Positions 1-64,000 of a DNA stretch of 64,000 nucleotides are shown here, piece by piece; position 1 is the first letter of the stretch; the number at the start of each line of letters is the position of its first letter. A program made the position numbers and the translations under genes. Origin of the DNA: Methylophilus sp. (lineage in GTDB: Bacteria; Pseudomonadota; Gammaproteobacteria; Burkholderiales; Methylophilaceae); NCBI RefSeq assembly GCF_008015755.1, contig NZ_SSGF01000016.1, positions 1 through 64,000 on the forward strand, in the 5' to 3' direction. The notes under the pieces are model-generated. The model searched no databases. It worked only from the letters and a program-made list of their open reading frames with translations, and was not told the DNA's origin.

Positions 1-209
1 AGTGCGACAACATCTGCGCTCACTCCAGGGCGCTTTTGAAGCTCAATTTCATGCCGCCATTTGTAAAGGCTCTTTGTTGATACGCCAAGGCGTTGAGCAA
101 CATCCGCGACATCATGACCGCGTTCTGTGATTTGCTTTACAGCTTCGAACTTAAACTCGTCCGTGTATCTGATACCCTTCATGTAACTTACTCCGTTTGT
201 TTTAGACAT
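1..209 (-). CDS. IS3-family transposase OrfA, N-terminal part (truncated by window)
   Basis: The minus strand translates from ATG 209 (or the inner ATG at 182) as MSKTNGVSYMKGIRYTDEFK and onwards, with an HTH pattern including VADVAQRLGVSTKSLYKWRH. This is the DNA-binding helix-turn-helix of IS3/IS911 OrfA proteins, which bind the element's ends and are fused to the DDE OrfB by programmed frameshifting. The reading frame is open to the window edge and only about 69 codons are visible. The inner ATG followed by KGIRYTDEFK resembles the usual OrfA start. Whether the copy is intact cannot be judged. Confidence 0.8.
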   Translation of the reverse strand, partial: MSKTNGVSYMKGIRYTDEFKFEAVKQITERGHDVADVAQRLGVSTKSLYKWRHEIELQKRPGVSADVVA

Positions 210-241
210 TATGATTTGTCTAGCAGAGCGGGTGAAGTCCA
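1..241 (-). mobile_element. IS3-family insertion sequence, one end, cut by the window edge
   Basis: The stretch contains the beginning of an IS3-type orfA read leftwards. Upstream of its ATG (209) the minus strand begins TGGACTTCACCC around position 241, which has the TG start typical of IS3 ends. After that the sequence changes to an ordinary gene terminator, so 241 is my estimate of the element's boundary. The other end, the orfB part and the target duplication lie outside the window, so neither the terminal repeat nor the subgroup can be confirmed. Confidence 0.6.
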
Positions 242-253
242 AACCTGCAAAAT

Positions 254-282
254 AAAAACACCTCTTAATTTGAGGTGTTTTT
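254..282 (-). terminator. Intrinsic terminator downstream of the arsR-type gene
   Basis: An 11-bp perfect stem (arms 254-264 and 272-282, AAAAACACCTC pairing with GAGGTGTTTTT, 7-nt loop) lies 19 bases beyond the stop of the ArsR gene. A-tracts on one side and T-tracts on the other make it a likely bidirectional terminator between the insertion sequence and the regulator. Confidence 0.75.
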
Positions 283-300
283 CAACAATAAATCATACTG

Positions 301-612
301 TTATGATTTATTAAGTGCAGTTAAAACCGACTGCAACACCCCAGGAAACTTCTGCTCAATCTCTGCCACCCTCAGCGCATTCATATGCTCGGTGCCTTCA
401 ATTAAGGTTTCGACTAATCCGGCTGCGCGCAAAATTTTAAAGTGATGCGACAGGCTGGATTTAGGGCGATTCAAGTCAAACTCACCGCACGTCATTTTGC
501 GCCCAGCATTGGCCAGTTGCCCGACGATCTCAAGCCGCGTGGGGTCAGACAGCGCATACATAATGTCGGTCAATTCGACTTGATCAATATTGGGATGTTT
601 TATTTGCCGCAT
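301..612 (-). CDS. ArsR/SmtB-family transcriptional repressor
   Basis: This 103-residue winged-helix protein has the ArsR core: ALSDPTRLEIVGQLA near residue 25, and KSSLSHHFKILRAAGLVET as the recognition helix and wing around residues 50-70. It has no obvious paired cysteine metal site; its one cysteine (in MTCGEFD) is a possible redox or thiol sensor. It is transcribed divergently from the xenobiotic reductase gene, and a perfect 13-bp inverted repeat sits between the two starts, so it most likely represses the reductase and itself. The ligand is unknown; an electrophile or redox signal would suit the target. Confidence 0.85.
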   Translation of the reverse strand: MRQIKHPNIDQVELTDIMYALSDPTRLEIVGQLANAGRKMTCGEFDLNRPKSSLSHHFKILRAAGLVETLIEGTEHMNALRVAEIEQKFPGVLQSVLTALNKS

Positions 613-642
613 TTAATAATTTTACCTGAGGGCTTGATATTA

Positions 643-674
643 TTCTATTGTTCGATTATATTCGAACAATAGAA
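643..674. promoter_or_regulatory. Probable ArsR operator, 13-bp perfect palindrome
   Basis: Arms TTCTATTGTTCGA (643-655) and TCGAACAATAGAA (662-674) are exact inverted copies around a 6-bp spacer. The palindrome lies between the divergent repressor (start 612) and xenA (start 723), where an ArsR dimer would block both promoters. Its length and symmetry fit ArsR operators; binding is inferred. Confidence 0.7.
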
Positions 675-722
675 GTTAACACCAGATTTGATTAACCAAT
701 TCAACACGCCCAAAGGATGATG

Positions 723-1829
723 ATGGCAGATTTATTTTCCAGCTACCAATTAAAGGATGTCACGCTCAGAAACCGCATCGCGATTCCGCCGATGTGCCAA
801 TACATGGCCGAAGACGGCCTGGTGAATGACTGGCATTTGGCGCATTACACCAGCCTGGCACGCGGCGGCAGCGGCTTGGTGATTGTAGAAGCCACAGGTG
901 TGGCGCCTGAAGGCCGCATCACGCCGGGTTGCCTGGGCATCTGGAATGATGCACAAGCTGAAAAACTGCGTGAAATTGCAGCGGCCATTAAAGCGGCTGG
1001 TGCGGTGCCTGGCATCCAGATTGCACACGCTGGCCGCAAAGCCAGTGCCAACAAACCTTGGGAAGGCGACGACCATCTGCCAGCAAATGATCCGCGCGCT
1101 TGGCAACCGATCGCCCCGTCAGCGATTGCCTTTGGTGGTGATTTGCCACGTGTCCCAAAAGCAATGACGATAGAAGATATCAACCGCGTAAAAGCTGACT
1201 TTGTGGCCGCCGCCAAACGTGCGCGGGATGCAGGCTTTGAGTGGCTGGAAATCCACTTTGCGCATGGCTACCTCGGACAAAGTTTTACCTCTGCACATTC
1301 TAACCAACGCACCGATAGTTACGGCGGCAGTTTCGAGAACCGCTCGCGCTTCACCATCGAAACTCTGGAAGCCATCCGCGATGTGTGGCCAGAAAACCTG
1401 CCACTGACCGCACGATTTGGCGTCATTGAATACGATGGCAAAGATGAAGAAACCTTGAGTGAGTCGATTCAGCTAGTGAAAGCCTGGAAACAGCGCGGCC
1501 TGGATATGCTGAGTGTGAGTGTCGGCTTCACAATCCCTGAAACCAATATCCCCTGGGGACCGGCATTTTTGGCCCCCATTGCCCAGCGCGTACGTAATGA
1601 GGCCGGTATTCCAGTGTCATCCGCGTGGGGCTTTGGTGCGCCGTCATTGGCAGACAACGCGATCCGCAAACAAGAGCTGGACCTGGCCATGATAGGCCGC
1701 GCCCACCTCGAAAACCCGAATTGGCCCTATTTCGCTGCCAAGCAACTCGGCAAAGAAAACGCAGCCTGGGTGCTGCCTGCGCCTTATGCGCACTGGCTGG
1801 CAAGGTATCACAGCCCAACCCAAGACTAA
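723..1829 (+). CDS. xenA: Old-yellow-enzyme family xenobiotic reductase (XenA-like NADPH:flavin oxidoreductase)
   Basis: The gene encodes an FMN-dependent ene-reductase that reduces activated C=C bonds, nitro compounds and similar electrophiles with NAD(P)H. With the start at the third of three consecutive ATGs (723, 6 bases after AAAGG) the protein is 368 residues. The class-defining PPMCQY cysteine then falls at residue 25, and the substrate-binding histidines of EIHFAHGYL fall at 178 and 181, the positions I recall for Pseudomonas XenA. GIQIAHAGRKAS, the SYGGSFENRSRF stretch and the C-terminal PAPYAHWLARY also agree. It is divergent from an ArsR repressor, so expression is probably induced by an electrophile. 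A strong terminator follows. Confidence 0.9.
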   Translation: MADLFSSYQLKDVTLRNRIAIPPMCQYMAEDGLVNDWHLAHYTSLARGGSGLVIVEATGVAPEGRITPGCLGIWNDAQAEKLREIAAAIKAAGAVPGIQIAHAGRKASANKPWEGDDHLPANDPRAWQPIAPSAIAFGGDLPRVPKAMTIEDINRVKADFVAAAKRARDAGFEWLEIHFAHGYLGQSFTSAHSNQRTDSYGGSFENRSRFTIETLEAIRDVWPENLPLTARFGVIEYDGKDEETLSESIQLVKAWKQRGLDMLSVSVGFTIPETNIPWGPAFLAPIAQRVRNEAGIPVSSAWGFGAPSLADNAIRKQELDLAMIGRAHLENPNWPYFAAKQLGKENAAWVLPAPYAHWLARYHSPTQD

Positions 1830-1848
1830 GACGACGCGTGTGCCGTGC

Positions 1849-1877
1849 AAAAAACCTGCCTTCTGGCAGGTTTTTTT
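1849..1877 (+). terminator. Intrinsic terminator of xenA
   Basis: A stem AAAACCTGCC / GGCAGGTTTT with a 4-base loop is followed by a run of seven T. It lies 20 bases beyond the xenA stop. Confidence 0.9.
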
Positions 1878-1917
1878 ATATCGGCCTGATATCGTTTTAA
1901 GGCTTAAAAAAGCTAAA

Positions 1918-1941
1918 GGCTGTCAGCGCCCACTGACAGCC
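1918..1941. other. Perfect 9-bp hairpin in the xenA / EF-hand gene interval
   Basis: GGCTGTCAG (1918-1926) and CTGACAGCC (1933-1941) pair exactly around CGCCCA. There is no T-tract after it, so it is not a simple terminator. It lies about 110 bases upstream of the EF-hand/BON gene and may be an operator or an mRNA leader structure. The rest of 1878-2052 shows nothing definite. Confidence 0.4.
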
Positions 1942-2052
1942 GAATCAGCATTGCGAGGATGTTGTGAATAAACATATCGCCGTAGTATGGATAGTAACAA
2001 GACAAATTTATAAAGCAATGTTTTGTGCCTTCATCAACTAAGGAAAAATATC

Positions 2053-2562
2053 ATGAAAACATCTATTAAAACCAACGTGTTAGCAGCGACTTTCATTTGT
2101 ATTGCCTCAACCCATGCGATGGCTTTCGATACAGATGAAATCAAAGACAATCAAGCGCCGTTGTCTACTGAATTTAATCAGCTTGATAAATCAGGGGATG
2201 GATTGCTTTCATACACCGAAGCCTCAGAAGATAAGCTTTTTACCAAAAAGCACTTTGCCAAGGCGGATGTAGATAAGGATGGCACCTTGAATCAAGACGA
2301 GTATTCCACTTATAAATCTAAGGCCGTTAAGAAAAACGTGTCTCGCGTGGTGGATGATAGTTTGATTACCACTAAGGCGAAGGAAGAATTGTTGAGAGCC
2401 AAAGATATCAAGAGCTTACAGATCAGTGTAGAAACTTACAAAGGTGAAGTGATCCTGAGTGGTTTTGTTGAAAACGCCGCGATGAAAGAAAAAGCAGAGA
2501 AAATCGTCGCAAAAATTGAAGGTGTGAAAGCGGTGAAGAACAGTTTAGAAGTTAAAAGCTAA
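2053..2562 (+). CDS. Exported EF-hand and BON-domain protein
   Basis: The start is ATG 2053, preceded by AAGGAAA. The 169-residue product has a signal peptide ending near AHAMA. Two canonical 12-residue EF-hand loops follow, DKSGDGLLSYTE and DVDKDGTLNQDE, with acidic residues at loop positions 1, 3, 5 and 12. The C-terminal part (from about VVDDSLITTKAKEELL) is a BON domain, a module of periplasmic, osmotically induced proteins such as OsmY that contacts membranes or ligands. A calcium-responsive envelope protein is a reasonable inference. A paralogue with the same architecture lies at 12,838-13,353. Confidence 0.8.
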   Translation: MKTSIKTNVLAATFICIASTHAMAFDTDEIKDNQAPLSTEFNQLDKSGDGLLSYTEASEDKLFTKKHFAKADVDKDGTLNQDEYSTYKSKAVKKNVSRVVDDSLITTKAKEELLRAKDIKSLQISVETYKGEVILSGFVENAAMKEKAEKIVAKIEGVKAVKNSLEVKS

Positions 2563-2580
2563 CTGCATACGCCAGAAAAC

Positions 2581-2609
2581 ACAACGGCCTCCAATTTGGA
2601 GGCCGTTGT
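2581..2609. terminator. 13-bp perfect hairpin between convergent genes
   Basis: ACAACGGCCTCCA (2581-2593) pairs exactly with TGGAGGCCGTTGT (2597-2609). It lies between the convergent EF-hand/BON and ammonium transporter genes. T-runs are short, but the position and stability support a bidirectional terminator. Confidence 0.65.
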
Positions 2610-2652
2610 CTATGGAATGCAGTGAAAGTGCATCGAAGTCTTGAGATCAGAT

Positions 2653-3843
2653 TTAATCGCCAGACACTGACGGAATTTTATGAATACTTAAATCTGCGCC
2701 ATCAAACTCTGACTCGGCATCTAAGCGAATACCAACCATTTTCTTGATCAAGCCATAAACAATGACACCGCCGACCAGGGCAATGGTCACGCCGACCAGC
2801 GTGCCGATGATCTGGCTGATCACACTGACGCCACCCATGCCACCTAATGCTGAGCAGCCGAAAATACCAGCGGCAATGCCACCCCAGGCGCCACATAAGC
2901 CGTGCAGTGGCCAGACGCCAAGTACGTCATCAATTTTTAAGCGGTTTTGAGTGACGGTAAACGCCCATACAAACAGCGAGCCTGCCACGGCACCCGTGAC
3001 TAATGCGCCTAACGGGTGCATGACGTCAGAGCCAGCACAGACGGCGACCAGGCCCGCCAAAGGGCCGTTGTGGACAAAACCTGGGTCATTTTTACCCAGC
3101 ACCAGTGCGGCCAGGGTGCCGCCGACCAAGGCCATGAGTGAGTTGACGGCAACCAGGCCAGAGATATTTTGAATTGCTTGTGCCGACATGACGTTAAAGC
3201 CAAACCAGCCGACCGTGAGTATCCAGGCGCCTAAAGCGAGAAAAGGAATATTTGACGGTGGGTAGGCATGCAAGCGGCCATCTTTGGTATAGCGGCCATT
3301 GCGCGCGCCCAGTAACACCACCGCAGCCAGCGCGATCCAGCCGCCCATGGCATGCACGACCACCGAGCCGGCAAAGTCATGAAAGCCAGCGCCAAAGCTG
3401 GTTTTTAACCAGTCTTGAAAGCCAAAATGGTTGTTCCAGGCGATGCCTTCAAAAAACGGGTAAACAAAACCGACAATTAAAAAGGTTGCGGCCATTTGCG
3501 GGTTGAATTTGGCGCGTTCAGCAATGCCGCCGGAGACAATGGCTGGGATGGCTGCGGCAAAGGTGAGCAGAAAAAAGAATTTGACCAGGTCATAGCCACT
3601 TTTCGCCGCCAAGACATCGGCGCCGCTGAAAAAATTGATACCGTAAGCAATGCTATAACCAATGAAAAAATAGGCAATGGTAGACACGCAAAAATCCACC
3701 ATAATTTTAACCAGGGCATTGACCTGGTTTTTTTGACGCACGGTGCCGACTTCTAAAAAGGCAAACCCGGCATGCATCGCCAGCACCATAATGGCCCCAA
3801 GCAATACAAACAAGACGTCATTCGCTGACACTAATGCTTCCAT
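2653..3843 (-). CDS. amt: Ammonium transporter, Amt/MEP family
   Basis: This is an inner-membrane ammonium channel of about 396 residues with the usual eleven hydrophobic segments. Diagnostic stretches include the N-terminal MHAGFAFLEVGTVRQKN, then AIVSGGIAERAKF, HDFAGSVVVHAMGG (first pore histidine) and VLGVWPLHGLCGAWGG (second pore histidine). The start at 3843 is chosen because GGAGAG precedes it by a few bases; an upstream in-frame ATG at 3873 lacks such a site. No glnK gene is adjacent, although amt is commonly paired with one. Upstream lie a sigma54-like promoter and NtrC-like sites, so it is probably induced by nitrogen limitation. Confidence 0.93.
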   Translation of the reverse strand: MEALVSANDVLFVLLGAIMVLAMHAGFAFLEVGTVRQKNQVNALVKIMVDFCVSTIAYFFIGYSIAYGINFFSGADVLAAKSGYDLVKFFFLLTFAAAIPAIVSGGIAERAKFNPQMAATFLIVGFVYPFFEGIAWNNHFGFQDWLKTSFGAGFHDFAGSVVVHAMGGWIALAAVVLLGARNGRYTKDGRLHAYPPSNIPFLALGAWILTVGWFGFNVMSAQAIQNISGLVAVNSLMALVGGTLAALVLGKNDPGFVHNGPLAGLVAVCAGSDVMHPLGALVTGAVAGSLFVWAFTVTQNRLKIDDVLGVWPLHGLCGAWGGIAAGIFGCSALGGMGGVSVISQIIGTLVGVTIALVGGVIVYGLIKKMVGIRLDAESEFDGADLSIHKIPSVSGD

Positions 3844-3932
3844 TTCGCTCTCCGAACTATAGTTTTTATACAAAAGTTTTTTATATAGGCGCGTTTTGCC
3901 TTACGGCACGCTTTTTTATTGCGCATGTGGAA

Positions 3933-3948
3933 AGCAAATATCAGACCA
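3933..3948 (-). promoter_or_regulatory. Sigma54-type promoter of amt
   Basis: The minus strand reads TGGTCTGATATTTGCT. The GG and GC doublets are separated by exactly ten bases, and the -12 part TTGCT is consensus; the -24 part keeps GG but differs from TGGCAC at three bases. A transcript starting about 12 bases downstream would have a leader of roughly 75 bases. Confidence 0.6.
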
Positions 3949-3997
3949 TTTGTATGTGGTTGATTTTAAAGGCAGGAGATTTTAGCTTACCCGCATA

Positions 3998-4046
3998 ACG
4001 CACCAAAAACGAACCAACTAAAGTGCATTGCACATTTTTGGTGCGT
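3998..4046 (-). promoter_or_regulatory. Probable NtrC enhancer region of amt (long inverted repeat)
   Basis: Outer arms ACGCACCAAAAA (3998-4009) and TTTTTGGTGCGT (4035-4046) are exact inverted copies. On the minus strand GCACCAAAAATGTGC (4044 to 4030) is close to the NtrC pattern GCACC-N5-GGTGC, and a weaker second site overlaps 4011-4026. The sites lie about 90 bases upstream of the sigma54 element, a normal enhancer distance. The same hairpin could also work as a terminator for the flanking minus-strand gene. Confidence 0.5.
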
Positions 4047-4048
4047 TT

Positions 4049-4723
4049 TTACATAATCTCGGGCGGTTGCAGCTGTTTGAGCATTTCAACCGCATCGGGA
4101 TGCGCCGCCCAAAAGTAGTAAAACTCACGCACAGCATTTAAAAACAGGTGGCGGGTATTTTTGAGGTTAAACAAAGGTAAAGTGGCATCGGCAGTGATGC
4201 GGAAAGCATTTTTTTCTGTCATCGGTGCTTCACGCAAACGCAGTAGCATCAGCTTGGCCATCCGCGTGCGCAGCTCGATGTCCATCTCCTGCTTGTGCTC
4301 CATCGATTTAAGCGCTTTCACATAGCCATTGAGCGCCCACAACTCCGAGGTTTCAAATTTTTCAGACTGCAAGGCTGGCCAGACGGATTGCAAGTCGATG
4401 ACGGCAGGTTGCCAACTGATGGGGTGCAACTCAAATCCCACTGTATCTGCGTATTGCATGACCGCTTTAACATCGCCACGCCAAAACGGATAAAACTCGC
4501 GGATAATAGCGAGCAATTCCGGCCAACGTTGCGCCGGTTTATCGGCCAGGCAATCGTCAACCGCCTGGCGATAGGCGGTGCTGGTAGACTCTTGGCCTGC
4601 CAGCAATGGCGTTAACTCTGCCAGTAAGGCATCGCGTTGCGCCATAATGGCAGCATCCGCGCCCTTGCCATGCAATAAATTATAATAAGCTTGAATAGCG
4701 TCTGCTTCGCGACTTGAACTCAT
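4049..4723 (-). CDS. Conserved hypothetical protein, helical, unknown function
   Basis: The product is about 225 residues, rich in Ala, Leu and Glu and predicted by eye to be mostly helical, with no signal peptide, membrane segment or motif I recognise. The start is uncertain. ATG 4723 is chosen because the preceding 16 codons are Ser-rich and look like leader DNA, but a GTG at 4771 with AAAGG upstream is possible. It is divergent from the DUF3301 gene, and the short gap must hold both promoters. The sequence gives no functional clue. Confidence 0.6.
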   Translation of the reverse strand: MSSSREADAIQAYYNLLHGKGADAAIMAQRDALLAELTPLLAGQESTSTAYRQAVDDCLADKPAQRWPELLAIIREFYPFWRGDVKAVMQYADTVGFELHPISWQPAVIDLQSVWPALQSEKFETSELWALNGYVKALKSMEHKQEMDIELRTRMAKLMLLRLREAPMTEKNAFRITADATLPLFNLKNTRHLFLNAVREFYYFWAAHPDAVEMLKQLQPPEIM

Positions 4724-4804
4724 GACAGGCTGCACTGATATAGAGGAATATGAACTTGAAACATCATACACTGAAACCTTTGATCGCTTTATGGGAGAAC
4801 AACA

Positions 4805-5113
4805 ATGGCTGAATGGGCTTTATTAGCCATTTTAATCGCGGGTGCATGGTTTTGGATGGACTCTGTGGCCAAACGCGAAGCGGCGTTAAAGATAGGCCGT
4901 CAATTGGCAGAGCGTTGCCATTTGCAGTTTTTAGACGAAACCGTTGCCTGCTCGCGCGTCGGCTTTGCCCGCGATGGCAATGGCCGTATGCAATTGCAGC
5001 GCACGTATACCTTTGACGTCTCCAGCCAGGGCGTGGAGCGTATGGCCTGCCATTTGCAACTGCGCGGCGCGCAACTGGTGGCCTGGCACATTCCACCCTA
5101 CGCAGCGCAATAA
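4805..5113 (+). CDS. DUF3301-type small membrane-anchored protein
   Basis: This 102-residue protein has an N-terminal hydrophobic helix (AEWALLAILIAGAWFWMDS) followed by a soluble domain. The pattern REAA...AERCHLQFLDETVA...RDGNGRMQLQRTYTF is what I recognise as the DUF3301 family, common in beta- and gammaproteobacteria and without a known function. GGGAGAACAAC before the ATG supports the start. It lies 13 bases upstream of gluQ and is probably co-transcribed with it. Confidence 0.75.
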   Translation: MAEWALLAILIAGAWFWMDSVAKREAALKIGRQLAERCHLQFLDETVACSRVGFARDGNGRMQLQRTYTFDVSSQGVERMACHLQLRGAQLVAWHIPPYAAQ

Positions 5114-5126
5114 TACCCACTCAAAC

Positions 5127-5999
5127 ATGGTCGTCGGCCGCTTTGCCCCCTCGCCCACCGGGCCCTTGCATTTTGGCTCACTGGTCGCTGCAGTCGCCAG
5201 TTATTGCGATGCCAAAAGCCGTGGCGGGCAATGGCTGTTGCGCATAGAAGACGTAGACCAAACACGGCATGTGGCGAGCGCCAGTGATGACATCATTCGT
5301 ACCCTGCAACGCTATGGCTTTGTGTGGGATGGCGACATTGTTTATCAAAGCCAGCGCAGTGCACACTACCAAACCGCCCTGGCACAATTGCAGCAACGTG
5401 GCTTGGCTTATCCCTGTACTTGCTCACGCAAGGAAATTGCTGACTCCAGCACATTGCTCGGCATAGAAGGTGCCATTTATCCTGGCATCTGTTTGCAACA
5501 TGCCACCAAACCCGGCGCCGCCGCTGCCTGGCGCATTAAAACAGACGCGCAAACCATCCGTTTTGCAGACCAGATGCAAGGCCAGCAGCAACACCAGATG
5601 GCGAGTGACATTGGTGACTTTGTGGTGAAACGCGCCGATGGATTATTCAGCTATCAATTAGCAGTGGTGGTGGATGATGCCTTGCAAGGCGTGACGCATG
5701 TGGTGCGTGGGGCAGATTTGCTCAACTCCACCACGCGGCAAATTTACCTGCAACAATTACTGGGCTACCCAACACCGGTCTACGCACATATTCCACTGGT
5801 ACTCAATGCTGACGGCCAAAAACTGAGCAAACAGACTTTAGCGACCGCCTTACCAGAGGATAATGTTGTCGCAACGCTTGTCGCCGCACTCAGCTTCTTA
5901 AAACAAACGCTCCCCGCCGATGTGCAGTCATTCGCAGTAGCAGACCTATGGCAATGGGCCATCGCGCACTGGCAGTTGCCGAAAATTACCCGCCGTTAA
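5127..5999 (+). CDS. gluQ: Glutamyl-Q tRNA(Asp) synthetase
   Basis: The enzyme activates glutamate and attaches it to the queuosine base of tRNA(Asp). It is a 290-residue paralogue of the glutamyl-tRNA synthetase catalytic half without an anticodon-binding domain. Visible are FAPSPTGPLHFGSL (the HIGH-type motif), the zinc-binding CTC...C pattern near residues 95-120, DDALQGVTHVVRGADLL, and KLSKQ in place of KMSKS. The start at 5127 begins the family's usual N-terminus GRFAPSPTG; longer in-frame starts overlap the preceding gene. It follows the DUF3301 gene directly. Confidence 0.92.
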   Translation: MVVGRFAPSPTGPLHFGSLVAAVASYCDAKSRGGQWLLRIEDVDQTRHVASASDDIIRTLQRYGFVWDGDIVYQSQRSAHYQTALAQLQQRGLAYPCTCSRKEIADSSTLLGIEGAIYPGICLQHATKPGAAAAWRIKTDAQTIRFADQMQGQQQHQMASDIGDFVVKRADGLFSYQLAVVVDDALQGVTHVVRGADLLNSTTRQIYLQQLLGYPTPVYAHIPLVLNADGQKLSKQTLATALPEDNVVATLVAALSFLKQTLPADVQSFAVADLWQWAIAHWQLPKITRR

Positions 6000-6034
6000 C
6001 AATCTGCCTGGCCGCACAATGGTAAAATAGCCAT

Positions 6035-6907
6035 ATGAACCAAGATCGCAACCAAGACCAATTACACCCGTTTATTTTTGAGCAGTCAGCCGTGCGTGGC
6101 AACTGTGTCCAGCTAGACCAAAGCCTGCTGACTGCGCTGGAGCACCAGACATTGCCACCAGCGCTGAAAAAAGTCATCGGCGAATTTACTGCCGCCAGCG
6201 TGCTGCTCACTGCCACGTTAAAAATGCAAGGCAAGATGATTTTACAATTACAAAGTCAGGGCGCGCTGCAACTGCTGGTGGTGGAATGTACCTCACAGCT
6301 CAATATTCGAACCACGGCTAAAGTTGGGAGTGAGTTACCTGGCGACCAGCTCACCGACTGGATCAAACAAGGGCAACTAGTGATTACCCTGATGCCAGAA
6401 GAGGGCGAGCCGTATCAAGGCATCGTGCCGCTAGAGGGCGACAGTATCGCCAGCATGCTGGAAAACTACATGCTGCGCTCACAACAAATTGATACGCGTT
6501 TGTGGTTAGCCTCAGATGGCGAACGCGCCTCAGGCCTGCTGCTGCAAAAACTGCCGCAACAGCAAGAAAGCGACCTCGATTGCTGGAACCGTGTGCAACA
6601 CCTGGCAGGCACGGTGACAGACCAGGAATTGTTAAACCTGGACACGGTTACCTTGCTGCAACGCCTGTTTGTAGAAGAAGATGTGCGTTTGTTTAGTGGC
6701 CGCGAAGTGCTCGCATTTTGCAGTTGTTCACAAACCAGCGTCATCAATATGCTGCAAATGCTGGGCGTGGCCGAAGTGCGCAGCATCATTGAAGAACAAG
6801 GCAGCGTGCAGATTCAGTGCGATTTTTGTAACAAACACTATGTGGTCGACGAGCAAGAAGCGCTGGGCTTATTTGACGAAGATGATGACCACGAGGTCAC
6901 ACACTAA
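6035..6907 (+). CDS. hslO: Hsp33 redox-regulated chaperone
   Basis: This cytoplasmic holdase is activated by oxidation. The 290-residue protein has the N-terminal chaperone fold and, at the C-terminus, the four zinc-binding cysteines as CSC (in AFCSCSQ) and CDFC, which form disulfides under oxidative stress. GAAYQGIVPL-type core residues appear as EPYQGIVPLEGDSIASMLENY. It follows gluQ by 35 bases on the same strand and converges with the methyltransferase gene, the stops being 6 bases apart. Confidence 0.93.
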   Translation: MNQDRNQDQLHPFIFEQSAVRGNCVQLDQSLLTALEHQTLPPALKKVIGEFTAASVLLTATLKMQGKMILQLQSQGALQLLVVECTSQLNIRTTAKVGSELPGDQLTDWIKQGQLVITLMPEEGEPYQGIVPLEGDSIASMLENYMLRSQQIDTRLWLASDGERASGLLLQKLPQQQESDLDCWNRVQHLAGTVTDQELLNLDTVTLLQRLFVEEDVRLFSGREVLAFCSCSQTSVINMLQMLGVAEVRSIIEEQGSVQIQCDFCNKHYVVDEQEALGLFDEDDDHEVTH

Positions 6908-6913
6908 AAATAG

Positions 6914-7708
6914 TTAATCCGCCAGCAAGCGTTGGCGCTGGCATTCAAACAGCGCCACCGCCGTCGCTGCCGCCGCATTCAGCGACTCCAGCGCCAAAGT
7001 GCCTTGATGCGCCATCGGGATAGTAATGCAAGTACTCACGGCAGATTGCAAGGCCGCAGAAATTCCCGCGCCTTCGTTACCCACCGCAAACAAGACCGGC
7101 TCACGCAAGGATTGCTGATACAAGCTGTCACCCTGCATGGTCAACGCCAGGGTGTTACCGGCAAACGCATTAACCACCTCAATCGCATCCACCGCTTCCA
7201 CCACCGGCAATACAAACTGCGCGCCCTGCCCGCCGCGCAAAGCCTTGGGTGACCAGGCATCGGTGCAGCCCTTGCTCAAGTAAGCCACCTGCACGCCCGC
7301 CGCAGCCGCCGTGCGCAACATACTACCCAAATTACCCGGGTCCTGAATATCCTCAATCAACAAGGCAAAATCCACGTGCTCAGGCAAGGCTGGCTCAGGA
7401 ATATCCACCAGCGCCATCACGCCACTGCTAGATGCCACTGGCGCCAGTTCGGCAAACATCAACGTCGGCAGCAACATGGTGTCCACATCAGACAATTGCT
7501 GAATCAACCCAGTCGCCTCAACCGTGCTATGCCCTTCTGGAATAATCAACAACCGCGGCTCACCATAGGTTTGATAATACGCCTCGATTAAATGCACGCC
7601 CTCAAGCAGCGTTGACGCTGTTTTTTTACGCTCGCGCGACTGATCGAGCAGTTTGCGTAGCTGTTTAAAAACGGGATTATCGCGGGAGGTAATGTGTTTG
7701 AAGGCCAT
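6914..7708 (-). CDS. TrmH/SpoU-family RNA 2'-O-methyltransferase
   Basis: This 264-residue SPOUT-class methyltransferase uses AdoMet to methylate ribose in rRNA or tRNA. It has an N-terminal substrate-binding domain beginning ITSRDNPVFKQLRKLL, then the three knot motifs: LLIEDIQDPGNLGSMLRTAA (motif 1), LFAVGNEGAGIS (motif 2) and ALESLNAAAATAVALFE (motif 3). The third motif is preceded by IPMAHQGT rather than the commoner IPM.G form. The architecture matches the RlmB/TrmH group with an L30e-like N-domain; the target nucleotide cannot be told from sequence. Confidence 0.88.
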   Translation of the reverse strand: MAFKHITSRDNPVFKQLRKLLDQSRERKKTASTLLEGVHLIEAYYQTYGEPRLLIIPEGHSTVEATGLIQQLSDVDTMLLPTLMFAELAPVASSSGVMALVDIPEPALPEHVDFALLIEDIQDPGNLGSMLRTAAAAGVQVAYLSKGCTDAWSPKALRGGQGAQFVLPVVEAVDAIEVVNAFAGNTLALTMQGDSLYQQSLREPVLFAVGNEGAGISAALQSAVSTCITIPMAHQGTLALESLNAAAATAVALFECQRQRLLAD

Positions 7709-8311
7709 GGCGAGATTATACGTGAATTGGTTTGATGGCTGATTTGGGGATTATGAAGAAACATCATTTTCCTCAATTTTTGCTTCTGTGGGCTCATGTG
7801 ACTTACTTTTTCGCCTCTCGGCGAGTCACTTTCTGATGCTTGCCCCTCAGAAAGTAACCAAAGAAGAGGGCACCCAGCCATCACGGCCTGCGGCTCCCTT
7901 GCGTTGCTCAACAAAATAAGCGGTCACGAAACTCGCCCTAGTGGCTTGCGCAGTGTGCAAGCCACTAGGGCGAGTTTCGATGACCGCCCGGCAAGCCGAG
8001 TAGCGCAGGAAACAAGCGGAAGCTGGGGTGCACTTTCTTTTGGTTACTTATTCTTTGTGCAAGCAAAGAAAAGTAACTCGCTGAAAAGCGAAAAGAAACA
8101 TTACAAAAAACCACAACCGCGTGGGCATCCATGCCCAACCTACAACAACCACTCAAAGAATACCCTTTTACCGCAATCTCTCCACGCCGGGACTCTGGCC
8201 AATGCCGGAATGACGAAAACAGCTTATAAAGATAAATGAAAGAATGACTTTCTCGCCCATCACCAAACTTGTGACGCTAAAGCCCCTATCCAATTCACGT
8301 ATAATCTCGTC
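7709..8311. other. 603-bp gene-free interval
   Basis: About half of it (7803-8098) is the nested palindromic element annotated separately. From about 8110 to 8220 there are a short palindrome, TGGGCAT-CC-ATGCCCA, and a GC-rich stretch ending AATGCCGGAATGACG that has the look of a dispersed intergenic repeat, though only one copy was noticed here. The open frames crossing the interval look like by-products of the palindrome. The last 80 bases should hold the rsuA promoter. Confidence 0.6.
7803..8098. repeat. Nested palindromic element of about 300 bp
   Basis: The left half (7803-7877 and onwards) and the right half (8021-8098) are imperfect inverted copies, sharing CGAGT.ACTTTCT, AAGTAACCAAA and GCACCC.AGC. 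Each half contains its own small hairpins: TCGCC/GGCGA and ACTTTCTGA/TCAGAAAGT on the left, TCGCT/AGCGA and TTCTTTG/CAAAGAA on the right. The centre is a perfect 23-bp stem (7927-7949 with 7957-7979, loop GCAGTGT) extended by GGTCA/TGACC. This looks like a non-coding mobile or MITE-like repeat. Confidence 0.75.
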
Positions 8312-9028
8312 ATGGCAAAAACATTAGATTTAGAACGTATCCTGCATCGTCAGGGCTTTGGCACGCGCAAGATGTGCCGTATTTTAATCGTCAACGAAGA
8401 GGTCACCGTGAATGGTGAAGTCTGCGATGATCCGGACGCTAAATTCGCACTGGATGACACGCTGCATTTCACCGTCAACGGTGAAGCCTGGCAATACCGC
8501 GAACATAGTTATCTGATGATGCACAAACCTGCACATTATGAATGCACACACAAAACCCAGTTTCACCCAACCATTTATACCCTGCTGCCTGAGCCGCTGG
8601 TTGAGCGCGGTATTCAATGTATAGGCCGTTTAGACGAAGACACAACTGGTTTAATTCTGCTGTCGGATGATGGGCAATTTATCCATAAAGTCAGCTCACC
8701 CAAGCATCATGTGCCTAAAGTGTATGAAGTGACTTGCAAACACGCGTTGAGTGCGGCTGACCTTGCGCATTTGCTGTCCGGCGTGAAACTGCTTGATGAA
8801 GAAGAAACCATCACCGCACTGGCGGTGACCAGCGTGTCGACCACGGTGATTCATATGACGCTGGCGGAAGGCAAATACCACCAGGTCAAGCGTATGATTG
8901 CTGCGATTGGCAACCGTGTAGAGGCACTCAAGCGCATCAAAATTGGTCAATTGACATTGCCTGACACCATGGCAGCGGGCGAGTGGCGCTGGCTGTCTGC
9001 AGAGGATTTAATCGCTGTTCAGTCTTAA
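8312..9028 (+). CDS. rsuA: 16S rRNA pseudouridine synthase, RsuA family
   Basis: The enzyme isomerises a uridine of 16S rRNA to pseudouridine (U516 in E. coli for RsuA). The 238-residue protein has an N-terminal S4 RNA-binding domain (LERILHRQGFGTRKMCRILI...VTVNGE) and a catalytic domain with GRLDEDTTGLILLSDDGQF carrying the catalytic aspartate, then SSPKHHVPKVYEV and GKYHQVKRMIAAIGN. These match RsuA better than RluB/E/F, as the SPKHHVPK..V stretch shows. It is followed 38 bases later by the SMR transporter gene, but the two are probably unrelated in function. Confidence 0.88.
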   Translation: MAKTLDLERILHRQGFGTRKMCRILIVNEEVTVNGEVCDDPDAKFALDDTLHFTVNGEAWQYREHSYLMMHKPAHYECTHKTQFHPTIYTLLPEPLVERGIQCIGRLDEDTTGLILLSDDGQFIHKVSSPKHHVPKVYEVTCKHALSAADLAHLLSGVKLLDEEETITALAVTSVSTTVIHMTLAEGKYHQVKRMIAAIGNRVEALKRIKIGQLTLPDTMAAGEWRWLSAEDLIAVQS

Positions 9029-9066
9029 TGTGCGCTCTGTAATCACATCACTCACAAGGAAATTCT

Positions 9067-9390
9067 ATGACGTGGCTAACCCTGGTAATTGCTGGCTTGT
9101 TTGAAACGGCCTGGGCAATCGGCTTGAAATATACCGATGGATTTACGCGCTTTTGGCCGTCATTCTGGACCATTCTGGCGATGGTCATTAGCGTCTGGCT
9201 ACTGGGCCTGTGCGTCAAGTCGCTGCCGGTAGGTACGGCATATGCGGTCTGGGTGGGTATAGGCGCGGTTGGTACCGTGATTGGCGGTATTTGGCTGTTT
9301 AACGAACCAGTATCGGCGCTGCGCATTGTCAGCCTGGGCTTGATTATGGCGGGCATTATTGGCTTAAAGCTGGCGACAACGCATCCCTAA
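9067..9390 (+). CDS. sugE: Small multidrug resistance family exporter, SugE/Gdx type
   Basis: This 107-residue, four-helix inner-membrane protein functions as a dimer. The SugE/Gdx signature is clear: [21 protein letters not shown] with the essential glutamate in helix 1, [15 protein letters not shown] in helix 3, and GIIGLKL at the end. Gdx members export guanidinium in exchange for protons, while others move quaternary ammonium compounds. AAGGAAAT precedes the ATG. The 38-base upstream gap contains no recognisable guanidine riboswitch. Confidence 0.88.
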
Positions 9391-9497
9391 GCAAAACTAG
9401 GTGAATGTGAAAACTAAGCTGGCGACACAGTTGTCTAGATTTTGTCCGCTTTAAAAAAGCGTTATCATCATAATTTGCCTAGACAGGATGGAGTGTT

Positions 9498-10472
9498 TTG
9501 CAAATACCGGCAACCCCTGCAAATGAAGTCGAGCGCTTGCACGTACTGCGTGCGCTGGCCATTTTGGATACCAAAGCAGAAGAGCGCTTTGACCGTTTAA
9601 CCAGAATTGCGACGCGCATGTTTAACGTGCCGATTGCGTTGGTCAGCCTAGTGGATACTAATCGCCAATGGTTCAAGTCTTGCATCGGCTTGCCTATGCA
9701 AGAAACCTCCAGAGATATTTCTTTTTGCGGACATGCCATTTTGGGCAACGATACATTCGTGATTCATGATGCCTCCAAAGACCCCAGGTTTTGCGATAAC
9801 CCGCTCGTCACCGCGGCGCCACATATTCGCTTTTATGCTGGCAGGCCGCTACGCACCACACATGGCTTCAAGATTGGTACGCTGTGCCTGATTGACTCGC
9901 AACCGCGTGCGTTCAGTGCCAGGGATATTGAGGACTTGGATGACCTGGCAGCCATGGTTGAAAGCGAACTAGCAGCCATTGAGTTGGCCACCATGGATGA
10001 ACTCACCGACCTTAGTAATCGGCGTGGTTTTATCATGCTCGCAGAAAAATATCTCAGTTATTTTGGCCGCTATAAAATCTATGCCTCACTGGTATTTTTA
10101 GACCTGAATGACTTTAAGCTCATCAACGATACTTATGGTCACGATGAAGGCGACCGCAGCTTGCAGACCTTTGGCAAGGCTCTCAAGCAAATGGGGCGAA
10201 GTTCCGATATTTTTGCCCGACTGGGCGGCGATGAGTTTGTGATTCTGCTGGCGTCTACTCGCCAGCAAGAGGCGCATATTTTCACACAACGCCTGCGCAA
10301 TCAGCTAGATTTAATCAGGCAACAACAGCGTCAGCCTTATCAAATCTTGTTTGCCCAGGGCATTGTCGAGTTTGATCCGGAGGTGCCGAAATCAGTCGAG
10401 CAACTGCTGATTGAGGGCGATGCGCTGATGTATCAATTAAAAAAATCCACCGCAGCACTCTCCAGCAAGTAG
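9498..10472 (+). CDS. GAF-GGDEF diguanylate cyclase
   Basis: The 324-residue cytosolic protein has an N-terminal GAF domain (about residues 20-155, with SLVDTNRQWFKSCIGL and CGHAIL typical of this GAF subgroup) and a C-terminal GGDEF domain. ARLGGDEFVIL (GGDEF from residue 243) is intact, and RSSD lies five residues before GGDEF, so the inhibitory c-di-GMP I-site is present. It should make c-di-GMP under product inhibition, with the GAF domain sensing a small ligand or redox state. The start is a TTG preceded by GGAG; no in-frame ATG fits near the GAF domain. Confidence 0.88.
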   Translation: MQIPATPANEVERLHVLRALAILDTKAEERFDRLTRIATRMFNVPIALVSLVDTNRQWFKSCIGLPMQETSRDISFCGHAILGNDTFVIHDASKDPRFCDNPLVTAAPHIRFYAGRPLRTTHGFKIGTLCLIDSQPRAFSARDIEDLDDLAAMVESELAAIELATMDELTDLSNRRGFIMLAEKYLSYFGRYKIYASLVFLDLNDFKLINDTYGHDEGDRSLQTFGKALKQMGRSSDIFARLGGDEFVILLASTRQQEAHIFTQRLRNQLDLIRQQQRQPYQILFAQGIVEFDPEVPKSVEQLLIEGDALMYQLKKSTAALSSK

Positions 10473-10513
10473 GTGGCTGCGCCAACTTTGGGCGCAGGCG
10501 CAGCTAACTTAAC

Positions 10514-10939
10514 CTAACCACCCAACAGTTTTTGAGCTTTGGCCGTGGCATGATTAGCGGGATGTTTTTTAGCACTATGTATTTTACCGGATTGCTGCGC
10601 CACACAGGCACCACCGGCGCCACCGAGCCCGGCACCAATCATGGCTAATAAACGGCCGCCGCCTAAACCACGCCCTAGAATCGCACCACCAGCACCGCCA
10701 ACCGCACCACCCAGCATGGTCGCCGGTTGCGTCTTGCCGCCATTGGCAACCACGCTACCAACAGCACCGCCCACCGCGCCACCTAAGACTTCTCCGGCAG
10801 GACCTAGCATCACTGCACCAATGGCAGAACCCGCGAGGCCACCGACGCCACTAGCGGCGACGGCTTGGTTATTGCAAGTTTGTGCCTGCACAACATGCGT
10901 CATACAGAGCAGGCTGATCGCTAATATCCAGACTTTCAT
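10514..10939 (-). CDS. Exported glycine-zipper protein (first copy)
   Basis: The 141-residue product has a signal peptide (MKVWILAISLLCMTHVVQA) and then a long Gly/Ala-rich region in which small residues recur every four positions (SAIGAVMLGPAGEVLGGAVG, GGAVGGAGGAILGRGLGGG). This is the glycine-zipper pattern of proteins that insert or pack in the envelope. A cysteine follows the signal cleavage site and another lies near residue 112. A similar gene is immediately upstream (11,014-11,460), so the pair probably arose by duplication. The function is unknown. Confidence 0.75.
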   Translation of the reverse strand: MKVWILAISLLCMTHVVQAQTCNNQAVAASGVGGLAGSAIGAVMLGPAGEVLGGAVGGAVGSVVANGGKTQPATMLGGAVGGAGGAILGRGLGGGRLLAMIGAGLGGAGGACVAQQSGKIHSAKKHPANHATAKAQKLLGG

Positions 10940-10975
10940 GCATAGACTCCTGCATCAACATGCAATGATGCTGTG

Positions 10976-11025
10976 TTAATAATCATGACCCGGTATTAAT
11001 CATGGACCCTATATTAATCATGACC
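10976..11025. repeat. Three degenerate direct repeats of about 16-17 bp
   Basis: The unit TTAAT(AA)TCATG(G)ACCC occurs three times in a row, starting near 10,976, 10,996 and 11,014. The last copy overlaps the stop codon of the second glycine-zipper gene and its His-rich end. It may be slippage from the GGTCATGAT codons of the gene end, or a short binding array. Confidence 0.55.
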
Positions 11026-11460
11026 GTGGTGACCACGACCATGATGATGGCCATGTCTTTTCCCTTTTTTACCGCGGTAACTTCTCTGGTATGGATCGGG
11101 TTCGTCAATCACCTTACCCACTACCGCGCCACCTGCACCGCCAACCCCAGCGCCCACTAACGCACCGGTGGTCGTGCCACTGACCTTGCGGCCAACCATG
11201 GCACCTGTCGCACCGCCAGCAGCACCGCCAAGAATCGCGCCGGTGCGCCCTGCACGACCGGTGGTCGCTGCGCCACCCAGGCCACCACCCACGGCACCAC
11301 CAATGACTTCACCCGTGCTGCCACCGAGCACGCTGCCCACCGCGGTACCCGCCGCGGCACCGACGCCGCCGCCGAGACCGGTCTCAAGGTTATCTGCCAT
11401 CACTTGTGTTGACAGTAAAGCCAACACGCTCCATACCCCGCATAATGTTAAAAACTTCAT
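11014..11460 (-). CDS. Exported glycine-zipper protein with histidine-rich tail (second copy)
   Basis: The 148-residue protein has a signal peptide ending QVMA, then repeated GxxxG segments (LGGGVGAAAGTAVGSVLGG, GAILGGAAGGATGAMVG, GALVGAGVGGAGGAVVGKVI). It ends in a basic, histidine-rich tail of about 20 residues with HGHHHGRGHHGHD. The tail could bind nickel, zinc or copper, but that is only suggested by composition. It lies directly upstream of a shorter paralogue on the same strand. The envelope location follows from the signal peptide. Confidence 0.77.
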   Translation of the reverse strand: MKFLTLCGVWSVLALLSTQVMADNLETGLGGGVGAAAGTAVGSVLGGSTGEVIGGAVGGGLGGAATTGRAGRTGAILGGAAGGATGAMVGRKVSGTTTGALVGAGVGGAGGAVVGKVIDEPDPYQRSYRGKKGKRHGHHHGRGHHGHD

Positions 11461-11594
11461 GATCTTCCCTTATGTTAATCAACCGTTTACCTAGATAAAC
11501 GGCTTGCTTGAATCGACTTGATTGAATCTATGTTATTTTAAACTGTCTTTAGGACATTCTTAGTGTAAATACATCACCTTTTTAAGATTATCAT

Positions 11595-12194
11595 ATGTCA
11601 GTTATTCGTTTGTCAGCCCTGCTTACACCTTTATTTGCACTTGTCCTGACAAGCTGCTCAGCGCCCTTACCGCCACAAGCTGAGCAAGCCGTTGTGCAGC
11701 GTTTTGATCCTAACCAGTATGTCGGCACCTGGTATGAAATTGCCAGGCTGGATAACCGCTTTGAAAAAGGGCTGGAACAAGTCACAGCCACCTACAGCTT
11801 GCAAGCAGATGGCACACTTAAGGTCGTTAACCGTGGATTTAATCCCGATAAAAACGACTGGAGCGAAGCCATCGGCAAAGCTAAATTTGCGGACCCAGCG
11901 AACGCAGATGGTAGCCGTACTGGTCGACTCAAAGTGTCGTTTTTTGGCCCGTTTTATGGCGATTACAACATCCTTGAATTAGACCAGCCTTACTACAATT
12001 ACGCATTAGTTAGCAGCGGTCGCGACTATTTATGGATACTGTCACGCACGCCACAACTCACTTATCCGATCAAACAGCACCTGATGGCTAAAGCAAAAGC
12101 CTTGGGCTTTGCAACCGATCAATTATTGTTCATCCGCCAGTCCAACCAGGTTGAGTACGAATCCGGTCGACATGTGGTGCCCCAGCATCACTAA
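11595..12194 (+). CDS. blc: Lipocalin-type outer-membrane lipoprotein (Blc-like)
   Basis: Bacterial lipocalins bind fatty acids or lysophospholipids and are associated with envelope stress. The 199-residue precursor has a lipobox LTSCSA with the lipidated cysteine at residue 21. The lipocalin signature YVGTWYEIARLDNRFEKGL is followed by ATYSLQADGTLKVVNRGFN, VSFFGPFYGDYNILELD and YALVSSGRDYLWILSRTP, all typical of Blc. It is a single gene flanked by envelope-protein genes read from the other strand. Confidence 0.9.
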   Translation: MSVIRLSALLTPLFALVLTSCSAPLPPQAEQAVVQRFDPNQYVGTWYEIARLDNRFEKGLEQVTATYSLQADGTLKVVNRGFNPDKNDWSEAIGKAKFADPANADGSRTGRLKVSFFGPFYGDYNILELDQPYYNYALVSSGRDYLWILSRTPQLTYPIKQHLMAKAKALGFATDQLLFIRQSNQVEYESGRHVVPQHH

Positions 12195-12221
12195 CTCTTG
12201 CCTGGTTAAACCGCTGAGCAT

Positions 12222-12253
12222 CAGCACGCGGGAGGGCTGAGCCTCCCGCGCTG
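12222..12253. terminator. Bidirectional hairpin between lipocalin and BON genes
   Basis: CGCGGGAGG (12227-12235) pairs with CCTCCCGCG (12242-12250), extended by CAGC/GCTG with a one-base bulge. It lies between two convergent genes, 30 bases after one stop and just beyond the other. Confidence 0.6.
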
Positions 12254-12254
12254 T

Positions 12255-12692
12255 TCATTGCGCGTCTATTTGCTCAGTGGCTGGCTGCTCGCTGTTAGCC
12301 CCTGCTGCTGGCGCGTCCATCATTGGATCCAAGCCTTCTGGAACAGGCGCTGGCACAGCTTCACCGGCACTGTAGCGCAATGCGCCTAACACGGCATACA
12401 CACCATCCGCCTGCTTGGCAAGCTGCGTGACGGTCTCTACGTCTTGCTTAGAGCCGACTTCACCGCTCAATTGCACCACTCCCTGGGCATCAGCGTCCAC
12501 CTGGATACTGGCAGCATCGATACCATGGGTTTGCAGGATATTTTTGACATTATCAACCACGGTGTCGCTAGGTAAAAAGTGATACATGGCATCATTTTTT
12601 GCGACCAACTCAGCGGCTGATACGGCGGCACTGCCACCAACCAATACGGCGACCATACTACTCATTGCCAGATAACGATTCATCTTAATCAT
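12255..12692 (-). CDS. Exported BON-domain protein with Pro/Ala-rich tail
   Basis: The 145-residue protein has a signal peptide (cleavage near VSAAE), one BON domain (about residues 40-107, DTVVDNVKNILQ...VVQLSGEVGSKQDVETVTQLAKQADGV) and a disordered Pro/Ala/Glu tail of about 38 residues. BON proteins of the OsmY type act in the periplasm under osmotic or envelope stress. GGAAAC upstream supports the start. It sits next to another BON protein gene and a stress-type lipocalin, which suggests a shared regulon. Confidence 0.8.
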   Translation of the reverse strand: MIKMNRYLAMSSMVAVLVGGSAAVSAAELVAKNDAMYHFLPSDTVVDNVKNILQTHGIDAASIQVDADAQGVVQLSGEVGSKQDVETVTQLAKQADGVYAVLGALRYSAGEAVPAPVPEGLDPMMDAPAAGANSEQPATEQIDAQ

Positions 12693-12837
12693 GATGTTTC
12701 CTTTCTGTTGTATAAGGTGGCGAGTTGTTCAAGTTGTACAGAGGATGAATCAGTCAACACATGAAGAACAACCCGCCGCAAGAAAAAAGCAAGCTACGCA
12801 CTTGGGAGAGAATTTGTAGCTTGCGAGGGGGTGTTTG

Positions 12838-13353
12838 TTAACCTTTCACCACAATAGCGTTTTTCACAGATTTCACGCCTTCCACTGCGGCCACCAATTG
12901 CTCGGCCTTAGATTTGAGTGCGGCTTCGCTGACGAAACCACTGATCAGCACTTCACCTTTGTGTGTTTCGACACTGATTTTGAGTGACTTCAAGGACTCT
13001 TCTTCCAGCAAACGGGCTTTCACTTTGGTCGTGATCCAGCTGTCGGACATCGCGCCTTTGATGGCTTTTTGACTGGTTTGTGTTTTGAGCTCTGCATATT
13101 CGTCATAGCTCAAACTGCCATCTTTGTCGTGGTCATAGGCTTTAAAGTCTTGCTGCTTGACCGCTTTATCCTGTTGCAGCTCGGACCAGGTCAGTGTGTT
13201 GTTGGCATTTTTATCTAGCGTATTAAATTCTTCCAGATAAGGTTTTTCACCGTTCTGGACTTCCTGCAAATCGAATGCAAAAGCATTTAAGGTGATGGTT
13301 GTCGCCAACAGGCCGCCAAAGATTGTTGCTTGTGTGTATTTTGACATTAACAT
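12838..13353 (-). CDS. Exported EF-hand and BON-domain protein (paralogue)
   Basis: With the start at 13,353, just after GGAGACGCTC, the protein is 171 residues. It has a signal peptide, two EF-hand loops (DKNANNTLTWSE, where position 5 is Asn rather than Asp, and DHDKDGSLSYDE, which is canonical) and a C-terminal BON domain (SWITTKVKARLLEE...VLISGFVSEAALKSKAEQLV). It matches the protein at 2,053-2,562 in domain order and over most of the BON domain. The weakened first loop suggests that calcium binding relies on the second. A calcium-responsive envelope role is inferred. Confidence 0.8.
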   Translation of the reverse strand: MLMSKYTQATIFGGLLATTITLNAFAFDLQEVQNGEKPYLEEFNTLDKNANNTLTWSELQQDKAVKQQDFKAYDHDKDGSLSYDEYAELKTQTSQKAIKGAMSDSWITTKVKARLLEEESLKSLKISVETHKGEVLISGFVSEAALKSKAEQLVAAVEGVKSVKNAIVVKG

Positions 13354-13492
13354 GAGCGTCTCCTTATTCACGCATGACACAAAACAGTTCTGCTGTCTTG
13401 TGTAGCCATATTAATCAGGCTATCGTGTCAGGTCAGTCGTCCAACGACTGAATGTCCTGTCAGAAATGGCCTACATTCAGGCCGGGCTGCGA

Positions 13493-14923
13493 TTAGCTAG
13501 TAGAGGAATCACTCTTGAGATAAGGTAACAGCACACGCGTGCTGGTGCCTTGTTGAGGGGCGCTGGAGATTTCATAATGTCCGCCGATAGTCTCGACACG
13601 GTTAGACATACCGCTGATACCATGCGTGCTATTGGTGAGCTTTTCAGGGTCAAAACCAATACCGTTATCGACAATTTCCAACTTGATATGCTGCTCGTCA
13701 TGCATAAGATGCACAGACACCTCAGTGGCTTTGGCATATTTGCTGCAGTTATTCAAACTCTCTTGCACCAGCCGGTAAACAATCAGACTCACCGTTTCGT
13801 TAATCGCCATTTCCTGCTCAGGCATAATAATATCCATCTGCCACTGGTTACGCATTCTGGCTTCGTCTATCAAGTTTTGCAGTGAGGCAATCAGGCCAAA
13901 GCTTTTGATCATGGCCGGATGGAGGTTTTGCACGATTTCACGTTTAAAGTTGATACTGCGATCCAAGTATTGATTGGTCTTTTTAAGCTTTTCGGTCACC
14001 TGCGGCAATTGGTCTTTCAAATGCTTGATCGCCCAGGAGATATCCATCTTAATCGCTGTCAGCAACGAGCCCAGCTCATCATGCAACTCTCTGGATAACT
14101 GATAACGCTCATGCTCAATATTGGTTTGTGCCTGCAAAGCCTGGCCTTGCACGGTGGTGGTTAGCCGTTGAATATTGCGCTCATATTCGGTATTTTCATC
14201 TGTCAGCCTGACATATAAGTCCGCTTTCTCCGCCAGTTCACGCAACAAACGACGAATCACCAGCACCACCAATGACACAAAAATAAGCGGACAAGCCATG
14301 ACAAACCAACGCATAAATTTACGTGTGGTATCACGAGCATTCGCTACTTCATCGCGGTAATCGAGCACCAGTTGTTCAAACTGACGCGATAACACTTCAA
14401 TATTGCGGCTTTCCTTGACCCCGGAATCCAGCTTGACCACCGCCAATGCTTTATCAAATTGTCGTTTTTTGGCGAAATCAATCGTCACGCTCATTTCTGC
14501 CGACTTTTTAACAATACTGTTTACCAGTTCATTCATGGTGGTTTGTATCACCGGATGTCTGACCAGATTGGTATGATTGAGCAATTGATTGATGTCTTGC
14601 AGCTGCTGCCCCATTTGTTTGGTCGCCTCATCATAGGGCTCAAAGTAGCTTTCCGAGCGCGTCAACAGGTATCCACGCTGCGCACTCTCGGCAATCGCCA
14701 GGTTAGATTGTGTCTTCCAGGTTTCGAGCAGCAATTGGTCAAGCAGGGTCAACACATCGGTTTTTTCACGCGTGGTGACAATAAAACGATCATTCACCAC
14801 CAGCATGGCAGCCGCCAGCATCAAACTGACCGTGAGTAAAGCGACGGTGTTACCACCAAAGGTATCACTGATTTTTTCCAGCCGGTCTAGCAGGGCGATA
14901 AGGGTGGTTCTAACTTTTTGCAT
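13493..14923 (-). CDS. Membrane sensor histidine kinase, CHASE3-type sensor, NarL-partner (HisKA_3) class
   Basis: The 476-residue protein has a first membrane helix near residues 20-40 and a periplasmic all-helical domain of about 150 residues resembling CHASE3 (SNLAIAESAQRGYLLTRSESYF is typical). A second helix near 210 leads to a coiled linker, then HERYQLSRELHDELGSLLTAIK with the phosphorylated histidine, and an ATPase domain with QESLNNCSKYA and DNGIGFDPEKL. Kinases of this class partner with LuxR-tailed response regulators; such a regulator lies at 16,180-16,812, beyond the two small membrane-protein genes read divergently. Adjacent genes suggest an envelope or osmotic stress signal. 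Confidence 0.87.
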   Translation of the reverse strand: MQKVRTTLIALLDRLEKISDTFGGNTVALLTVSLMLAAAMLVVNDRFIVTTREKTDVLTLLDQLLLETWKTQSNLAIAESAQRGYLLTRSESYFEPYDEATKQMGQQLQDINQLLNHTNLVRHPVIQTTMNELVNSIVKKSAEMSVTIDFAKKRQFDKALAVVKLDSGVKESRNIEVLSRQFEQLVLDYRDEVANARDTTRKFMRWFVMACPLIFVSLVVLVIRRLLRELAEKADLYVRLTDENTEYERNIQRLTTTVQGQALQAQTNIEHERYQLSRELHDELGSLLTAIKMDISWAIKHLKDQLPQVTEKLKKTNQYLDRSINFKREIVQNLHPAMIKSFGLIASLQNLIDEARMRNQWQMDIIMPEQEMAINETVSLIVYRLVQESLNNCSKYAKATEVSVHLMHDEQHIKLEIVDNGIGFDPEKLTNSTHGISGMSNRVETIGGHYEISSAPQQGTSTRVLLPYLKSDSSTS

Positions 14924-15234
14924 GGCGATCGAATGAAAAGATTGAAAAATCAGGCAATCCGGCGTAACGTTTTTAACATCTATTGTTCACAATATATCAA
15001 ATGCATCATAGCGGTGTTGTGGCTTAACAGCAACGTAAAGATAGAATCGCGGCATTCATTAACACGCTGTCAGAGAATTCCGACCCGACTATCGGTAGCT
15101 GGCCGATAGAGAACCCTGCGGCCAGTCGCGTATGATGGGTCACATGCTGAAAACACAAGTCGTTTCATTAACGCGCTAACTAAGGCACACTGTTTTCATT
15201 CATCTGTAACCACGATTTAAAAAGGAGTTTCAAA
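14924..15234. promoter_or_regulatory. 311-bp divergent intergenic region with one dyad
   Basis: The interval separates the histidine kinase (leftward) from the ElaB/YqjD-type gene (rightward). It contains an exact dyad CTATCGG (15,089-15,095) / CCGATAG (15,103-15,109) with a 7-base spacer, about 125 bases upstream of the rightward start, which could be a regulator site. AAAAAGGAG precedes the rightward ATG. Nothing else definite was seen. Confidence 0.45.
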
Positions 15235-15651
15235 ATGTTTAATTTTTCAAAAGACAATGTTGAGAACACAACCGATCGTTTGGCTAAAAAATCTGATCAG
15301 GCCATTGAACAAATTGCTGCACAGGTTAAATCGACCGCCAATGAATTATTGGATGCGGTCAATGACACGGCAGACAACACGCAGGATAAGGCGAAAGAGC
15401 TGATTCATACCCTAAAAAGTAACCTGGACCGTTTGACCAGTGAAGAAAGCGCAGCATCAATTGCCTCTGATCTGAGTTCAAAGGCCGGTCGCGTCAAGGA
15501 GCAGGTGCAACGTGAAGTCAGCGACACCTACCACACCATTAAAGACAAAACAGTCGATACCGTGCAAGAACATCCACTTGGGACTGTGCTGGTAGCCGCT
15601 GGTGTCGGTTTGCTGATAGGATATCTGCTCGGCACTAAACGTGGTGAATAA
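15235..15651 (+). CDS. ElaB/YqjD/DUF883-family membrane-anchored protein
   Basis: The 138-residue protein is a long amphipathic, probably coiled, helical region rich in Lys, Asp and Thr. It ends in a single C-terminal membrane segment, VQEHPLGTVLVAAGVGLLIG, followed by a short YLLGTKRGE tail. This is the layout of ElaB/YqjD proteins, which sit in the inner membrane, bind ribosomes and are induced in stationary phase or stress in E. coli. The next gene encodes a YqjE-like protein, as in the E. coli yqjCDE arrangement, and the two are probably co-transcribed. Confidence 0.85.
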   Translation: MFNFSKDNVENTTDRLAKKSDQAIEQIAAQVKSTANELLDAVNDTADNTQDKAKELIHTLKSNLDRLTSEESAASIASDLSSKAGRVKEQVQREVSDTYHTIKDKTVDTVQEHPLGTVLVAAGVGLLIGYLLGTKRGE

Positions 15652-15663
15652 GCAAGGAAAGCT

Positions 15664-16146
15664 ATGTGGGTAAACCTCTTGAAATTTGTCGCTGTTTTGT
15701 TTTTAAATCGCAAGGTGAACGCGTTGAAAGGCAGTTTTTTTAATTTGCGTCATCACCTTGCCGATTACACAGAGGATCGTGCGCAACAACTAAAACAGGA
15801 TTTTCTGGAGGAAACTGAACGCCTGGCCACCAGCATGGTAGGCATGTTGGTGGTGTTCAGTATGTTCATTTTTACCGGATTATTAGGCTTGATGTGGCTG
15901 TTTTCACTGTTGTGGCAACATCCACATCGTTCTCTGATTTTGGGCCTGGCGATGCTGGTGCCGACGGTCATTGGCGTGATTGTTTTTTTCGCGGTACGTG
16001 GGATCTGGCACAAAAAGCCGTTATTTGCTGATTCTTTGACTATGATTAGCCATGACTGGCAACTGTTTAGAAAAGAAATGAGCCCTGCCGAACCCACTGA
16101 GCCGGTAGCCGCGCCTCAAGCGGATACTGCCAAAGCTGCAAGCTGA
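15664..16146 (+). CDS. YqjE-like (phage-holin-superfamily) inner-membrane protein
   Basis: The 160-residue protein has an amphipathic N-terminal half, two adjacent membrane helices (MVGMLVVFSMFIFTGLLGLM and ILGLAMLVPTVIGVIVFFAV) and a C-terminal Pro/Ala-rich tail. The size and arrangement fit the YqjE/DUF1469 family that accompanies YqjD. It lies 12 bases after the ElaB/YqjD-type gene, with AAGGAAAG before its ATG. The role is unknown, probably a membrane partner of the upstream protein. Confidence 0.75.
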   Translation: MWVNLLKFVAVLFLNRKVNALKGSFFNLRHHLADYTEDRAQQLKQDFLEETERLATSMVGMLVVFSMFIFTGLLGLMWLFSLLWQHPHRSLILGLAMLVPTVIGVIVFFAVRGIWHKKPLFADSLTMISHDWQLFRKEMSPAEPTEPVAAPQADTAKAAS

Positions 16147-16179
16147 TAAAAACCTGACTAACGAGTTGAAGAGAGCCGC

Positions 16180-16812
16180 ATGAAAAGAATTCTATTGGTA
16201 GATGATCACAGCATTGTCCGTGATGGTTTACGCAACCTGATTGAACTGGAAACTGATCTGCAAGTGACCGGGGAAGCTTCGTCAGGCGCTGAAGCGATTC
16301 AGCTGGTCCGCAAAAATGAATATGATGCCATGGTGCTGGATATTTCCATGCCGGACAAAAACGGTGTAGATACCTTGCATGAATTAAAGCATGTCTCGCC
16401 AGACTTGCCCGTGTTGGTATTGAGTGGTTATGCTGAGGATCAATATGCGCTCAATTTAATGCGCAACGGTTGTAAGGGCTATCTATCCAAGAATGCAGAT
16501 TCGGATGAAATCATTCTGGCGATTCGCACGGTATCGGCCGGTAAGCGCTATATATCGGCAGAACTGGCCGAATTAATGACCAATGAACTCAGCCATCCGT
16601 CTGAAAAGCAATTGCATGAAACTTTGTCTGACCGTGAGTTTCAGGTGTTCGTCAAACTGGCAACTGGCCAAACGCCGACCGCTATTGCAGATGAGTTATT
16701 TATCAGTATTAAAACGGTGAGTACTTACCGTAGCCGCATTTTAGAGAAAATGGCCATGAAATCGAATGCTGATTTGACCTACTATGCGATTAAATACGGG
16801 TTGCTTAATTAA
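16180..16812 (+). CDS. NarL/FixJ-family response regulator
   Basis: The 210-residue regulator has an N-terminal receiver with the acidic pair D8-D9, the phosphorylated D54 (LDISMPD), S82 in place of the usual Thr/Ser switch residue and K104. The C-terminal LuxR-type HTH includes LSDREFQVFVKLATGQTPT and SIKTVSTYRSRILEKM. It should be a transcription factor activated by a HisKA_3 kinase; the one at 13,493-14,923 is the obvious partner. It follows the YqjE-like gene by 33 bases, so the regulator may be transcribed with its own candidate targets. Confidence 0.9.
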   Translation: MKRILLVDDHSIVRDGLRNLIELETDLQVTGEASSGAEAIQLVRKNEYDAMVLDISMPDKNGVDTLHELKHVSPDLPVLVLSGYAEDQYALNLMRNGCKGYLSKNADSDEIILAIRTVSAGKRYISAELAELMTNELSHPSEKQLHETLSDREFQVFVKLATGQTPTAIADELFISIKTVSTYRSRILEKMAMKSNADLTYYAIKYGLLN

Positions 16813-16900
16813 GCCCATACCATGGAATATGCGTATGAAAACGATTATCAAGCAGCCTGTGTTAACCACTTATTTGACATCAGTCACTGGTTAAACTGTC

Positions 16901-17281
16901 ATGTATAGATTATTGTTAGTTGAAGATTCCGCACTGATTCGTGATGTCATCGTTGAGATGCTGCACGACTGTGATCAATTGGACGTCAAGGACATCGCCA
17001 CCACCAGCGATGAAGCCATAGACTTGCTCAACTCAAGACAATACGACATGATCGTGCTGGATATTGAATTAGCCAAAGGCACCGGCTTTGATGTGGTGCG
17101 CCATACACGCCAGCAAAACTACCCGTTTAAAGTGCCAGACATTGTCATGCTGACCAACCATGGCAATAGCTACTACCGCAATCTGGCGCACAATATGGGC
17201 GTGGAATACTTCTTCGATAAATCTCTGCAATTTGACGAGTGCATGGACGTGATCCAGCAGCACGCCAGCCATCTTTCCTGA
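16901..17281 (+). CDS. Stand-alone receiver-domain protein (CheY-like)
   Basis: The 126-residue protein is a receiver domain without an output domain. It has E8-D9, phosphorylatable D54 (VLDIELAKGTG), the switch Thr in VMLTNHG and the conserved Lys in YFFDKSLQ. It probably passes or drains phosphate in a relay with the nearby kinase and LuxR-type regulator, or binds a protein partner. It is the third phosphorelay component within 4 kb. Confidence 0.85.
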   Translation: MYRLLLVEDSALIRDVIVEMLHDCDQLDVKDIATTSDEAIDLLNSRQYDMIVLDIELAKGTGFDVVRHTRQQNYPFKVPDIVMLTNHGNSYYRNLAHNMGVEYFFDKSLQFDECMDVIQQHASHLS

Positions 17282-17312
17282 TTAGCCCACTTTCATGCTG
17301 ACGGTGGACGCT

Positions 17313-18719
17313 ATGCCCACACATTTTTGCACACGACTGTTGTCTGCATGCCTGTGTATGACCAGCCTGTGGCTGTCAGGGTGTGCGACGATTCCAGATG
17401 CCAAACAGGCGCTTAGCGAGATCAAGACACAGACCCAACCCGTGACGGTGGTGACAGCCAAACAAACCTTACCCCCTGGCAAAGTTGATCAAGCCTTAAA
17501 GAAACTGACTAGCGACGAAAGCATCCGTACCTCACTGGCCGAACACTTGCGTGTGGAGCAGGCGCTGTCGGGCAATAGCTTGTACGCTGATAACAAAGTC
17601 ACCATGCTGTTTAATGGCGAATTGACCTTTAGCCATATGCGGCAGGCGCTCGAAAAAGCGCAACAGCATATTCATCTAGAATACTTTACCTTTGAGGATG
17701 TGGATTTGGGGGGCATCACCCTGCAGGCGCTGCTGCTGGAGAAATTAGCGCAAGGGGTCAGCGTACATCTCATCTACGATGCGATTGGCTCCGCCGATAC
17801 GCCACCGGCACTGTTTGATCATTTGAAAGCAGCTGGGGCCAAAATCACGGTGTTTCATCCGGTGCAAGCCAGCAGCCTCGCCAGCATTAACCAACGTGAC
17901 CATCGCAAAATCATGGTGGTTGACGGCAAGCTCGCCATTGTTGGTGGCGTTAACTTGAGCAAAACCTACCAAAGCAAAGGCTCACTGCGGTTTTTTAGCA
18001 AACAAAAACTGCCCGACCTGCAACAAGCGAACTGGCGAGATACCGACATCATGATCACCGGCCCGGTGGTGGCCAATATCCAGCAAGCCTTTCTGGCGCA
18101 CTGGGATGCTGCACAGCCGCTGGACACGCGTGGTTTTTTTCCAACTTTAACCAAACAGGGAGGACAGTTTGTGCGTGTGATCACCACGCCCGCCAGCAAA
18201 CGTAAAAATACCGACTCACCATACTACTTGGCCCTGATCGCTGCCATTCAGAATGCACAACATCATATCATCCTCAATTCCGCCTACTTTGTGCCCACCA
18301 GCGCACAAGAGGAGGCCTTGGTCAACGCCGCCGACCGCGGCGTACAGGTGTCATTACTGGTGCCCAGTTTTAGTGACTCTACGCTGTCCATGCATGTACA
18401 GCGCTCGCATTACAGCCACTTGCTCAAACACGGCATTGCGATTTACGAGATGCAGGATCAAGTATTACATGCCAAAATGGTCTCTATTGACGGGGTCTGG
18501 TCGGTGATTGGCAGCTCGAACTTCGATTACCGCAGCGCAGGCATCAATGCCGAAATTGATGTGGTGATATTGGGCAACGACACCGCCAGTCTGCTGGAAA
18601 GCCGCTTTGAGCAGGATGTGAAGAATGCTGAGAAAATTGAATGGCAGCAGTGGCAGGAGCGTCCGCTCTGGCAAAAAATCAAGCAGCAATCATCGCGTAT
18701 GTTTGAGGGTATGCTGTAA
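17313..18719 (+). CDS. Phospholipase D-family lipoprotein, cardiolipin-synthase-like
   Basis: The 468-residue protein has a lipobox WLSGCAT (Cys 24), so it is probably a lipoprotein, followed by two PLD domains. The HKD motifs are HRKIMVVD (H197) and HAKMVSID (H386), each followed by the typical GG.N or GSSN stretch. PLD-family enzymes transfer phosphatidyl groups; cardiolipin synthesis is the usual bacterial role. The start at 17,313 has GGTGGA before it; an upstream ATG (17,295) would spoil the signal peptide. Lipid anchoring is unusual for ClsA/ClsB, so the substrate is open. Confidence 0.85.
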   Translation: MPTHFCTRLLSACLCMTSLWLSGCATIPDAKQALSEIKTQTQPVTVVTAKQTLPPGKVDQALKKLTSDESIRTSLAEHLRVEQALSGNSLYADNKVTMLFNGELTFSHMRQALEKAQQHIHLEYFTFEDVDLGGITLQALLLEKLAQGVSVHLIYDAIGSADTPPALFDHLKAAGAKITVFHPVQASSLASINQRDHRKIMVVDGKLAIVGGVNLSKTYQSKGSLRFFSKQKLPDLQQANWRDTDIMITGPVVANIQQAFLAHWDAAQPLDTRGFFPTLTKQGGQFVRVITTPASKRKNTDSPYYLALIAAIQNAQHHIILNSAYFVPTSAQEEALVNAADRGVQVSLLVPSFSDSTLSMHVQRSHYSHLLKHGIAIYEMQDQVLHAKMVSIDGVWSVIGSSNFDYRSAGINAEIDVVILGNDTASLLESRFEQDVKNAEKIEWQQWQERPLWQKIKQQSSRMFEGML

Positions 18720-18754
18720 AACGAATCATACGCTGACAGGATAGACGCACTGAA

Positions 18755-19225
18755 ATGATCGATAAGGACACCTGGGAATTACTGAGTTATGTCGTCACCG
18801 TCGTCGGCTTGCCGCTGGCGATTGTGACCTTTATGCTTGAACAGCGTAAAGAGCGCGAAAATGAGGACGAAGAGGTGTATCAGCTGCTGGCAGACAACTA
18901 CACCGACTTTTTAAAACTGGTGATGACCAATCCTGACCTGCAGCTGCGCTCGCACAGCGAATCCCTGGCCATGACGGCAGATCAGGAGGAGCGCAAACTG
19001 GTGCTGTTTGAGATATTGATTTCGCTGTTTGAACGCGCCTATTTGCTCACCTACGACCCAGACATGCGCGGCAAACGCCTGCGGCGCTGGATGTCATGGG
19101 AGGACTATATGCGTGAGTGGTGCCAGCGTGAAGATTTTCGCCAGCATCTGCCACGCTTGTTAGTGGGCGAGGATGCTGACTTTGTTGCGCATATTACGCG
19201 CATTGCGCAAGAAGCGGCGCAATAA
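18755..19225 (+). CDS. Small membrane-anchored protein of unknown function
   Basis: The 156-residue protein has one N-terminal membrane helix (LLSYVVTVVGLPLAIVTFML) followed by a charged cytoplasmic domain (EQRKERENEDEEVYQLLADNY...). The remainder is helical, with several Trp residues in RRWMSWEDYMREWCQRED. I do not recognise a family with certainty; the arrangement resembles DUF4760-type proteins. It lies 35 bases after the PLD gene and is probably in the same transcript. Confidence 0.65.
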   Translation: MIDKDTWELLSYVVTVVGLPLAIVTFMLEQRKERENEDEEVYQLLADNYTDFLKLVMTNPDLQLRSHSESLAMTADQEERKLVLFEILISLFERAYLLTYDPDMRGKRLRRWMSWEDYMREWCQREDFRQHLPRLLVGEDADFVAHITRIAQEAAQ

Positions 19226-19247
19226 CGCAGTGCGCCTCGGCAAAATA

Positions 19248-20096
19248 TTACTTTTTAAGCGGCGTCAGCTTAAACCCCGCTTGTTTAAACGCCTGTAACA
19301 ATCCATTCTGCCCGGCCAAATGCGCCGCGCCAACCGCAATAAACACACGGTGCTGCCTGGCCTGATCAATACTGCGGGTGGCCATCAGCACATTGCGCTC
19401 ATCCAGCAATTTGACTCGCATGCGCTGCCACAAGGCTGCAGGCAAAATTCCACGCGTCATCGCATCATCCATATTCGCCACCTGCTCGGCATCCCCGGCC
19501 TGATAGGCTTTAATCAGCTTTTCAAAATCGCCTTCTTTTTGCTTTTGGCTACGCTTGAGCACAGCACGCAACATCAGTAACTGCTCGTCCATCGTCATGC
19601 TGTCCATCACGCCAAAATGCTCCTGCGGGCTTTCCAGCCCGAGCACCTGTTTGTCCAGCTCTTCTGCTTTGGCCTTGAGTAAAAAGTCTTGCGCAAAAGG
19701 CGTTTGCGGCTTGGGGAGGTCAAAAATCACGGCCAGCAACCATGGCTTCATTTTGAGCACATGGTCCATCGGCATCACATGCATATCCGCCAGGCTAGAG
19801 ACTTTATCCAGCTCGGCGTCTGATAAATACTGTTGCAAGTTACCTTGTGGCAACTGTAACAGTGATGCTGGCGGCGCCTCTGCCACTTCTAGCATAAATA
19901 CATCGACCTGCTTGAGTGACTGCACCACCGCAGGCGCAAACTCGGTGACGCGGTTATCGTCGGTATGCATGGTGCCAAACAGATAACTTACCTGCCCGCC
20001 AGGTGACTCCAACTGCCAAAACAGGCTTTTTTCAGCCGCGCTTAAAGGCTGGCCCAACAAGATACATACCGCGGCTAATAGCCAGACTCCTCGCAT
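19248..20096 (-). CDS. TraB/GumN-family exported protein
   Basis: The 282-residue protein starts with a signal peptide (MRGVWLLAAVCILLGQPLSA) and the TraB/GumN hallmark SYLFGTMHTDD. A conserved pattern with FMLEVAE and, near the C-terminus, VFIAVGAAHLAGQNGLLQAF follows; the GT.H and GAAH.. histidines suggest a metal-dependent active site like that of erythromycin-esterase/Tiki-type enzymes. The start at 20,096 is chosen because GAGGA lies six bases upstream; ATG 20,108 is also possible. It is divergent from the patatin gene. Substrate unknown. Confidence 0.8.
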   Translation of the reverse strand: MRGVWLLAAVCILLGQPLSAAEKSLFWQLESPGGQVSYLFGTMHTDDNRVTEFAPAVVQSLKQVDVFMLEVAEAPPASLLQLPQGNLQQYLSDAELDKVSSLADMHVMPMDHVLKMKPWLLAVIFDLPKPQTPFAQDFLLKAKAEELDKQVLGLESPQEHFGVMDSMTMDEQLLMLRAVLKRSQKQKEGDFEKLIKAYQAGDAEQVANMDDAMTRGILPAALWQRMRVKLLDERNVLMATRSIDQARQHRVFIAVGAAHLAGQNGLLQAFKQAGFKLTPLKK

Positions 20097-20304
20097 CGCA
20101 TTCCTCATGATTTCATTCGTCCATTGGTTGACTGGCCTGGCTTGAATAGGTTTCCTATCAACGACCAGCCAACATCGTCTCACAAATAGTGCGCAGCTGC
20201 CATGTTTGCTGATTGTGCCTCTGCCATCACGCAGGGTTGTCACAGATATGATACAGCGCTACCATGTGTTAAAAAATATCAACGATACACACAGGGAGAT
20301 GGCC

Positions 20305-22779
20305 ATGCATCCGACCGACCAGGCAACAGAAACCGACCCGCATAAAACACATGTGTTTGAAGCCGTGCTGGATGCTGAAATGTGTGGCATGGCCCATTTG
20401 CGTCCAGACATGCACAAGGACAACCTGATTGGCCTGGCCTTCTCCGGCGGCGGCATCCGCAGCGCCACGCTCAATCTCGGCATCTTGCAAGGGCTGGCCA
20501 AAAAAGGCCTGCTCAACAAATTCGACTATCTTTCAACCGTCTCTGGCGGTGGCTATATCGGTGCCTGGTTTTCCAGCCTGGTCAAGCATAGCAACCATGT
20601 GAATACCGTGCAGGCCGAACTGGTGCTATCGACCCAACCGCAAACGCTTGTCGCACGGCAGCTTACAGCCACCGAACAAGCCATTCTCTGGCTACGCAGT
20701 TACAGCAACTACCTGACGCCCAAAACCGGCTTATTCACCGGCGATACGCTGGCTGCGCTGGCACAATGGATGGCCAACACCCTGCTCAATCAGGTACTAC
20801 TGCTGTGTGTGCTCATCGTCTTGATGATGTCGGTGATCTTTTTCAGCCACTCGGAGATACATGGCAGCCTGCTGCCCGCATTCACGCTGGATAGCGAGCT
20901 GTTAAAGCAACTGCTTGAAAATACAGCACAAACGCTCACCGGCAAAACTGGCATCGTCCTGGCCCTCATCAGCCTGGCCAGCTCATTCTATTTTAGTCGC
21001 CGCAACTGTCTGAGCAACGCACATGCGCTTTACCCGGTGCTGGCCTTTTTGTGCGGCGTGCTAGGATTCAGCCTGCTGCTGTGGGCGATTCCCCAGTCAA
21101 GCTGGCAACAGCTATTGACAAGCCATGTGGGTGAAAGCGAGGCCAGTCAGCTCCAGCCAAACTATTGGATAGGCTTGGGTGTGCCGGTGATTTCACTGCT
21201 GATTTCTGCCGGGCTGGTCGCCATCATGGGCATCGGTGGACGTATGATCGACGTCAGTACGCGAGAGTGGTGGCATCGCATCGGCGGCATCAATATCGGC
21301 TTTTGTGTCATCTGGCTTGCGCTGTTCGCTTGCGCACTTTATATTCCGGTGCTGATTCATCAATGGCTAGGCAATCTGGGCACGACAGAGAAAAGCCTGA
21401 CCGGGATAGGCTCCTGGTTACTGGCGTTTTTCACTGCCAGGCTAGGCAAAAGCCGCGCGACGGGCACGGAGTCGCCCAATAGCCTCAAAGGCGCATGCAC
21501 CACTGCCCTGCCTTATATTGTGGTCGCGCTTATCCTGCTGGTCTCTGGCTACCTGAGTTTCAGTCTGTACCTTTCGCCTCATCGTGGCTTATGGTTTTCT
21601 GCCGCCATATTCATCGTTATTGTCGGCAGCTGGCGCATCGATATCAATGTGTTTTCATTGCACAATTTTTACCGTAACCGTCTGACACGCTGCTATCTGG
21701 GGGCAACAAACAATGCGCGCAAACCCAATAGTTTCACCGGTTTTGACAACAATGATGATCTCGCCATGTCTGCTTTGCGCGGGCAACGGCCAACCCATAT
21801 CGTGAATACCGCCGTGAATATCAGCGACGGCTCGCAACTGGCCTGGCAACAACGCCAGGCGGCTTCGTTTATGTTCAGCCCTTATTATTGCGGCTTTAAA
21901 TTGCCGGATAACGAAGTCTGGTATGACACCCATCACTACACCGGCGAAGGCGGCCCGGAGCTGGGTAGCCTGGTCTCGACCAGTGGCGCCGCCGCCAGCC
22001 CCAATATGGGTTATCACACCAACCCGGTCATGGGCTTTATTATGACTATTTTCAATGCACGCCTGGGACGCTGGTTTGGCAACCCGCTGCATGAGAATTA
22101 CTTTAACCGTCTGCTGATGCGATTTCGCTGCAAGCTGCGGCTACGCAATCCGCCACAACGGCAATCGCCGTTCTGGAACCTGTTTTACCTGATCAAAGAG
22201 TTAATCACCAACACCGGCCCGACCTCGGGCTATCTGTACTTGTCCGATGGCGGCCATTTTGAAAACCTCGGCATTTATGAACTGGTGCGCAGACGCTGCA
22301 AACTGATTATTGCTGTAGACGCCGGTGCCGATGGCTGCTATGAATTTGAAGACTTAGGCAACGCTATCCGCAAATGCAAGGTCGACTTTGGCATTACCAT
22401 TAATCTCAATCTCGACCATTTATTACCCGTCAACGATTGCAAATATGGTTTGTTTAAATGCGGCACCCGCCATTTTGCCATTGGCAGCATTGACTACCTG
22501 GGCGATGGCGATCCGGCCCATATGGGTTATCTGGTGTATATCAAAAGCTCGCTGACGGGCGATGAGCCCAGCGACCTGATTAATTTTAAATTGCAAGAAC
22601 CCAGCTTTCCGCACCACAGTACGGTAGACCAGTTTTTTAGTGAATCACAGTTTGAGAGTTATCGCCGACTGGGCGAGCATATTGCGCAACACCTGAAGCT
22701 GCCTGCCAATCACACGGATAAAAGAGCGGCCGAACAAATACAAGCACTACTCCCAGGCCTGCTGGAAAGTGCGACTTAA
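20305..22779 (+). CDS. Patatin-like phospholipase with a multi-helix membrane insert
   Basis: The 824-residue protein begins with the patatin core: GLAFSGGGIRSATLNLGILQ (oxyanion hole, near residue 48) and LSTVSGGGYIGAW with the probable nucleophile Ser 80. The catalytic aspartate motif YLSDGGHFENLGIYEL comes only at about residue 648. Between them, roughly residues 155-445, are about seven hydrophobic segments (such as VLLLCVLIVLMMSVIFF and YIVVALILLVSGYLSFSLYL). The enzyme is therefore probably an integral inner-membrane lipid acyl hydrolase. The start at 20,305 follows GGGAGA. A PhoD-type phosphatase gene follows after 25 bases. Confidence 0.85.
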   Translation: MHPTDQATETDPHKTHVFEAVLDAEMCGMAHLRPDMHKDNLIGLAFSGGGIRSATLNLGILQGLAKKGLLNKFDYLSTVSGGGYIGAWFSSLVKHSNHVNTVQAELVLSTQPQTLVARQLTATEQAILWLRSYSNYLTPKTGLFTGDTLAALAQWMANTLLNQVLLLCVLIVLMMSVIFFSHSEIHGSLLPAFTLDSELLKQLLENTAQTLTGKTGIVLALISLASSFYFSRRNCLSNAHALYPVLAFLCGVLGFSLLLWAIPQSSWQQLLTSHVGESEASQLQPNYWIGLGVPVISLLISAGLVAIMGIGGRMIDVSTREWWHRIGGINIGFCVIWLALFACALYIPVLIHQWLGNLGTTEKSLTGIGSWLLAFFTARLGKSRATGTESPNSLKGACTTALPYIVVALILLVSGYLSFSLYLSPHRGLWFSAAIFIVIVGSWRIDINVFSLHNFYRNRLTRCYLGATNNARKPNSFTGFDNNDDLAMSALRGQRPTHIVNTAVNISDGSQLAWQQRQAASFMFSPYYCGFKLPDNEVWYDTHHYTGEGGPELGSLVSTSGAAASPNMGYHTNPVMGFIMTIFNARLGRWFGNPLHENYFNRLLMRFRCKLRLRNPPQRQSPFWNLFYLIKELITNTGPTSGYLYLSDGGHFENLGIYELVRRRCKLIIAVDAGADGCYEFEDLGNAIRKCKVDFGITINLNLDHLLPVNDCKYGLFKCGTRHFAIGSIDYLGDGDPAHMGYLVYIKSSLTGDEPSDLINFKLQEPSFPHHSTVDQFFSESQFESYRRLGEHIAQHLKLPANHTDKRAAEQIQALLPGLLESAT

Positions 22780-22804
22780 GCCATTACTGCCACACGGAGC
22801 ACGC

Positions 22805-24466
22805 ATGTCATCACACAATATTGTTTTGGGCCCCTTGCTGGGGCTGGAGGGTGAGCACGCAAACGCCACCATTTACAGCGTTTGCTTTCTGTCTGAAAAC
22901 GACATCGACGCCGCTAGCCTGGCCTATCGCATCGGCAAACAAAGCCTGCGGAGCGAGTTCACCTTGATCAGCACCCTGAGCCGTGGCAAGTTCTGGCGCG
23001 CAGAAATCGCGATTCCACTGGCGCCGCTAGACCAGGTGTGCAATTACCAGATTTTGATTGAGTCGCAGGCAGCCAGTTATACCCTCACGCGCAACAGCCT
23101 GGTCGCAGAGTGGTCGTTTTTCTGCCCGGCAGCCAAGCAGCGCATACAACTGGCATTCGCCTCATGTAATGGCTTTTCGTCAGACAAGGTGCGCGCGCAA
23201 CACCCAGCGCCTATGGACTACCTGTGGCAACGCATGCAGCAACAGCAAGCTGCGCATATGGCGAATGTGGATTATGCAGAAGTGGTCGATGCGCCTTATG
23301 CGGCCCTGATCATGGGCGGTGACCAGATTTATGCAGACGCCATTTTCAATCAAAAACAGCCTTTGTATGCCTGGTCGCAAAAACCGCTCAAAGCACAATT
23401 ATCGGCGCCAGTCTCTGACACGCTCAGGCAGCGTATAGATAGCTTCTACCTCGACACCTATCTCAGAAGCTGGACGCAATCGGCGGCCTTACGCTACTGC
23501 CTAGCCAGCATTCCCAGCGTCATGATGTGGGATGACCACGACATTATCGACGGCTGGGGCTCACAACCTTATCGGCTCGAAGCGTGCCCGACGTATCAGG
23601 CCATGTTCGACAGCACAAAAAAATATTTCACACTGTTTCAAGTCAGAAGCGTCAACAACCAGGCCCTGCAACAAACCACTGCCGCACCCGCGCATTTTGG
23701 CATGACCCTGCGTTTTCGAGATTATGGCCTGCTGGTGATGGACAACCGCAGCCAGCGTACCTTGCACAACATTATGGGTAGCGGCAAAGCTGACTTCATC
23801 CAAGGCCTGTCCGAACTACAAGCAGGCTGGCAAGCGGGTCAAAAACTGCTAGTACTGAGTGGCGTGCCATTTCTTTACCGCCACTTTTCCGAAAGCGACA
23901 ACAATATCCGCCTGAGTATACATTTTGATGCCTACGACGATATGGCGGACCACTGGCGATTTAGTACGCATTACGATGAAATGTGCAGCATTTTGCAGCG
24001 GCTGCTGCAGTTTCAGGCGACATTGCAGGCGCACACGCCGACCAAGGTATTTATTATTTCAGGCGATGTGCATGTGGCAGCCAGCGGTATCTATCGTGAG
24101 CAGCCTAACCCTGCAAATCCATCAAACACCGGCAATATCGTACAACTGATTTCTTCTGGCATTGTGCACCCGCCACCAATGAGCATGGAGCAATCGGTGA
24201 TCCGGATGGCGTCTAGCGTCACGCAGCCGGACATTGACCTGGGCGGTGGCTGCGTCTTATCTGCCACGCTGCGCAAAGACGCGTCTGGCAATCGTTTTTT
24301 ATTTCACCGTAACTACGCCTGCATGCATGAAGGCAGTGACCACAAGGTGTGGGTCAACTGGCATTATGAAACCATCGATTTTCCGCATGCGAACGACCTG
24401 ACTGCGCGTGCGCAAAGCCAGGCGAGCCCAAGCTTGGGTTATCAAGTGCTGGGACTGCCTTACTAG
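22805..24466 (+). CDS. PhoD-like metallophosphatase
   Basis: The 553-residue protein has the PhoD-type metallophosphatase pattern: ALIMGGDQIYADAIF (Asp ligands), IPSVMMWDDHDIIDGWGS (Asp-His pair) and KVFIISGDVHVAASGIY (histidine ligands). The N-terminal 110 residues are a beta-rich domain and there is no signal peptide, unlike secreted Bacillus PhoD. It probably hydrolyses a phosphodiester or phosphomonoester on the cytoplasmic face. GGAG before ATG 22,805 supports the start. Its close coupling to the membrane patatin suggests joint phospholipid turnover. Confidence 0.82.
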   Translation: MSSHNIVLGPLLGLEGEHANATIYSVCFLSENDIDAASLAYRIGKQSLRSEFTLISTLSRGKFWRAEIAIPLAPLDQVCNYQILIESQAASYTLTRNSLVAEWSFFCPAAKQRIQLAFASCNGFSSDKVRAQHPAPMDYLWQRMQQQQAAHMANVDYAEVVDAPYAALIMGGDQIYADAIFNQKQPLYAWSQKPLKAQLSAPVSDTLRQRIDSFYLDTYLRSWTQSAALRYCLASIPSVMMWDDHDIIDGWGSQPYRLEACPTYQAMFDSTKKYFTLFQVRSVNNQALQQTTAAPAHFGMTLRFRDYGLLVMDNRSQRTLHNIMGSGKADFIQGLSELQAGWQAGQKLLVLSGVPFLYRHFSESDNNIRLSIHFDAYDDMADHWRFSTHYDEMCSILQRLLQFQATLQAHTPTKVFIISGDVHVAASGIYREQPNPANPSNTGNIVQLISSGIVHPPPMSMEQSVIRMASSVTQPDIDLGGGCVLSATLRKDASGNRFLFHRNYACMHEGSDHKVWVNWHYETIDFPHANDLTARAQSQASPSLGYQVLGLPY

Positions 24467-24498
24467 CGTCTGAGACTAGACGCGCGAATGAGACCAGA

Positions 24499-26724
24499 CT
24501 AGCGGCCCGCGCCAGGTTTTCTGGCTTTATGCTTGTAGGCCGGATTCTTGGTCTGGTTAAAGCCTTTAGGCATGGCCTTGGCCTGGAAACGGCTGCCGTC
24601 GGACTGCACAATTTGCTGCAATACTGCGGGCTGATAGGCAGGCACCAGATGTTTTTTACCGTTACCAATCAAATCAGCGCGTCCCATTTTTTTGAGCGCT
24701 TCGCGCAGCATGGGCCAATTTTGCGGGTCGTGGTAGCGAATAAACGCCTTTTGCAACTTGCGGATGGTGCCGGTTTTGGCCACAGGCACCGTCTCAGAAT
24801 CAGCAGTCACTTTACGTAATGGATTTTTGCCGCTGTGGTACATGGCGGTCGCCATCGCCATTGGTGTCGGCGTGAAGGTCTGCACCTGGTCGAGGCGGAA
24901 ATCATTACGCTTGAGCCATAAGGCCAGATTAATCATATCTTCATCTGTCGTGCCAGGATGCGCGGCAATAAAGTATGGAATCAGATACTGTTTTTTGCCT
25001 GCCTCGGCACTGAATTTTTCAAACATGCGCTTGAATTCATCATAAGCGCCCATGCCCGGCTTCATCATTTTGCTCAGCACGTTTTCTTCTGAGTGCTCAG
25101 GCGCGATCTTGAGATAGCCACCCACATGATGCTGCACCAGCTCTTTGACATATTCTGGTGATTTCACGGCGAGGTCATAACGCAAGCCCGACCCAATGAG
25201 GATTTTTTTCACACCTCGCAGGTTACGTGCTTTGCGATAGAGCTGAATCAGTGCCGAATGGTCGGTGTTGAGGTTTTCACACACGCCCGGATAGACGCAA
25301 GACAACTTGCGGCAATTTTTTTCAATATCTTCAGACTTGCACGACAAGCGGTACATATTGGCGGTCGGCCCGCCAAGGTCAGAAATGACACCAGTAAAAC
25401 CATCCACTTTGTCGCGGATTTCCTCAATCTCGCGCAACACGGAGTCTTCAGAGCGACTCTGGATAATACGGCCCTCATGCTCGGTAATCGAGCAGAAGGT
25501 ACAACCGCCAAAACAGCCGCGCATGATGTTGACCGAAAAGCGGATCATTTCCCAAGCCGGGATATTGGCACCTTTGTAGGCCGGATGCGGCTTGCGCGCA
25601 TATGGCAAGTCGTAAACATAATCCATCTCTTTGGTACTGAGTGGAATCGGGGGCGCATTCAGCCAGACTTCACGCTGACCATGCCGTTGCACCAGCGCTC
25701 GCGCATTGCCTGGGTTGGCTTCCAGATGCAGCACGCGTGAAGCATGCGCATACATCACCGGGTCACTCACCACCTCTTCATACGACGGCATGCGGATCAC
25801 CTGACGGTCACGCGGCACTTTGGTGGCTTTGAGCGGCAATGGCAAGCTAATCGTTGGTGCAGCAGCCGTGGTATCGCCAGCCTTGTCATCGGTCGCGCAA
25901 CTGGCATCGCCCTTACCCATTTTCATGGCGTAAGGGTCTTCGTGTTTCTCGACCACACCTGGTCGGTCCAAACGGGTCGAAGGCACTTCTACAAAGTCAT
26001 CAGGCACCTGTTTGCGGATAAACGCCGTGCCACGGATATCCTGAATTTCGTGCACCGGCTCACCGCGCGCAATGCGGTGTGACAACTCAACAATGGCGCG
26101 CTCGGCGTTGCCATAGAGCAGAATATCGGCTTTGGAATCGATGAGGATAGAACGACGGACTTTATCTGACCAGTAATCGTAATGGGCAATGCGGCGCAGG
26201 CTGGCCTCAATGCTACCAATCACCAGCGGCACATCTGCATAAGCTTCCTTACAGCGCTGCGAATAGACCAGCACTGCACGGTCCGGGCGCTTGTTGGGCT
26301 CGGCATTCGGCGTGTAAGCATCGTCAGAACGGATCTTACGGTCTGCCGTATAACGGTTGACCATACTATCCATATTGCCAGCAGTCACGCCAAAATACAG
26401 ATTCGGTTTACCCAACACCTTAAAGGCGGCGGCTGACTGCCAGTCCGGCTGCGCAATAATACCGACGCGAAAGCCCTGTGCTTCTAGCAGACGCCCTATC
26501 AAGGCAGCGCCAAAGCTGGGGTGGTCAATGTAGGCGTCACCACTCACCAGAATAATGTCGCAACTGTCCCAGCCAAGCGCATCCATTTCGGCGCGGCTCA
26601 TCGGCAGCATAGGCGCAGTACCAAAGCGCTTGGCCCAATACGGGCGGTAGCTGTTAACAGGTTTGGCAGTAAGGGAGGTGTAAATTTCCACGCGGGTGAC
26701 CAGCAATGCTTGAGAGTTGCGCAT
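24499..26724 (-). CDS. ygiQ: YgiQ-family radical SAM protein
   Basis: The 741-residue protein has an N-terminal domain beginning [22 protein letters not shown] and [22 protein letters not shown], both typical of YgiQ/UPF0313. The radical SAM core carries the cluster-binding CFGGCTFC after [24 protein letters not shown] and the C-terminal basic tail also fit. The substrate of YgiQ proteins is unknown. A region rich in low-complexity residues near 270-300 ([15 protein letters not shown]) is probably a linker. It converges with the PhoD-like gene and appears monocistronic. Confidence 0.9.
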
Positions 26725-26979
26725 TTTACGCGTTAATTGATTGATTTGAAATCATTTTTTCTTAAAAAATGTATCTTAATGCCGCAATTTTGGGGGCAAG
26801 CACGCAATTCCTACCACTTGATTCGCCAGGATAATCTGTGTGCTGAATCAGACGCTCGGTGCTAAAAGACCGACATTCACAGCACTGCAGCATGTTTATG
26901 ATTGCGGCGACGGTTAAAGCCCTGTATAACCATGGTGGAGTGTGGGGTATTTTTTTACATAATAATTATTAAATTAACA

Positions 26980-29766
26980 ATGAAGCATTACACGCTGTTC
27001 AAAAAAATTCTATTGCCTTTAGCTGCCTTTGGCCTGCTGATAGGATTCATTTCATTCGCCTTTATTTTCAATCATCATCTGAATAATATTGAAGCCAAGG
27101 CCCATGAAGAAACGCAAAAACTCGCCAACCTGCTAGTCACAGCCAGAACGCTGGTCAGTGAGCATGTGCTGTCCAGCATGGCCTTGCTCAAACAATATGC
27201 CTCGGTTGAAGGCCCGCCCAATATTCACGGTGTCACCGACATGCTGGGCACACAGGTGCCAAACTTGCGCTTTGGCGACAGCCCGCAAACCGGCAGAACG
27301 ATATTGGTGGACTCAGTCACGCGTATCGGTAGTGGTACCGCCACTATTTTTGTCAAACGCGGCCAACAATTTTTGCGTATTGCCACCAATGTCAAAAAAG
27401 CCGACGGCAGCAATGCCTTTGGCACCGAGCTCAACCCGTATGGCAAAGCCATTGAAAAACTACAAAAAAACGAAACCTATTATGGCGTGGTTGATATTTT
27501 GGGTGAGGCTTATCTATCACGCTACGAGCCCATGCACGACAATCAGGGGCGTGTCATCGGCGCCTGGTATGTGGGCTACAAACTGGATTTCAATGCGATT
27601 GACCAGGCCATCCGTCAATGGGGCTTTTTAGAAAAAGGCTTTGTCGTCATTACCGATGGCCGTGGCCAGATTCGTTTTCTGACCGGCGGCATCCCCAAAA
27701 AACAAGCGTTGGCGGCGCTGGACGACCAACAGCAGCATTGGAAAAAAGTCAGCAAAGACGTGCCAGAATGGGATTTTAAAATCAATATCCTCTATCCCGT
27801 CAATGAAGCCTACTGGTCGGCACTCGGGGCACTGTCGCCGATGATGATCATCGCACTCATTCTCACGCTAGTGGTATTAATGGCGGTTGTCAGCGGCTTG
27901 CAGCGCTTTGTGTTAAACCCGCTAGGAGGCGAGCCAGAAACCGCAAAACAGCTGCTGATGCGGATTGAAAGTGGCGACTTTACCGAAGACCATATTGCCG
28001 CGACGCCGGATACCCTAATCGCCAACATGGTCAAAATGCGCCGCCGCTTGCGTGAAATGGTCAGCCAGATACAAGCCAGCGCCAACCACCTGAAAGTGTC
28101 TGCCAGTGTATTTGACCATGCACACGATGCGATTTTTATTACCGATGAACGCGGCCTGATTGTGCAATGTAACCCCTCATTCAGCGTGGTCTCCGGCTAC
28201 ACGCAGGCAGAAGCGATTGGGCAATCTCCAGCCGCCTTGGGCATTGCCTGCCAGCAGCCGGATTTTTTTCAAGCATTGTATGTGGGCGCTCAGGCCTTTC
28301 AGGAGTGGCAAGGCGAGGTATGGAATCGCCATCGTCACGGGCATGAGTATCTGGTTGAGCTGGCCTTGTCTCCGGTCATGAATCAGACAGGCCAATTTCA
28401 GCATTATGTCGGTTTATTCTCGGACATTACCCGTGCCAAAGAACAGCAAAATATGCTGGAACATCTGGCTTATCATGATGTGCTGACCCAACTCCCCAAC
28501 CGCGTGCTGTTCTCCAGCCGCTTGCAACAAGCCTTGCTCGAAGCCGAACGCCAGCAATCGCTGGTGGCCATCTGCTACATAGACCTCGACGACTTTAAAA
28601 TTGTGAATGACCAGTATGGTCATGAGTTTGGCGACAAGCTGCTAATGCAACTGGCTAACCGGCTGAGGGGGATTCTCAAACCGCAAGACACCCTGGCGCG
28701 ATTGGGCGGCGATGAATTTGCCATGTTGTTGTGCGGTGGCCGCACGCAAACCGAATATATGCGCCTGCTCAAAAAACTGCTGACGGCGATTGAAAAACCG
28801 TTTTCGATTGAAAAATTCAAATTTTCGATTTCCGCCAGCATCGGGTACACCCTCTACCCGATTGACAACAACCCGCCTGACACTCTGCTGCGCCATGCCG
28901 ACCATGCCATGTATCATGCCAAAACCCATGGCGGACATCAGTTCCACCTATTTGACCTGGCCTCGGCTCAACAGTCACAGCAACAACAATTGCTCTTGCG
29001 CGATTTGCTCAACGGCATTCAAAACAGCCATATCAAACTGGTTTATCAGCCGCAAGTGTGCATGCAAACAGGCAAATTATTCTGCTTTGAAGCCTTGCTG
29101 CGCTGGCAACACCCCTTGCGCGGTTTGCTTTACCCGAATGACTTTTTAAATGCGGTTGAACACACCAGCCTGATTATCGATATAGGCCAATGGGTGATTG
29201 AAGAAAGTTTGCGCCAACTCACCGAATGGCAAGCACAGGGCCTGCACACCCAGGTGTCAGTGAATATTGCCGCACAACACTTGATGCATAAACACTTCAC
29301 TGAACAACTGGCCAATCTGTTTAAAAAATATCCAGAGATCAAGCCACAACAGCTGCATATTGAGATTACCGAAAGTGCCGCCATCAGTGACTTCGCCCGC
29401 GTCAACCGGGTGATTCAGCAATGCCAGGCACTTGGCGTGGCTTTCTCGATTGATGATTTTGGCTCGGGTTACTCTTCCCTGATTTATTTACGCCGTCTGC
29501 CGGTGGATATCATCAAAATCGACCAGTCGTTTATCCACAACATGCTCAGCAACCAGGAAGACCTGGCGGTGATTAGAGGCGTGGTGATGCTGTGCCGTGA
29601 ATTTGGCCGCAAAGTGGTGGCAGAAGGCGTTGAAAAAGCCGAGCAGGCACGCATCCTGGCCGAGCTCGGCTGCGACTATGCCCAAGGCTTTGGCATTTCG
29701 CGTGGCATGGCGGGCAACAAGGTTATAGAATGGTCAAGCAAGCACGACCCTTACCAATTTAATTAA
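26980..29766 (+). CDS. Cache-PAS-GGDEF-EAL membrane sensor, c-di-GMP turnover
   Basis: This is about 929 residues from ATG 26,980. An N-terminal helix, a periplasmic Cache-type domain (about residues 35-280, with TRIGSGTATIFVKRGQQFLRI and YYGVVDILGEAYLSRYEPM), and a second helix near 300 are followed by a PAS domain (FDHAHDAIFITDERGLIVQCN). GGDEF (from residue 576, intact) and EAL (EALLRWQHP near 704, with DDFGSGYSSLIYL) come last. The I-site RxxD is replaced by KPQD, so product feedback is probably lost. It could both make and degrade c-di-GMP. The 255-bp upstream gap shows no riboswitch I recognise. Confidence 0.9.
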   Translation: MKHYTLFKKILLPLAAFGLLIGFISFAFIFNHHLNNIEAKAHEETQKLANLLVTARTLVSEHVLSSMALLKQYASVEGPPNIHGVTDMLGTQVPNLRFGDSPQTGRTILVDSVTRIGSGTATIFVKRGQQFLRIATNVKKADGSNAFGTELNPYGKAIEKLQKNETYYGVVDILGEAYLSRYEPMHDNQGRVIGAWYVGYKLDFNAIDQAIRQWGFLEKGFVVITDGRGQIRFLTGGIPKKQALAALDDQQQHWKKVSKDVPEWDFKINILYPVNEAYWSALGALSPMMIIALILTLVVLMAVVSGLQRFVLNPLGGEPETAKQLLMRIESGDFTEDHIAATPDTLIANMVKMRRRLREMVSQIQASANHLKVSASVFDHAHDAIFITDERGLIVQCNPSFSVVSGYTQAEAIGQSPAALGIACQQPDFFQALYVGAQAFQEWQGEVWNRHRHGHEYLVELALSPVMNQTGQFQHYVGLFSDITRAKEQQNMLEHLAYHDVLTQLPNRVLFSSRLQQALLEAERQQSLVAICYIDLDDFKIVNDQYGHEFGDKLLMQLANRLRGILKPQDTLARLGGDEFAMLLCGGRTQTEYMRLLKKLLTAIEKPFSIEKFKFSISASIGYTLYPIDNNPPDTLLRHADHAMYHAKTHGGHQFHLFDLASAQQSQQQQLLLRDLLNGIQNSHIKLVYQPQVCMQTGKLFCFEALLRWQHPLRGLLYPNDFLNAVEHTSLIIDIGQWVIEESLRQLTEWQAQGLHTQVSVNIAAQHLMHKHFTEQLANLFKKYPEIKPQQLHIEITESAAISDFARVNRVIQQCQALGVAFSIDDFGSGYSSLIYLRRLPVDIIKIDQSFIHNMLSNQEDLAVIRGVVMLCREFGRKVVAEGVEKAEQARILAELGCDYAQGFGISRGMAGNKVIEWSSKHDPYQFN

Positions 29767-29771
29767 CATTT

Positions 29772-30470
29772 ATGCAAGAACACTACTACCCGCTCCCTGG
29801 CGGGCCAGTTCGCATTCTGGACACTACGACGCCTTTTCCGCCGTTACAGCAGGCATTGAAAGAACCGAATGGCCTGATTGCGATTGGCGGCGACTTGACC
29901 GCAGACCGTTTGCTGGCGGCTTATCGGCAGGGTATTTTTCCCTGGTTTAGCCCAGGCGAGCCCATCCTCTGGTGGAGCCCGGACCCGCGCATGGTGTTGT
30001 TTCCTGCCACCTTGAACATCGGCCGCTCATTACGCAAAGTCATACAGCAACAACCATTCGACATCCGCTTTAATACCGCCTTTGAGGCCGTGATCAACGC
30101 CTGTGCCGCGACGCCGCGCCCCGACCAGCCTGGCACCTGGATCACGGATGAGATCATTGCGGCTTATACTCAGCTACATCGCCTGGGCTATGCTCACAGC
30201 GTAGAAGCCTGGCAACACGGCCAGCTAGTGGGTGGCTGCTATGGGGTGAAAATTGGCCGCATGTTTTATGGCGAAAGCATGTTTCACCATGTCAGCAATG
30301 CGTCTAAAGTGGCCTTTGCTCACTTGGTGCAATGGTTAAATACGCAACAAGTCGGTATGATTGATTGTCAGATGCATACGCCACTGCTGGCAAGCTTTGG
30401 CGCTTATGAAATTCCCAGAGACCAATTTATCGCGCAACTGAACATGCTGGTGCAAGATGACGTTACCTAA
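29772..30470 (+). CDS. aat: Leucyl/phenylalanyl-tRNA-protein transferase
   Basis: The enzyme transfers Leu or Phe from tRNA to proteins with N-terminal Lys or Arg, marking them for ClpAP. The 232-residue protein shows FPPLQQALKEPNGLIAIGGDL, AYRQGIFPWFSPGEPILWWSPDPRMVL and HSVEAWQHGQLVGGCYGVKIGRMFYGESMFH, all Aat signatures. It starts 6 bases after the EAL protein's stop and overlaps bpt by 14 bases, so the N-degron genes form an operon. Confidence 0.95.
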   Translation: MQEHYYPLPGGPVRILDTTTPFPPLQQALKEPNGLIAIGGDLTADRLLAAYRQGIFPWFSPGEPILWWSPDPRMVLFPATLNIGRSLRKVIQQQPFDIRFNTAFEAVINACAATPRPDQPGTWITDEIIAAYTQLHRLGYAHSVEAWQHGQLVGGCYGVKIGRMFYGESMFHHVSNASKVAFAHLVQWLNTQQVGMIDCQMHTPLLASFGAYEIPRDQFIAQLNMLVQDDVT

Positions 30471-31197
30471 CGATGCCCCATTACAGAAACTGCAGTTTTA
30501 TGTCACCACGGCCTACCCGTGTGGCTACCTGCCCAAAAAACTGGCCCAAAGCCTGATTGCCACGCCCCAAAACCTGGTCGACGGCCCGGTTTATAGTGGC
30601 CTGATCCAGCAAGGGTTCAGACGCAGTGGCAAGTTTGCTTACCGCCCGCACTGCGAACATTGTCACGCTTGTGTTTCAGTGCGCTTGCCGGTGAATGCGT
30701 TTCAAATGACACGCAGCCAGCAACGTGCCTTAAAAAAACATGCTGATCTGCAAGTCACTATCCGCGAAGCCAGCTACGATGCTGAGCATTTCGCGCTTTA
30801 CCAGGCCTACCAGCAACAACGCCACCACCCTGACCCCGCGCATGCGACTGAACAGGCAGACGATGCCGCGCAATATCAGCAGTTTTTGTGTCAAAGCAAC
30901 GTTGAAAGTATCATGGTCGAGTTTAGGGATGGGCAGGGCACCCTTAAAATGGTCAGTGTGATCGACATCGTGATGGATGGCTTGTCTGCGGTCTATACGT
31001 TTTACGATGCCAGCGATAAAGCCAGCTACGGCACCCATAGCATTCTTTGGCAAATCAACTGGGCCAAGCAACTCGAATTACCTTATTTATACCTCGGCTA
31101 CTGGATCGCTGATAGCCAGAAAATGGCCTATAAACAGCAGTTTCAGCCACAAGAGAAACTGCTGGATGGCGAGTGGGTGCCAGCAGCCCGCCCATGA
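30457..31197 (+). CDS. bpt: Aspartate/glutamate leucyltransferase (Bpt/Ate1-type)
   Basis: Bpt transfers Leu from tRNA to N-terminal Asp or Glu, creating a bacterial N-degron. The 246-residue protein has the N-terminal CGYLPKK, GFRRSGKFAYRPHCEHCHACVSVRLPV with the CxxC-type cysteines, MVSVIDIVMDGLSAVYTFYD and LYLGYWIADSQKMAYK. It overlaps aat (14 bases) and is itself overlapped by the next gene through ATGA. The full aat-bpt pair therefore handles both basic and acidic N-termini. Confidence 0.95.
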   Translation: MTLPNDAPLQKLQFYVTTAYPCGYLPKKLAQSLIATPQNLVDGPVYSGLIQQGFRRSGKFAYRPHCEHCHACVSVRLPVNAFQMTRSQQRALKKHADLQVTIREASYDAEHFALYQAYQQQRHHPDPAHATEQADDAAQYQQFLCQSNVESIMVEFRDGQGTLKMVSVIDIVMDGLSAVYTFYDASDKASYGTHSILWQINWAKQLELPYLYLGYWIADSQKMAYKQQFQPQEKLLDGEWVPAARP

Positions 31198-31688
31198 AAC
31201 ATAGCCCCCAGTCGCTCGCCAAGCAGTTTTGCCTGGGCGTCTATGTAAATGTGGTCGATGCTACCCTCTGGCGCGCGACTTTTGCTTATATCGTCAGGCA
31301 TGCAGACGACAGCGTATTTCAAAAAAGCGCCATTGCGGCTTTGTGGGCGCAATACGGCGGTGACTTACGCGCAAAGATAAAAGACGATGCCCTGGTGCTG
31401 GCCGTGCTCAAACAAGCCTTGCCAGGCTATGGCGGCGATGGCTGGACCTTATACCGCGGTGAAAGCTGGTTTTTATTTGATCATGACCAGATCGGTTTTT
31501 GCTGGACCCCCTCGGAAGACATCGCCACCACCTATGCCAAAGGCCTGAACGCGGTAGACTCTGGCGGTGTGCTACTCAAATGCTATGCACCGGCAGAGGC
31601 GATTCTAGCAATGCAAAACAACGTGTTTATATGCGACCCCTCACGGCTACTAAGGCTGACGACGCTGTCACTGTTTCCCAAGTTGTAA
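31194..31688 (+). CDS. Unknown protein coupled to aat-bpt; faint ADP-ribosyltransferase resemblance
   Basis: The 164-residue product starts at an ATGA overlap with the bpt stop, so it is translationally coupled. The N-terminal half is helical. The C-terminal half reads WTLYRGESWFLFDHDQ, FCWTPSEDIATTYA, GGVLLKCYAPAEAILAM, then NNVFICDP. This order (YRG, WT, A..YA, late E-rich strand) resembles ADP-ribosyltransferase-fold proteins, but the usual ExE pair would be Asn and Val here. If the resemblance is real, it is probably inactive or altered. Its function is unknown; the context suggests a link to N-terminal protein tagging. Confidence 0.7.
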   Translation: MKHSPQSLAKQFCLGVYVNVVDATLWRATFAYIVRHADDSVFQKSAIAALWAQYGGDLRAKIKDDALVLAVLKQALPGYGGDGWTLYRGESWFLFDHDQIGFCWTPSEDIATTYAKGLNAVDSGGVLLKCYAPAEAILAMQNNVFICDPSRLLRLTTLSLFPKL

Positions 31689-31690
31689 TC

Positions 31691-32332
31691 TTACCTGCCC
31701 CATTGGCCATAGCCTTTAAACTGGGCATGCACTTCACGCATCTGGTCAGGCGTTAACAACGCAGGCTCGCCAAGCTGTAACAGGCGCCAATACTGCTCGC
31801 ACAAGTTTTCGACCTCAACCGCCATCGCCAGCGCTTGCGGCAAATGCTTGCCTAAAGCAATCATGCCATGGTGTGCCAGCAAACAGGCGTTGCGGTCTTG
31901 CAGCGCGCTCACCGCCACATCAGATAAGGCCTGTGTGCCAAACAAGGCATAAGGCGCACAACGGATCGTGTCACCGCCCACGGTGGCGATCATATAATGA
32001 AACGGCGGCACATCACGCGCCAGGCAGGCGATGGTGGTGGCAAACATGCTATGGCAATGCACGACGGCATTCACCTCAGGGCGCGCCTGCAAAATATCCC
32101 GATGAAAACGCCACTCACTCGATGGTTTCTTACCGGCCTCCGCCTGACCTGTCCAATCCATATACACCATGCTCTGGGTACTGAGTTGTTCGGCAGGCAC
32201 GCCAGAGGGCGTGATCAAAAAGCCATCGTCCAGCCGCATACTGGCATTGCCAGAAGTGCCCTTGTTCAGCCCAGCTTGTGCCATCTGCAGGGCGGTGTCC
32301 AGCAACTGTTGTGCGGGGGGTGCCTTACGCAT
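31691..32332 (-). CDS. Class II aldolase, FucA-like (candidate 5-deoxyribulose-1-phosphate / methylthioribulose-1-phosphate aldolase)
   Basis: From ATG 32,332 (GGAG upstream) the protein is 213 residues, the size of E. coli L-fuculose-1-phosphate aldolase. Its key residues fall at the same numbers: E73 in KKPSSEWRFH, H92 and H94 in VVHCHS, H155 in LLAHHG. KGTSGNASMR and HYMIATVGG also match FucA rather than MtnB dehydratase. It overlaps mtnA by 8 bases. This pairing is that of the salvage route that cleaves 5-(methylthio)ribulose-1-P or 5-deoxyribulose-1-P to DHAP plus an aldehyde. The substrate is inferred from context. Confidence 0.8.
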   Translation of the reverse strand: MRKAPPAQQLLDTALQMAQAGLNKGTSGNASMRLDDGFLITPSGVPAEQLSTQSMVYMDWTGQAEAGKKPSSEWRFHRDILQARPEVNAVVHCHSMFATTIACLARDVPPFHYMIATVGGDTIRCAPYALFGTQALSDVAVSALQDRNACLLAHHGMIALGKHLPQALAMAVEVENLCEQYWRLLQLGEPALLTPDQMREVHAQFKGYGQWGR

Positions 32333-33401
32333 ACGATGGCTCCAGACGGGTGAGCTGCTCCGGCGTAAATACACCCTGCTCAGTAATAATGCCGGTGACC
32401 AATCTGGCAGGCGTGACATCAAACGCCGGGTTAAGCGCTGTGCTTTCATGAGGAATCACACGTATGCGCTGCACCTGCCCGTCATCACCCTGCCCTTGCA
32501 TATAAGCCACCTCGTCTGCATCGCGCATTTCAATCTCAATATCCGCCCCGCGCGCCAGTTGCCAATCGATGGTGGGCGTCGGCACGGCTGCATAAAAAGG
32601 TACTTGCTGGTCAAACGCCGCTAGCGCTTTTAAATAAGTGCCTATTTTGTTGCAGACGTCCCCCTCTCGCGTGACGCGATCAGCGCCCACAATCACCATA
32701 TCGACTTGCCCATGCTGCATTAAATGGCCGCCAGCATTATCGGCAATCACCGTATGCGGCACGCCATGTTGGGCCAACTCCCAGGCCGTCAAACTCGCCC
32801 CCTGATTACGTGGACGGGTCTCATCCACCCACACATGCACCCGTAAGCCAGCATCATGTGCCGCGTAAATCGGCGCTAGTGCGGTGCCGCCATCCACGGT
32901 CGCCAGCCAACCGGCATTGCAATGGGTGAGGATATTCACAACCTGTTGCGGATTCACTGTCCTTTTTGCCGCAATTAGCGCCTTACCGTGCTGGCCAATG
33001 GCCAAGTTCTGTGTCACATCCTCGTCAGCAATCGCTTGTGCCAATGCCCAGGCGGCCGTGGCACGCGCGGACACCGGCAACGCCAGTAATTGCTGCTGCA
33101 TGCGTTGTGCCGCCCACGTCAGGTTTACTGCCGTGGGCCGGGTAGCGACTAATTGTTTAATCACCAATGCTAAATGCTCATCACTTGCTAACTCCTGCAC
33201 CCCCAAAGCAACGCCGTAAGCCGCCGCGGCGCCAATCAGCGGCGCCCCCCGCACTTGCATGCTGCGTATGGCATGACACATCTGCGCTAGGGTAGTCACT
33301 TCAACCGTGACAAACTCAAATGGCAAACGGGTTTGATCGATCAGACAGACCGCAGGGGCTTGTTTCCAGATGGTACGAAAATGTTGTTGTTTAACACGCA
33401 T
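32325..33401 (-). CDS. mtnA: Methylthioribose-1-phosphate isomerase
   Basis: The enzyme isomerises 5-methylthioribose-1-P (and 5-deoxyribose-1-P) to the ribulose form in S-adenosylmethionine by-product salvage. The 358-residue protein has the MtnA core MQVRGAPLIGAAAAYG, ILTHCNAGWLAT with catalytic Cys 161, and VIVGADRVTREGDVCNKIGTY with Asp 241. It is upstream of, and overlaps, the FucA-type aldolase gene. mtnP, mtnK, mtnC and mtnD are not in the window, so the full Met-regenerating pathway is not indicated here. Confidence 0.93.
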   Translation of the reverse strand: MRVKQQHFRTIWKQAPAVCLIDQTRLPFEFVTVEVTTLAQMCHAIRSMQVRGAPLIGAAAAYGVALGVQELASDEHLALVIKQLVATRPTAVNLTWAAQRMQQQLLALPVSARATAAWALAQAIADEDVTQNLAIGQHGKALIAAKRTVNPQQVVNILTHCNAGWLATVDGGTALAPIYAAHDAGLRVHVWVDETRPRNQGASLTAWELAQHGVPHTVIADNAGGHLMQHGQVDMVIVGADRVTREGDVCNKIGTYLKALAAFDQQVPFYAAVPTPTIDWQLARGADIEIEMRDADEVAYMQGQGDDGQVQRIRVIPHESTALNPAFDVTPARLVTGIITEQGVFTPEQLTRLEPSYA

Positions 33402-33486
33402 AAAAAGAGCTCTGCTGACGAGTAATCAATAATTGTAAAAGTTGTAAAAGCGCTTGCTTTTCCTGTAGGACAAACACCGTATTTTT

Positions 33487-33521
33487 CCATCCACAAAATC
33501 TGTGGATAACTTTGTGGATTG
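33487..33521. other. Cluster of one perfect and two imperfect DnaA boxes
   Basis: TGTGGATAA (33,501-33,509) is the exact complement of the DnaA box TTATCCACA. CCATCCACA (33,487-33,495) and TGTGGATTG (33,513-33,521) differ from it by two bases each. All three lie within 35 bases of the mtnA/tatD intergenic gap, next to an AT-rich stretch (about 33,560-33,640). An origin is not claimed, because dnaA and other origin genes are absent; DnaA-dependent regulation or titration is possible. Confidence 0.4.
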
Positions 33522-33645
33522 CTGTGTCTTAATTCCGTAACTTACCAATTTAAAAGGACTTTTTCCGAAAGTTCATTTTTTAATCTATTTTTTTATTCAA
33601 TAAAATCAGTGACTTACGATGCATCACTATAATTGAAACACTTTC

Positions 33646-33664
33646 GACACATTCTTAATGTGTC
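33646..33664 (-). terminator. Hairpin downstream of tatD
   Basis: GACACATT (33,646-33,653) pairs exactly with AATGTGTC (33,657-33,664) around a three-base loop. It begins 9 bases beyond the tatD stop on the minus strand. No long T-tract follows, so it may be a weak terminator or an mRNA 3' stabiliser. Confidence 0.45.
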
Positions 33665-33672
33665 ACTTTAAG

Positions 33673-34473
33673 TCATGTGCATAAATGCGGTAATTTCGGC
33701 AAAACTTGCGTAGAATTTTTGCCTATCATTTCAATGAGTTGCGAATTTTCTAAGCCACGAATAAGGCATAGTTCCTCCGCTATTCTTTTTAATTGCACAG
33801 GGCTATTTCGCCCCTGATGACCAATCCAAACCGGGGGAATATCGGGCGCATCCGTCTCCAACACCAGCTGCTCCAGCGGCAACGCTGCGGCCAGTTGCCG
33901 AATTTTGAGTGCGCGCGGCCAGGTCATGGCACCACCAAACCCCAGTTTGAATCCCAAATCCGCAAAGATAGCGGCTTGTTGCATGCTGCCATTAAAGGCA
34001 TGGGCAATCCCACCACAAACGCGATGCTTGCGCAGATATTTGAGGATACTATCTATCGCACTGCGCACATGCAAAATCACCGGCAACTCAAATTGTTTGG
34101 CAATCTGTAGCTGGCCTTCAAATAAAGCGATTTGTTTGGCTTCGTTGTCACGCGTCAGGTAAAAGTCGAGGCCGATTTCACCAATCGCCAGCAATTGATG
34201 CGCCTGCGGACCCGTCAGGACGTCAGCCACATATTGCTGTAACTGCTGCAAAGCATCATCCGGCGCCTGCGTGACATACATGGGGTGCCAGCCCAACGCA
34301 AAGCCAGCCTGCGGCTGCTGTGCGCACCACTGCATGATTGGTTGAAATGTCGCCTGCGTGACCGCCGGGATCACCACCGCACGTACACCATGCGCTTGTG
34401 CCTCCAACCAAACCTGGTCACGATCTGCGTCGAACTCGCTGGCATCGAGATGGCAATGGGTGTCTATCAGCAT
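33673..34473 (-). CDS. tatD: TatD-family metal-dependent hydrolase
   Basis: The 266-residue TIM-barrel amidohydrolase starts with the metal site DTHCHLD, followed by AIGEIGLDFY, the ILHVRSA histidine stretch, and LVLETDAPDIPP. Family members are Mg/Mn-dependent 3'-5' exonucleases or D-aminoacyl-tRNA-type hydrolases. The protein has no export signal. It is 6 bases from ribD on the same strand, so the two may be co-transcribed, though no functional link is obvious. The exact TatD paralogue (TatD, YcfH or YjjV) is not resolved. Confidence 0.85.
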   Translation of the reverse strand: MLIDTHCHLDASEFDADRDQVWLEAQAHGVRAVVIPAVTQATFQPIMQWCAQQPQAGFALGWHPMYVTQAPDDALQQLQQYVADVLTGPQAHQLLAIGEIGLDFYLTRDNEAKQIALFEGQLQIAKQFELPVILHVRSAIDSILKYLRKHRVCGGIAHAFNGSMQQAAIFADLGFKLGFGGAMTWPRALKIRQLAAALPLEQLVLETDAPDIPPVWIGHQGRNSPVQLKRIAEELCLIRGLENSQLIEMIGKNSTQVLPKLPHLCT

Positions 34474-34479
34474 ATAAAA

Positions 34480-35571
34480 TTAAAACTGAAATTTAGCTTG
34501 AATGCGAATATCCTGACCGAACTGGCGCACATCCAGAATATTCAGATCGCGTACATCCGACATCTGCGCCAGCGCAGGCAGGTCAAACATGCCTCGCGCA
34601 GTGTGGCCCATCAATTTAGGCGCGTAATAGAGCAATAATTCGTCCACAAAACCGCTTTGCATAAATGCGCCGTTGAGCGTGGCACCCGCTTCAATCAGCA
34701 CCTCATTACATGGCAAGGCCGTCAACGCCTGCATCAGCGCAGCGAGGTCAACCTGGCCTTGTGCATTGGGTGCCTGCAAGGTGCGCACCCCCATCACCTG
34801 CAACATCTCCAGTTTGGCAGCATCGCCTTGTGCGTAAGCCACCAGCGCATTACCATCCTGCAACACCTTGGCATCAATCGGGATGCGCAACTGGCTATCC
34901 ACAATCACCCGCAACGGTTGCCTCGGGGTATTCACGTCGCGCACCGTCAACGAGGAATCGTCTTGCAGGATGCTGGCAATGCCGGTGACAATGGCACAAC
35001 TTTGTGCGCGCCAATGATGCACATCTTTGCGCGCAGCGGCCGAGGTAATCCATTGGCTATGACCATTGGCCAACGCCGTACGGCCATCGAGGCTGGCGGC
35101 CACCTTGAGGCGCACATAAGGCCGCTGCTGGGTCATGCGCTGGATAAAACCAGGGTTGAGGGCTCGCGCCGGTGTTTCGCATACGCCCACCGTGACTACA
35201 ATGCCTTGTGCCTGCAAACGCGCAATGCCATTGCCTGCGACCAGCGGATTCGGATCCTGCATGGCAACCACGACACGGCTCACCCCCGCATTCACGAGCG
35301 CGTCGGCACAAGGTGGCGTCCGGCCAAAATGACTGCAGGGTTCCAGTGTCACATACGCGGTGGCACCACGCGCTTGCTCGCCCGCCGCACGTAAAGCATG
35401 CACTTCAGCATGTGGCTCGCCCGCCTTCAAATGTGCGCCCTCGCCGACCACCTGGCCATTGTTGACAATCACGCATCCCACACGCGGATTGGGCGTCGTG
35501 GTATACAGTCCGCGCGCGGCCAGTCGCAGCGCGCGCGTCATCCATTCAATATCTTGTGAGGTCACTTGCAT
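34480..35571 (-). CDS. ribD: Bifunctional riboflavin deaminase-reductase
   Basis: RibD deaminates the GTP-derived pyrimidine and reduces the ribosyl group in riboflavin synthesis. The 363-residue protein has the zinc-deaminase site PHAEVHAL and EPCSHFGRTPPCADAL in the N-terminal domain, then the NADPH-dependent reductase domain with LKVAASLDGRTAL, WITSAAARKDVH and EAGATLNGAF. The start at 35,571 precedes the natural N-terminus MQVTSQDIEWMTRALRLA. No FMN riboswitch is visible upstream. ribE, ribA and ribH are not adjacent, as often in betaproteobacteria. Confidence 0.93.
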   Translation of the reverse strand: MQVTSQDIEWMTRALRLAARGLYTTTPNPRVGCVIVNNGQVVGEGAHLKAGEPHAEVHALRAAGEQARGATAYVTLEPCSHFGRTPPCADALVNAGVSRVVVAMQDPNPLVAGNGIARLQAQGIVVTVGVCETPARALNPGFIQRMTQQRPYVRLKVAASLDGRTALANGHSQWITSAAARKDVHHWRAQSCAIVTGIASILQDDSSLTVRDVNTPRQPLRVIVDSQLRIPIDAKVLQDGNALVAYAQGDAAKLEMLQVMGVRTLQAPNAQGQVDLAALMQALTALPCNEVLIEAGATLNGAFMQSGFVDELLLYYAPKLMGHTARGMFDLPALAQMSDVRDLNILDVRQFGQDIRIQAKFQF

Positions 35572-35739
35572 AGACTGCCATGATACAAAAAAACACGGCA
35601 CTGCGGTTTTTTGTCGTTGCCTTGCACGCCATCAGCCAAAAAGTCCGTGTATTGCCCTCACCGCTTAACTGTTGAATACCGTGGTATTTGCCAGTTTTTT
35701 TGCCGCTAACCTTCGCGCGCGATGGCGCTACACTGAGGC

Positions 35740-37884
35740 ATGATTTATATTGCTGACCCAAATCCATGGCTGGCCTTGTATGCGCAACCGCTGCATACAC
35801 GCCTGACCCCGCCCACCGCAGACTTGCAGGACTTTCTGTCAGAGTATGGTCGCACGCACGGATTACCATCTGTGAGCCTGGAATCAACCCTTGACTGGCA
35901 AGAGGACCTGGCACAGGTGCTGGCGCCATTGCCTGAAAGCCTGCTTGATACACTGAATAAGTCCATATTGGGTATTTTCTTTGCCAATGGCCTTGATGCT
36001 TCAGGCTTTACCGACATGGTCGCTCTGGGCGATGGCAGCAACAATATCGGCTTTGTGATTGTGCTCGACAGCCAGGCGTTCCGCCATCCGTCGGCAAATG
36101 CCTGGGCTAGCTGGAAAGAAAATTCAGCCTTCGTGGCCGATGAGCAGGTACAAATCAGCGTCGAGATCGCCACCCCAGAAAATGACCACCGCATCCAGGC
36201 ACTGCGTTTTCTGTTACTGCATGAATTCGGCCATATTGTGTCCACTATGACCGACCTTTGCCCGCAGTCGTGGGCATTCTCGCTACCCAAGCTGGCTGGT
36301 CACTTTAGCAAACTCAGTTGGCAAACCAATGGCAGCAAGGCGATCCGGCCAGAGCAGAATTTCCCGCATCGCGAAAAAATTAGTTTCTATCGCCAGCCGG
36401 CCCTGCATGCCAGCCAGGCATTAGACCTCTATCGTGACCTGGCCAGGACGGCGTTTCCGACCTTATACGCCAGCATGGATGTGCAGGAAGACTTTGCCGA
36501 GTGCTTTGCGACCTATGTGCATACAGAATTACTCGGCCAGCCATACCACCTGCAATTAACAATCGCGGGCAACCAGGTCTATCGCAGCGATGACTTCTGG
36601 GCATCGGCGCGTGCCAGCGAAAAAAAGCGCTATCTGCGCAATTTATTTGACGCCTTGGCCCACAACAATGCCAGCCATACCTTTCAAGGGCTGGCGCCTT
36701 TTCTGCGCATGAGCCTCAGCGGCGCAGATTTGCGCGCGCATGCGCAATCGCTCTTGGTTCAGGCCAATCAGGACCAGGAGAACGCCATTTTGTGGATGAA
36801 TCTGGCAATTGGCTTTTTATGCCTGAAAATGCGCGACATGGGCCTGGCGATTCAAGAGCAGGCGCTGTCTTTACAACGACTCTACCGCCGCCCGGCAAAC
36901 TGCCAGCCGCCACGCTTTCGCTTGCTGATGATCATGACGCCAGGCGATCTGTCTGAAAACACGCCGATTGATTGCCTGCTGGAAAACAGCCCGGTAGAAC
37001 TCCTTTATTACTATGCCTCAGTCGAGCAGCCGCTACCATCGCCCATGCCCGAACACGACGCGGTGATGGTCGCCCTTTCAGATAGCCAGGCCAACCGCGC
37101 TTTGCTGCTGGCAGTGCAAGCCAGCCTGCTAGCTTACGCCCGGCCGGTGATTAATCCGCCACACCTGTTGCCCAACGTTAACCGTGACCAGCTCAGTGAG
37201 TTGCTGCAAGACGTCCCCGGCCTCGATATGCCGCGCACGCACAAACTCACCCGCAGCCAGGTCGTCACGCGTTTGAGCATGCCGCGCCCGGCAGAGATTA
37301 CCGACCCGGCTGCGCTGCCTGGATTACCCTTGATTATTCGCCCGGTCGGCTCGCAAGCCGGTAACGACTTGGCCAGAATCACGCAGCCAGCTGAACTGGC
37401 GGACTATTTAAAACAAGTCCAAAGTACCGCTTTTTTTGTCTCGCGCTTTGTCGATTACAGCAGCCAGGATGGCCAGTTCCGTAAATACCGCATCGCCATG
37501 CTGCGCGGCCAGCCGTTTATTTGCCATATGGCGATTTCGAGTGACTGGATGGTGCATTACGTCAATGCCGGTATGTATGACTCCGCTGACAAACGGGCCG
37601 AAGAAGGTGCGTTTATGCAGAACTTTGCCAGCTTTGCCACGCGCCACCAAACGGCGCTGGCCGCGATTTACCAGCGTTTGCAACTCGACTATGTATGCAT
37701 TGATTGTGCAGAGACCAAAGACGGCCAATTACTGGTGTTCGAAATCGACCACATCATGGCCGTGCACGCCATGGATTCTGCCAGCCTGTTCCCGTTTAAA
37801 GCCGGGCAAATCGGCAAGCTACAGCAAGCTTTTGAGCAATATTTATACGCATTACAGCCGCAACCTTTACTGGAGAGCGCATGA
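35740..37884 (+). CDS. Zincin / TPR-like / ATP-grasp fusion protein of unknown function
   Basis: The 714-residue protein has three parts. Residues 1-300 contain LLLHEFGHIV, a zinc-peptidase HExxH at 161-165, and EDFAECFATYVHTEL near 249-260, whose glutamate fits as third zinc ligand. Residues 325-380 are a helical-repeat (TPR-like) segment (ILWMNLAIGFLCLKMRDMGL). Residues 385-710 look like an ATP-grasp ligase: a pre-grasp alpha/beta domain, LPLIIRPVGSQAGND, FFVSRFVDYSS, FRKYRIAML and LLVFEIDHIM near the end. The normal metal-ligand Asn is Asp. The next gene overlaps it by ATGATGA. No known protein with this fusion comes to mind. Confidence 0.72.
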   Translation: MIYIADPNPWLALYAQPLHTRLTPPTADLQDFLSEYGRTHGLPSVSLESTLDWQEDLAQVLAPLPESLLDTLNKSILGIFFANGLDASGFTDMVALGDGSNNIGFVIVLDSQAFRHPSANAWASWKENSAFVADEQVQISVEIATPENDHRIQALRFLLLHEFGHIVSTMTDLCPQSWAFSLPKLAGHFSKLSWQTNGSKAIRPEQNFPHREKISFYRQPALHASQALDLYRDLARTAFPTLYASMDVQEDFAECFATYVHTELLGQPYHLQLTIAGNQVYRSDDFWASARASEKKRYLRNLFDALAHNNASHTFQGLAPFLRMSLSGADLRAHAQSLLVQANQDQENAILWMNLAIGFLCLKMRDMGLAIQEQALSLQRLYRRPANCQPPRFRLLMIMTPGDLSENTPIDCLLENSPVELLYYYASVEQPLPSPMPEHDAVMVALSDSQANRALLLAVQASLLAYARPVINPPHLLPNVNRDQLSELLQDVPGLDMPRTHKLTRSQVVTRLSMPRPAEITDPAALPGLPLIIRPVGSQAGNDLARITQPAELADYLKQVQSTAFFVSRFVDYSSQDGQFRKYRIAMLRGQPFICHMAISSDWMVHYVNAGMYDSADKRAEEGAFMQNFASFATRHQTALAAIYQRLQLDYVCIDCAETKDGQLLVFEIDHIMAVHAMDSASLFPFKAGQIGKLQQAFEQYLYALQPQPLLESA

Positions 37885-39020
37885 TGAAACTGAATGCCAA
37901 TCAACTGAATTTTTCTGGCGGCCCGGGCGCCTTGCCTGAAAGCGTCTTGCAACAACTGCACACCGCCATGCTCTGTGTACCAGAAGTCGGTTTGTCTATT
38001 TTAGGCATCAGCCATCGCTCGGCATGGTTTGCGCAGGTGGTGCATGAGTTAGAAGACAATATCCGCCATCTGATGGGTTTGCCAGCGTCTACACGCGTGT
38101 TGATGATGCAAGGCGGCGCCACGCAGCAGTTCTCTATGTTGCCAATGAATTTGCTGCGCAACGGGCAGTCAGCAGACTATATCCATAGCGGCTACTGGAG
38201 CGGCAAGGCGATTCACGAGGCAGAAAAATCCGGCAAATTGCACTTGGCATGGAGTGGCAAAGCTGACCAGTTTGGTCGCTTGCCTACCGATGCTGAGTTA
38301 CAACTCTCCAAAGATGCGGCCTATTTTCACTATATCTCGAATGAGACGGTAGAAGGGTTGCAGTTCCATCGCGTGCCCGGTCGCGACGATGTGCCACGTA
38401 TCTGTGACATGTCCTCAGACCTGTTATCGGCGCCTGGGGACTTTAATCGCTACTCGATGATTTATGCCCATGCACAGAAAAATATTGGCCCGGCCGGGGT
38501 GACGCTGGTGATCTTGCGTGATGACTTTATGAACAGCCTGCCTGATGATTTGCCAGGCTTTATCAATTACCATGCGCAAGCCGATGCGCACTCTATCTAC
38601 AACACCCCACCCGTGTTTGCGATTTATAGCGTGTTGCTGGTGACACGCTGGTTGCGTGATGAAATGGGCGGCTTGCACAATATGGCCAAACGTAATCAGG
38701 CCAAGGCAGACTGTTTGTATCAGGTACTGGACGACCACGCCGACTTTTACCGTGGCCGTGCGGCCGTGGCTGACCGTTCTACAATGAATGTGGTGTTTAA
38801 TTTGCCAACCGCCGAGATTGAGCAAGCGTTTTTTCAGCAAGCACACCTGGCAGGGTTTTCAGGCTTGAATGGCCACCGCAGCATAGGCGGTATTCGGGCG
38901 TCGATTTATAACGGCTTAGAGCTGGCAGCCGCTGAGCAACTGGCTGACTTTATGCAAACATTTCGCCAGCGTTATCAAGCAACAACCGCAACCACCGCTT
39001 TGTCGCCCGCTTACGCTTAA
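37881..39020 (+). CDS. serC: Phosphoserine aminotransferase-like PLP enzyme
   Basis: The 379-residue fold-type I aminotransferase matches SerC: MQGGATQQFSMLPMNLL, DMSSDLLSAP, the PLP-lysine motif AHAQKNIGPAGVTLVI and GGIRASIYNG. It is divergent where SerC is most conserved: NFSGGPGALP replaces NFSAGPA.LP and LGISHRS replaces ME.SHRS. It may be the ordinary 3-phosphohydroxypyruvate aminotransferase or a paralogue with another substrate. Its start overlaps the stop of the zincin/ATP-grasp gene and GGAG lies upstream, so the two proteins are made together. No other serine-pathway gene is adjacent except glyA, 0.9 kb on. Confidence 0.83.
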   Translation: MMKLNANQLNFSGGPGALPESVLQQLHTAMLCVPEVGLSILGISHRSAWFAQVVHELEDNIRHLMGLPASTRVLMMQGGATQQFSMLPMNLLRNGQSADYIHSGYWSGKAIHEAEKSGKLHLAWSGKADQFGRLPTDAELQLSKDAAYFHYISNETVEGLQFHRVPGRDDVPRICDMSSDLLSAPGDFNRYSMIYAHAQKNIGPAGVTLVILRDDFMNSLPDDLPGFINYHAQADAHSIYNTPPVFAIYSVLLVTRWLRDEMGGLHNMAKRNQAKADCLYQVLDDHADFYRGRAAVADRSTMNVVFNLPTAEIEQAFFQQAHLAGFSGLNGHRSIGGIRASIYNGLELAAAEQLADFMQTFRQRYQATTATTALSPAYA

Positions 39021-39032
39021 CCGGCCAAAGGT

Positions 39033-39410
39033 TTAGTGCGAAGAAATCTGGCTATGGGTTAAACGACCATCCTGGTCAAAATAAATGCGCAAGGCATGGT
39101 AAACATGCATGCACTTACCAAGGTCGTACTCCAGCGCGTTGGCGTCCTCTAAACTGGGGCGACCCAGCAAGGCCATCACCGCTTCTTTTTTAGCACCACG
39201 GATGAGGATATGATTTTTTAGGTCGTAGGCCATGTCACCGCGACGACACTCTGTTTGCACCGTGTTGGCGAGGGACATCCAGCGCGCCTGGTCAAATTTG
39301 TCTCCGCCAAACACCGCCTGGTCTTTAAACGCCCACCAGGTAAAAAACACAATGGTGAGGATGACAGTGAATACCGCTAACGCAATTGCAGACAGCTTGA
39401 TCAGTTTCAT
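39033..39410 (-). CDS. Small membrane-anchored protein with SmpA/OmlA-like domain
   Basis: The 125-residue protein has an N-terminal hydrophobic segment (LIKLSAIALAVFTVILTIVFFTWWAF) and then a short domain with HILIRGAKKEAVMALLGRPSLED, the pattern of BamE/SmpA-type domains. A conserved YDLGKCMHVYHALRIYFDQDGRL stretch ends it. Two cysteines (ECRRG and GKCMH) could form a disulfide in the periplasm. It is 18 bases from nrdR on the same strand. Function unknown. Confidence 0.65.
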   Translation of the reverse strand: MKLIKLSAIALAVFTVILTIVFFTWWAFKDQAVFGGDKFDQARWMSLANTVQTECRRGDMAYDLKNHILIRGAKKEAVMALLGRPSLEDANALEYDLGKCMHVYHALRIYFDQDGRLTHSQISSH

Positions 39411-39428
39411 GCACCCTCGCCTTTCGGA

Positions 39429-39893
39429 CTAATTATCGCTATCGGTCACATCCAGGTCACGAATAGCATTATGAAAATCATCGACATCTGAAAAGCTACG
39501 ATACACCGAAGCAAAACGGATATACGCCACCTGATCCATTTGTTTGAGCTCTTGCATCACGGTTTCACCCAGCAATCGCGCAGGCACTTCTCGCACGCCC
39601 AAACCAAGCACTTTTTGAATAATACGGTCCATGGCCTTATCGACATACTCGGTCGGCACCGGGCGCTTGTGTAACGCGCGCGTAAATGACACGCGCAACT
39701 TTTCACGCTTGAACTCTTCGCGGTTGCCGTTTTGCTTGACCACCTGCGGCAGATGCAACTCTGCCGTTTCATAGGTAGTAAAGCGCTTATCGCAGACCTG
39801 GCAACGACGACGCCTGCGGATGGAGTTGCCCTCCTCATTGAGTCGGGAATCCACCACCTGCGTATCGTCAGCACCGCAAAAAGGACATTTCAT
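39429..39893 (-). CDS. nrdR: Transcriptional repressor NrdR
   Basis: NrdR senses dATP/ATP and represses ribonucleotide reductase genes. The 154-residue protein has the N-terminal zinc ribbon (MKCPFCG...[14 protein letters not shown]) and an ATP-cone domain ([20 protein letters not shown]...). It is encoded just downstream of glyA, an arrangement common in betaproteobacteria. No NrdR target gene is in the window. Confidence 0.96.
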
Positions 39894-39914
39894 GGCTAAA
39901 ACTGGCCGGAGAAA

Positions 39915-41162
39915 TTATTTGCCGTAGACTGGGAATTTGTCAGTTAATGCGTGTACTTTGGCTTTTACCGCTGCAATGACTTCTGCATTTTCCGGGTTAT
40001 CCAGCACGTCGGCGATCAGGTTAGCCACTTGCTCGGCCTCGGCTTCTTTAAAGCCACGGGTGGTAATCGCTGGCGAACCGATACGGATACCGGAAGTCAC
40101 GAATGGGCTCTCAGGGTCGTTAGGAATCGCGTTTTTGTTGACAGTAATGTGCGCTTGGCCGAGGAAAGCATCAGCCGCTTTACCAGTCAAGCCTTTAGGC
40201 CGTAGATCAACCAAAAATACGTGTGACTCAGTACGGCCAGAGATAATGCGCAAGCCGCGTGCCGCCAGTGTATTGGCCATCACGCTAGCGTTTTTCAACA
40301 CTTGTTCTTGATACACCTTGAACTCAGGCTGGGCTGCTTCGAGAAAAGCCGTGGCTTTACCGGCGATGACATGCATCAATGGACCACCTTGCAAGCTTGG
40401 GAACACGTTAGAGTTGATGGATTTTTCAAACTCTGCTTTAGCCATGATGATACCGCCACGTGGGCCACGCAAGGTTTTGTGCGTGGTAGAAGTGACGAAG
40501 TCAGCGTGTGGCACTGGATTAGGGTAAACACCACCGGCGATCAGGCCAGAATAGTGCGCCATGTCGACCATAAAATAAGCACCGACTTTTTTAGCGATCT
40601 CAGCCATCCGTGCCCAGTCAAAACGCAGGGCGTAAGCAGACGCACCACCAATCAGCAATTTTGGTTTGCACTCAATGGCAATACGCTCCATCTCGTCGTA
40701 GTCAATTTCCTCTTTGTCGTTCAAGCCATAAGGCACAATATTGAACAACTTGCCGGACAGGTTGGCCGGGGAGCCATGCGTCAAATGACCGCCGTGGCCC
40801 AGGTTCATGCCCATGATGGTATCGCCTGGTTTTAAAATAGAGAAATATACCGCCTGGTTGGCTTGTGACCCAGAGTGCGGTTGCACGTTGGCATACTCCG
40901 CGCCATACAGTGCCTTCAGGCGATCAATCGCCAATTGCTCCACTTGGTCAACAAACTCACAGCCGCCGTAAAAACGCTTGCCTGGATAACCTTCCGCATA
41001 CTTGTTAGTCAGCTGCGAGCCTTGTGCTTCCATCACCGCTGGGCTGGTGTAGTTTTCTGAGGCAATCAGCTCAATATGCTGATGTTGACGTTCGACTTCG
41101 GCAGAAATCATGGTGGCCAAAGCTGGGTCTGCAACGCTTAAGTTTCTTGAAAAGCTAAACAT
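39915..41162 (-). CDS. glyA: Serine hydroxymethyltransferase
   Basis: The PLP enzyme interconverts serine and glycine, loading one-carbon units on tetrahydrofolate. The 415-residue protein has [56 protein letters not shown] and the PLP-lysine motif [18 protein letters not shown] 41,162 is chosen as the start; an upstream TTG (41,171) is unlikely. In a methylotroph it links C1 assimilation to serine. It is probably the first gene of a glyA-nrdR transcript. No riboswitch is recognised upstream. Confidence 0.96.
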
Positions 41163-41390
41163 GACGATCAAGTTTCCGTATCAATAACAATAAAGTGTAA
41201 TTTTACCATGAGGCGACCATGGCATGCACCTATCGCATGCGTCAGCGCAAGATGCCTGCTTTTTTGGGGCAAGCAAGCGCGGAAAATGACAATGTATGGA
41301 AGATCGCTGCAATCGTAAAGATACTGGCCACCTGAGAGCTAGTTAAAACCTGAAAGAGCGTTGTCATAAGTGCGCCAGCATTGCACGCCT
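41163..41390. other. glyA upstream region, no gene seen
   Basis: This is the left part of the 436-bp gap between glyA and the AsmA gene. It must hold the glyA promoter. GCATGC occurs twice in close inverted arrangement (41,226-41,241), and there is no open frame with a credible start. The right part of the gap holds the NtrC/sigma54 small-RNA unit. Confidence 0.5.
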
Positions 41391-41407
41391 TGCACCAAAT
41401 TAGTGCA
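41391..41407 (+). promoter_or_regulatory. NtrC-type enhancer site
   Basis: TGCACCAAATTAGTGCA matches the E. coli glnA NtrC site TGCACCAAAATGGTGCA at 15 of 17 bases. It is part of a larger exact dyad, CCTTGCAC / GTGCAAGG (41,388-41,410). It lies about 87 bases upstream of the sigma54 element, a typical NtrC distance. Between them is another dyad, GTTGCTG-TCT-CAGCAAC (41,420-41,436). Confidence 0.72.
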
Positions 41408-41492
41408 AGGCATCAAACAGTTGCTGTCTCAGCAACAGGCAATAAATCCATAAAACAAGCTATCTTATTGATTTAAATGTAATTATAAAAGC

Positions 41493-41508
41493 TGGCACAG
41501 CTTATGCT
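41493..41508 (+). promoter_or_regulatory. Sigma54-dependent promoter of a predicted small RNA
   Basis: TGGCACAGCTTATGCT has the full -24 element TGGCAC and a -12 ATGCT with GG and GC ten bases apart. Only the first base of TTGCT differs. Transcription should start near 41,518-41,520 and run rightwards into no gene. Confidence 0.75.
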
Positions 41509-41518
41509 TAGTAGTAGC

Positions 41519-41577
41519 CGTAAGCGTATATCTCCAAAATCGCTCCCTAAACCCAACTTCGGTTGGGTTCTTTTTTT
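41519..41577 (+). ncRNA. Predicted nitrogen-regulated small RNA of about 60 nt
   Basis: The transcript is bounded by the sigma54 promoter on the left and a strong UUCG-capped terminator on the right, and contains no coding frame. Before the terminator stem, the unpaired part holds UCUCC (41,530-41,534) and CUCCC (41,543-41,547), both complementary to Shine-Dalgarno sequences, suggesting translational repression of target mRNAs. NtrC/sigma54-driven small RNAs such as NrsZ are known in Pseudomonas; this one is not recognised by sequence. The 5' end is estimated from the promoter. Expression is not shown by the sequence alone. Confidence 0.62.
41550..41577 (+). terminator. Intrinsic terminator with UUCG tetraloop
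   Basis: The stem AACCCAAC / GTTGGGTT closes a TTCG loop (41,550-41,569) and is followed by C and seven T. Polarity is clearly rightward; the other side reads TTTAGGG and is a weak terminator for the leftward AsmA gene. Confidence 0.9.
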
Positions 41578-41598
41578 GCCATAATCCAACACAGGCCA

Positions 41599-43659
41599 TT
41601 AGTGTTTACGCGCTTTTAATTGTTGCAGCGTCTGCTGACAACCTTCATCCGTCACCTCTGAGGCACTGCCAGGGTCAAGAAAAGGCAAAATCGCCGCAAA
41701 AGGATTAATTAATGCCAGCAACACCCCACCAGCCAGGCGCGCGGCAATCGGGCCGGGGCTCAGCGACACCTTGGGATCCACAAACGGGCCGGTGACCAGG
41801 ATGGGAGAACGCACGGTAAAAGGGGAGAAGTTTTTGGGGCTGGCTTGCAATTTGAGGTTAAGCAATTCCTGCCCCAGATTGATCTCGCCTTGCACATTCA
41901 CAGTGGTGACTGGCGTATCAATCAAGGCTGCCTCTGGCGTCAGCACGCCTTGCTTGGCATGCCAGCCCATGGCCGCACATTGCATAGGCAGGGCTTGATC
42001 ACCTTTCATCAGCACGCCAATAGCTTGCGCAATATCCAGGCCTGCAGCCTCGACCAGCAGATGCGAAATTTCACCCTGGCGCACCATCAGCGCCAACTGG
42101 CCATCCAGTGATTTAAGTAACGCCGCCGTAGAGCGTCCGCGCCCTTGCAAGCTGGCTTTGCCGTTTAACTTGCCTGAAATATACGCTGGCGCCTGACTGG
42201 TTGACGCAGGCTTGGCTGAAGAAGGTTTGGTTGGCGAGACTTTGTCATCAGCCACCTTATTCTCTGGTGTCACCTTTAGCCATTGCTCCAGGCGAATATC
42301 GCGCACTGCCAATTGAATATCCCACTCAGGCGCAGGTGGCGGGGATAAGTCAGTATTAGTGGCGTCATGAGCATCAATACTCAAAGCACCGGTGAGCGTG
42401 CCTTGTGCGGTACTGGCTTCGAGTTCAGCCAGGCTTAGTTTGTGTTTATTCAGGGTTAAGCGCAGCTTTAAAGGTGCAATACGCTGCTTAAAGGCATTGC
42501 CTAAATCCACCGCATCCAGATGCACATCAATATCGGCATTCATACGCCCATAGGTACTAAAATCCAACGATTCGTCAGGGAACAGCTTACCGGGATGCGC
42601 TTTGGCGGCAGAACTCCCCTGGCTTGCACCAAACGCGGGCGCTAAATCGGCCAGCATCAGCAACGCACCTTGTAGCTTGCCACGCAGCATGGGCGTTTCG
42701 GGGGCAAAGTCATACACAAACTGCCCGGATAACCGGCTACGCCCAATATGGGCAGAAGGAATATTCACCTGCCACTGATCAATGCCTTTTTCAATCTCGG
42801 CACTGACTTTAAAGGCGGCAGTACGTGGTAAGGTCAGGTCCAGCAAATCGCCGACGTCTGCCAGCGATGTGCCTTTCACATCCACCTTGCCTTTCACGCG
42901 TTGCGTGCCAAACAAGTCATAGACTTCCCCCCGAAATTGCGCGTTGACCGCGCCATACTTCAACCAACCCTGAGAGTTAATCGGTGGCGACTGGCTACCC
43001 TGGGTCGCCACCGGCAAAAAGCCTTGCGTAACCAACTCGCCCTGTAGCGGGCGCTTGCGAAACTGACCATGAATCTTCAACCGCGATTCCGGCGTGGCCA
43101 GATGCGCCCCTTCTTCGGTAAAAAAAGTCAGTGCCAGTTGGGCGTCAGTGACAGCGTCGGTGACTTTGGCCTGGCCCTGATTCACAGCCAATTGTTCGAT
43201 CAGCGGAAACGGCCGTGGCGGACTGCTATCATCCAGTTCAAACTGCCAAGTTGCATGCTGGTCTGCGCGGCGCAGCAGGTAGGCATTGAGCTGATCCGCG
43301 CGAATCGCGGCAATGCGATAAGGGTCGTTTTCTTTGAGCGACCATAGATCACGGTAACGCAGTGCCAGATCCAGGCCATGTGCATCAATAAAATAAGCCG
43401 CGTCAAAGCCTTCTGGTGCCGACAATTTCAATCCACCCACTTGCAGGTGAATGGCGCCCAGCAACTGCAAGCGAAATGGGCGCTCGATCTCGACAGTGCG
43501 GTGTAATTTATCCTGCAGCAATTGTTGCAAGGGCTGCCGCAAAAACGGCCAACCGGCGATTTCACAGGCAATCACCGCCAGCACAAGAGCCAACACAGTG
43601 CCCGTAATCCAGTTGCTCATCGGTATGGTTTTTTTTGTGGTGATGTCGTTCTCATTCAT
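41599..43659 (-). CDS. AsmA-family protein
   Basis: The 686-residue protein has an N-terminal membrane anchor (SNWITGTVLALVLAVIACEIAGW), an AsmA-type beginning (LLQDKLHRTVEIERPFRLQLLGAIHLQVGGLKLSAPEGF) and a C-terminal AsmA repeat (SPFTVRSPILVTGPFVDPKVSLSPG). AsmA-like proteins form long bridge-like folds in the periplasm and act in outer-membrane lipid transport or assembly. A Pro/Ser/Lys-rich linker lies near residues 480-505. It is the last gene before the small-RNA unit, which is read on the other strand. Confidence 0.88.
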   Translation of the reverse strand: MNENDITTKKTIPMSNWITGTVLALVLAVIACEIAGWPFLRQPLQQLLQDKLHRTVEIERPFRLQLLGAIHLQVGGLKLSAPEGFDAAYFIDAHGLDLALRYRDLWSLKENDPYRIAAIRADQLNAYLLRRADQHATWQFELDDSSPPRPFPLIEQLAVNQGQAKVTDAVTDAQLALTFFTEEGAHLATPESRLKIHGQFRKRPLQGELVTQGFLPVATQGSQSPPINSQGWLKYGAVNAQFRGEVYDLFGTQRVKGKVDVKGTSLADVGDLLDLTLPRTAAFKVSAEIEKGIDQWQVNIPSAHIGRSRLSGQFVYDFAPETPMLRGKLQGALLMLADLAPAFGASQGSSAAKAHPGKLFPDESLDFSTYGRMNADIDVHLDAVDLGNAFKQRIAPLKLRLTLNKHKLSLAELEASTAQGTLTGALSIDAHDATNTDLSPPPAPEWDIQLAVRDIRLEQWLKVTPENKVADDKVSPTKPSSAKPASTSQAPAYISGKLNGKASLQGRGRSTAALLKSLDGQLALMVRQGEISHLLVEAAGLDIAQAIGVLMKGDQALPMQCAAMGWHAKQGVLTPEAALIDTPVTTVNVQGEINLGQELLNLKLQASPKNFSPFTVRSPILVTGPFVDPKVSLSPGPIAARLAGGVLLALINPFAAILPFLDPGSASEVTDEGCQQTLQQLKARKH

Positions 43660-43801
43660 AGCTTGTCATGATGACAATGATGGACGGGCTTGGCTAGTCC
43701 TGCCTGACTGACACACCTGTAGGCCGATTCTGTCAAATCCGATAAGCACTCTCAGTTATAATGCGCTTTAACACCCTCATTTGCACATGGAGCCGATTGT
43801 A

Positions 43802-43996
43802 ATGAAATGGACTGACAGCCAGCGTATCGCTGAAGACCTGTATGATAAATTGCCCGACGTTGACCCGAAAACCATCCGTTTTACCGACCTGATGCAATGG
43901 GTCATGGACCTGGATGGCTTTGACGACGAGCCTTCTCATTGCGGCGAAAAAATCCTAGAGGCCATTCAACTGGCCTGGATAGAAGAAGCCGAGTAA
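43802..43996 (+). CDS. iscX: IscX, Fe-S cluster assembly accessory protein
   Basis: IscX binds IscS and iron and tunes cluster assembly. The 64-residue acidic protein starts [20 protein letters not shown] and contains [16 protein letters not shown], typical of the family. GGAG lies nine bases before ATG 43,802. It is detached from any isc operon and lies directly before algC, with no gap between stop and start, so the two are co-transcribed. Confidence 0.93.
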
Positions 43997-45403
43997 ATGA
44001 CTACTTTTCTGCCAGCGTCCATTTTTAAAGCCTACGATATTCGCGGTATCGTCGGCGAGACGCTGACAGAAGACATTGTTTATCAGATCGGCCTGGCGCT
44101 AGGCTCCCTGGCGCAAGAACGTGGCGAACACAGCCTGTGTGTCGGCTATGACGGCCGCTTATCCAGCCCCACCCTGGCCGCGGCACTGACGACCGGCATC
44201 GTAGACACCGGCACCAATGTGATTGCCTTGGGCATGGTCACCACCCCCATGCTGTATTTTGCAGCGCACTACCTCACAGAAACCAGCAGTGGCGTCATGA
44301 TGACCGGCAGCCATAATCCACCAGCCTACAATGGCCTCAAAATGGTGATTGCGGGTGAAACCCTCAGCAGTGAGGCCATACAGGCACTCAAACAACGCAT
44401 CACCCAGCAACAATTTGCACAACCTGCACAACCCGGCAAGCAATCGTTCTACGAGATATATCCAGCTTATCAGGCGGCCATTATTTCTGACATTCAACTG
44501 GCACGCCCGATGCGGGTGGTGATGGATTGTGGCAACGGTGTCGCTGGCGCTTATGCACCAGCCCTGTTTAAAGCATTGGGCTGCGAGGTTGAACCTTTGT
44601 TTTGTGAGGTAGATGGACACTTCCCCAACCACCATCCAGACCCGGTCGATGCGAAAAACCTGCAAGATGTGATACACACATTACAGACCGGTGAAGCCGA
44701 AATAGGCATTGCCTTTGATGGCGATGGCGATCGTTTGGGTGTGGTCACTAAGTCCGGCCAGATTATCCGCAGTGACCGCCAACTGATGCTATTTGTAGAA
44801 GACGTGCTGCAAAAACAGCCAGGCAGCAAGGTAGTGTTTGACGTGAAGTCGACACGCCATTTATCACCGTTTATCCGTGAGCACGGCGGCAAACCAGTGA
44901 TCTGGAAAACCGGCCACTCATTAATGAAAGCCAAAATCAAAGAAACCGGTGCCGCCATCGGTGGCGAGCTCTCCGGCCACCTGTTTTTTAACGATGCCAG
45001 GCAAGGTAAGCCCCGCTGGTTTGGCTTTGATGATGGCCTGTATAGCGCAGCACGCCTGCTAGAAATCGTCAGCCACAGCCCCAATGCCAGCGCAGTGCTC
45101 GAAGCCTTGCCCGACAGCCTCAACACCCCCGAATTACAGATTGCCATGCAAGAAGGCGAACCGCACGCCTTGATCGCCACGCTGCAACAATCGGCACAAT
45201 TTGCAGATGCCCTTGAAGTCATCACGATTGATGGCTTGCGTGTGGAATATGCTGATGGCTTTGGCCTGATTCGCGCCTCAAACACCACGCCAGTCCTCAC
45301 GCTGCGCTTTGAAGCAGAGAGCGAGGCGGCATTAGGCCGCATTCAACTGGCGTTTAAACAAGTCATCCGCCACGCCAATCCAGACTTGAAATTTCCGTTT
45401 TAA
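43997..45403 (+). CDS. algC: Phosphomannomutase/phosphoglucomutase (AlgC/ManB type)
   Basis: The enzyme interconverts hexose 1- and 6-phosphates for exopolysaccharide and LPS precursors. The 468-residue protein has FKAYDIRGIVG, the phosphoserine loop MTGSHNPPAYNGLKM (Ser in GSHNP), the metal loop FDGDGDRLGVV, and the sugar-binding GGELSGHLFF. It belongs to the bifunctional AlgC-like group. It follows iscX immediately and precedes a retroviral-type protease gene by 11 bases. A separate Pgm is encoded at 48,460-50,091. Confidence 0.92.
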   Translation: MTTFLPASIFKAYDIRGIVGETLTEDIVYQIGLALGSLAQERGEHSLCVGYDGRLSSPTLAAALTTGIVDTGTNVIALGMVTTPMLYFAAHYLTETSSGVMMTGSHNPPAYNGLKMVIAGETLSSEAIQALKQRITQQQFAQPAQPGKQSFYEIYPAYQAAIISDIQLARPMRVVMDCGNGVAGAYAPALFKALGCEVEPLFCEVDGHFPNHHPDPVDAKNLQDVIHTLQTGEAEIGIAFDGDGDRLGVVTKSGQIIRSDRQLMLFVEDVLQKQPGSKVVFDVKSTRHLSPFIREHGGKPVIWKTGHSLMKAKIKETGAAIGGELSGHLFFNDARQGKPRWFGFDDGLYSAARLLEIVSHSPNASAVLEALPDSLNTPELQIAMQEGEPHALIATLQQSAQFADALEVITIDGLRVEYADGFGLIRASNTTPVLTLRFEAESEAALGRIQLAFKQVIRHANPDLKFPF

Positions 45404-45414
45404 GCCACCATTGA

Positions 45415-45921
45415 ATGAGCATGGGACATGCTACTCAAAGACTCTACTCGCGCGGGCGCGGCCTGCTCTACACCGTGATCTGGCTGGGCCTTGCTGCATT
45501 GGTCTGGTTGCTAGTCGACCGCGTGCAACACCCCAACACCCTAGAACAAATCGGCCAGCAACAAGTGGTCAGCCTCAAGCGCGGGCCAGATGGCCACTAC
45601 AGTGCCGAGGCGCTGATTAACGGCGAACGCGTACGCGTGCTGGTAGACACCGGCGCCACCGGCGTGGCCATTTCACAAAGTGTTGCTGACCGTTTAGGCC
45701 TGGCCAGCCGCGATGCGATTAACACGCACACCGCTAACGGCAATGCCGTGTCTTACCTGGTGCGTTTAAAAACCGTGCAATTGGGCGGAGTGGTTGCGCA
45801 TGATGTCGCCGCGACGATTTCGCCGGGGCTGGAAGGTGATGCCTTGCTTGGCATGAGCTTTTTAGGCCGAATGGATGTACGCTTGTATCGTGGTGTGATG
45901 ACCATACGGGATGGTGAGTAA
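45415..45921 (+). CDS. Membrane-anchored retroviral-type aspartyl protease
   Basis: The 168-residue protein has one N-terminal membrane helix (LLYTVIWLGLAALVWLLVD) and a periplasmic domain with VLVDTGATGVAISQSVADRLGL (catalytic Asp in DTGA) and DALLGMSFLGRMDVRL. It is a single-lobed clan AA protease that should work as a dimer, the type annotated as TIGR02281-like in proteobacteria. Substrates are unknown. The initiator is ATG 45,415; ATG 45,421 is equally possible. It is probably in the iscX-algC transcript. Confidence 0.87.
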   Translation: MSMGHATQRLYSRGRGLLYTVIWLGLAALVWLLVDRVQHPNTLEQIGQQQVVSLKRGPDGHYSAEALINGERVRVLVDTGATGVAISQSVADRLGLASRDAINTHTANGNAVSYLVRLKTVQLGGVVAHDVAATISPGLEGDALLGMSFLGRMDVRLYRGVMTIRDGE

Positions 45922-45957
45922 TACGCGTGAGCAAGCGGTTTGCCCACGCGCCAGCGA

Positions 45958-46401
45958 TTATGGTGCCTCAGCAGGTAATGGCTTACCTTGTTTGACAAGG
46001 GCCACCGCTTGCGCAAACCGTTTATGGAATGTCGTTTCAGTTAAGGTTGTGGCGACATTCACTGTCACACGGCGCTTGGTCACCACAGTCACTTTCGTGT
46101 CGTCATCTTTCACCGGTTCTACCCAGGCACCCATCACCGCGCCCCATGACACCAGATTCACGCCACTGCTGGTGAGCATATAGTGCTGGTCTCTATGCTC
46201 TTCAATCGCGTCAGCGCCTTCCCATCTGAAGACGGTTTTTGCGATTTCCCAAGCTTGCGCTTCTGTCACGGCATAGTTTTTGGTGGTGCCTTCAGCACCG
46301 CTTTGTTTCACTTTAACCACATCTTGCATGGTTGAGCAACCAGCCGCAGTCATCGCTAACGCCACTAACAGGGCGCTGGCAACTCTTCTTTTGATATTCA
46401 T
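45958..46401 (-). CDS. Lipoprotein of unknown function
   Basis: The 147-residue precursor has a lipobox TAAGCST with the cysteine at about residue 22. The mature part shows QAWEIAKTVFRWEGADAIEEHRDQHYMLTSS and VTVVTKRRVTVNVATTLTETTFHKRF. It resembles the DUF3568-type lipoproteins. It is read convergently with the aspartyl protease gene. No enzymatic motif is visible. Confidence 0.75.
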   Translation of the reverse strand: MNIKRRVASALLVALAMTAAGCSTMQDVVKVKQSGAEGTTKNYAVTEAQAWEIAKTVFRWEGADAIEEHRDQHYMLTSSGVNLVSWGAVMGAWVEPVKDDDTKVTVVTKRRVTVNVATTLTETTFHKRFAQAVALVKQGKPLPAEAP

Positions 46402-46485
46402 TGTTATTCTTTCAAATTATTAAGTAAAGATTGTTTAATCCAATCCGGCGTGACATTAGCAGATTTTTAGCAGCAACGCCATGCA

Positions 46486-46848
46486 CTACTTTCTGACGCC
46501 ATATTCCAGCACAAACCACTGCGGGTTCAGCCCGGCCAGGGGTGCACGCAATGTGGCTAATTCAGCCTCAGGCCCATGCACCTCAATGCGCACCATCTGA
46601 GACACTTCGCCCATCTCATGCAAAATCGGGCGCAGGTTTTCAAGATGTGCTAACAAGGCCGCGGCATTTTCAAAGCCTTCGCGGCAATGCGCGAGGTCAC
46701 CATCAAAGCTAAAGCCATAATACAAACAGCCAGACTCGCGTGCTGACCATGCCACATACTTCTCGCAGATAGCCCGAAAAGCAGCGGCTTTGCCTGGGTG
46801 AATCTCAAAGTAGGGGGAAACGGAACAGCAGGTATCTTGGGTAGCCAT
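46486..46848 (-). CDS. Antibiotic biosynthesis monooxygenase-like (ABM) domain protein
   Basis: The 120-residue protein is a small dimeric alpha-beta barrel of the ABM type, beginning CCSVSPYFEIHPGKAAAFRAICEKYVAWSARESGCLYYGFSFDGD, with HEMGEVSQMVRIEVHGPEAEL later. Such domains act as cofactor-free monooxygenases or stress proteins. ATG 46,848 is preferred to the GTG 46,851. It lies 24 bases after the M48 peptidase gene, in the same direction. Confidence 0.8.
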   Translation of the reverse strand: MATQDTCCSVSPYFEIHPGKAAAFRAICEKYVAWSARESGCLYYGFSFDGDLAHCREGFENAAALLAHLENLRPILHEMGEVSQMVRIEVHGPEAELATLRAPLAGLNPQWFVLEYGVRK

Positions 46849-46872
46849 CACTAACTATCTTTGTTTAATCAA

Positions 46873-48432
46873 TTACTTTGCCAGCTCGGCGCCTTCGACC
46901 ACGACGCGGAAGAATTGCAATGCCGCCTGGTCCTGGATACGCACGCCAGTCGCCACCGAGCCGCGTTTACCCGGTGCGATACCGCCGGTAATCAGCATGG
47001 ATCGCGTCTGGTCGACCAAACGTCCGCGGTTATCGTATTGCAACATACGCACCTGCACGCGGCCAACTGGTACGCTGCTATTGTTCTGCACCGCGGCATA
47101 CACCATGCCGGTGTTATCCGCCAGCGGGCCTGACGGCAAATAACGCGCGGGGTTGCGTGGCAAATCGATGCGCATGGCACGGCCAGCGGCTTCTTTACCG
47201 ATTTCAGAATCTGAGCTGGCTGCGAGTTGGTAGTGCTGTAAAGCCAGTGAGGTTTCACCGCGGCCTTCGGCAATCTGGCCAAGCAAAGCATAGCCAGGCG
47301 CCGTTGGCAGCAAGGCATTGGCTTTTTTCAAGAAAGGCTCAGCCTGCTCTTTTTTGCCATCGTTAAACAGCGCAATCCCGCTTTGGACATAAGGCTTGAA
47401 ATAGTCAGGCTGCATTTGAATCGCCTTATCGTAAAACGCCAGCGCCTCAGTGGTGTTCTTTTTGGTCAGCGCAATATCCCCCAACAACTCCTGAAAACGC
47501 GCTTCGTGCGGCTCGATACTGATGGCTTTTTTGGCCAGGGTTTTGGCTTTTTCTGCATCGCCTTTTTGCAAGGCGGCTTTGCCTTCGTCATAGGCTTTAT
47601 ACGCTTCGCGCGTCGCCATGAGTTTGGCGACTTTTTGCGCATAAACATCTTTGCCCATGTCACCGCCAGCACCTAATTCTGCCAGCGTTTTTTTGTTGTC
47701 TTCTACACGTTCTTGTGACGGCGGGTGGCTGGCAAACAGGCCAGAAATAAAATCTTGCCGCTTGCCCTCACTCAAACGCACAAACGTCTCTTGCAAGGTC
47801 ACAGCCGCAGCCGGGTCATAGCCAGCCAGTTTCATGTACTTCATGCCATAGTGGTCCGACTCTGATTCGGCATCCCGGCCATATTTGCTGGTGATTAACT
47901 GCCCGCCCAATTGCGCGCCACCGACCACCAAGTTGGCATAATTAGAGTCACGCGTCGCGAGGCCCACCGCTAGCATGGCGCCTTGCATAAACATGCCACG
48001 CTCCATCCCTTTGGCACCATGACGCGCCGCCGCATGCACAATTTCATGCCCTAGCACAGCCGCCAGCTCCGCCTCACTGTGCAACTCATATAACAGGCCA
48101 CGGTTAAAAGCGATTTTGCCGCCCGGCATCGCCCAGGCATTGGGCACAGAGTCATTGAGCACTACAAACTCATAGGGCAGATCCGGGCGATCAGAGACCG
48201 CTGCCAGTTTTTGCCCCACTTGTTGCACGTAGCGAGTGAGTTCTGCATCCAAGGTGTAATCCCCCCCTTGCGATTGGCGCGCCGGACTGTAGTTTTGCTG
48301 GCCGAGTTGGATCTCTTTGTCTTGCGAGACAAACTGGAACTCACGCTCTTTGGTCACCGGGTTGACGCCGCAGGCCAGCAAGCCTGCAGACAACACCATC
48401 GGGCAGAGAATACTTTTTTTTATCATGGTCAT
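46873..48432 (-). CDS. M48-family zinc metalloprotease lipoprotein with TPR repeats
   Basis: The 519-residue protein has a lipobox GLLACGV (Cys 21), so it sits in the envelope. The M48 catalytic domain has HEIVH (129-133), ESDHYGMKYMKLAGYDP as third-ligand region and ASHPPSQERV. TPR repeats (about residues 280-400, with KKNTTEALAFYDKAIQMQPDYFKPYVQSGIALF) follow. This is the BepA/YfgC-type arrangement used in outer-membrane protein quality control, but a C-terminal domain of about 100 residues is extra. It is probably in one transcript with the ABM gene. Confidence 0.9.
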   Translation of the reverse strand: MTMIKKSILCPMVLSAGLLACGVNPVTKEREFQFVSQDKEIQLGQQNYSPARQSQGGDYTLDAELTRYVQQVGQKLAAVSDRPDLPYEFVVLNDSVPNAWAMPGGKIAFNRGLLYELHSEAELAAVLGHEIVHAAARHGAKGMERGMFMQGAMLAVGLATRDSNYANLVVGGAQLGGQLITSKYGRDAESESDHYGMKYMKLAGYDPAAAVTLQETFVRLSEGKRQDFISGLFASHPPSQERVEDNKKTLAELGAGGDMGKDVYAQKVAKLMATREAYKAYDEGKAALQKGDAEKAKTLAKKAISIEPHEARFQELLGDIALTKKNTTEALAFYDKAIQMQPDYFKPYVQSGIALFNDGKKEQAEPFLKKANALLPTAPGYALLGQIAEGRGETSLALQHYQLAASSDSEIGKEAAGRAMRIDLPRNPARYLPSGPLADNTGMVYAAVQNNSSVPVGRVQVRMLQYDNRGRLVDQTRSMLITGGIAPGKRGSVATGVRIQDQAALQFFRVVVEGAELAK

Positions 48433-48459
48433 GCAGCCATTTCCCTGTGGCGATAATTA

Positions 48460-50169
<1,710 letters not shown>

Positions 50170-50844
50170 TCAAACATCCATGCTTTGTCGCGCGCGACGG
50201 CCAATGCCAAAATACAACACCGACAAGCCGACAAGATGACACACCGGCCACCACAAGGCGTTGAATTGCTGCTGCGTAAACGCATAAGCGCCAAGCACGC
50301 CGCCAGTCACAAAACCGCCAATCAGGATTAAATACAGGGTTAACCGTCGCCTATCGACGGCTTGACCACGTAAACGCAGACCGAAAGCAATGCCAATATC
50401 GGTGAATAATCCAGACACATGTGTCGTGCGCACCACTGCCCCGCTAAAGGTGCTGGTCATCGCATTTTGCAATCCACACGCGGCAGAAGCCAGCCACTGG
50501 CCGCTGAGCCAGCCCTGATTAAGTAACAACACCGCCGCTGTGAGCAAGCCTGCTTCTATCCATAATGCCAGGTGATATTGTCTGCCCAGCTTGAGTGCCT
50601 CGTGGCCGATGACCATGCCACTGATGATGGCGCCCAGCACAAAAAAGAGCATCACACAGAGCAGATGCAGCACTTGCAAGATATCCCCTTGCATGATTTC
50701 AATCGAGAAAAAAGTAGAAATGCCGGTCAGATGCGACACGGCCTGATGACGAAAACCCAGCACGCCGACAGCATTCACAAAGCCCGCATTCATGGCCAGT
50801 AAACATCCGCCCAGCTCCACCCAGCGCGGCAAACGCTGCATCAT
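50170..50844 (-). CDS. DUF1275/YoaK-family membrane protein
   Basis: The 225-residue protein has about six membrane helices, for example GGCLLAMNAGFVNAVGVLGF, VLHLLCVMLFFVLGAIISGMV and LTLYLILIGGFVTGGVLGAY. VSHLTGISTFFS and ACGLQNAMTSTFSGAVVRTTHVSGLFTDIG mark the DUF1275 family. Its function is unknown. The start at 50,844 follows GAGGGT by eight bases. It is divergent from the first pqqA gene. Confidence 0.85.
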   Translation of the reverse strand: MMQRLPRWVELGGCLLAMNAGFVNAVGVLGFRHQAVSHLTGISTFFSIEIMQGDILQVLHLLCVMLFFVLGAIISGMVIGHEALKLGRQYHLALWIEAGLLTAAVLLLNQGWLSGQWLASAACGLQNAMTSTFSGAVVRTTHVSGLFTDIGIAFGLRLRGQAVDRRRLTLYLILIGGFVTGGVLGAYAFTQQQFNALWWPVCHLVGLSVLYFGIGRRARQSMDV

Positions 50845-50971
50845 GTCATACCCTCGTTTTTCAACTTGTTGTTGTATGCATTTTACGCTGCCAGCGCAGC
50901 AGGACAACAAAAATCACGCGACGCAAAACTACGTAAAATCATGAGCCACTTTTACGGATTCGCTTCAGGGT

Positions 50972-50985
50972 GGTGTTGAAACACC
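50972..50985. promoter_or_regulatory. Short dyad upstream of the first pqqA
   Basis: GGTGTT (50,972-50,977) and AACACC (50,980-50,985) are exact inverted copies with a two-base spacer, about 70 bases before the pqqA start. It could be a regulator half-site pair; nothing else supports that. Confidence 0.3.
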
Positions 50986-51055
50986 GGCGTATAGTGAGAG
51001 TCATACAAGCACATCAAACATGATGTTCTTAATTAAATAACTCAAGGAGATGATT

Positions 51056-51127
51056 ATGTGGACTAAACCAGCTGCTACTGAAATGCGTTTTGGCTTTGAA
51101 GTAACCATGTACGTGATGAACAAGTAA
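51056..51127 (+). CDS. pqqA: PQQ precursor peptide PqqA (copy 1)
   Basis: The ribosomally made precursor of the cofactor pyrroloquinoline quinone has 23 residues. It begins MWTKPAATEMRFGFE, with Glu 15 and Tyr 19 in the EVTMY motif that become the PQQ skeleton. A strong AAGGAG (51,044-51,049) precedes the ATG and an intrinsic terminator follows within 50 bases, so it is a monocistronic unit. No pqqBCDE genes are near. A second copy with the same peptide lies at 52,806-52,877. Confidence 0.95.
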   Translation: MWTKPAATEMRFGFEVTMYVMNK

Positions 51128-51173
51128 TCAGCCTTTGTCTTAAGTCATTAAGATAAGCAAGTTAGGTTGAACA

Positions 51174-51203
51174 AAAAACCGCCGGTATACGGCGGTTTTT
51201 TTA
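51174..51203. terminator. Intrinsic terminator of pqqA copy 1
   Basis: AAAACCGCCG / CGGCGGTTTT with loop GTATA is followed by T7. It also serves the convergent TauE/SafE gene, whose stop is about 20 bases away. Confidence 0.9.
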
Positions 51204-51221
51204 TTGCCTGCGGCAGTGAGT

Positions 51222-52037
51222 TTAAGACAGCTGTGACCACAGCAAGTTGAGGCTCACGCCCATCAAAAAGACGGCAAAAATGCGCTTTAACACCTTGACC
51301 GGCAAACGTTTGGTCAGCGCCACGCCAGCGGGGGCAAATAACACGCTGAGCGGGGTAATCAGCATAATGGCGGGCAAATAGAGCAAGCCGAACGAATCTG
51401 GTGCATGTGCCGTTTGGCGCACGGCATCTTGTAGATAACTCACCGTGCTCGCCAGCGCAATCGGAAAACCCAATACGGCTGACGTCCCGATCGCCTGCTT
51501 CACCGACACATTGCGCATGGCCAGGTAAGGCACCGTCAGCGTACCGCCCCCGATCGACACCAGCGCAGAAATCACACCGATCAACAACGACACCAGGCTG
51601 ATCTCGACCTTGCCGGGCACTTTGTGCTGCGTCGGTTTGCGGTCCAAAAACAACTGTATGGCAGCAAAAAAAGTAAAGCTGGCAAAAAACAGCGTTAAAT
51701 AAAACGCATCGAGGTGAATCGCCACCAAGGTTGCCAATAGCGAACCAATAAACGCCATCGGCACCATGGCCCAGACATAGGGCCAGACGATATTCTGATT
51801 TTTATGATGCGCCAGTATGCTGGACAGTGAAGTAAAGACGATGCAGGCCATCGAGGTGGCCAGTGCCATATGAAAGGCGGCATCGGCCGAGAAGCCCTTG
51901 GCCACCAATATGGCATGCAACATGGGCACCAGCACAATGCCGCCGCCTATGCCCAGCAAGCCAGACAGCACGCCGACCACCACGCCAATCAGGCAGAACA
52001 ACGCATACTGCTCAAAAAATAGTTGTATCCAGTCCAT
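51222..52037 (-). CDS. TauE/SafE-family membrane transporter
   Basis: The 271-residue protein has about eight membrane helices. Two GxGGG/ GxGGx stretches mark the family, LSGLLGIGGGIVLVPML near the N-terminus and VSIGGGTLTVPYLAM in the middle. Members export sulfite, sulfoacetate or similar organic anions. The substrate is unknown here. It lies between the two pqqA copies but is read away from umuD. Confidence 0.87.
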   Translation of the reverse strand: MDWIQLFFEQYALFCLIGVVVGVLSGLLGIGGGIVLVPMLHAILVAKGFSADAAFHMALATSMACIVFTSLSSILAHHKNQNIVWPYVWAMVPMAFIGSLLATLVAIHLDAFYLTLFFASFTFFAAIQLFLDRKPTQHKVPGKVEISLVSLLIGVISALVSIGGGTLTVPYLAMRNVSVKQAIGTSAVLGFPIALASTVSYLQDAVRQTAHAPDSFGLLYLPAIMLITPLSVLFAPAGVALTKRLPVKVLKRIFAVFLMGVSLNLLWSQLS

Positions 52038-52131
52038 GCGACACTCATCCGTTAAAAGCGCAACAGTATACCTGCTGAATGCAGGCGCTTTCTCTGCTTT
52101 TTATATTTATGATTTTTGTTACAATAATCAA

Positions 52132-52749
52132 ATGAATGACCATCAAACCAAAAAAGCAGGCGGCAAACGGTTGGGCGCAGGCCGCAAATCGGGCTCTGGT
52201 GTATATCAGGAAGCCACCACCGTCATGCGCGTGCCTGTCAGCCAAAAAGCGGCACTCAGTCAACAGCTTAGCCGTTATGCCCGACAGCAGCAACAGCGCA
52301 AACAGCTGGATAGCCCGCACGCCTTTACACAGCTCGAACACCCAATACAAGCGATCGCGTTGCCGCTCTATCAATCAAAAGTACCGGCGGGGTTTCCCTC
52401 TCCGGCCGATGATCATGTTGAACTGCGCTTGGATCCGACTACCTATTTGATTGACCAGGCAGATTCAACGTTTTTTGTCACCATACAAGGTGAGTCGATG
52501 ATAGAAGTGGGATTAATGCCGGGAGACAAGGCGGTGGTAGATCGAGGAAAATCAGCAGTGATCGGTGATATTGTGCTGGCGATGATAGATGGTGAATTCA
52601 CCATTAAAACGCTGGCCAAACAAGCAGATGGCACGCCAAAGTTGATGCCTGCAAACGCATCTGGCCGCTATGCGCCACTCCTGATTCAGCCACCCATGCA
52701 GTTTGAAGTGTGGGGCGTGGTGATCGGCTCGTTCAGGCGCTTTAGATAA
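52132..52749 (+). CDS. umuD: UmuD-like polymerase V subunit with N-terminal extension
   Basis: This LexA-family protein is cleaved on RecA filaments and then supports translesion synthesis with UmuC. The 205-residue protein has the cleavage site VPAGFPSPADDHVE (Ala 86-Gly 87), Ser 122 in QGESMIEVG and Lys 159 in EFTIKTLA. The spacings 36 and 37 equal those of E. coli UmuD. About 60 residues precede the normal UmuD start, beginning with a basic GGKRLGAGRKSGSGVYQEATTV-type segment that may bind DNA or a partner. The start at 52,132 is short-leader; no LexA box of the CTGT-N8-ACAG type is seen upstream. Confidence 0.9.
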   Translation: MNDHQTKKAGGKRLGAGRKSGSGVYQEATTVMRVPVSQKAALSQQLSRYARQQQQRKQLDSPHAFTQLEHPIQAIALPLYQSKVPAGFPSPADDHVELRLDPTTYLIDQADSTFFVTIQGESMIEVGLMPGDKAVVDRGKSAVIGDIVLAMIDGEFTIKTLAKQADGTPKLMPANASGRYAPLLIQPPMQFEVWGVVIGSFRRFR

Positions 52750-52755
52750 ACAAAA

Positions 52756-52787
52756 ACCCGGTGCCCATGCATGATGGACAACCGGGC
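52756..52787 (-). terminator. Terminator of pqqA copy 2
   Basis: On the minus strand CCCGGT and ACCGGG pair around a smaller inner stem and are followed by TTTTTG. It begins 19 bases beyond the pqqA stop, just past the umuD stop. Confidence 0.7.
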
Positions 52788-52805
52788 TGTCTGAACGCAA
52801 ATGAA

Positions 52806-52877
52806 TTATTTGTTCATCACGTACATGGTGACTTCGAAACCGAAACGCATTTCGGTAGCAGCTGGTTTAGTCCACAT
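52806..52877 (-). CDS. pqqA: PQQ precursor peptide PqqA (copy 2), antisense between umuD and umuC
   Basis: The minus strand encodes the same 23-residue peptide as copy 1, with Glu 15 and Tyr 19 conserved. Several codons differ synonymously (ACC/ACT, TTC/TTT, GGT/GGC, GTC/GTA). AAGGAGAT lies before its ATG, like copy 1, but the farther upstream DNA is unrelated, so promoters differ. It lies in the 267-bp gap between umuD and umuC, oppositely oriented to both. Synonymous drift with a fixed peptide argues for selection on the product, not a recent copy. Confidence 0.95.
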   Translation of the reverse strand: MWTKPAATEMRFGFEVTMYVMNK

Positions 52878-53016
52878 AATGATCTCCTTGTTTGATTTCC
52901 CGAACCGACCCCATGTCTGGCTCGTGTGAAAGTATTATCGGCCCAAGCCCCAACAATCCTGCTATTGCGGATCATGAACAGTGTTTAGGGAATTTCATGA
53001 AACACCCCTCATACAA

Positions 53017-54327
53017 ATGAATATGCCAGCCTCTTATCAAGCAGCCATCACGGCGATCGCACTGGTCGATGTGAATAATTTTTACGTCAGCTGCGAGCGT
53101 GTGTTTAACCCCAAACTGCGCGGGCGCCCAGTGGTGGTGCTCAGTAATAACGACGGCTGCATTATCTCGCGCAGTGCAGAAGCCAAGGCACTGGACATCG
53201 CTATGGGCGCGCCGTGGTTCAAAGTGCGCAAGTATGCCGAGCAAGAGGGGGTGATTGCCTACTCCTCGAATTATGCCTTGTACGCGGACATGAGCAACCG
53301 CGTGATGTCGGTGTTGCGGCAATTTAGCCCGTCACAAGAGGTGTACTCGATTGACGAGTCGTTTCTCGACCTTAGTGCGTTTTCCATACGTGACTTGACG
53401 GCTTATGCGCAACAACTCAGGCAAACGGTGCTACAAGCCACTGGCTTGCCAGTCTGCGTTGGGATTGCCAGCAGCAAAACCCTGGCAAAACTGGCTAACC
53501 ATTGCGCCAAACAACAAGCCGCCCTCAATGGCGTCTGTCATTTCAATACGCTGTTGCCTGCCGCTCTGGACGACACGTTGCGCAACATCGACGTCAGCCA
53601 TGTCTGGGGCATCGGCCGGAATTTGAACAAGCAGTTGCATGCGGCAGGCATTCATAGCGCCTATGACCTCAAGATGAGCGATGCGGCGACCATGCGCAAA
53701 GCATTTAACGTGGTGATGGAGAAAACCATACGTGAACTCAACGGCACTGCCTGCCTGTCGCTAGAGCAAGTACGCGGCCCGCAACAGCAGATTTTGAGTA
53801 CGCGCAGCTTTGGCCAGGCGGTGCGCGACCTGCAAAGCTTGGAAGAAGCCGTCACGCTATACACCACGCGTGCAGGCGAAAAGCTGCGCAAGCGTCAATT
53901 GTATGCTGGCAGCATTTACGTCTACATCCGCACCAGCCCGTTTCGTGAGGCCCACCGGCAATACGACAATCACTTGCGTCTGCCGCTGCATACGCCCACC
54001 AACGATACCTTAAAGTTGGTGCAGGCCGCCCTGACAGCGCTGCGACAGATTTACCGCCCGGGTTACGATTATATGAAAGCAGGCGTCTCGCTCGGTGAAC
54101 TGGTGACAGTGGAGGCGCAGCAACAGGACTTGTTCCACACTGATGTGTCGCACGAAAAAGCAGGCCGCTTGATGCATGCGTTGGACACCATCAACCATAA
54201 AATGGGCCGGGCCACACTCAAACTGGCCAGCGAAGGTGTACAACGCCAGCAGCCCTGGCGTATGAAACAGGCACATAAAAGCCCGGCTTATACCACCTGC
54301 TGGGATGCGCTGTTAGCGGTTGACTAA
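53017..54327 (+). CDS. umuC: DNA polymerase V catalytic subunit UmuC
   Basis: The Y-family polymerase copies damaged DNA with UmuD'. The 436-residue protein has [19 protein letters not shown], the catalytic [37 protein letters not shown] and the little-finger domain [21 protein letters not shown] 53,017 is assumed as the start; a GTG at 52,981 is also open. The umuD-umuC pair is not overlapping; the pqqA copy separates the two. Confidence 0.93.
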
Positions 54328-54340
54328 GCCGAGGCTGGCG

Positions 54341-55207
54341 TTAACCTTTTTTGGACAACGACACCGAGCTAAAGGTCACCGCGCTGATCACCAGCATGGC
54401 CCCGAGCAACTGCGCATGGTTAGGCGGCACATGCTCAAACGCCGCAATCACCATGGTCGTTACCGGCACCAGGTTCATAAAAATCGCCGCTTTTGAGGGC
54501 CCCAGGTTGGAGATGCTAGCATTCCAGAATAGATAAGCCAACACCCCACCGCCTAGCGACATCATCAATAAAGCAGACCCGGCATGGATGGTCGGCATCA
54601 CAACATGATCGCCATGCATGATGGCAGCGATGGTCAACGCCAGCGCGCCTACCGTCATGATGCCCGCCGTGTTGGCAATGCCACTTACCTTGTTTGGCAT
54701 CATTTTTTTAACCAGCACGTTATATAGCGCCCAATTGAGCGAGGCAATCAGGATGTAAACGTCGCCAAGCGCAATCTTCAGTTGCGCACCCGCGCCCAAC
54801 ACCACAATCGCCACACCGGCAATGCCTACCGGGAAAGCGATCCACTGCTGCTTGCTGGGTTTGTCACGCAGAATCACATAGCCCAGCACAGCGGTTAACA
54901 ACGGATTCAAGGCCATAATCAGCGCGCCATTGATGGCAGAAGACGTTTCCATGCCCAGAAAGAAAAACAGGTTAAAGCCAAACACGCCCACCACGCCCAG
55001 CGTCAAATATGCTTTCCAATGCTGGAGAGGCACGGTCTCTCTTCTGGTTTGTGCAATCAACAGCATCACAGCGGCAGCCAGCACGTAGCGGCTGGCACCT
55101 GCCACATAAGGGCCCATTTCAGCAATGACCGGGCGCGCCAGGTTGAAATTGGCGCCCCAGAAAATAGCAGCCATGGTGGCCATCCAATAAGTTTTAAAGT
55201 AATTCAT
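54341..55207 (-). CDS. EamA/DMT-family transporter
   Basis: The 288-residue inner-membrane protein has ten hydrophobic helices in two EamA repeats, beginning WMATMAAIFWGANFNLARPVIAEMGPYVAG and later LGGGVLAYLFWNASISNLGPSKAAIFMNLVPV. These are typical of RhaT/YdcZ-type exporters of metabolites or amino acids. It is convergent with umuC; the stops are 13 bases apart. The substrate is unknown. Confidence 0.88.
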   Translation of the reverse strand: MNYFKTYWMATMAAIFWGANFNLARPVIAEMGPYVAGASRYVLAAAVMLLIAQTRRETVPLQHWKAYLTLGVVGVFGFNLFFFLGMETSSAINGALIMALNPLLTAVLGYVILRDKPSKQQWIAFPVGIAGVAIVVLGAGAQLKIALGDVYILIASLNWALYNVLVKKMMPNKVSGIANTAGIMTVGALALTIAAIMHGDHVVMPTIHAGSALLMMSLGGGVLAYLFWNASISNLGPSKAAIFMNLVPVTTMVIAAFEHVPPNHAQLLGAMLVISAVTFSSVSLSKKG

Positions 55208-55385
55208 TGGGGTTCTCTATGACTGCTCAATATAGTCAGTCAATCTCTCTCAAGTAACATCAGCAGGCGTTATAGCCTGCGCGTACGGCAGCCGTCAATT
55301 CTTTTGGCACTTAAACAGGCGATGACGTGCACGCTGCGTACGCTTGCGTTGGCACACGCAACCATGCACTTACAAACACTGATAA

Positions 55386-56072
55386 TTACCCTTGTGTCTG
55401 CAACAACTGGATCAGCGCCGTTGCCGCCAAAGCCGATGAGGCTGGATTTTGGCCGGTAATCAACAAGCCATCTTCAACCACATACGGCTGCCAATCAGGC
55501 CCTTTTGAATAGTGCCCACCATGATTCACCAGCATATCTTCGACCAAAAAAGGCACCACATTGGTCAACTCAACCGCCGCTTCTTCAGTATTAGTGAAGC
55601 CAGTGACTTTTTTGCCCGCCACTAACGGGCGGCCATCTGGCTGTGTGACATGACGCAAAACCCCTGGCGCATGACAGACCAGCGCAACGGGTTTGCCTGC
55701 CTGCAATGTCGACTCGATCAAGGTCATGGAGTGTTTATCCTCTGCCAGATCCCACAACGGACCATGGCCACCTGGGTAAAAGACCGCATCAAACGGCTCA
55801 TGTGACACCGTGTGTAATGGCACGGTGTTTGCCAAGGCTTTGCCTGCCTCTGCATCGGCTTCAAAGCGTTTGGTGTCTGCGGTTTGAAAAGCAGGGTCAT
55901 TACTTTTCGGATCCAGTGGCGGCTGCCCGCCTAGAGGTGACGCCAGTGTTAACTGCGCACCGGCAGCCTTAAACGCGTAATAAGGTGCCGCCAGCTCTTC
56001 CAGCCAAAAACCGGTTTTGAGGCCAGTGTTGCCCAAGGTGTCATGCGAGGTCAGTACTATCAGAATATTCAT
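55386..56072 (-). CDS. DJ-1/PfpI-type glutamine-amidotransferase-fold protein
   Basis: The 228-residue protein has the GATase1 fold of the Hsp31 type: GFWLEELAAPYYAFKAAGAQLTLASPLGG near the start, FYPGGHGPLWDL and the nucleophile elbow ALVCHAPGVL. Family members are glyoxalase III-like or protein deglycase/chaperone enzymes. The conserved Glu and Cys fit that group. It is divergent from a LysR-type regulator 110 bases away, its likely controller. The protein may detoxify aldehydes arising from methanol metabolism. Confidence 0.87.
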   Translation of the reverse strand: MNILIVLTSHDTLGNTGLKTGFWLEELAAPYYAFKAAGAQLTLASPLGGQPPLDPKSNDPAFQTADTKRFEADAEAGKALANTVPLHTVSHEPFDAVFYPGGHGPLWDLAEDKHSMTLIESTLQAGKPVALVCHAPGVLRHVTQPDGRPLVAGKKVTGFTNTEEAAVELTNVVPFLVEDMLVNHGGHYSKGPDWQPYVVEDGLLITGQNPASSALAATALIQLLQTQG

Positions 56073-56182
56073 TTCAACGCTCCTTTAGAATTAAGTGATT
56101 TGGTGTAGCCATCATGAACGCTTTGATTCCATTTTTTAAATTTATTATGTATATTTAAGATATTTTCAATATGAATAACTAA

Positions 56183-57079
56183 ATGCGTTACGACCTGAAT
56201 CTGCTAAGAGTATTTATTGCGCTGATGGAAGAGCGCAGCGTGACGCGCGCGGCCGACCGTCTTGGCATTACACAGCCAGCGCTGTCAAATGCATTGAACC
56301 GATTGCGGGAGAGTCTGCAAGACCCGCTGTTTATTCGTGAGCGTTATGGGATGCAACCGACACAAAAGGCGGAGGCATTAGCGCCGGTGATTATGGGCGC
56401 GATCGGCCAACTGGACGAAATCGTGCTGGAGCAGCAGGCCTTTGACCCGACCCATGCCAACCTGCTGTTTACCATTGCCCCCAATAGTTATGTCGAATAT
56501 GTGCTGATTCCGGCGGTGGTTGCAAAACTGCGGCTATTGGCACCAGGCATCAAGCTGCGCATTATTCCTTATGGTAACGACCTGGCTGAAACCGGCGTTA
56601 GCGCTGGTAGCACCGCGCTGGTCATGGGGCGCTTTGTCGACCCGCCGGATAACCTGATTGTGCAGCACCTGATGGATGACAGGCTGGCGTGTGTGGTGCG
56701 CGCCGATCATCCAACCATCGGTGATGAGATCAGCAAAGCACAATATGAGCAGCTAAAACATGTGAATGTATTGCCGCCCGGCCGTATGCGCGCCGGGCTG
56801 TTTCAGGCGCTGGACCGACAGGGGTTAAAACGTGAAGTGGCGGTGTCGGTGACGCATTTTCTCTCGGTGCCAGAGGTGATTGCCGTCACCGATTATTGCA
56901 CCACGCTGCCGATTCAGATTTGTCGCCGCCTGGCCAATGATGCACGCTTAAAAATCCTGCCCACCCCAGTCGACCTCGGCACGTTTCCCGTGGATATGGC
57001 CTGGCATGTCAGATACCGGCATGACCCGGCGCACCGCTGGCTACGCGCATTAATTGAAGAAGTGGCGCGTACGCTCTAG
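56183..57079 (+). CDS. LysR-type transcriptional regulator
   Basis: The 298-residue protein has an N-terminal HTH (LNLLRVFIALMEERSVTRAADRLGITQPALSNALNRLRE) and an effector domain typical of the NodD/NahR branch, with SYVEYVLIPAVVAKL and VHLLPPGRMRAG-like residues. It is divergent from the DJ-1/PfpI gene and probably controls it. The ligand is unknown; a small carbonyl compound would be plausible. Confidence 0.9.
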   Translation: MRYDLNLLRVFIALMEERSVTRAADRLGITQPALSNALNRLRESLQDPLFIRERYGMQPTQKAEALAPVIMGAIGQLDEIVLEQQAFDPTHANLLFTIAPNSYVEYVLIPAVVAKLRLLAPGIKLRIIPYGNDLAETGVSAGSTALVMGRFVDPPDNLIVQHLMDDRLACVVRADHPTIGDEISKAQYEQLKHVNVLPPGRMRAGLFQALDRQGLKREVAVSVTHFLSVPEVIAVTDYCTTLPIQICRRLANDARLKILPTPVDLGTFPVDMAWHVRYRHDPAHRWLRALIEEVARTL

Positions 57080-57097
57080 ACAATATCCAGGCAGGCC

Positions 57098-57736
57098 CTA
57101 GCCAGCATCAATCAAGCCATGCTTCATCGCCAGCCGCACCATTTCCACCGGGCTGTTGACCGATAACTTCTGCTTGATCAGCGTGTAATAATTAGCCACC
57201 GTTTTCTGGCTAATTTTGAGCATGTCAGCGACCTCTTCCACGCGCTTGCCTTCAGCCAGCAGCCTAAACACCTCAAACTCGCGTGAGGTGAGTTGCTGCA
57301 AGGGATTGCTTTCGCCAATCAAGGTTTGCAAAGCCACTTTTTGTGCCACATCCTGACTTAAAAAGGTGCGGCCTTTAGACACATCCAACACCGCTTGCAC
57401 CAAATCCTCTGCCACACCAGTTTTAGTCACATAGCCTTTGACGCCGGTTTTAAGTGCTTGCGCCGCAAACGACACCGCCTCATGCATGGAGAAAATCACG
57501 ATTCTGGCTTGCGGATAGCGTTGCAAAATGCGTTTGGCGGCCTCCAGCCCCCCCATGCCAGGCATGGAAATATCCATCAGCATTACATCGGGCAATATTT
57601 CGCCATAAACCTGATAAGCCGCTTCACCAGTATCGGCCTCGGCCACGATTTCAATCGATTTATGGCTCTCTAGCAGGCGACGTAACCCTGAACGCACCAC
57701 GGTGTGATCATCCACCAACACTACTTTGACTGTCAT
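57098..57736 (-). CDS. NarL/FixJ-family response regulator
   Basis: The 212-residue regulator has D9-D10, phosphorylated D55 (MDISMPGMGG), S83 and K105, and a LuxR-type HTH (LTSREFEVFRLLAEGKRVEEVADMLKISQKTVANYYTLIKQKL). Its start overlaps the kinase stop by four bases, so it is cotranslated with the kinase. Its targets are probably the neighbouring propeller and mxa-type genes, as NarL-type regulators often control PQQ-dependent oxidation genes; this is inferred from position. Confidence 0.92.
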   Translation of the reverse strand: MTVKVVLVDDHTVVRSGLRRLLESHKSIEIVAEADTGEAAYQVYGEILPDVMLMDISMPGMGGLEAAKRILQRYPQARIVIFSMHEAVSFAAQALKTGVKGYVTKTGVAEDLVQAVLDVSKGRTFLSQDVAQKVALQTLIGESNPLQQLTSREFEVFRLLAEGKRVEEVADMLKISQKTVANYYTLIKQKLSVNSPVEMVRLAMKHGLIDAG

Positions 57737-59112
57737 GTCACTGCTTCCTGAAATGCTTCTGTTGTATGAAAACGAACCTCAATGCGGGTGCCCTGTCCGG
57801 GCGCGCTGATAATATTCATATTGCCCATTAAACCTTCCACGCGCTCTTGCATACCCGCCAGGCCATAACCACGGCTTTGCACACTGGTATCAAAGCCGCG
57901 CCCGTCATCCTCTATCATCAAATACAGGCCTTGCGCGTCTTCCGTCACCTCTATGGTCACGCGAGTAGCCGCCGCATGCTTGCTGATATTGGTCAGGCAC
58001 TCCTGCAAAATCCGGTAGACCGTCACCGAGATGGCTTCATCGGGTTGCGCCAGATGGTTGGAAATGGCATTGACCACCATGATGCCGCGATGACGGTCGC
58101 GCCAGTGATGAATCAGCTCGGCCAGTGCGAGGCTTAGCCCTAACTCATCCAGTACGCGCGGGCGCAGACGTGCCAGAATATCCTGAATCGTCACCATCAT
58201 CTGCCGCGTAATCTGCGCAATCGCCTGCGCGCTTTCACGCGCCACACTGAGTTTTTTCGCCGCCACCAGCGCACTCGCATCCACATGCACCGCCGTCAGA
58301 TACTGGCCAATTTCATCATGCAGGTCACGCGCCAGTTTTTTACGCTCTTCTTCTTGCAAATGAATAATCTGCTGCGTTAAACGGTGGTTGTTGCGTATGC
58401 TTTGCTCCAGCGTACTGGCCATGCTGTTAAATTTGTCGCTGATTTCACTCAGTTCAATTTGCTCAAATCCGGGCAGACGGCTTTGATATTCCCCACGCTC
58501 AATCTGGTTCAGACCATGAATAATCTGCTTCACCGGCTTAAAGGTCGCGCGCACCGTCCAATACACAAACAGCAACACGCTGAGGCCAAACAAGCCAACA
58601 ATCGCCAGCAAGCCAGAGGTGTCATCCCAGATTTCGCGCAACTCAAAACTGGGGTCAGGCGTAATCACCAGCTCGCCAATAAAGCGCCCGTTGAGGATAA
58701 TATTTTTGCGTTTGGGTTCATTGAGCACACTGGAAATATCCAGCAGGCGCACAAACCATGTCGGCGGGTCTTCGCCTGCATGCGCCATGCGCGTGGTGCG
58801 GTTAGACTCGCGCAACCGGCCATTCATATCAAAAAAATCCACCTTCAAGTGGCGGATATTGGTTAACTCATCCAGCCGAAAAATATTGGTTTGGCCGTCT
58901 TCTTGATGATTTAACCAGCCAAAATCCGTCATGTAATGCGCGATTTCGGCATCCAGCAAATGCATGACCAGATTGGTACTGGAATCCACCTCGGCCAACA
59001 CGTCTTCACGTGCGTTTTTCACCACCGACACCGCCCAGGTCAGTAACAACCCAAGCAATAACAAGGTGATGATCAGATTGAGTTTGAACTGAAGACTGAG
59101 AGATTTCATCAT
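57733..59112 (-). CDS. NarX-type sensor histidine kinase
   Basis: The 459-residue protein has a first helix near residues 10-30, a periplasmic domain of about 130 residues (ITPDPSFELREIWDD before the second helix) and a HAMP segment. HLQEEERKKLARDLHDEIGQYLTAV carries the phosphorylated His, and the ATPase domain has LQECLTNISKHA and EDDGRGFDTSVQ. The periplasmic domain should sense an exported signal. It belongs to the pair with the regulator at 57,098 and resembles MxaY/MxbD-type kinases of methylotrophs in context, though not provably. Confidence 0.9.
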   Translation of the reverse strand: MMKSLSLQFKLNLIITLLLLGLLLTWAVSVVKNAREDVLAEVDSSTNLVMHLLDAEIAHYMTDFGWLNHQEDGQTNIFRLDELTNIRHLKVDFFDMNGRLRESNRTTRMAHAGEDPPTWFVRLLDISSVLNEPKRKNIILNGRFIGELVITPDPSFELREIWDDTSGLLAIVGLFGLSVLLFVYWTVRATFKPVKQIIHGLNQIERGEYQSRLPGFEQIELSEISDKFNSMASTLEQSIRNNHRLTQQIIHLQEEERKKLARDLHDEIGQYLTAVHVDASALVAAKKLSVARESAQAIAQITRQMMVTIQDILARLRPRVLDELGLSLALAELIHHWRDRHRGIMVVNAISNHLAQPDEAISVTVYRILQECLTNISKHAAATRVTIEVTEDAQGLYLMIEDDGRGFDTSVQSRGYGLAGMQERVEGLMGNMNIISAPGQGTRIEVRFHTTEAFQEAVT

Positions 59113-59236
59113 GCTGTGGGGATTTTAAAGTCGATTGGCCAAAAACTGTCGGGAATTTTTCCCGATTCACCTCCCTGCTCCGCAGGGACCCCACATTATA
59201 GGCGGACTACTTCTAAGTGACGTCGTCAGCGGCCGA

Positions 59237-60199
59237 CTAGCGAATGACTACCCCCCAAGGCAAGCTGCCAACGGCGATATCTTTGAGTGTTGTATTGGTC
59301 TGCGTATCAATCACCGACACGCTATTGCTGCGGCCATTGGCGACATAGAGTTTTTTGCCATCTGGCGTCAGTGCCATGTTCCAGGGGCGCTGGCCGACAG
59401 CAACTGTTGCAATCACCTGGCGGCTGACCGTGTCGATGACGCTGATATTGTGGTCGCCGCCATTACTCACATAAATGCGGCTGCCATCAGCATTCACTTT
59501 GACACCATTAGAACGCAAGCCGACCTTGATATTGGCCTGCACTTTCCAATCGGCGGTGGAGACAATTTCAAGCACACTGGCGGCTTCGTTGGCGACGTAG
59601 GCCCATTTGCCATCCGGGCTAAAACCGATGCCGCGCGGGTGTTTGGTTGCTGCGATCAGATGCGCAGACTTGCGCGTATTCAGATCAATGACATCCACAT
59701 CATTGCTTTCTTCATTGCTGGCCAATAACCATTGCTGGTCGGGCGAAAACACACAATGCTCGGGGTTTCTGCCCTGGGTGTTGACGGTGTATTTAACTTT
59801 GTTGGTCTGTAAATCCACCAGCGCGACGGCGTTCTCTTCTTCCAGACAGGCGGCCAGCCATTTACCATCCGGTGAAATATCGATACCCTCGGGTTCGTCG
59901 CCGACCTTGATCAAAGCGACTTGCTTGCCTTGCTGGGTATCGATCACGGCCACGGCATTTTTATCACGCACCACCACATACAGCTTTTGATTGCTTGGGT
60001 GTATGGCTGCCGCCTGAATTTTTTTACCTAACCTACCCTTGGCTGGCAGGCGGTTGACGACGGCATCGGTCGCCGTATCAATGACGGAGACTGTGCCATC
60101 TTTTTCGTTGGGCACATACGCGTAAGGTTGGGAATAAGCAGAGAAAGAGGTCGCGGCCAACGCGACGGCGAAAAGCAGCGGTTGCAGGGTGTGTTGCAT
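59237..60199 (-). CDS. Exported YVTN beta-propeller protein (first)
   Basis: The 320-residue precursor starts at ATG 60,199 after AAAGGAC. It has a signal peptide ending SAYS and seven or so YVTN-type blades (AYVPNEKDGTVSVIDTATD, LYVVVRDKNAVAVID, IYVSNGGDHNISVID, LYVANGRSNSVSVID). Such proteins occur beside PQQ-dependent alcohol dehydrogenase genes in other bacteria and are thought to be periplasmic scaffolds or sensors. A second similar gene lies next to it. The role is not known. Confidence 0.87.
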   Translation of the reverse strand: MQHTLQPLLFAVALAATSFSAYSQPYAYVPNEKDGTVSVIDTATDAVVNRLPAKGRLGKKIQAAAIHPSNQKLYVVVRDKNAVAVIDTQQGKQVALIKVGDEPEGIDISPDGKWLAACLEEENAVALVDLQTNKVKYTVNTQGRNPEHCVFSPDQQWLLASNEESNDVDVIDLNTRKSAHLIAATKHPRGIGFSPDGKWAYVANEAASVLEIVSTADWKVQANIKVGLRSNGVKVNADGSRIYVSNGGDHNISVIDTVSRQVIATVAVGQRPWNMALTPDGKKLYVANGRSNSVSVIDTQTNTTLKDIAVGSLPWGVVIR

Positions 60200-60381
60200 A
60201 GAGTGTCCTTTAAAAAAATCGACCAGTTGCTGCAACAACTGGCCCGAACATGGAGATATACTTTATGCAAATCAATTAAAATCAGCAATTTAAATTGACA
60301 GTTGCATCTTAAAACATCAAACGGCCACCGCCATAGTGGCAGCCTTCCTGATTTTGTTAGGATAAATTCCCGACGCGGCCA

Positions 60382-61386
60382 TCATGGCAAGCGCGAGCCG
60401 ATAAATTGACCAAACGCGCGCGGTTGTGCACCAACGGCAATGGTTTTTTTCAGCACCAGACGCTCACTGTCAATCACCGCAATCACGTTTTCCATCCAGC
60501 TCGCCACTAACACTTGCTCGTGCTCCGCATCAAAAGCAATGCCTTCCGGCGTGCCCGGCACCCGAATCTTGCGTATGGTTTGGCGCGTCGCGAGGTCAAT
60601 CACACTCACGCTATCGTCGCCGGTGTTGGTCACAAACAGGCGCTGCCCACGCGGGTCTACCGCCACGCAATATGGGTGCTCGCCCACTGCAAGTGTCGCC
60701 ACCACCTGATGGCTGCGCGTCTCAATCACGCTGACCGTATTTGCGTACACATTGACCACAAAGAGCTGCTGGCCATCGGCACTTAAATACAAGCCAAACG
60801 GATGCTGACCCACCTTGATGCGCAAGCGCTCTTTGTTGATACGGGTATCAATCACACTCACATCATTGCTGTCGCGGTTGGCAACATACAAGGTGCTGCC
60901 ATCCAGACCCAGCTGCAAGCCGCCCGGCGCTTGCCCGACCTGTATGTTGGCTAACACTTGCCCACTATCGGCAGCCAGCACCAGCAAATGATCGTGATAC
61001 CAGTCAGCCACGTATAGATGCTGACCGGTATGACTCACGGCAAGGCCCACAGGGGCGATCGGTAACGCCATGGTGCGCATCACCTGCTGGCTGGACATCT
61101 CAATCACAGACAGCGAACGGCCTTCAACATTACTCACATACACCTTGTGCTGATGATGATCGACAGCCACGCCGACCGGCGCCTTGCCGACGGCCACAGT
61201 ACTCAGCACTGTGTGCTGCTGCAGATCGACGACCGATACCGTATGCTCACCCTGGTTAGTGATATAAGCGAATTCTGCGGCCTGCACACATATGGCAACA
61301 CTCAACCACCCTAAGGCCGACGCCATCTTTAACAGCCTCAAAACGGCACTCCACTCCTGGCTTTTGCTTTTTAAGCGATGACTCAC
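60382..61386 (-). CDS. Exported YVTN beta-propeller protein (second)
   Basis: The 334-residue protein has blades AYITNQGEHTVSVVD, VYVSNVEGRSLSVIEM, LYVANRDSNDVSVIDTR and LFVTNTGDDSVSVIDL. The start is GTG 61,386, which gives a signal peptide with a basic n-region; ATG 61,326 would leave a short, uncharged one. It is similar to the downstream gene, so the two arose by duplication. The periplasm is the likely location. The function is unknown; proximity to mxaD and mxaL suggests a role with the methanol dehydrogenase system. Confidence 0.85.
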   Translation of the reverse strand: MSHRLKSKSQEWSAVLRLLKMASALGWLSVAICVQAAEFAYITNQGEHTVSVVDLQQHTVLSTVAVGKAPVGVAVDHHQHKVYVSNVEGRSLSVIEMSSQQVMRTMALPIAPVGLAVSHTGQHLYVADWYHDHLLVLAADSGQVLANIQVGQAPGGLQLGLDGSTLYVANRDSNDVSVIDTRINKERLRIKVGQHPFGLYLSADGQQLFVVNVYANTVSVIETRSHQVVATLAVGEHPYCVAVDPRGQRLFVTNTGDDSVSVIDLATRQTIRKIRVPGTPEGIAFDAEHEQVLVASWMENVIAVIDSERLVLKKTIAVGAQPRAFGQFIGSRLP

Positions 61387-61492
61387 TATAGGGAATTATC
61401 TGTCTGGCGGCGTGAGACAGTCTCCTGCAACCAGCAGGGATTTTTTCACGCTGACGTGGGATAGGCTAAGACGCTTGAGTCAGGCCTTGCCA

Positions 61493-61876
61493 TCAGGTTG
61501 CAGCGGTGGTTTTTTGCGAGAAATGGGCATTGATGGCTGACATATCCAAGGCTTGCCACATGCGCAGATGATGCTGTAGCTCGTGCGCCAGCATGGCACC
61601 GCGCATCATATCTACCACCACCCGTTCACGTATCACCATCAGCGCGGGCACTTGCGTTACCTGAAAGTTGGCGGCTAACTCTGTTGCCACATCGACATCG
61701 GCGGTGGCAAAAGCAATGGCAGGCGTTTGCGCCGCAACGTCGGCAAACACGGGCGCAAATGTCTGGCAGGGGTCACACCATTGCGCGGTGAACAACACCA
61801 CCAAAAAGTCATGGCCAGCCACCTGCTGATTAAACGCCGCCTGGCTGTCAATGGAATAGAGATTGTTTGTCTTCAT
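61493..61876 (-). CDS. Thioredoxin-like protein with CDPC active site
   Basis: The 127-residue protein has FLVVLFTAQWCDPCQTFAPVFAD (Cys 34, Cys 37) and VPALMVIRERVVVDMMRGAM. The site CDPC is not the CGPC of housekeeping thioredoxin, so redox potential and partners probably differ. There is no signal peptide, so it acts in the cytoplasm. Its start overlaps the stop of the next gene upstream by four bases, placing it in the mxa-type operon. Confidence 0.88.
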   Translation of the reverse strand: MKTNNLYSIDSQAAFNQQVAGHDFLVVLFTAQWCDPCQTFAPVFADVAAQTPAIAFATADVDVATELAANFQVTQVPALMVIRERVVVDMMRGAMLAHELQHHLRMWQALDMSAINAHFSQKTTAAT

Positions 61877-62253
61877 GGCACATCCTTAGAGGGGTTGCCT
61901 GCCTGCGGCAGGCGTTTAATCACGCCCAGTGTCCAGTGTTGCGGCCCGGCAATACTCTGCGAGCAGCCTAGCTCAGCCACGGGCGCCTGCGCGTTAAGCA
62001 CATGGCGGGTATGGTCTGCGGTTTGCACTTGCATAAACCAGCGGTCTACCCACACCTCAACATCACCGACCTGGTCCGTCATGGCCGCTGCGGTCAGTTG
62101 CAGCGAAATCAGTTGGCCGCCATGGGCGAGGCACAAGCTATCGTCAGTTTCGCTCAACGTGACCCAGTCAGCCTCCGTGGCAGCAATCGCCGTGTGGCAA
62201 ACACACAGCAGCCAGAAGCTGGCTGCTAATCTCGCCAGATACGTTAGGCGCAC
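61873..62253 (-). CDS. Small exported protein of unknown function in the mxa-type operon
   Basis: The 126-residue precursor has a signal peptide (LAASFWLLCVCHTAIA) and a mature part with two cysteines (SLCLAHGG and LGCSQS) that could form a disulfide. VGDVEVWVDRWFMQVQTADHTRHVLNAQ resembles nothing I know. It overlaps mxaD upstream (10 bases) and the thioredoxin downstream (4 bases), so it is tightly coupled. By position it could correspond to MxaE or similar accessory proteins, but sequence does not prove it. Confidence 0.75.
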   Translation of the reverse strand: MRLTYLARLAASFWLLCVCHTAIAATEADWVTLSETDDSLCLAHGGQLISLQLTAAAMTDQVGDVEVWVDRWFMQVQTADHTRHVLNAQAPVAELGCSQSIAGPQHWTLGVIKRLPQAGNPSKDVP

Positions 62254-62840
62254 AAGGTTGACCCGATGCGTTTAAACAAAGGGCGTACACTGGCACAGAC
62301 TTTTTTGCGCCAGCCGCTTTGATTGGCCGCGGCGTTCTGGCGGCCCTCTTTCAAGCCCTGCAAGCCCTCTTTCACAAAACTATCTACGGCAGTTTTGGCC
62401 GACTCATCATCTTGCCCCGCTGGCGGTTCATTGCCGGTAAATGCGCGGTAATAACGGGCTGTCCACACCACTTTGGCGTTGCTACCATCAGCCAAAACCT
62501 TGATCTTGCCGTTGAGTGAACTCACTGGCAGCGCTTCGAGGTCAATGTCGCCAGACAAGCGGTAAGCCACCGTCATGTCTGCGGCAGACACTTCGTCGAT
62601 CTCTTGTAGCAACTGCTTGCCATTGTTGAGGGTGATTTTTTGCTGCTTGTCGCCCACAGCCTCACAGGCGGTGACTTGTGGGTGCCATTGCGCCAAGGCA
62701 CAGGGCGCGCTAATACGCTGCCAAACGGCTTCAGCCGTAGCATTCACCGCGATGGACTCATCTGTTTTTTGCGGGGTAGGCCCATGCGCCCACACGTTCG
62801 CGCTCAACAGCATTGTTATCCCCAATAAAGACCACTTCAT
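62244..62840 (-). CDS. mxaD: MxaD-like periplasmic SRPBCC protein
   Basis: MxaD promotes the interaction of methanol dehydrogenase with cytochrome cL. The 198-residue precursor has a signal peptide ending NVWA followed by HGPTPQKTDESIAVNATAEAVW, the start of mature MxaD-type proteins, then an SRPBCC fold (ALAQWHPQVTACEAVGD, VSSLNGKIKVL). A C-terminal Lys/Arg-rich extension of about 30 residues is beyond the usual fold. It follows mxaL, as in the Methylobacterium mxa cluster. Confidence 0.82.
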   Translation of the reverse strand: MKWSLLGITMLLSANVWAHGPTPQKTDESIAVNATAEAVWQRISAPCALAQWHPQVTACEAVGDKQQKITLNNGKQLLQEIDEVSAADMTVAYRLSGDIDLEALPVSSLNGKIKVLADGSNAKVVWTARYYRAFTGNEPPAGQDDESAKTAVDSFVKEGLQGLKEGRQNAAANQSGWRKKVCASVRPLFKRIGSTLCA

Positions 62841-62887
62841 GTTTACTCCTTGTTAATAAAATCGATAGTACGCAGATGCCTACACAA

Positions 62888-63892
62888 TTAGCGTCGCCAG
62901 TAGCGGCTTAAACGCGTGAACCAGGGACTGTGCAGATATGTCAGCAGCACAAACAACAGCCATAAGCCGCTTGCCAGCATCGCCAGGCATGGCCGCAAGT
63001 CGGTGTCTGCCCAGCGCCAGGCCGTCATCCCTAGGCTGGTTGCCCAGTCAGCGGCTTGCCCGCTGTGCGCAAGCCGCACCGCATGCAAGCCGGTTTCGGT
63101 CGCCAGGCGTTGCAGATTACCCGCATCCAGCGCAGATAAATGCGCGTTACTCAGCAAAGCATTGCCCGGTCCATGGCCGCCATTACGGTCATGCTGCCCC
63201 TGCTCCATGGCCAGCACCGACAAGGTTTCGGCCATGCCAAAATTGCCAAAGCGCTGCACTTCTTCTTGCTCCCAATAGCCTGCCACGGCATTTCTTTCAT
63301 CGAGTTTGGGAATCTGGCTGGGGCTCAGCTGCCCCATCCCCACCAGATAACCTTGTACCTGGCCAGGCTGGCCTGCAAACTTGGGCATATAAGTAGGGTT
63401 GGCGGGCGGCGCTTGCTGCGCATCGGTAAAAAACATCACGCGCATCTGCTTACCCAGCGCGGGCGTTTGTTCCAGGGCGTTATATAGGCCATGCGCAATA
63501 AACGAATCGGCCGCCCAAGCCATACGCCAATCCATGTTGGCGACGGTTTGGTCCAGGGCCGCAAAATGGCTGCACACTTCGACCGGCTTGACCACGTTGA
63601 CGGTATTGCGCTCGGTAAACAAACCCAAGGCCACGCGTGAGCCACATGGCAATGCCGACAATGCCTGGCGTATGCTTTGTTTGGCCATGTGCAAACGGCT
63701 GAGGCTATTAGCTGCCGTCGGATAATCCTGCACATTCATACTTTGCGTAATATCAACCACAAAATACCAGTCATAAACACGGTTAGGCAGCGACCAATGT
63801 GGGCGAAACAGGGCGACAGTGAGCAATACACAGACCAGCCACAAACTGCGCCTGCGCCAGACCTGCGCAGTATTCAAACGCCAAGCTTGCAT
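62888..63892 (-). CDS. mxaL: MxaL-like von Willebrand A membrane protein
   Basis: MxaL is needed to make active calcium-loaded methanol dehydrogenase. The 334-residue protein has a helix near residues 17-30, a vWA domain with MIDAS D47-I-T49-Q-S51 (VVDITQSMN), and a second helix near 315. RMAWAADSFIAHGLYNAL, MRVMFFTDAQQAPP and AVAGYWEQEEVQRFG are typical MxaL stretches. The start overlaps the upstream stop through TGATG. It is preceded by the cut gene and followed by mxaD. Confidence 0.88.
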   Translation of the reverse strand: MQAWRLNTAQVWRRRSLWLVCVLLTVALFRPHWSLPNRVYDWYFVVDITQSMNVQDYPTAANSLSRLHMAKQSIRQALSALPCGSRVALGLFTERNTVNVVKPVEVCSHFAALDQTVANMDWRMAWAADSFIAHGLYNALEQTPALGKQMRVMFFTDAQQAPPANPTYMPKFAGQPGQVQGYLVGMGQLSPSQIPKLDERNAVAGYWEQEEVQRFGNFGMAETLSVLAMEQGQHDRNGGHGPGNALLSNAHLSALDAGNLQRLATETGLHAVRLAHSGQAADWATSLGMTAWRWADTDLRPCLAMLASGLWLLFVLLTYLHSPWFTRLSRYWRR

Positions 63893-64000
63893 CAAGGCAT
63901 CCCTCTTGGGTTGCCCGGCATCGCAGGCCAGCCACTCGGCTGCTCTTCAGCTTTGATCTGCTCATCTTCATATTGCTGCGGCCCCGACATGCCATGGGTG
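63892..64000 (-). CDS. C-terminus of an mxa-type gene, cut by window edge
   Basis: The minus strand is open from the right edge and ends EDEQIKAEEQPSGWPAMPGN then PRGMP, with a TGA overlapping the mxaL ATG. Only about 35 codons are visible. By the order mxaK-mxaL-mxaD in Methylobacterium it could be mxaK, which is uncertain. The tail is Pro- and Gly-rich and looks disordered. Confidence 0.6.
   Translation of the reverse strand, partial: THGMSGPQQYEDEQIKAEEQPSGWPAMPGNPRGMP

Follow-up and report, generated by a model that had tools for sequence, protein, structure and literature searches.

The window, i.e., the 64,000-nt stretch of Methylophilus sp. DNA analysed here, contains between glyA and an asmA-like gene what is almost certainly a real and conserved sigma54 small RNA, designated type A. 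Its promoter, RNA and terminator are conserved as a unit, NtrC-type dyads precede it, and the xoxF leader is both complementary to the RNA and associated with its presence; these are properties of the sequences themselves. The reading that we favour, with moderate confidence, is that type A is a trans-acting RNA under NtrC/sigma54 control that would block ribosome-binding sites, with that of xoxF as the best supported target.

The locus between glyA and the asmA-like gene

The RNA gene lies in the gap between glyA (39915–41162, minus strand, PF00464) and the asmA-like gene (41599–43659, minus strand, PF05170), beyond which iscX (43781–43996, plus strand, PF04384) is located. On the plus strand of this gap, an NtrC-type dyad, a sigma54 element and an intrinsic terminator follow one another in this order, and all three were found where the initial annotation had placed them. 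No open reading frame (ORF) of at least 40 aa in the ORF list of the window overlaps the promoter-to-terminator stretch, in agreement with the earlier claim that this interval is non-coding. No feature was assigned to the remainder of the gap, 41163–41389. The sigma54 promoter, TGGCAC-AGCTT-ATGCT (TGGCACAGCTTATGCT), occupies 41493–41508 on the plus strand, and its GG and GC are ten bases apart. By placing the RNA start at 41519, the usual 12 nt after the −12 C of this element, we predict a type A RNA of approximately 59 nt (41519–41577, plus strand) that ends with the T run; a short RNA of about 60 nt had been proposed.

Approximately 102 nt upstream of the sigma54 element, TTGCACCAAATTAGTGCAA (41390–41408, no strand assigned) forms a near-perfect dyad. 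Its form, TGCACCAANNNNGTGCA, was found a single time in the window and in no shuffle out of 100; looser dyads (three mismatches or fewer) show no excess in the window (25 vs. 43 expected). The NtrC-type site assigned earlier to 41,391–41,407 was thus borne out, but its identity to glnA is 14 of 17 bases rather than 15 of 17, as judged against the E. coli glnA sites. In the relatives, dyads were scored as the best match to TGCACCANNNTGGTGCA, the NtrC site consensus, in the 160 nt that precede the sigma54 element, and scores of at least 11/14 were called strong. A strong NtrC-like dyad was found in 29 of the 57 distinct type A upstream regions vs. 1.0% of shuffles, and 22 of these 29 are positioned at −98 to −103. 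The other 28 regions, many of them in genus g18, are without a strong dyad by the score used; in several g18 genomes, weaker and sometimes doubled dyads are positioned near −70 to −80. The window's genome encodes both ntrC (716 bits, on contig G000:C29, other than that of type A) and rpoN. Because rpoN (177/187) and ntrC (166/187) are present in nearly all genomes of the family, their phylogenetic profile is uninformative. Control of the type A RNA by NtrC is very likely, its transcription and NtrC dependence being predicted here from sequence. What had been put forward, an NtrC/sigma54-type promoter that precedes a short RNA with its own terminator and an exposed anti-Shine-Dalgarno sequence, is supported by comparative genomics.

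The 60 nt at 41518–41577 fold at z = −4.05, and the single-sequence folds of six sequences range from z = −2.9 to −4.9. The intrinsic terminator (41550–41577, plus strand) consists of a helix at 41550–41569 with a UUCG loop and a T7 run that reaches 41577, as annotated, and five of its eight pairs have changed on both sides among 18 aligned sequences. Upstream of the terminator, the alignment places a hairpin (41523–41544, plus strand) of AGCG (41523–41526) and CGCT (41541–41544), which holds the seed, AUCUCCAAA (41530–41538, plus strand), in its loop. For this AGCG/CGCU helix, 98.6% of the alignment cells are paired and no compensatory change is present; because the helix hardly varies, the hairpin is consistent with the alignment and unproved by it. 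A second C-rich stretch, CGCUCCC (41541–41547, plus strand), is nearly invariant in the 18 aligned sequences. At the xoxF ribosome-binding site, UUUGGAGAU is the complement of the seed, as the alignment and the xoxF leaders indicate; the initial annotation had described UCUCC as complementary to ribosome-binding sites. CrcZ is a sigma54-driven sponge RNA, and this precedent speaks for an RNA that serves mainly as a sponge for Hfq or another RNA rather than pairing at message starts. We consider such a role improbable, since the type A RNA is very short and, in place of repeated binding motifs, has one seed that hardly varies and is complementary to ribosome-binding sites.

Conservation of type A and its sibling in Methylophilaceae

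The reference set comprised 187 Methylophilaceae genomes. In the window's genus, BLASTN of 41375–41600 gave matches at E ≤ 1e-5 in 20 of 22 genomes, and the core, AAGCGYATATCTCCAAAATCGCTCCC, was matched in other genera of the 187-genome set too. A covariance model, R1, was built from 18 type A sequences (RNA only, promoter excluded), and the RNA of the window, itself among the 18, matched it at E = 3.2e-17. R1 has matches in 79 of the 187 genomes at E ≤ 0.01, a list whose weak end includes other things; a sigma54-like element lies upstream in 49 of its 51 matches at E < 1e-5, the two without being in G120 and G174. The type A RNA of G120 (L142, G120:C5:69982-70048) has its seed and terminator intact and no recognisable sigma54 element upstream. 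Sixty-four genomes were picked as type A carriers, 60 via the model or BLAST and four via a promoter-plus-seed pattern. The RNA and a sigma54-like promoter similar to that of the window occur together in 63 of these 64 genomes, which belong to four genera (g1, that of the window, 21; g18, 26; g19, 12; and g7, 4). In all 63, the promoter 16-mer and UCUCC are spaced by 17–23 nt, and 52 of them have TGGCAY. The genomic place is shared as well: glyA, a neighbour of type A in four genera, is included in the DNA fetched for 51 of the 64 genomes, the asmA-like gene is beside type A in 13 loci, all in g1, and iscX is the other neighbour in most loci without the asmA-like gene. Seven g18 loci (L090, L093, L095, L102, L106, L107, and L148) are without the window's neighbours; among the 64 loci, two were cut by contig ends and four were outside the neighbour comparison.

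The promoter-plus-seed pattern, a sigma54 element with UCUCCAA that catches both type A and its sibling, type B, was found in 93 of the 187 genomes, and the reversed pattern had no match in these 187. The initial annotation had made conservation of the promoter-terminator unit in related genomes a test of its proposal, and the 63 genomes bear it out; being conserved in relatives, the unit stands above chance level. A sigma54-like 16-mer alone is not rare, with two in the window vs. 1.4 expected, which speaks for a fortuitous series of sequences resembling a promoter and a terminator that yields no functional RNA. Such a coincidence is extremely improbable, given that the seed, the promoter spacing, the compensated terminator and the genomic place are conserved in four genera.

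Several other groups of matches were sorted out. Second-locus R1 matches in Methylophilus (L120-L127 and L138), which have neither a sigma54 element nor UCUCC, were dropped and read as the xoxF terminator because in G063 and G068 the match immediately follows xoxF. The R1 matches L109, L115-L117, L129, L132, L134-L136, L140, and L141 were dropped as being without a sigma54 element, and those without fetched DNA (mostly E above 0.002) were left unjudged. Pattern matches in records of Bacteroidetes, Ruminococcaceae, and Lachnospiraceae are without promoter and terminator. At E ≤ 0.01, one order-wide scan gave matches in 50 of 399 genomes, of which 6 belong to the family, and another in 125 of 398, of which 13 do; the best matches outside the family were at 5.7e-6 and 3.6e-8, respectively. 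No sigma54 element was seen at the order-wide matches read (L130-L132 and L140; L268-L271 and L273-L278, of which the minus-strand matches were judged by eye only). In another family of the order, L130 (G218:C6:4121-4295) and L131 (G262:C18:7015-7179) each contain two near-identical ATCCGCTTATCTCCAATACACCCC...terminator copies approximately 110–120 bp apart. Both retain UAUCUCCAA, a sigma54 element was found at neither, and the two loci were kept apart from type A; they are possibly a tandem sibling RNA.

Type B, which surfaced via the promoter-plus-seed pattern, is laid out as AAGCUUCUCCAAAGCU, then UUCUCCUCCCU, then a terminator, and UCUCCAA(A) is exposed in both the type A and type B RNAs. 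A type B model has matches at E ≤ 0.01 in 159 of the 187 genomes and in 24 of 24 genera; the matches in g2, g3, g10, g11, and g15 are weak (best 1.1e-4) and were not counted, and 19 genera have type B at 1.6e-6 or better. Six of the seven terminator pairs have changed on both sides among 39 sequences. In the window's genome, type B (G000:C27:3758-3818) lies behind TGGCATAGAAGGTGCT, and at the single locus annotated it is between glgA and orn. In three genomes, type B is approximately 4–5 kb from a second xoxF copy (G000:C27:3758 and 7685; G059:C15:63503 and 58390; G063:C1:526389 and 530319). Five of 61 initial type B regions (L201, L213, L222, L227, and L242) were moved to type A, and all three strong dyads of the initial set belong to reassigned regions (L222, L227, and L242, the last of which, in G167, is outside the 63 type A genomes). 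No strong NtrC dyad was found upstream of the other 56; since none of these regions reaches the dyad score, type B would need another activator. Collectively, the comparison goes beyond the initial annotation in adding the sibling type B, the deeply conserved seed UCUCCAA(A), and a most likely target, xoxF.

The xoxF leader and other candidate targets

The methanol dehydrogenase carries DYD, the lanthanide (XoxF) signature, and its closest solved structures are an XoxF chain (6dam) and a methanol dehydrogenase (1g72). A methanol dehydrogenase match was obtained in 59 of the 66 genomes searched and none in seven. The leaders of 56 of the 59 were used (G072, G139, and G165 were out owing to a fragment, a contig edge or a distant copy only), and the addition of five leaders gave 61 genomes of 15 genera, 60 of which were scored; G070, left out by the spacing rule, likewise reads CTTTGGAGAT. 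Each of the 31 scored genomes that have type A reads CTTTGGAG in its xoxF leader; CTATGGAG or CTACGGAG is found in 26 of the 29 genomes without detected type A. Three genomes break this association by having CTTTGGAG where type A was not found, G103 and G104 (both g16) and G151 (g18). The genomes of G103 and G104 are 1.6–1.8 Mb in size.

The same leaders also provide grounds for caution. CTTAGT-n-ACT[T/A][T/C]GGAG stands before xoxF in nearly all leaders read, across 15 genera, with type A or not (e.g., L354 and L384-L409). Because CTATGGAGAT is also kept in genera without type A, the xoxF leader is constrained by something else too; another regulator may read this conserved leader. In addition, Salcher et al. 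(PMC6794327) describe the pelagic small-genome lineages and Methylotenera plus Methylophilus as two branches from one ancestor, and the association between type A and xoxF may therefore be a single event. Both points favour an alternative in which type A is a real NtrC/sigma54 RNA that blocks ribosome-binding sites, with a main target other than xoxF, such as the porin near ntrC, and in which highly expressed genes of the clade simply tend to have TTTGGAGA as their Shine-Dalgarno context.

The occurrence of TTTGGAGA bears on this alternative in both directions. It was listed 3–10 nt before ATG in 13 genomes, and the counts, which are raw and uncorrected for composition, are 200 vs. 53 for the reversed control in 11 type A genomes and 12 vs. 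9 in two genomes without type A, an excess that argues against the alternative. Among the genes read, TTTGGAGA leaders precede those for methanol dehydrogenase, HxlA (hexulose phosphate synthase, hps), Fae (formaldehyde-activating enzyme), PqqC, and PqqE. They are also found before many genes unrelated to methanol, including those for ribosomal protein L28, ankyrin proteins and thiol peroxidase, as well as an efflux adaptor and others, which is what the alternative predicts. The target list is biased, as L180-L190 and L284-L313 were obtained automatically and L314-L353 were picked by hand, largely for recurring leaders; in the window's genome, 13 of 21 TTTGGAGA places were inspected. In four genomes of the genus (L186 and L319-L321), TTTTGGAGAT stands at the start of a porin gene located about 5 kb or less from ntrC. 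We regard hps, fae, pqqC, pqqE, and the porin gene near ntrC as further putative candidates for targets of type A. Against the alternative, the TTT and the base after GGAGA in the xoxF leader are not predicted by the 16S tail, and the base coupling described below was followed in two of three independent cases. On balance, we judge a main target other than xoxF to be rather unlikely.

For xoxF as the target, the RNA base that immediately precedes UCUCC was compared with the leader base opposite it, which follows GGAGA; the two read A/T in 26 genomes, T/A in four (G041, G042, G043, and G115), and T/T, which breaks the coupling, in one (G077). When the 28 genomes for which type A, a xoxF leader and glyA were all available were placed on a glyA tree (the fuller glyA tree has 48 rows), three independent changes in the RNA were counted, of which two were followed in xoxF and none went in the opposite direction (p = 0.5); with only three independent changes, the test falls short of significance. 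Cognate duplexes surpass permuted ones only slightly, as many as 104 of 5000 permutations being equally good, and the duplex energies depend on chance pairings elsewhere; the predicted pairing between type A and xoxF comprises only about 9 base pairs. Among second xoxF copies in type A genomes, TTTGGAG is present in four of nine (L412, L416, L417, and L421) and absent from L410, L411, L414, L415, and L420; the leaders of the distant copies L418 and L419 were missed by the automated search. Taken together, complementarity, association and coupling suggest that xoxF is probably a direct target of the type A RNA.

Proposed role and comparison with known systems

From these features, we infer a pairing, a repression and a physiological role that would proceed as follows. 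Under nitrogen shortage, phosphorylated NtrC would bind the dyad approximately 100 nt upstream and drive sigma54 polymerase from the promoter at 41493–41508, yielding the RNA of about 59 nt with its own terminator. The RNA would present AUCUCCAAA in its hairpin loop and pair with UUUGGAGAU at the ribosome-binding sites of messages, foremost that of xoxF, the lanthanide methanol dehydrogenase, and thereby block their translation. The expected result would be less methanol oxidation and less formaldehyde production when there is no nitrogen with which to build cells. More tentatively, and at somewhat less than even chances, the two sigma54 siblings, A with NtrC and B beside glgA with another activator, might form a carbon/nitrogen switch in which A stops methanol oxidation (xoxF, PQQ synthesis, fae, and hps) without nitrogen, and in which the RNA and the xoxF site co-evolve and are jointly absent in small-genome relatives. 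If true, the model would connect the nitrogen status of common freshwater methylotrophs with the step by which they begin to use methanol, suggest how formaldehyde production could be restrained when cells cannot grow, and offer a testable RNA-target pair with natural compensatory variants. The window's genus has an industrial history.

Among the literature matches listed, at the level of titles and abstract openings, no small RNA of Methylophilaceae or RNA regulator of xoxF was seen. A term search of the available text found no mention of small RNA, noncoding or intergenic in PMC3728764 (transcriptomes of three species), and small RNA solely in the references of PMC8262872 (Methylophilaceae). 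No Rfam family scored above the gathering score for the window or ten loci; SdsR, the best weak match (19.5 and 29.5 bits, cut-off 38), was rejected as being below the cut-off with an unfit seed region.

The initial annotation had stated that NtrC-controlled small RNAs are known in Pseudomonas, and this holds for NrsZ of Pseudomonas aeruginosa, which PMC9308961 describes as a small RNA induced by NtrB/C and RpoN under nitrogen limitation. Control by NtrC and RpoN is common to NrsZ and, as predicted, type A; moreover, the window and 29 of the 57 upstream regions of its relatives combine a sigma54 element at a nearly fixed distance with an NtrC-type dyad, the sequence marks of an NtrC/sigma54 small RNA. 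However, NrsZ, a processed RNA of 226 nt from the spacer between ntrC and PA5126, contains ACAGGCAG and is an activator of rhlA (PMC9308961), whereas type A is approximately 59 nt, lies beside glyA with ntrC on another contig, has the seed UCUCCAAA, and is a predicted repressor; by eye, ACAGGCAG is absent from 41519–41577.

Similar in mode of action are the Betaproteobacteria toxic small RNAs (RF02278, bdhR1) and Bordetella S17S (67 nt), which, like type A as predicted, are short and have single-stranded sites that cover ribosome-binding sites, according to PMC11722255. The same paper gives S17L a sigmaA promoter and cleavage by RNase E, unlike type A, and it is by this description rather than by sequence alignment that type A is set apart from S17S. 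RF02278 has no match at its gathering cut-off in the window or ten loci and, at a loose threshold, none for type A (the window and L017) or type B (L263 and L151); only the f33 tandem copies in L130 score on it, at 26.8 of 50 bits. The Qrr1-5 RNAs of Vibrio resemble types A and B in that several small RNAs are each preceded by a sigma54 promoter, with LuxO, a member of the NtrC family, as the activator, but they serve quorum sensing rather than the nitrogen role proposed here, and type A is not counted as a Qrr member because no Rfam family reached the gathering score. In its proposed role, type A would resemble the glnA 3′ UTR small RNA of Enterobacteriaceae, which, according to PMC9731577, is nitrogen-regulated and adjusts carbon flow; that RNA is a 3′ UTR fragment released from the glutamine synthetase message, whereas type A is a free gene with its own promoter.
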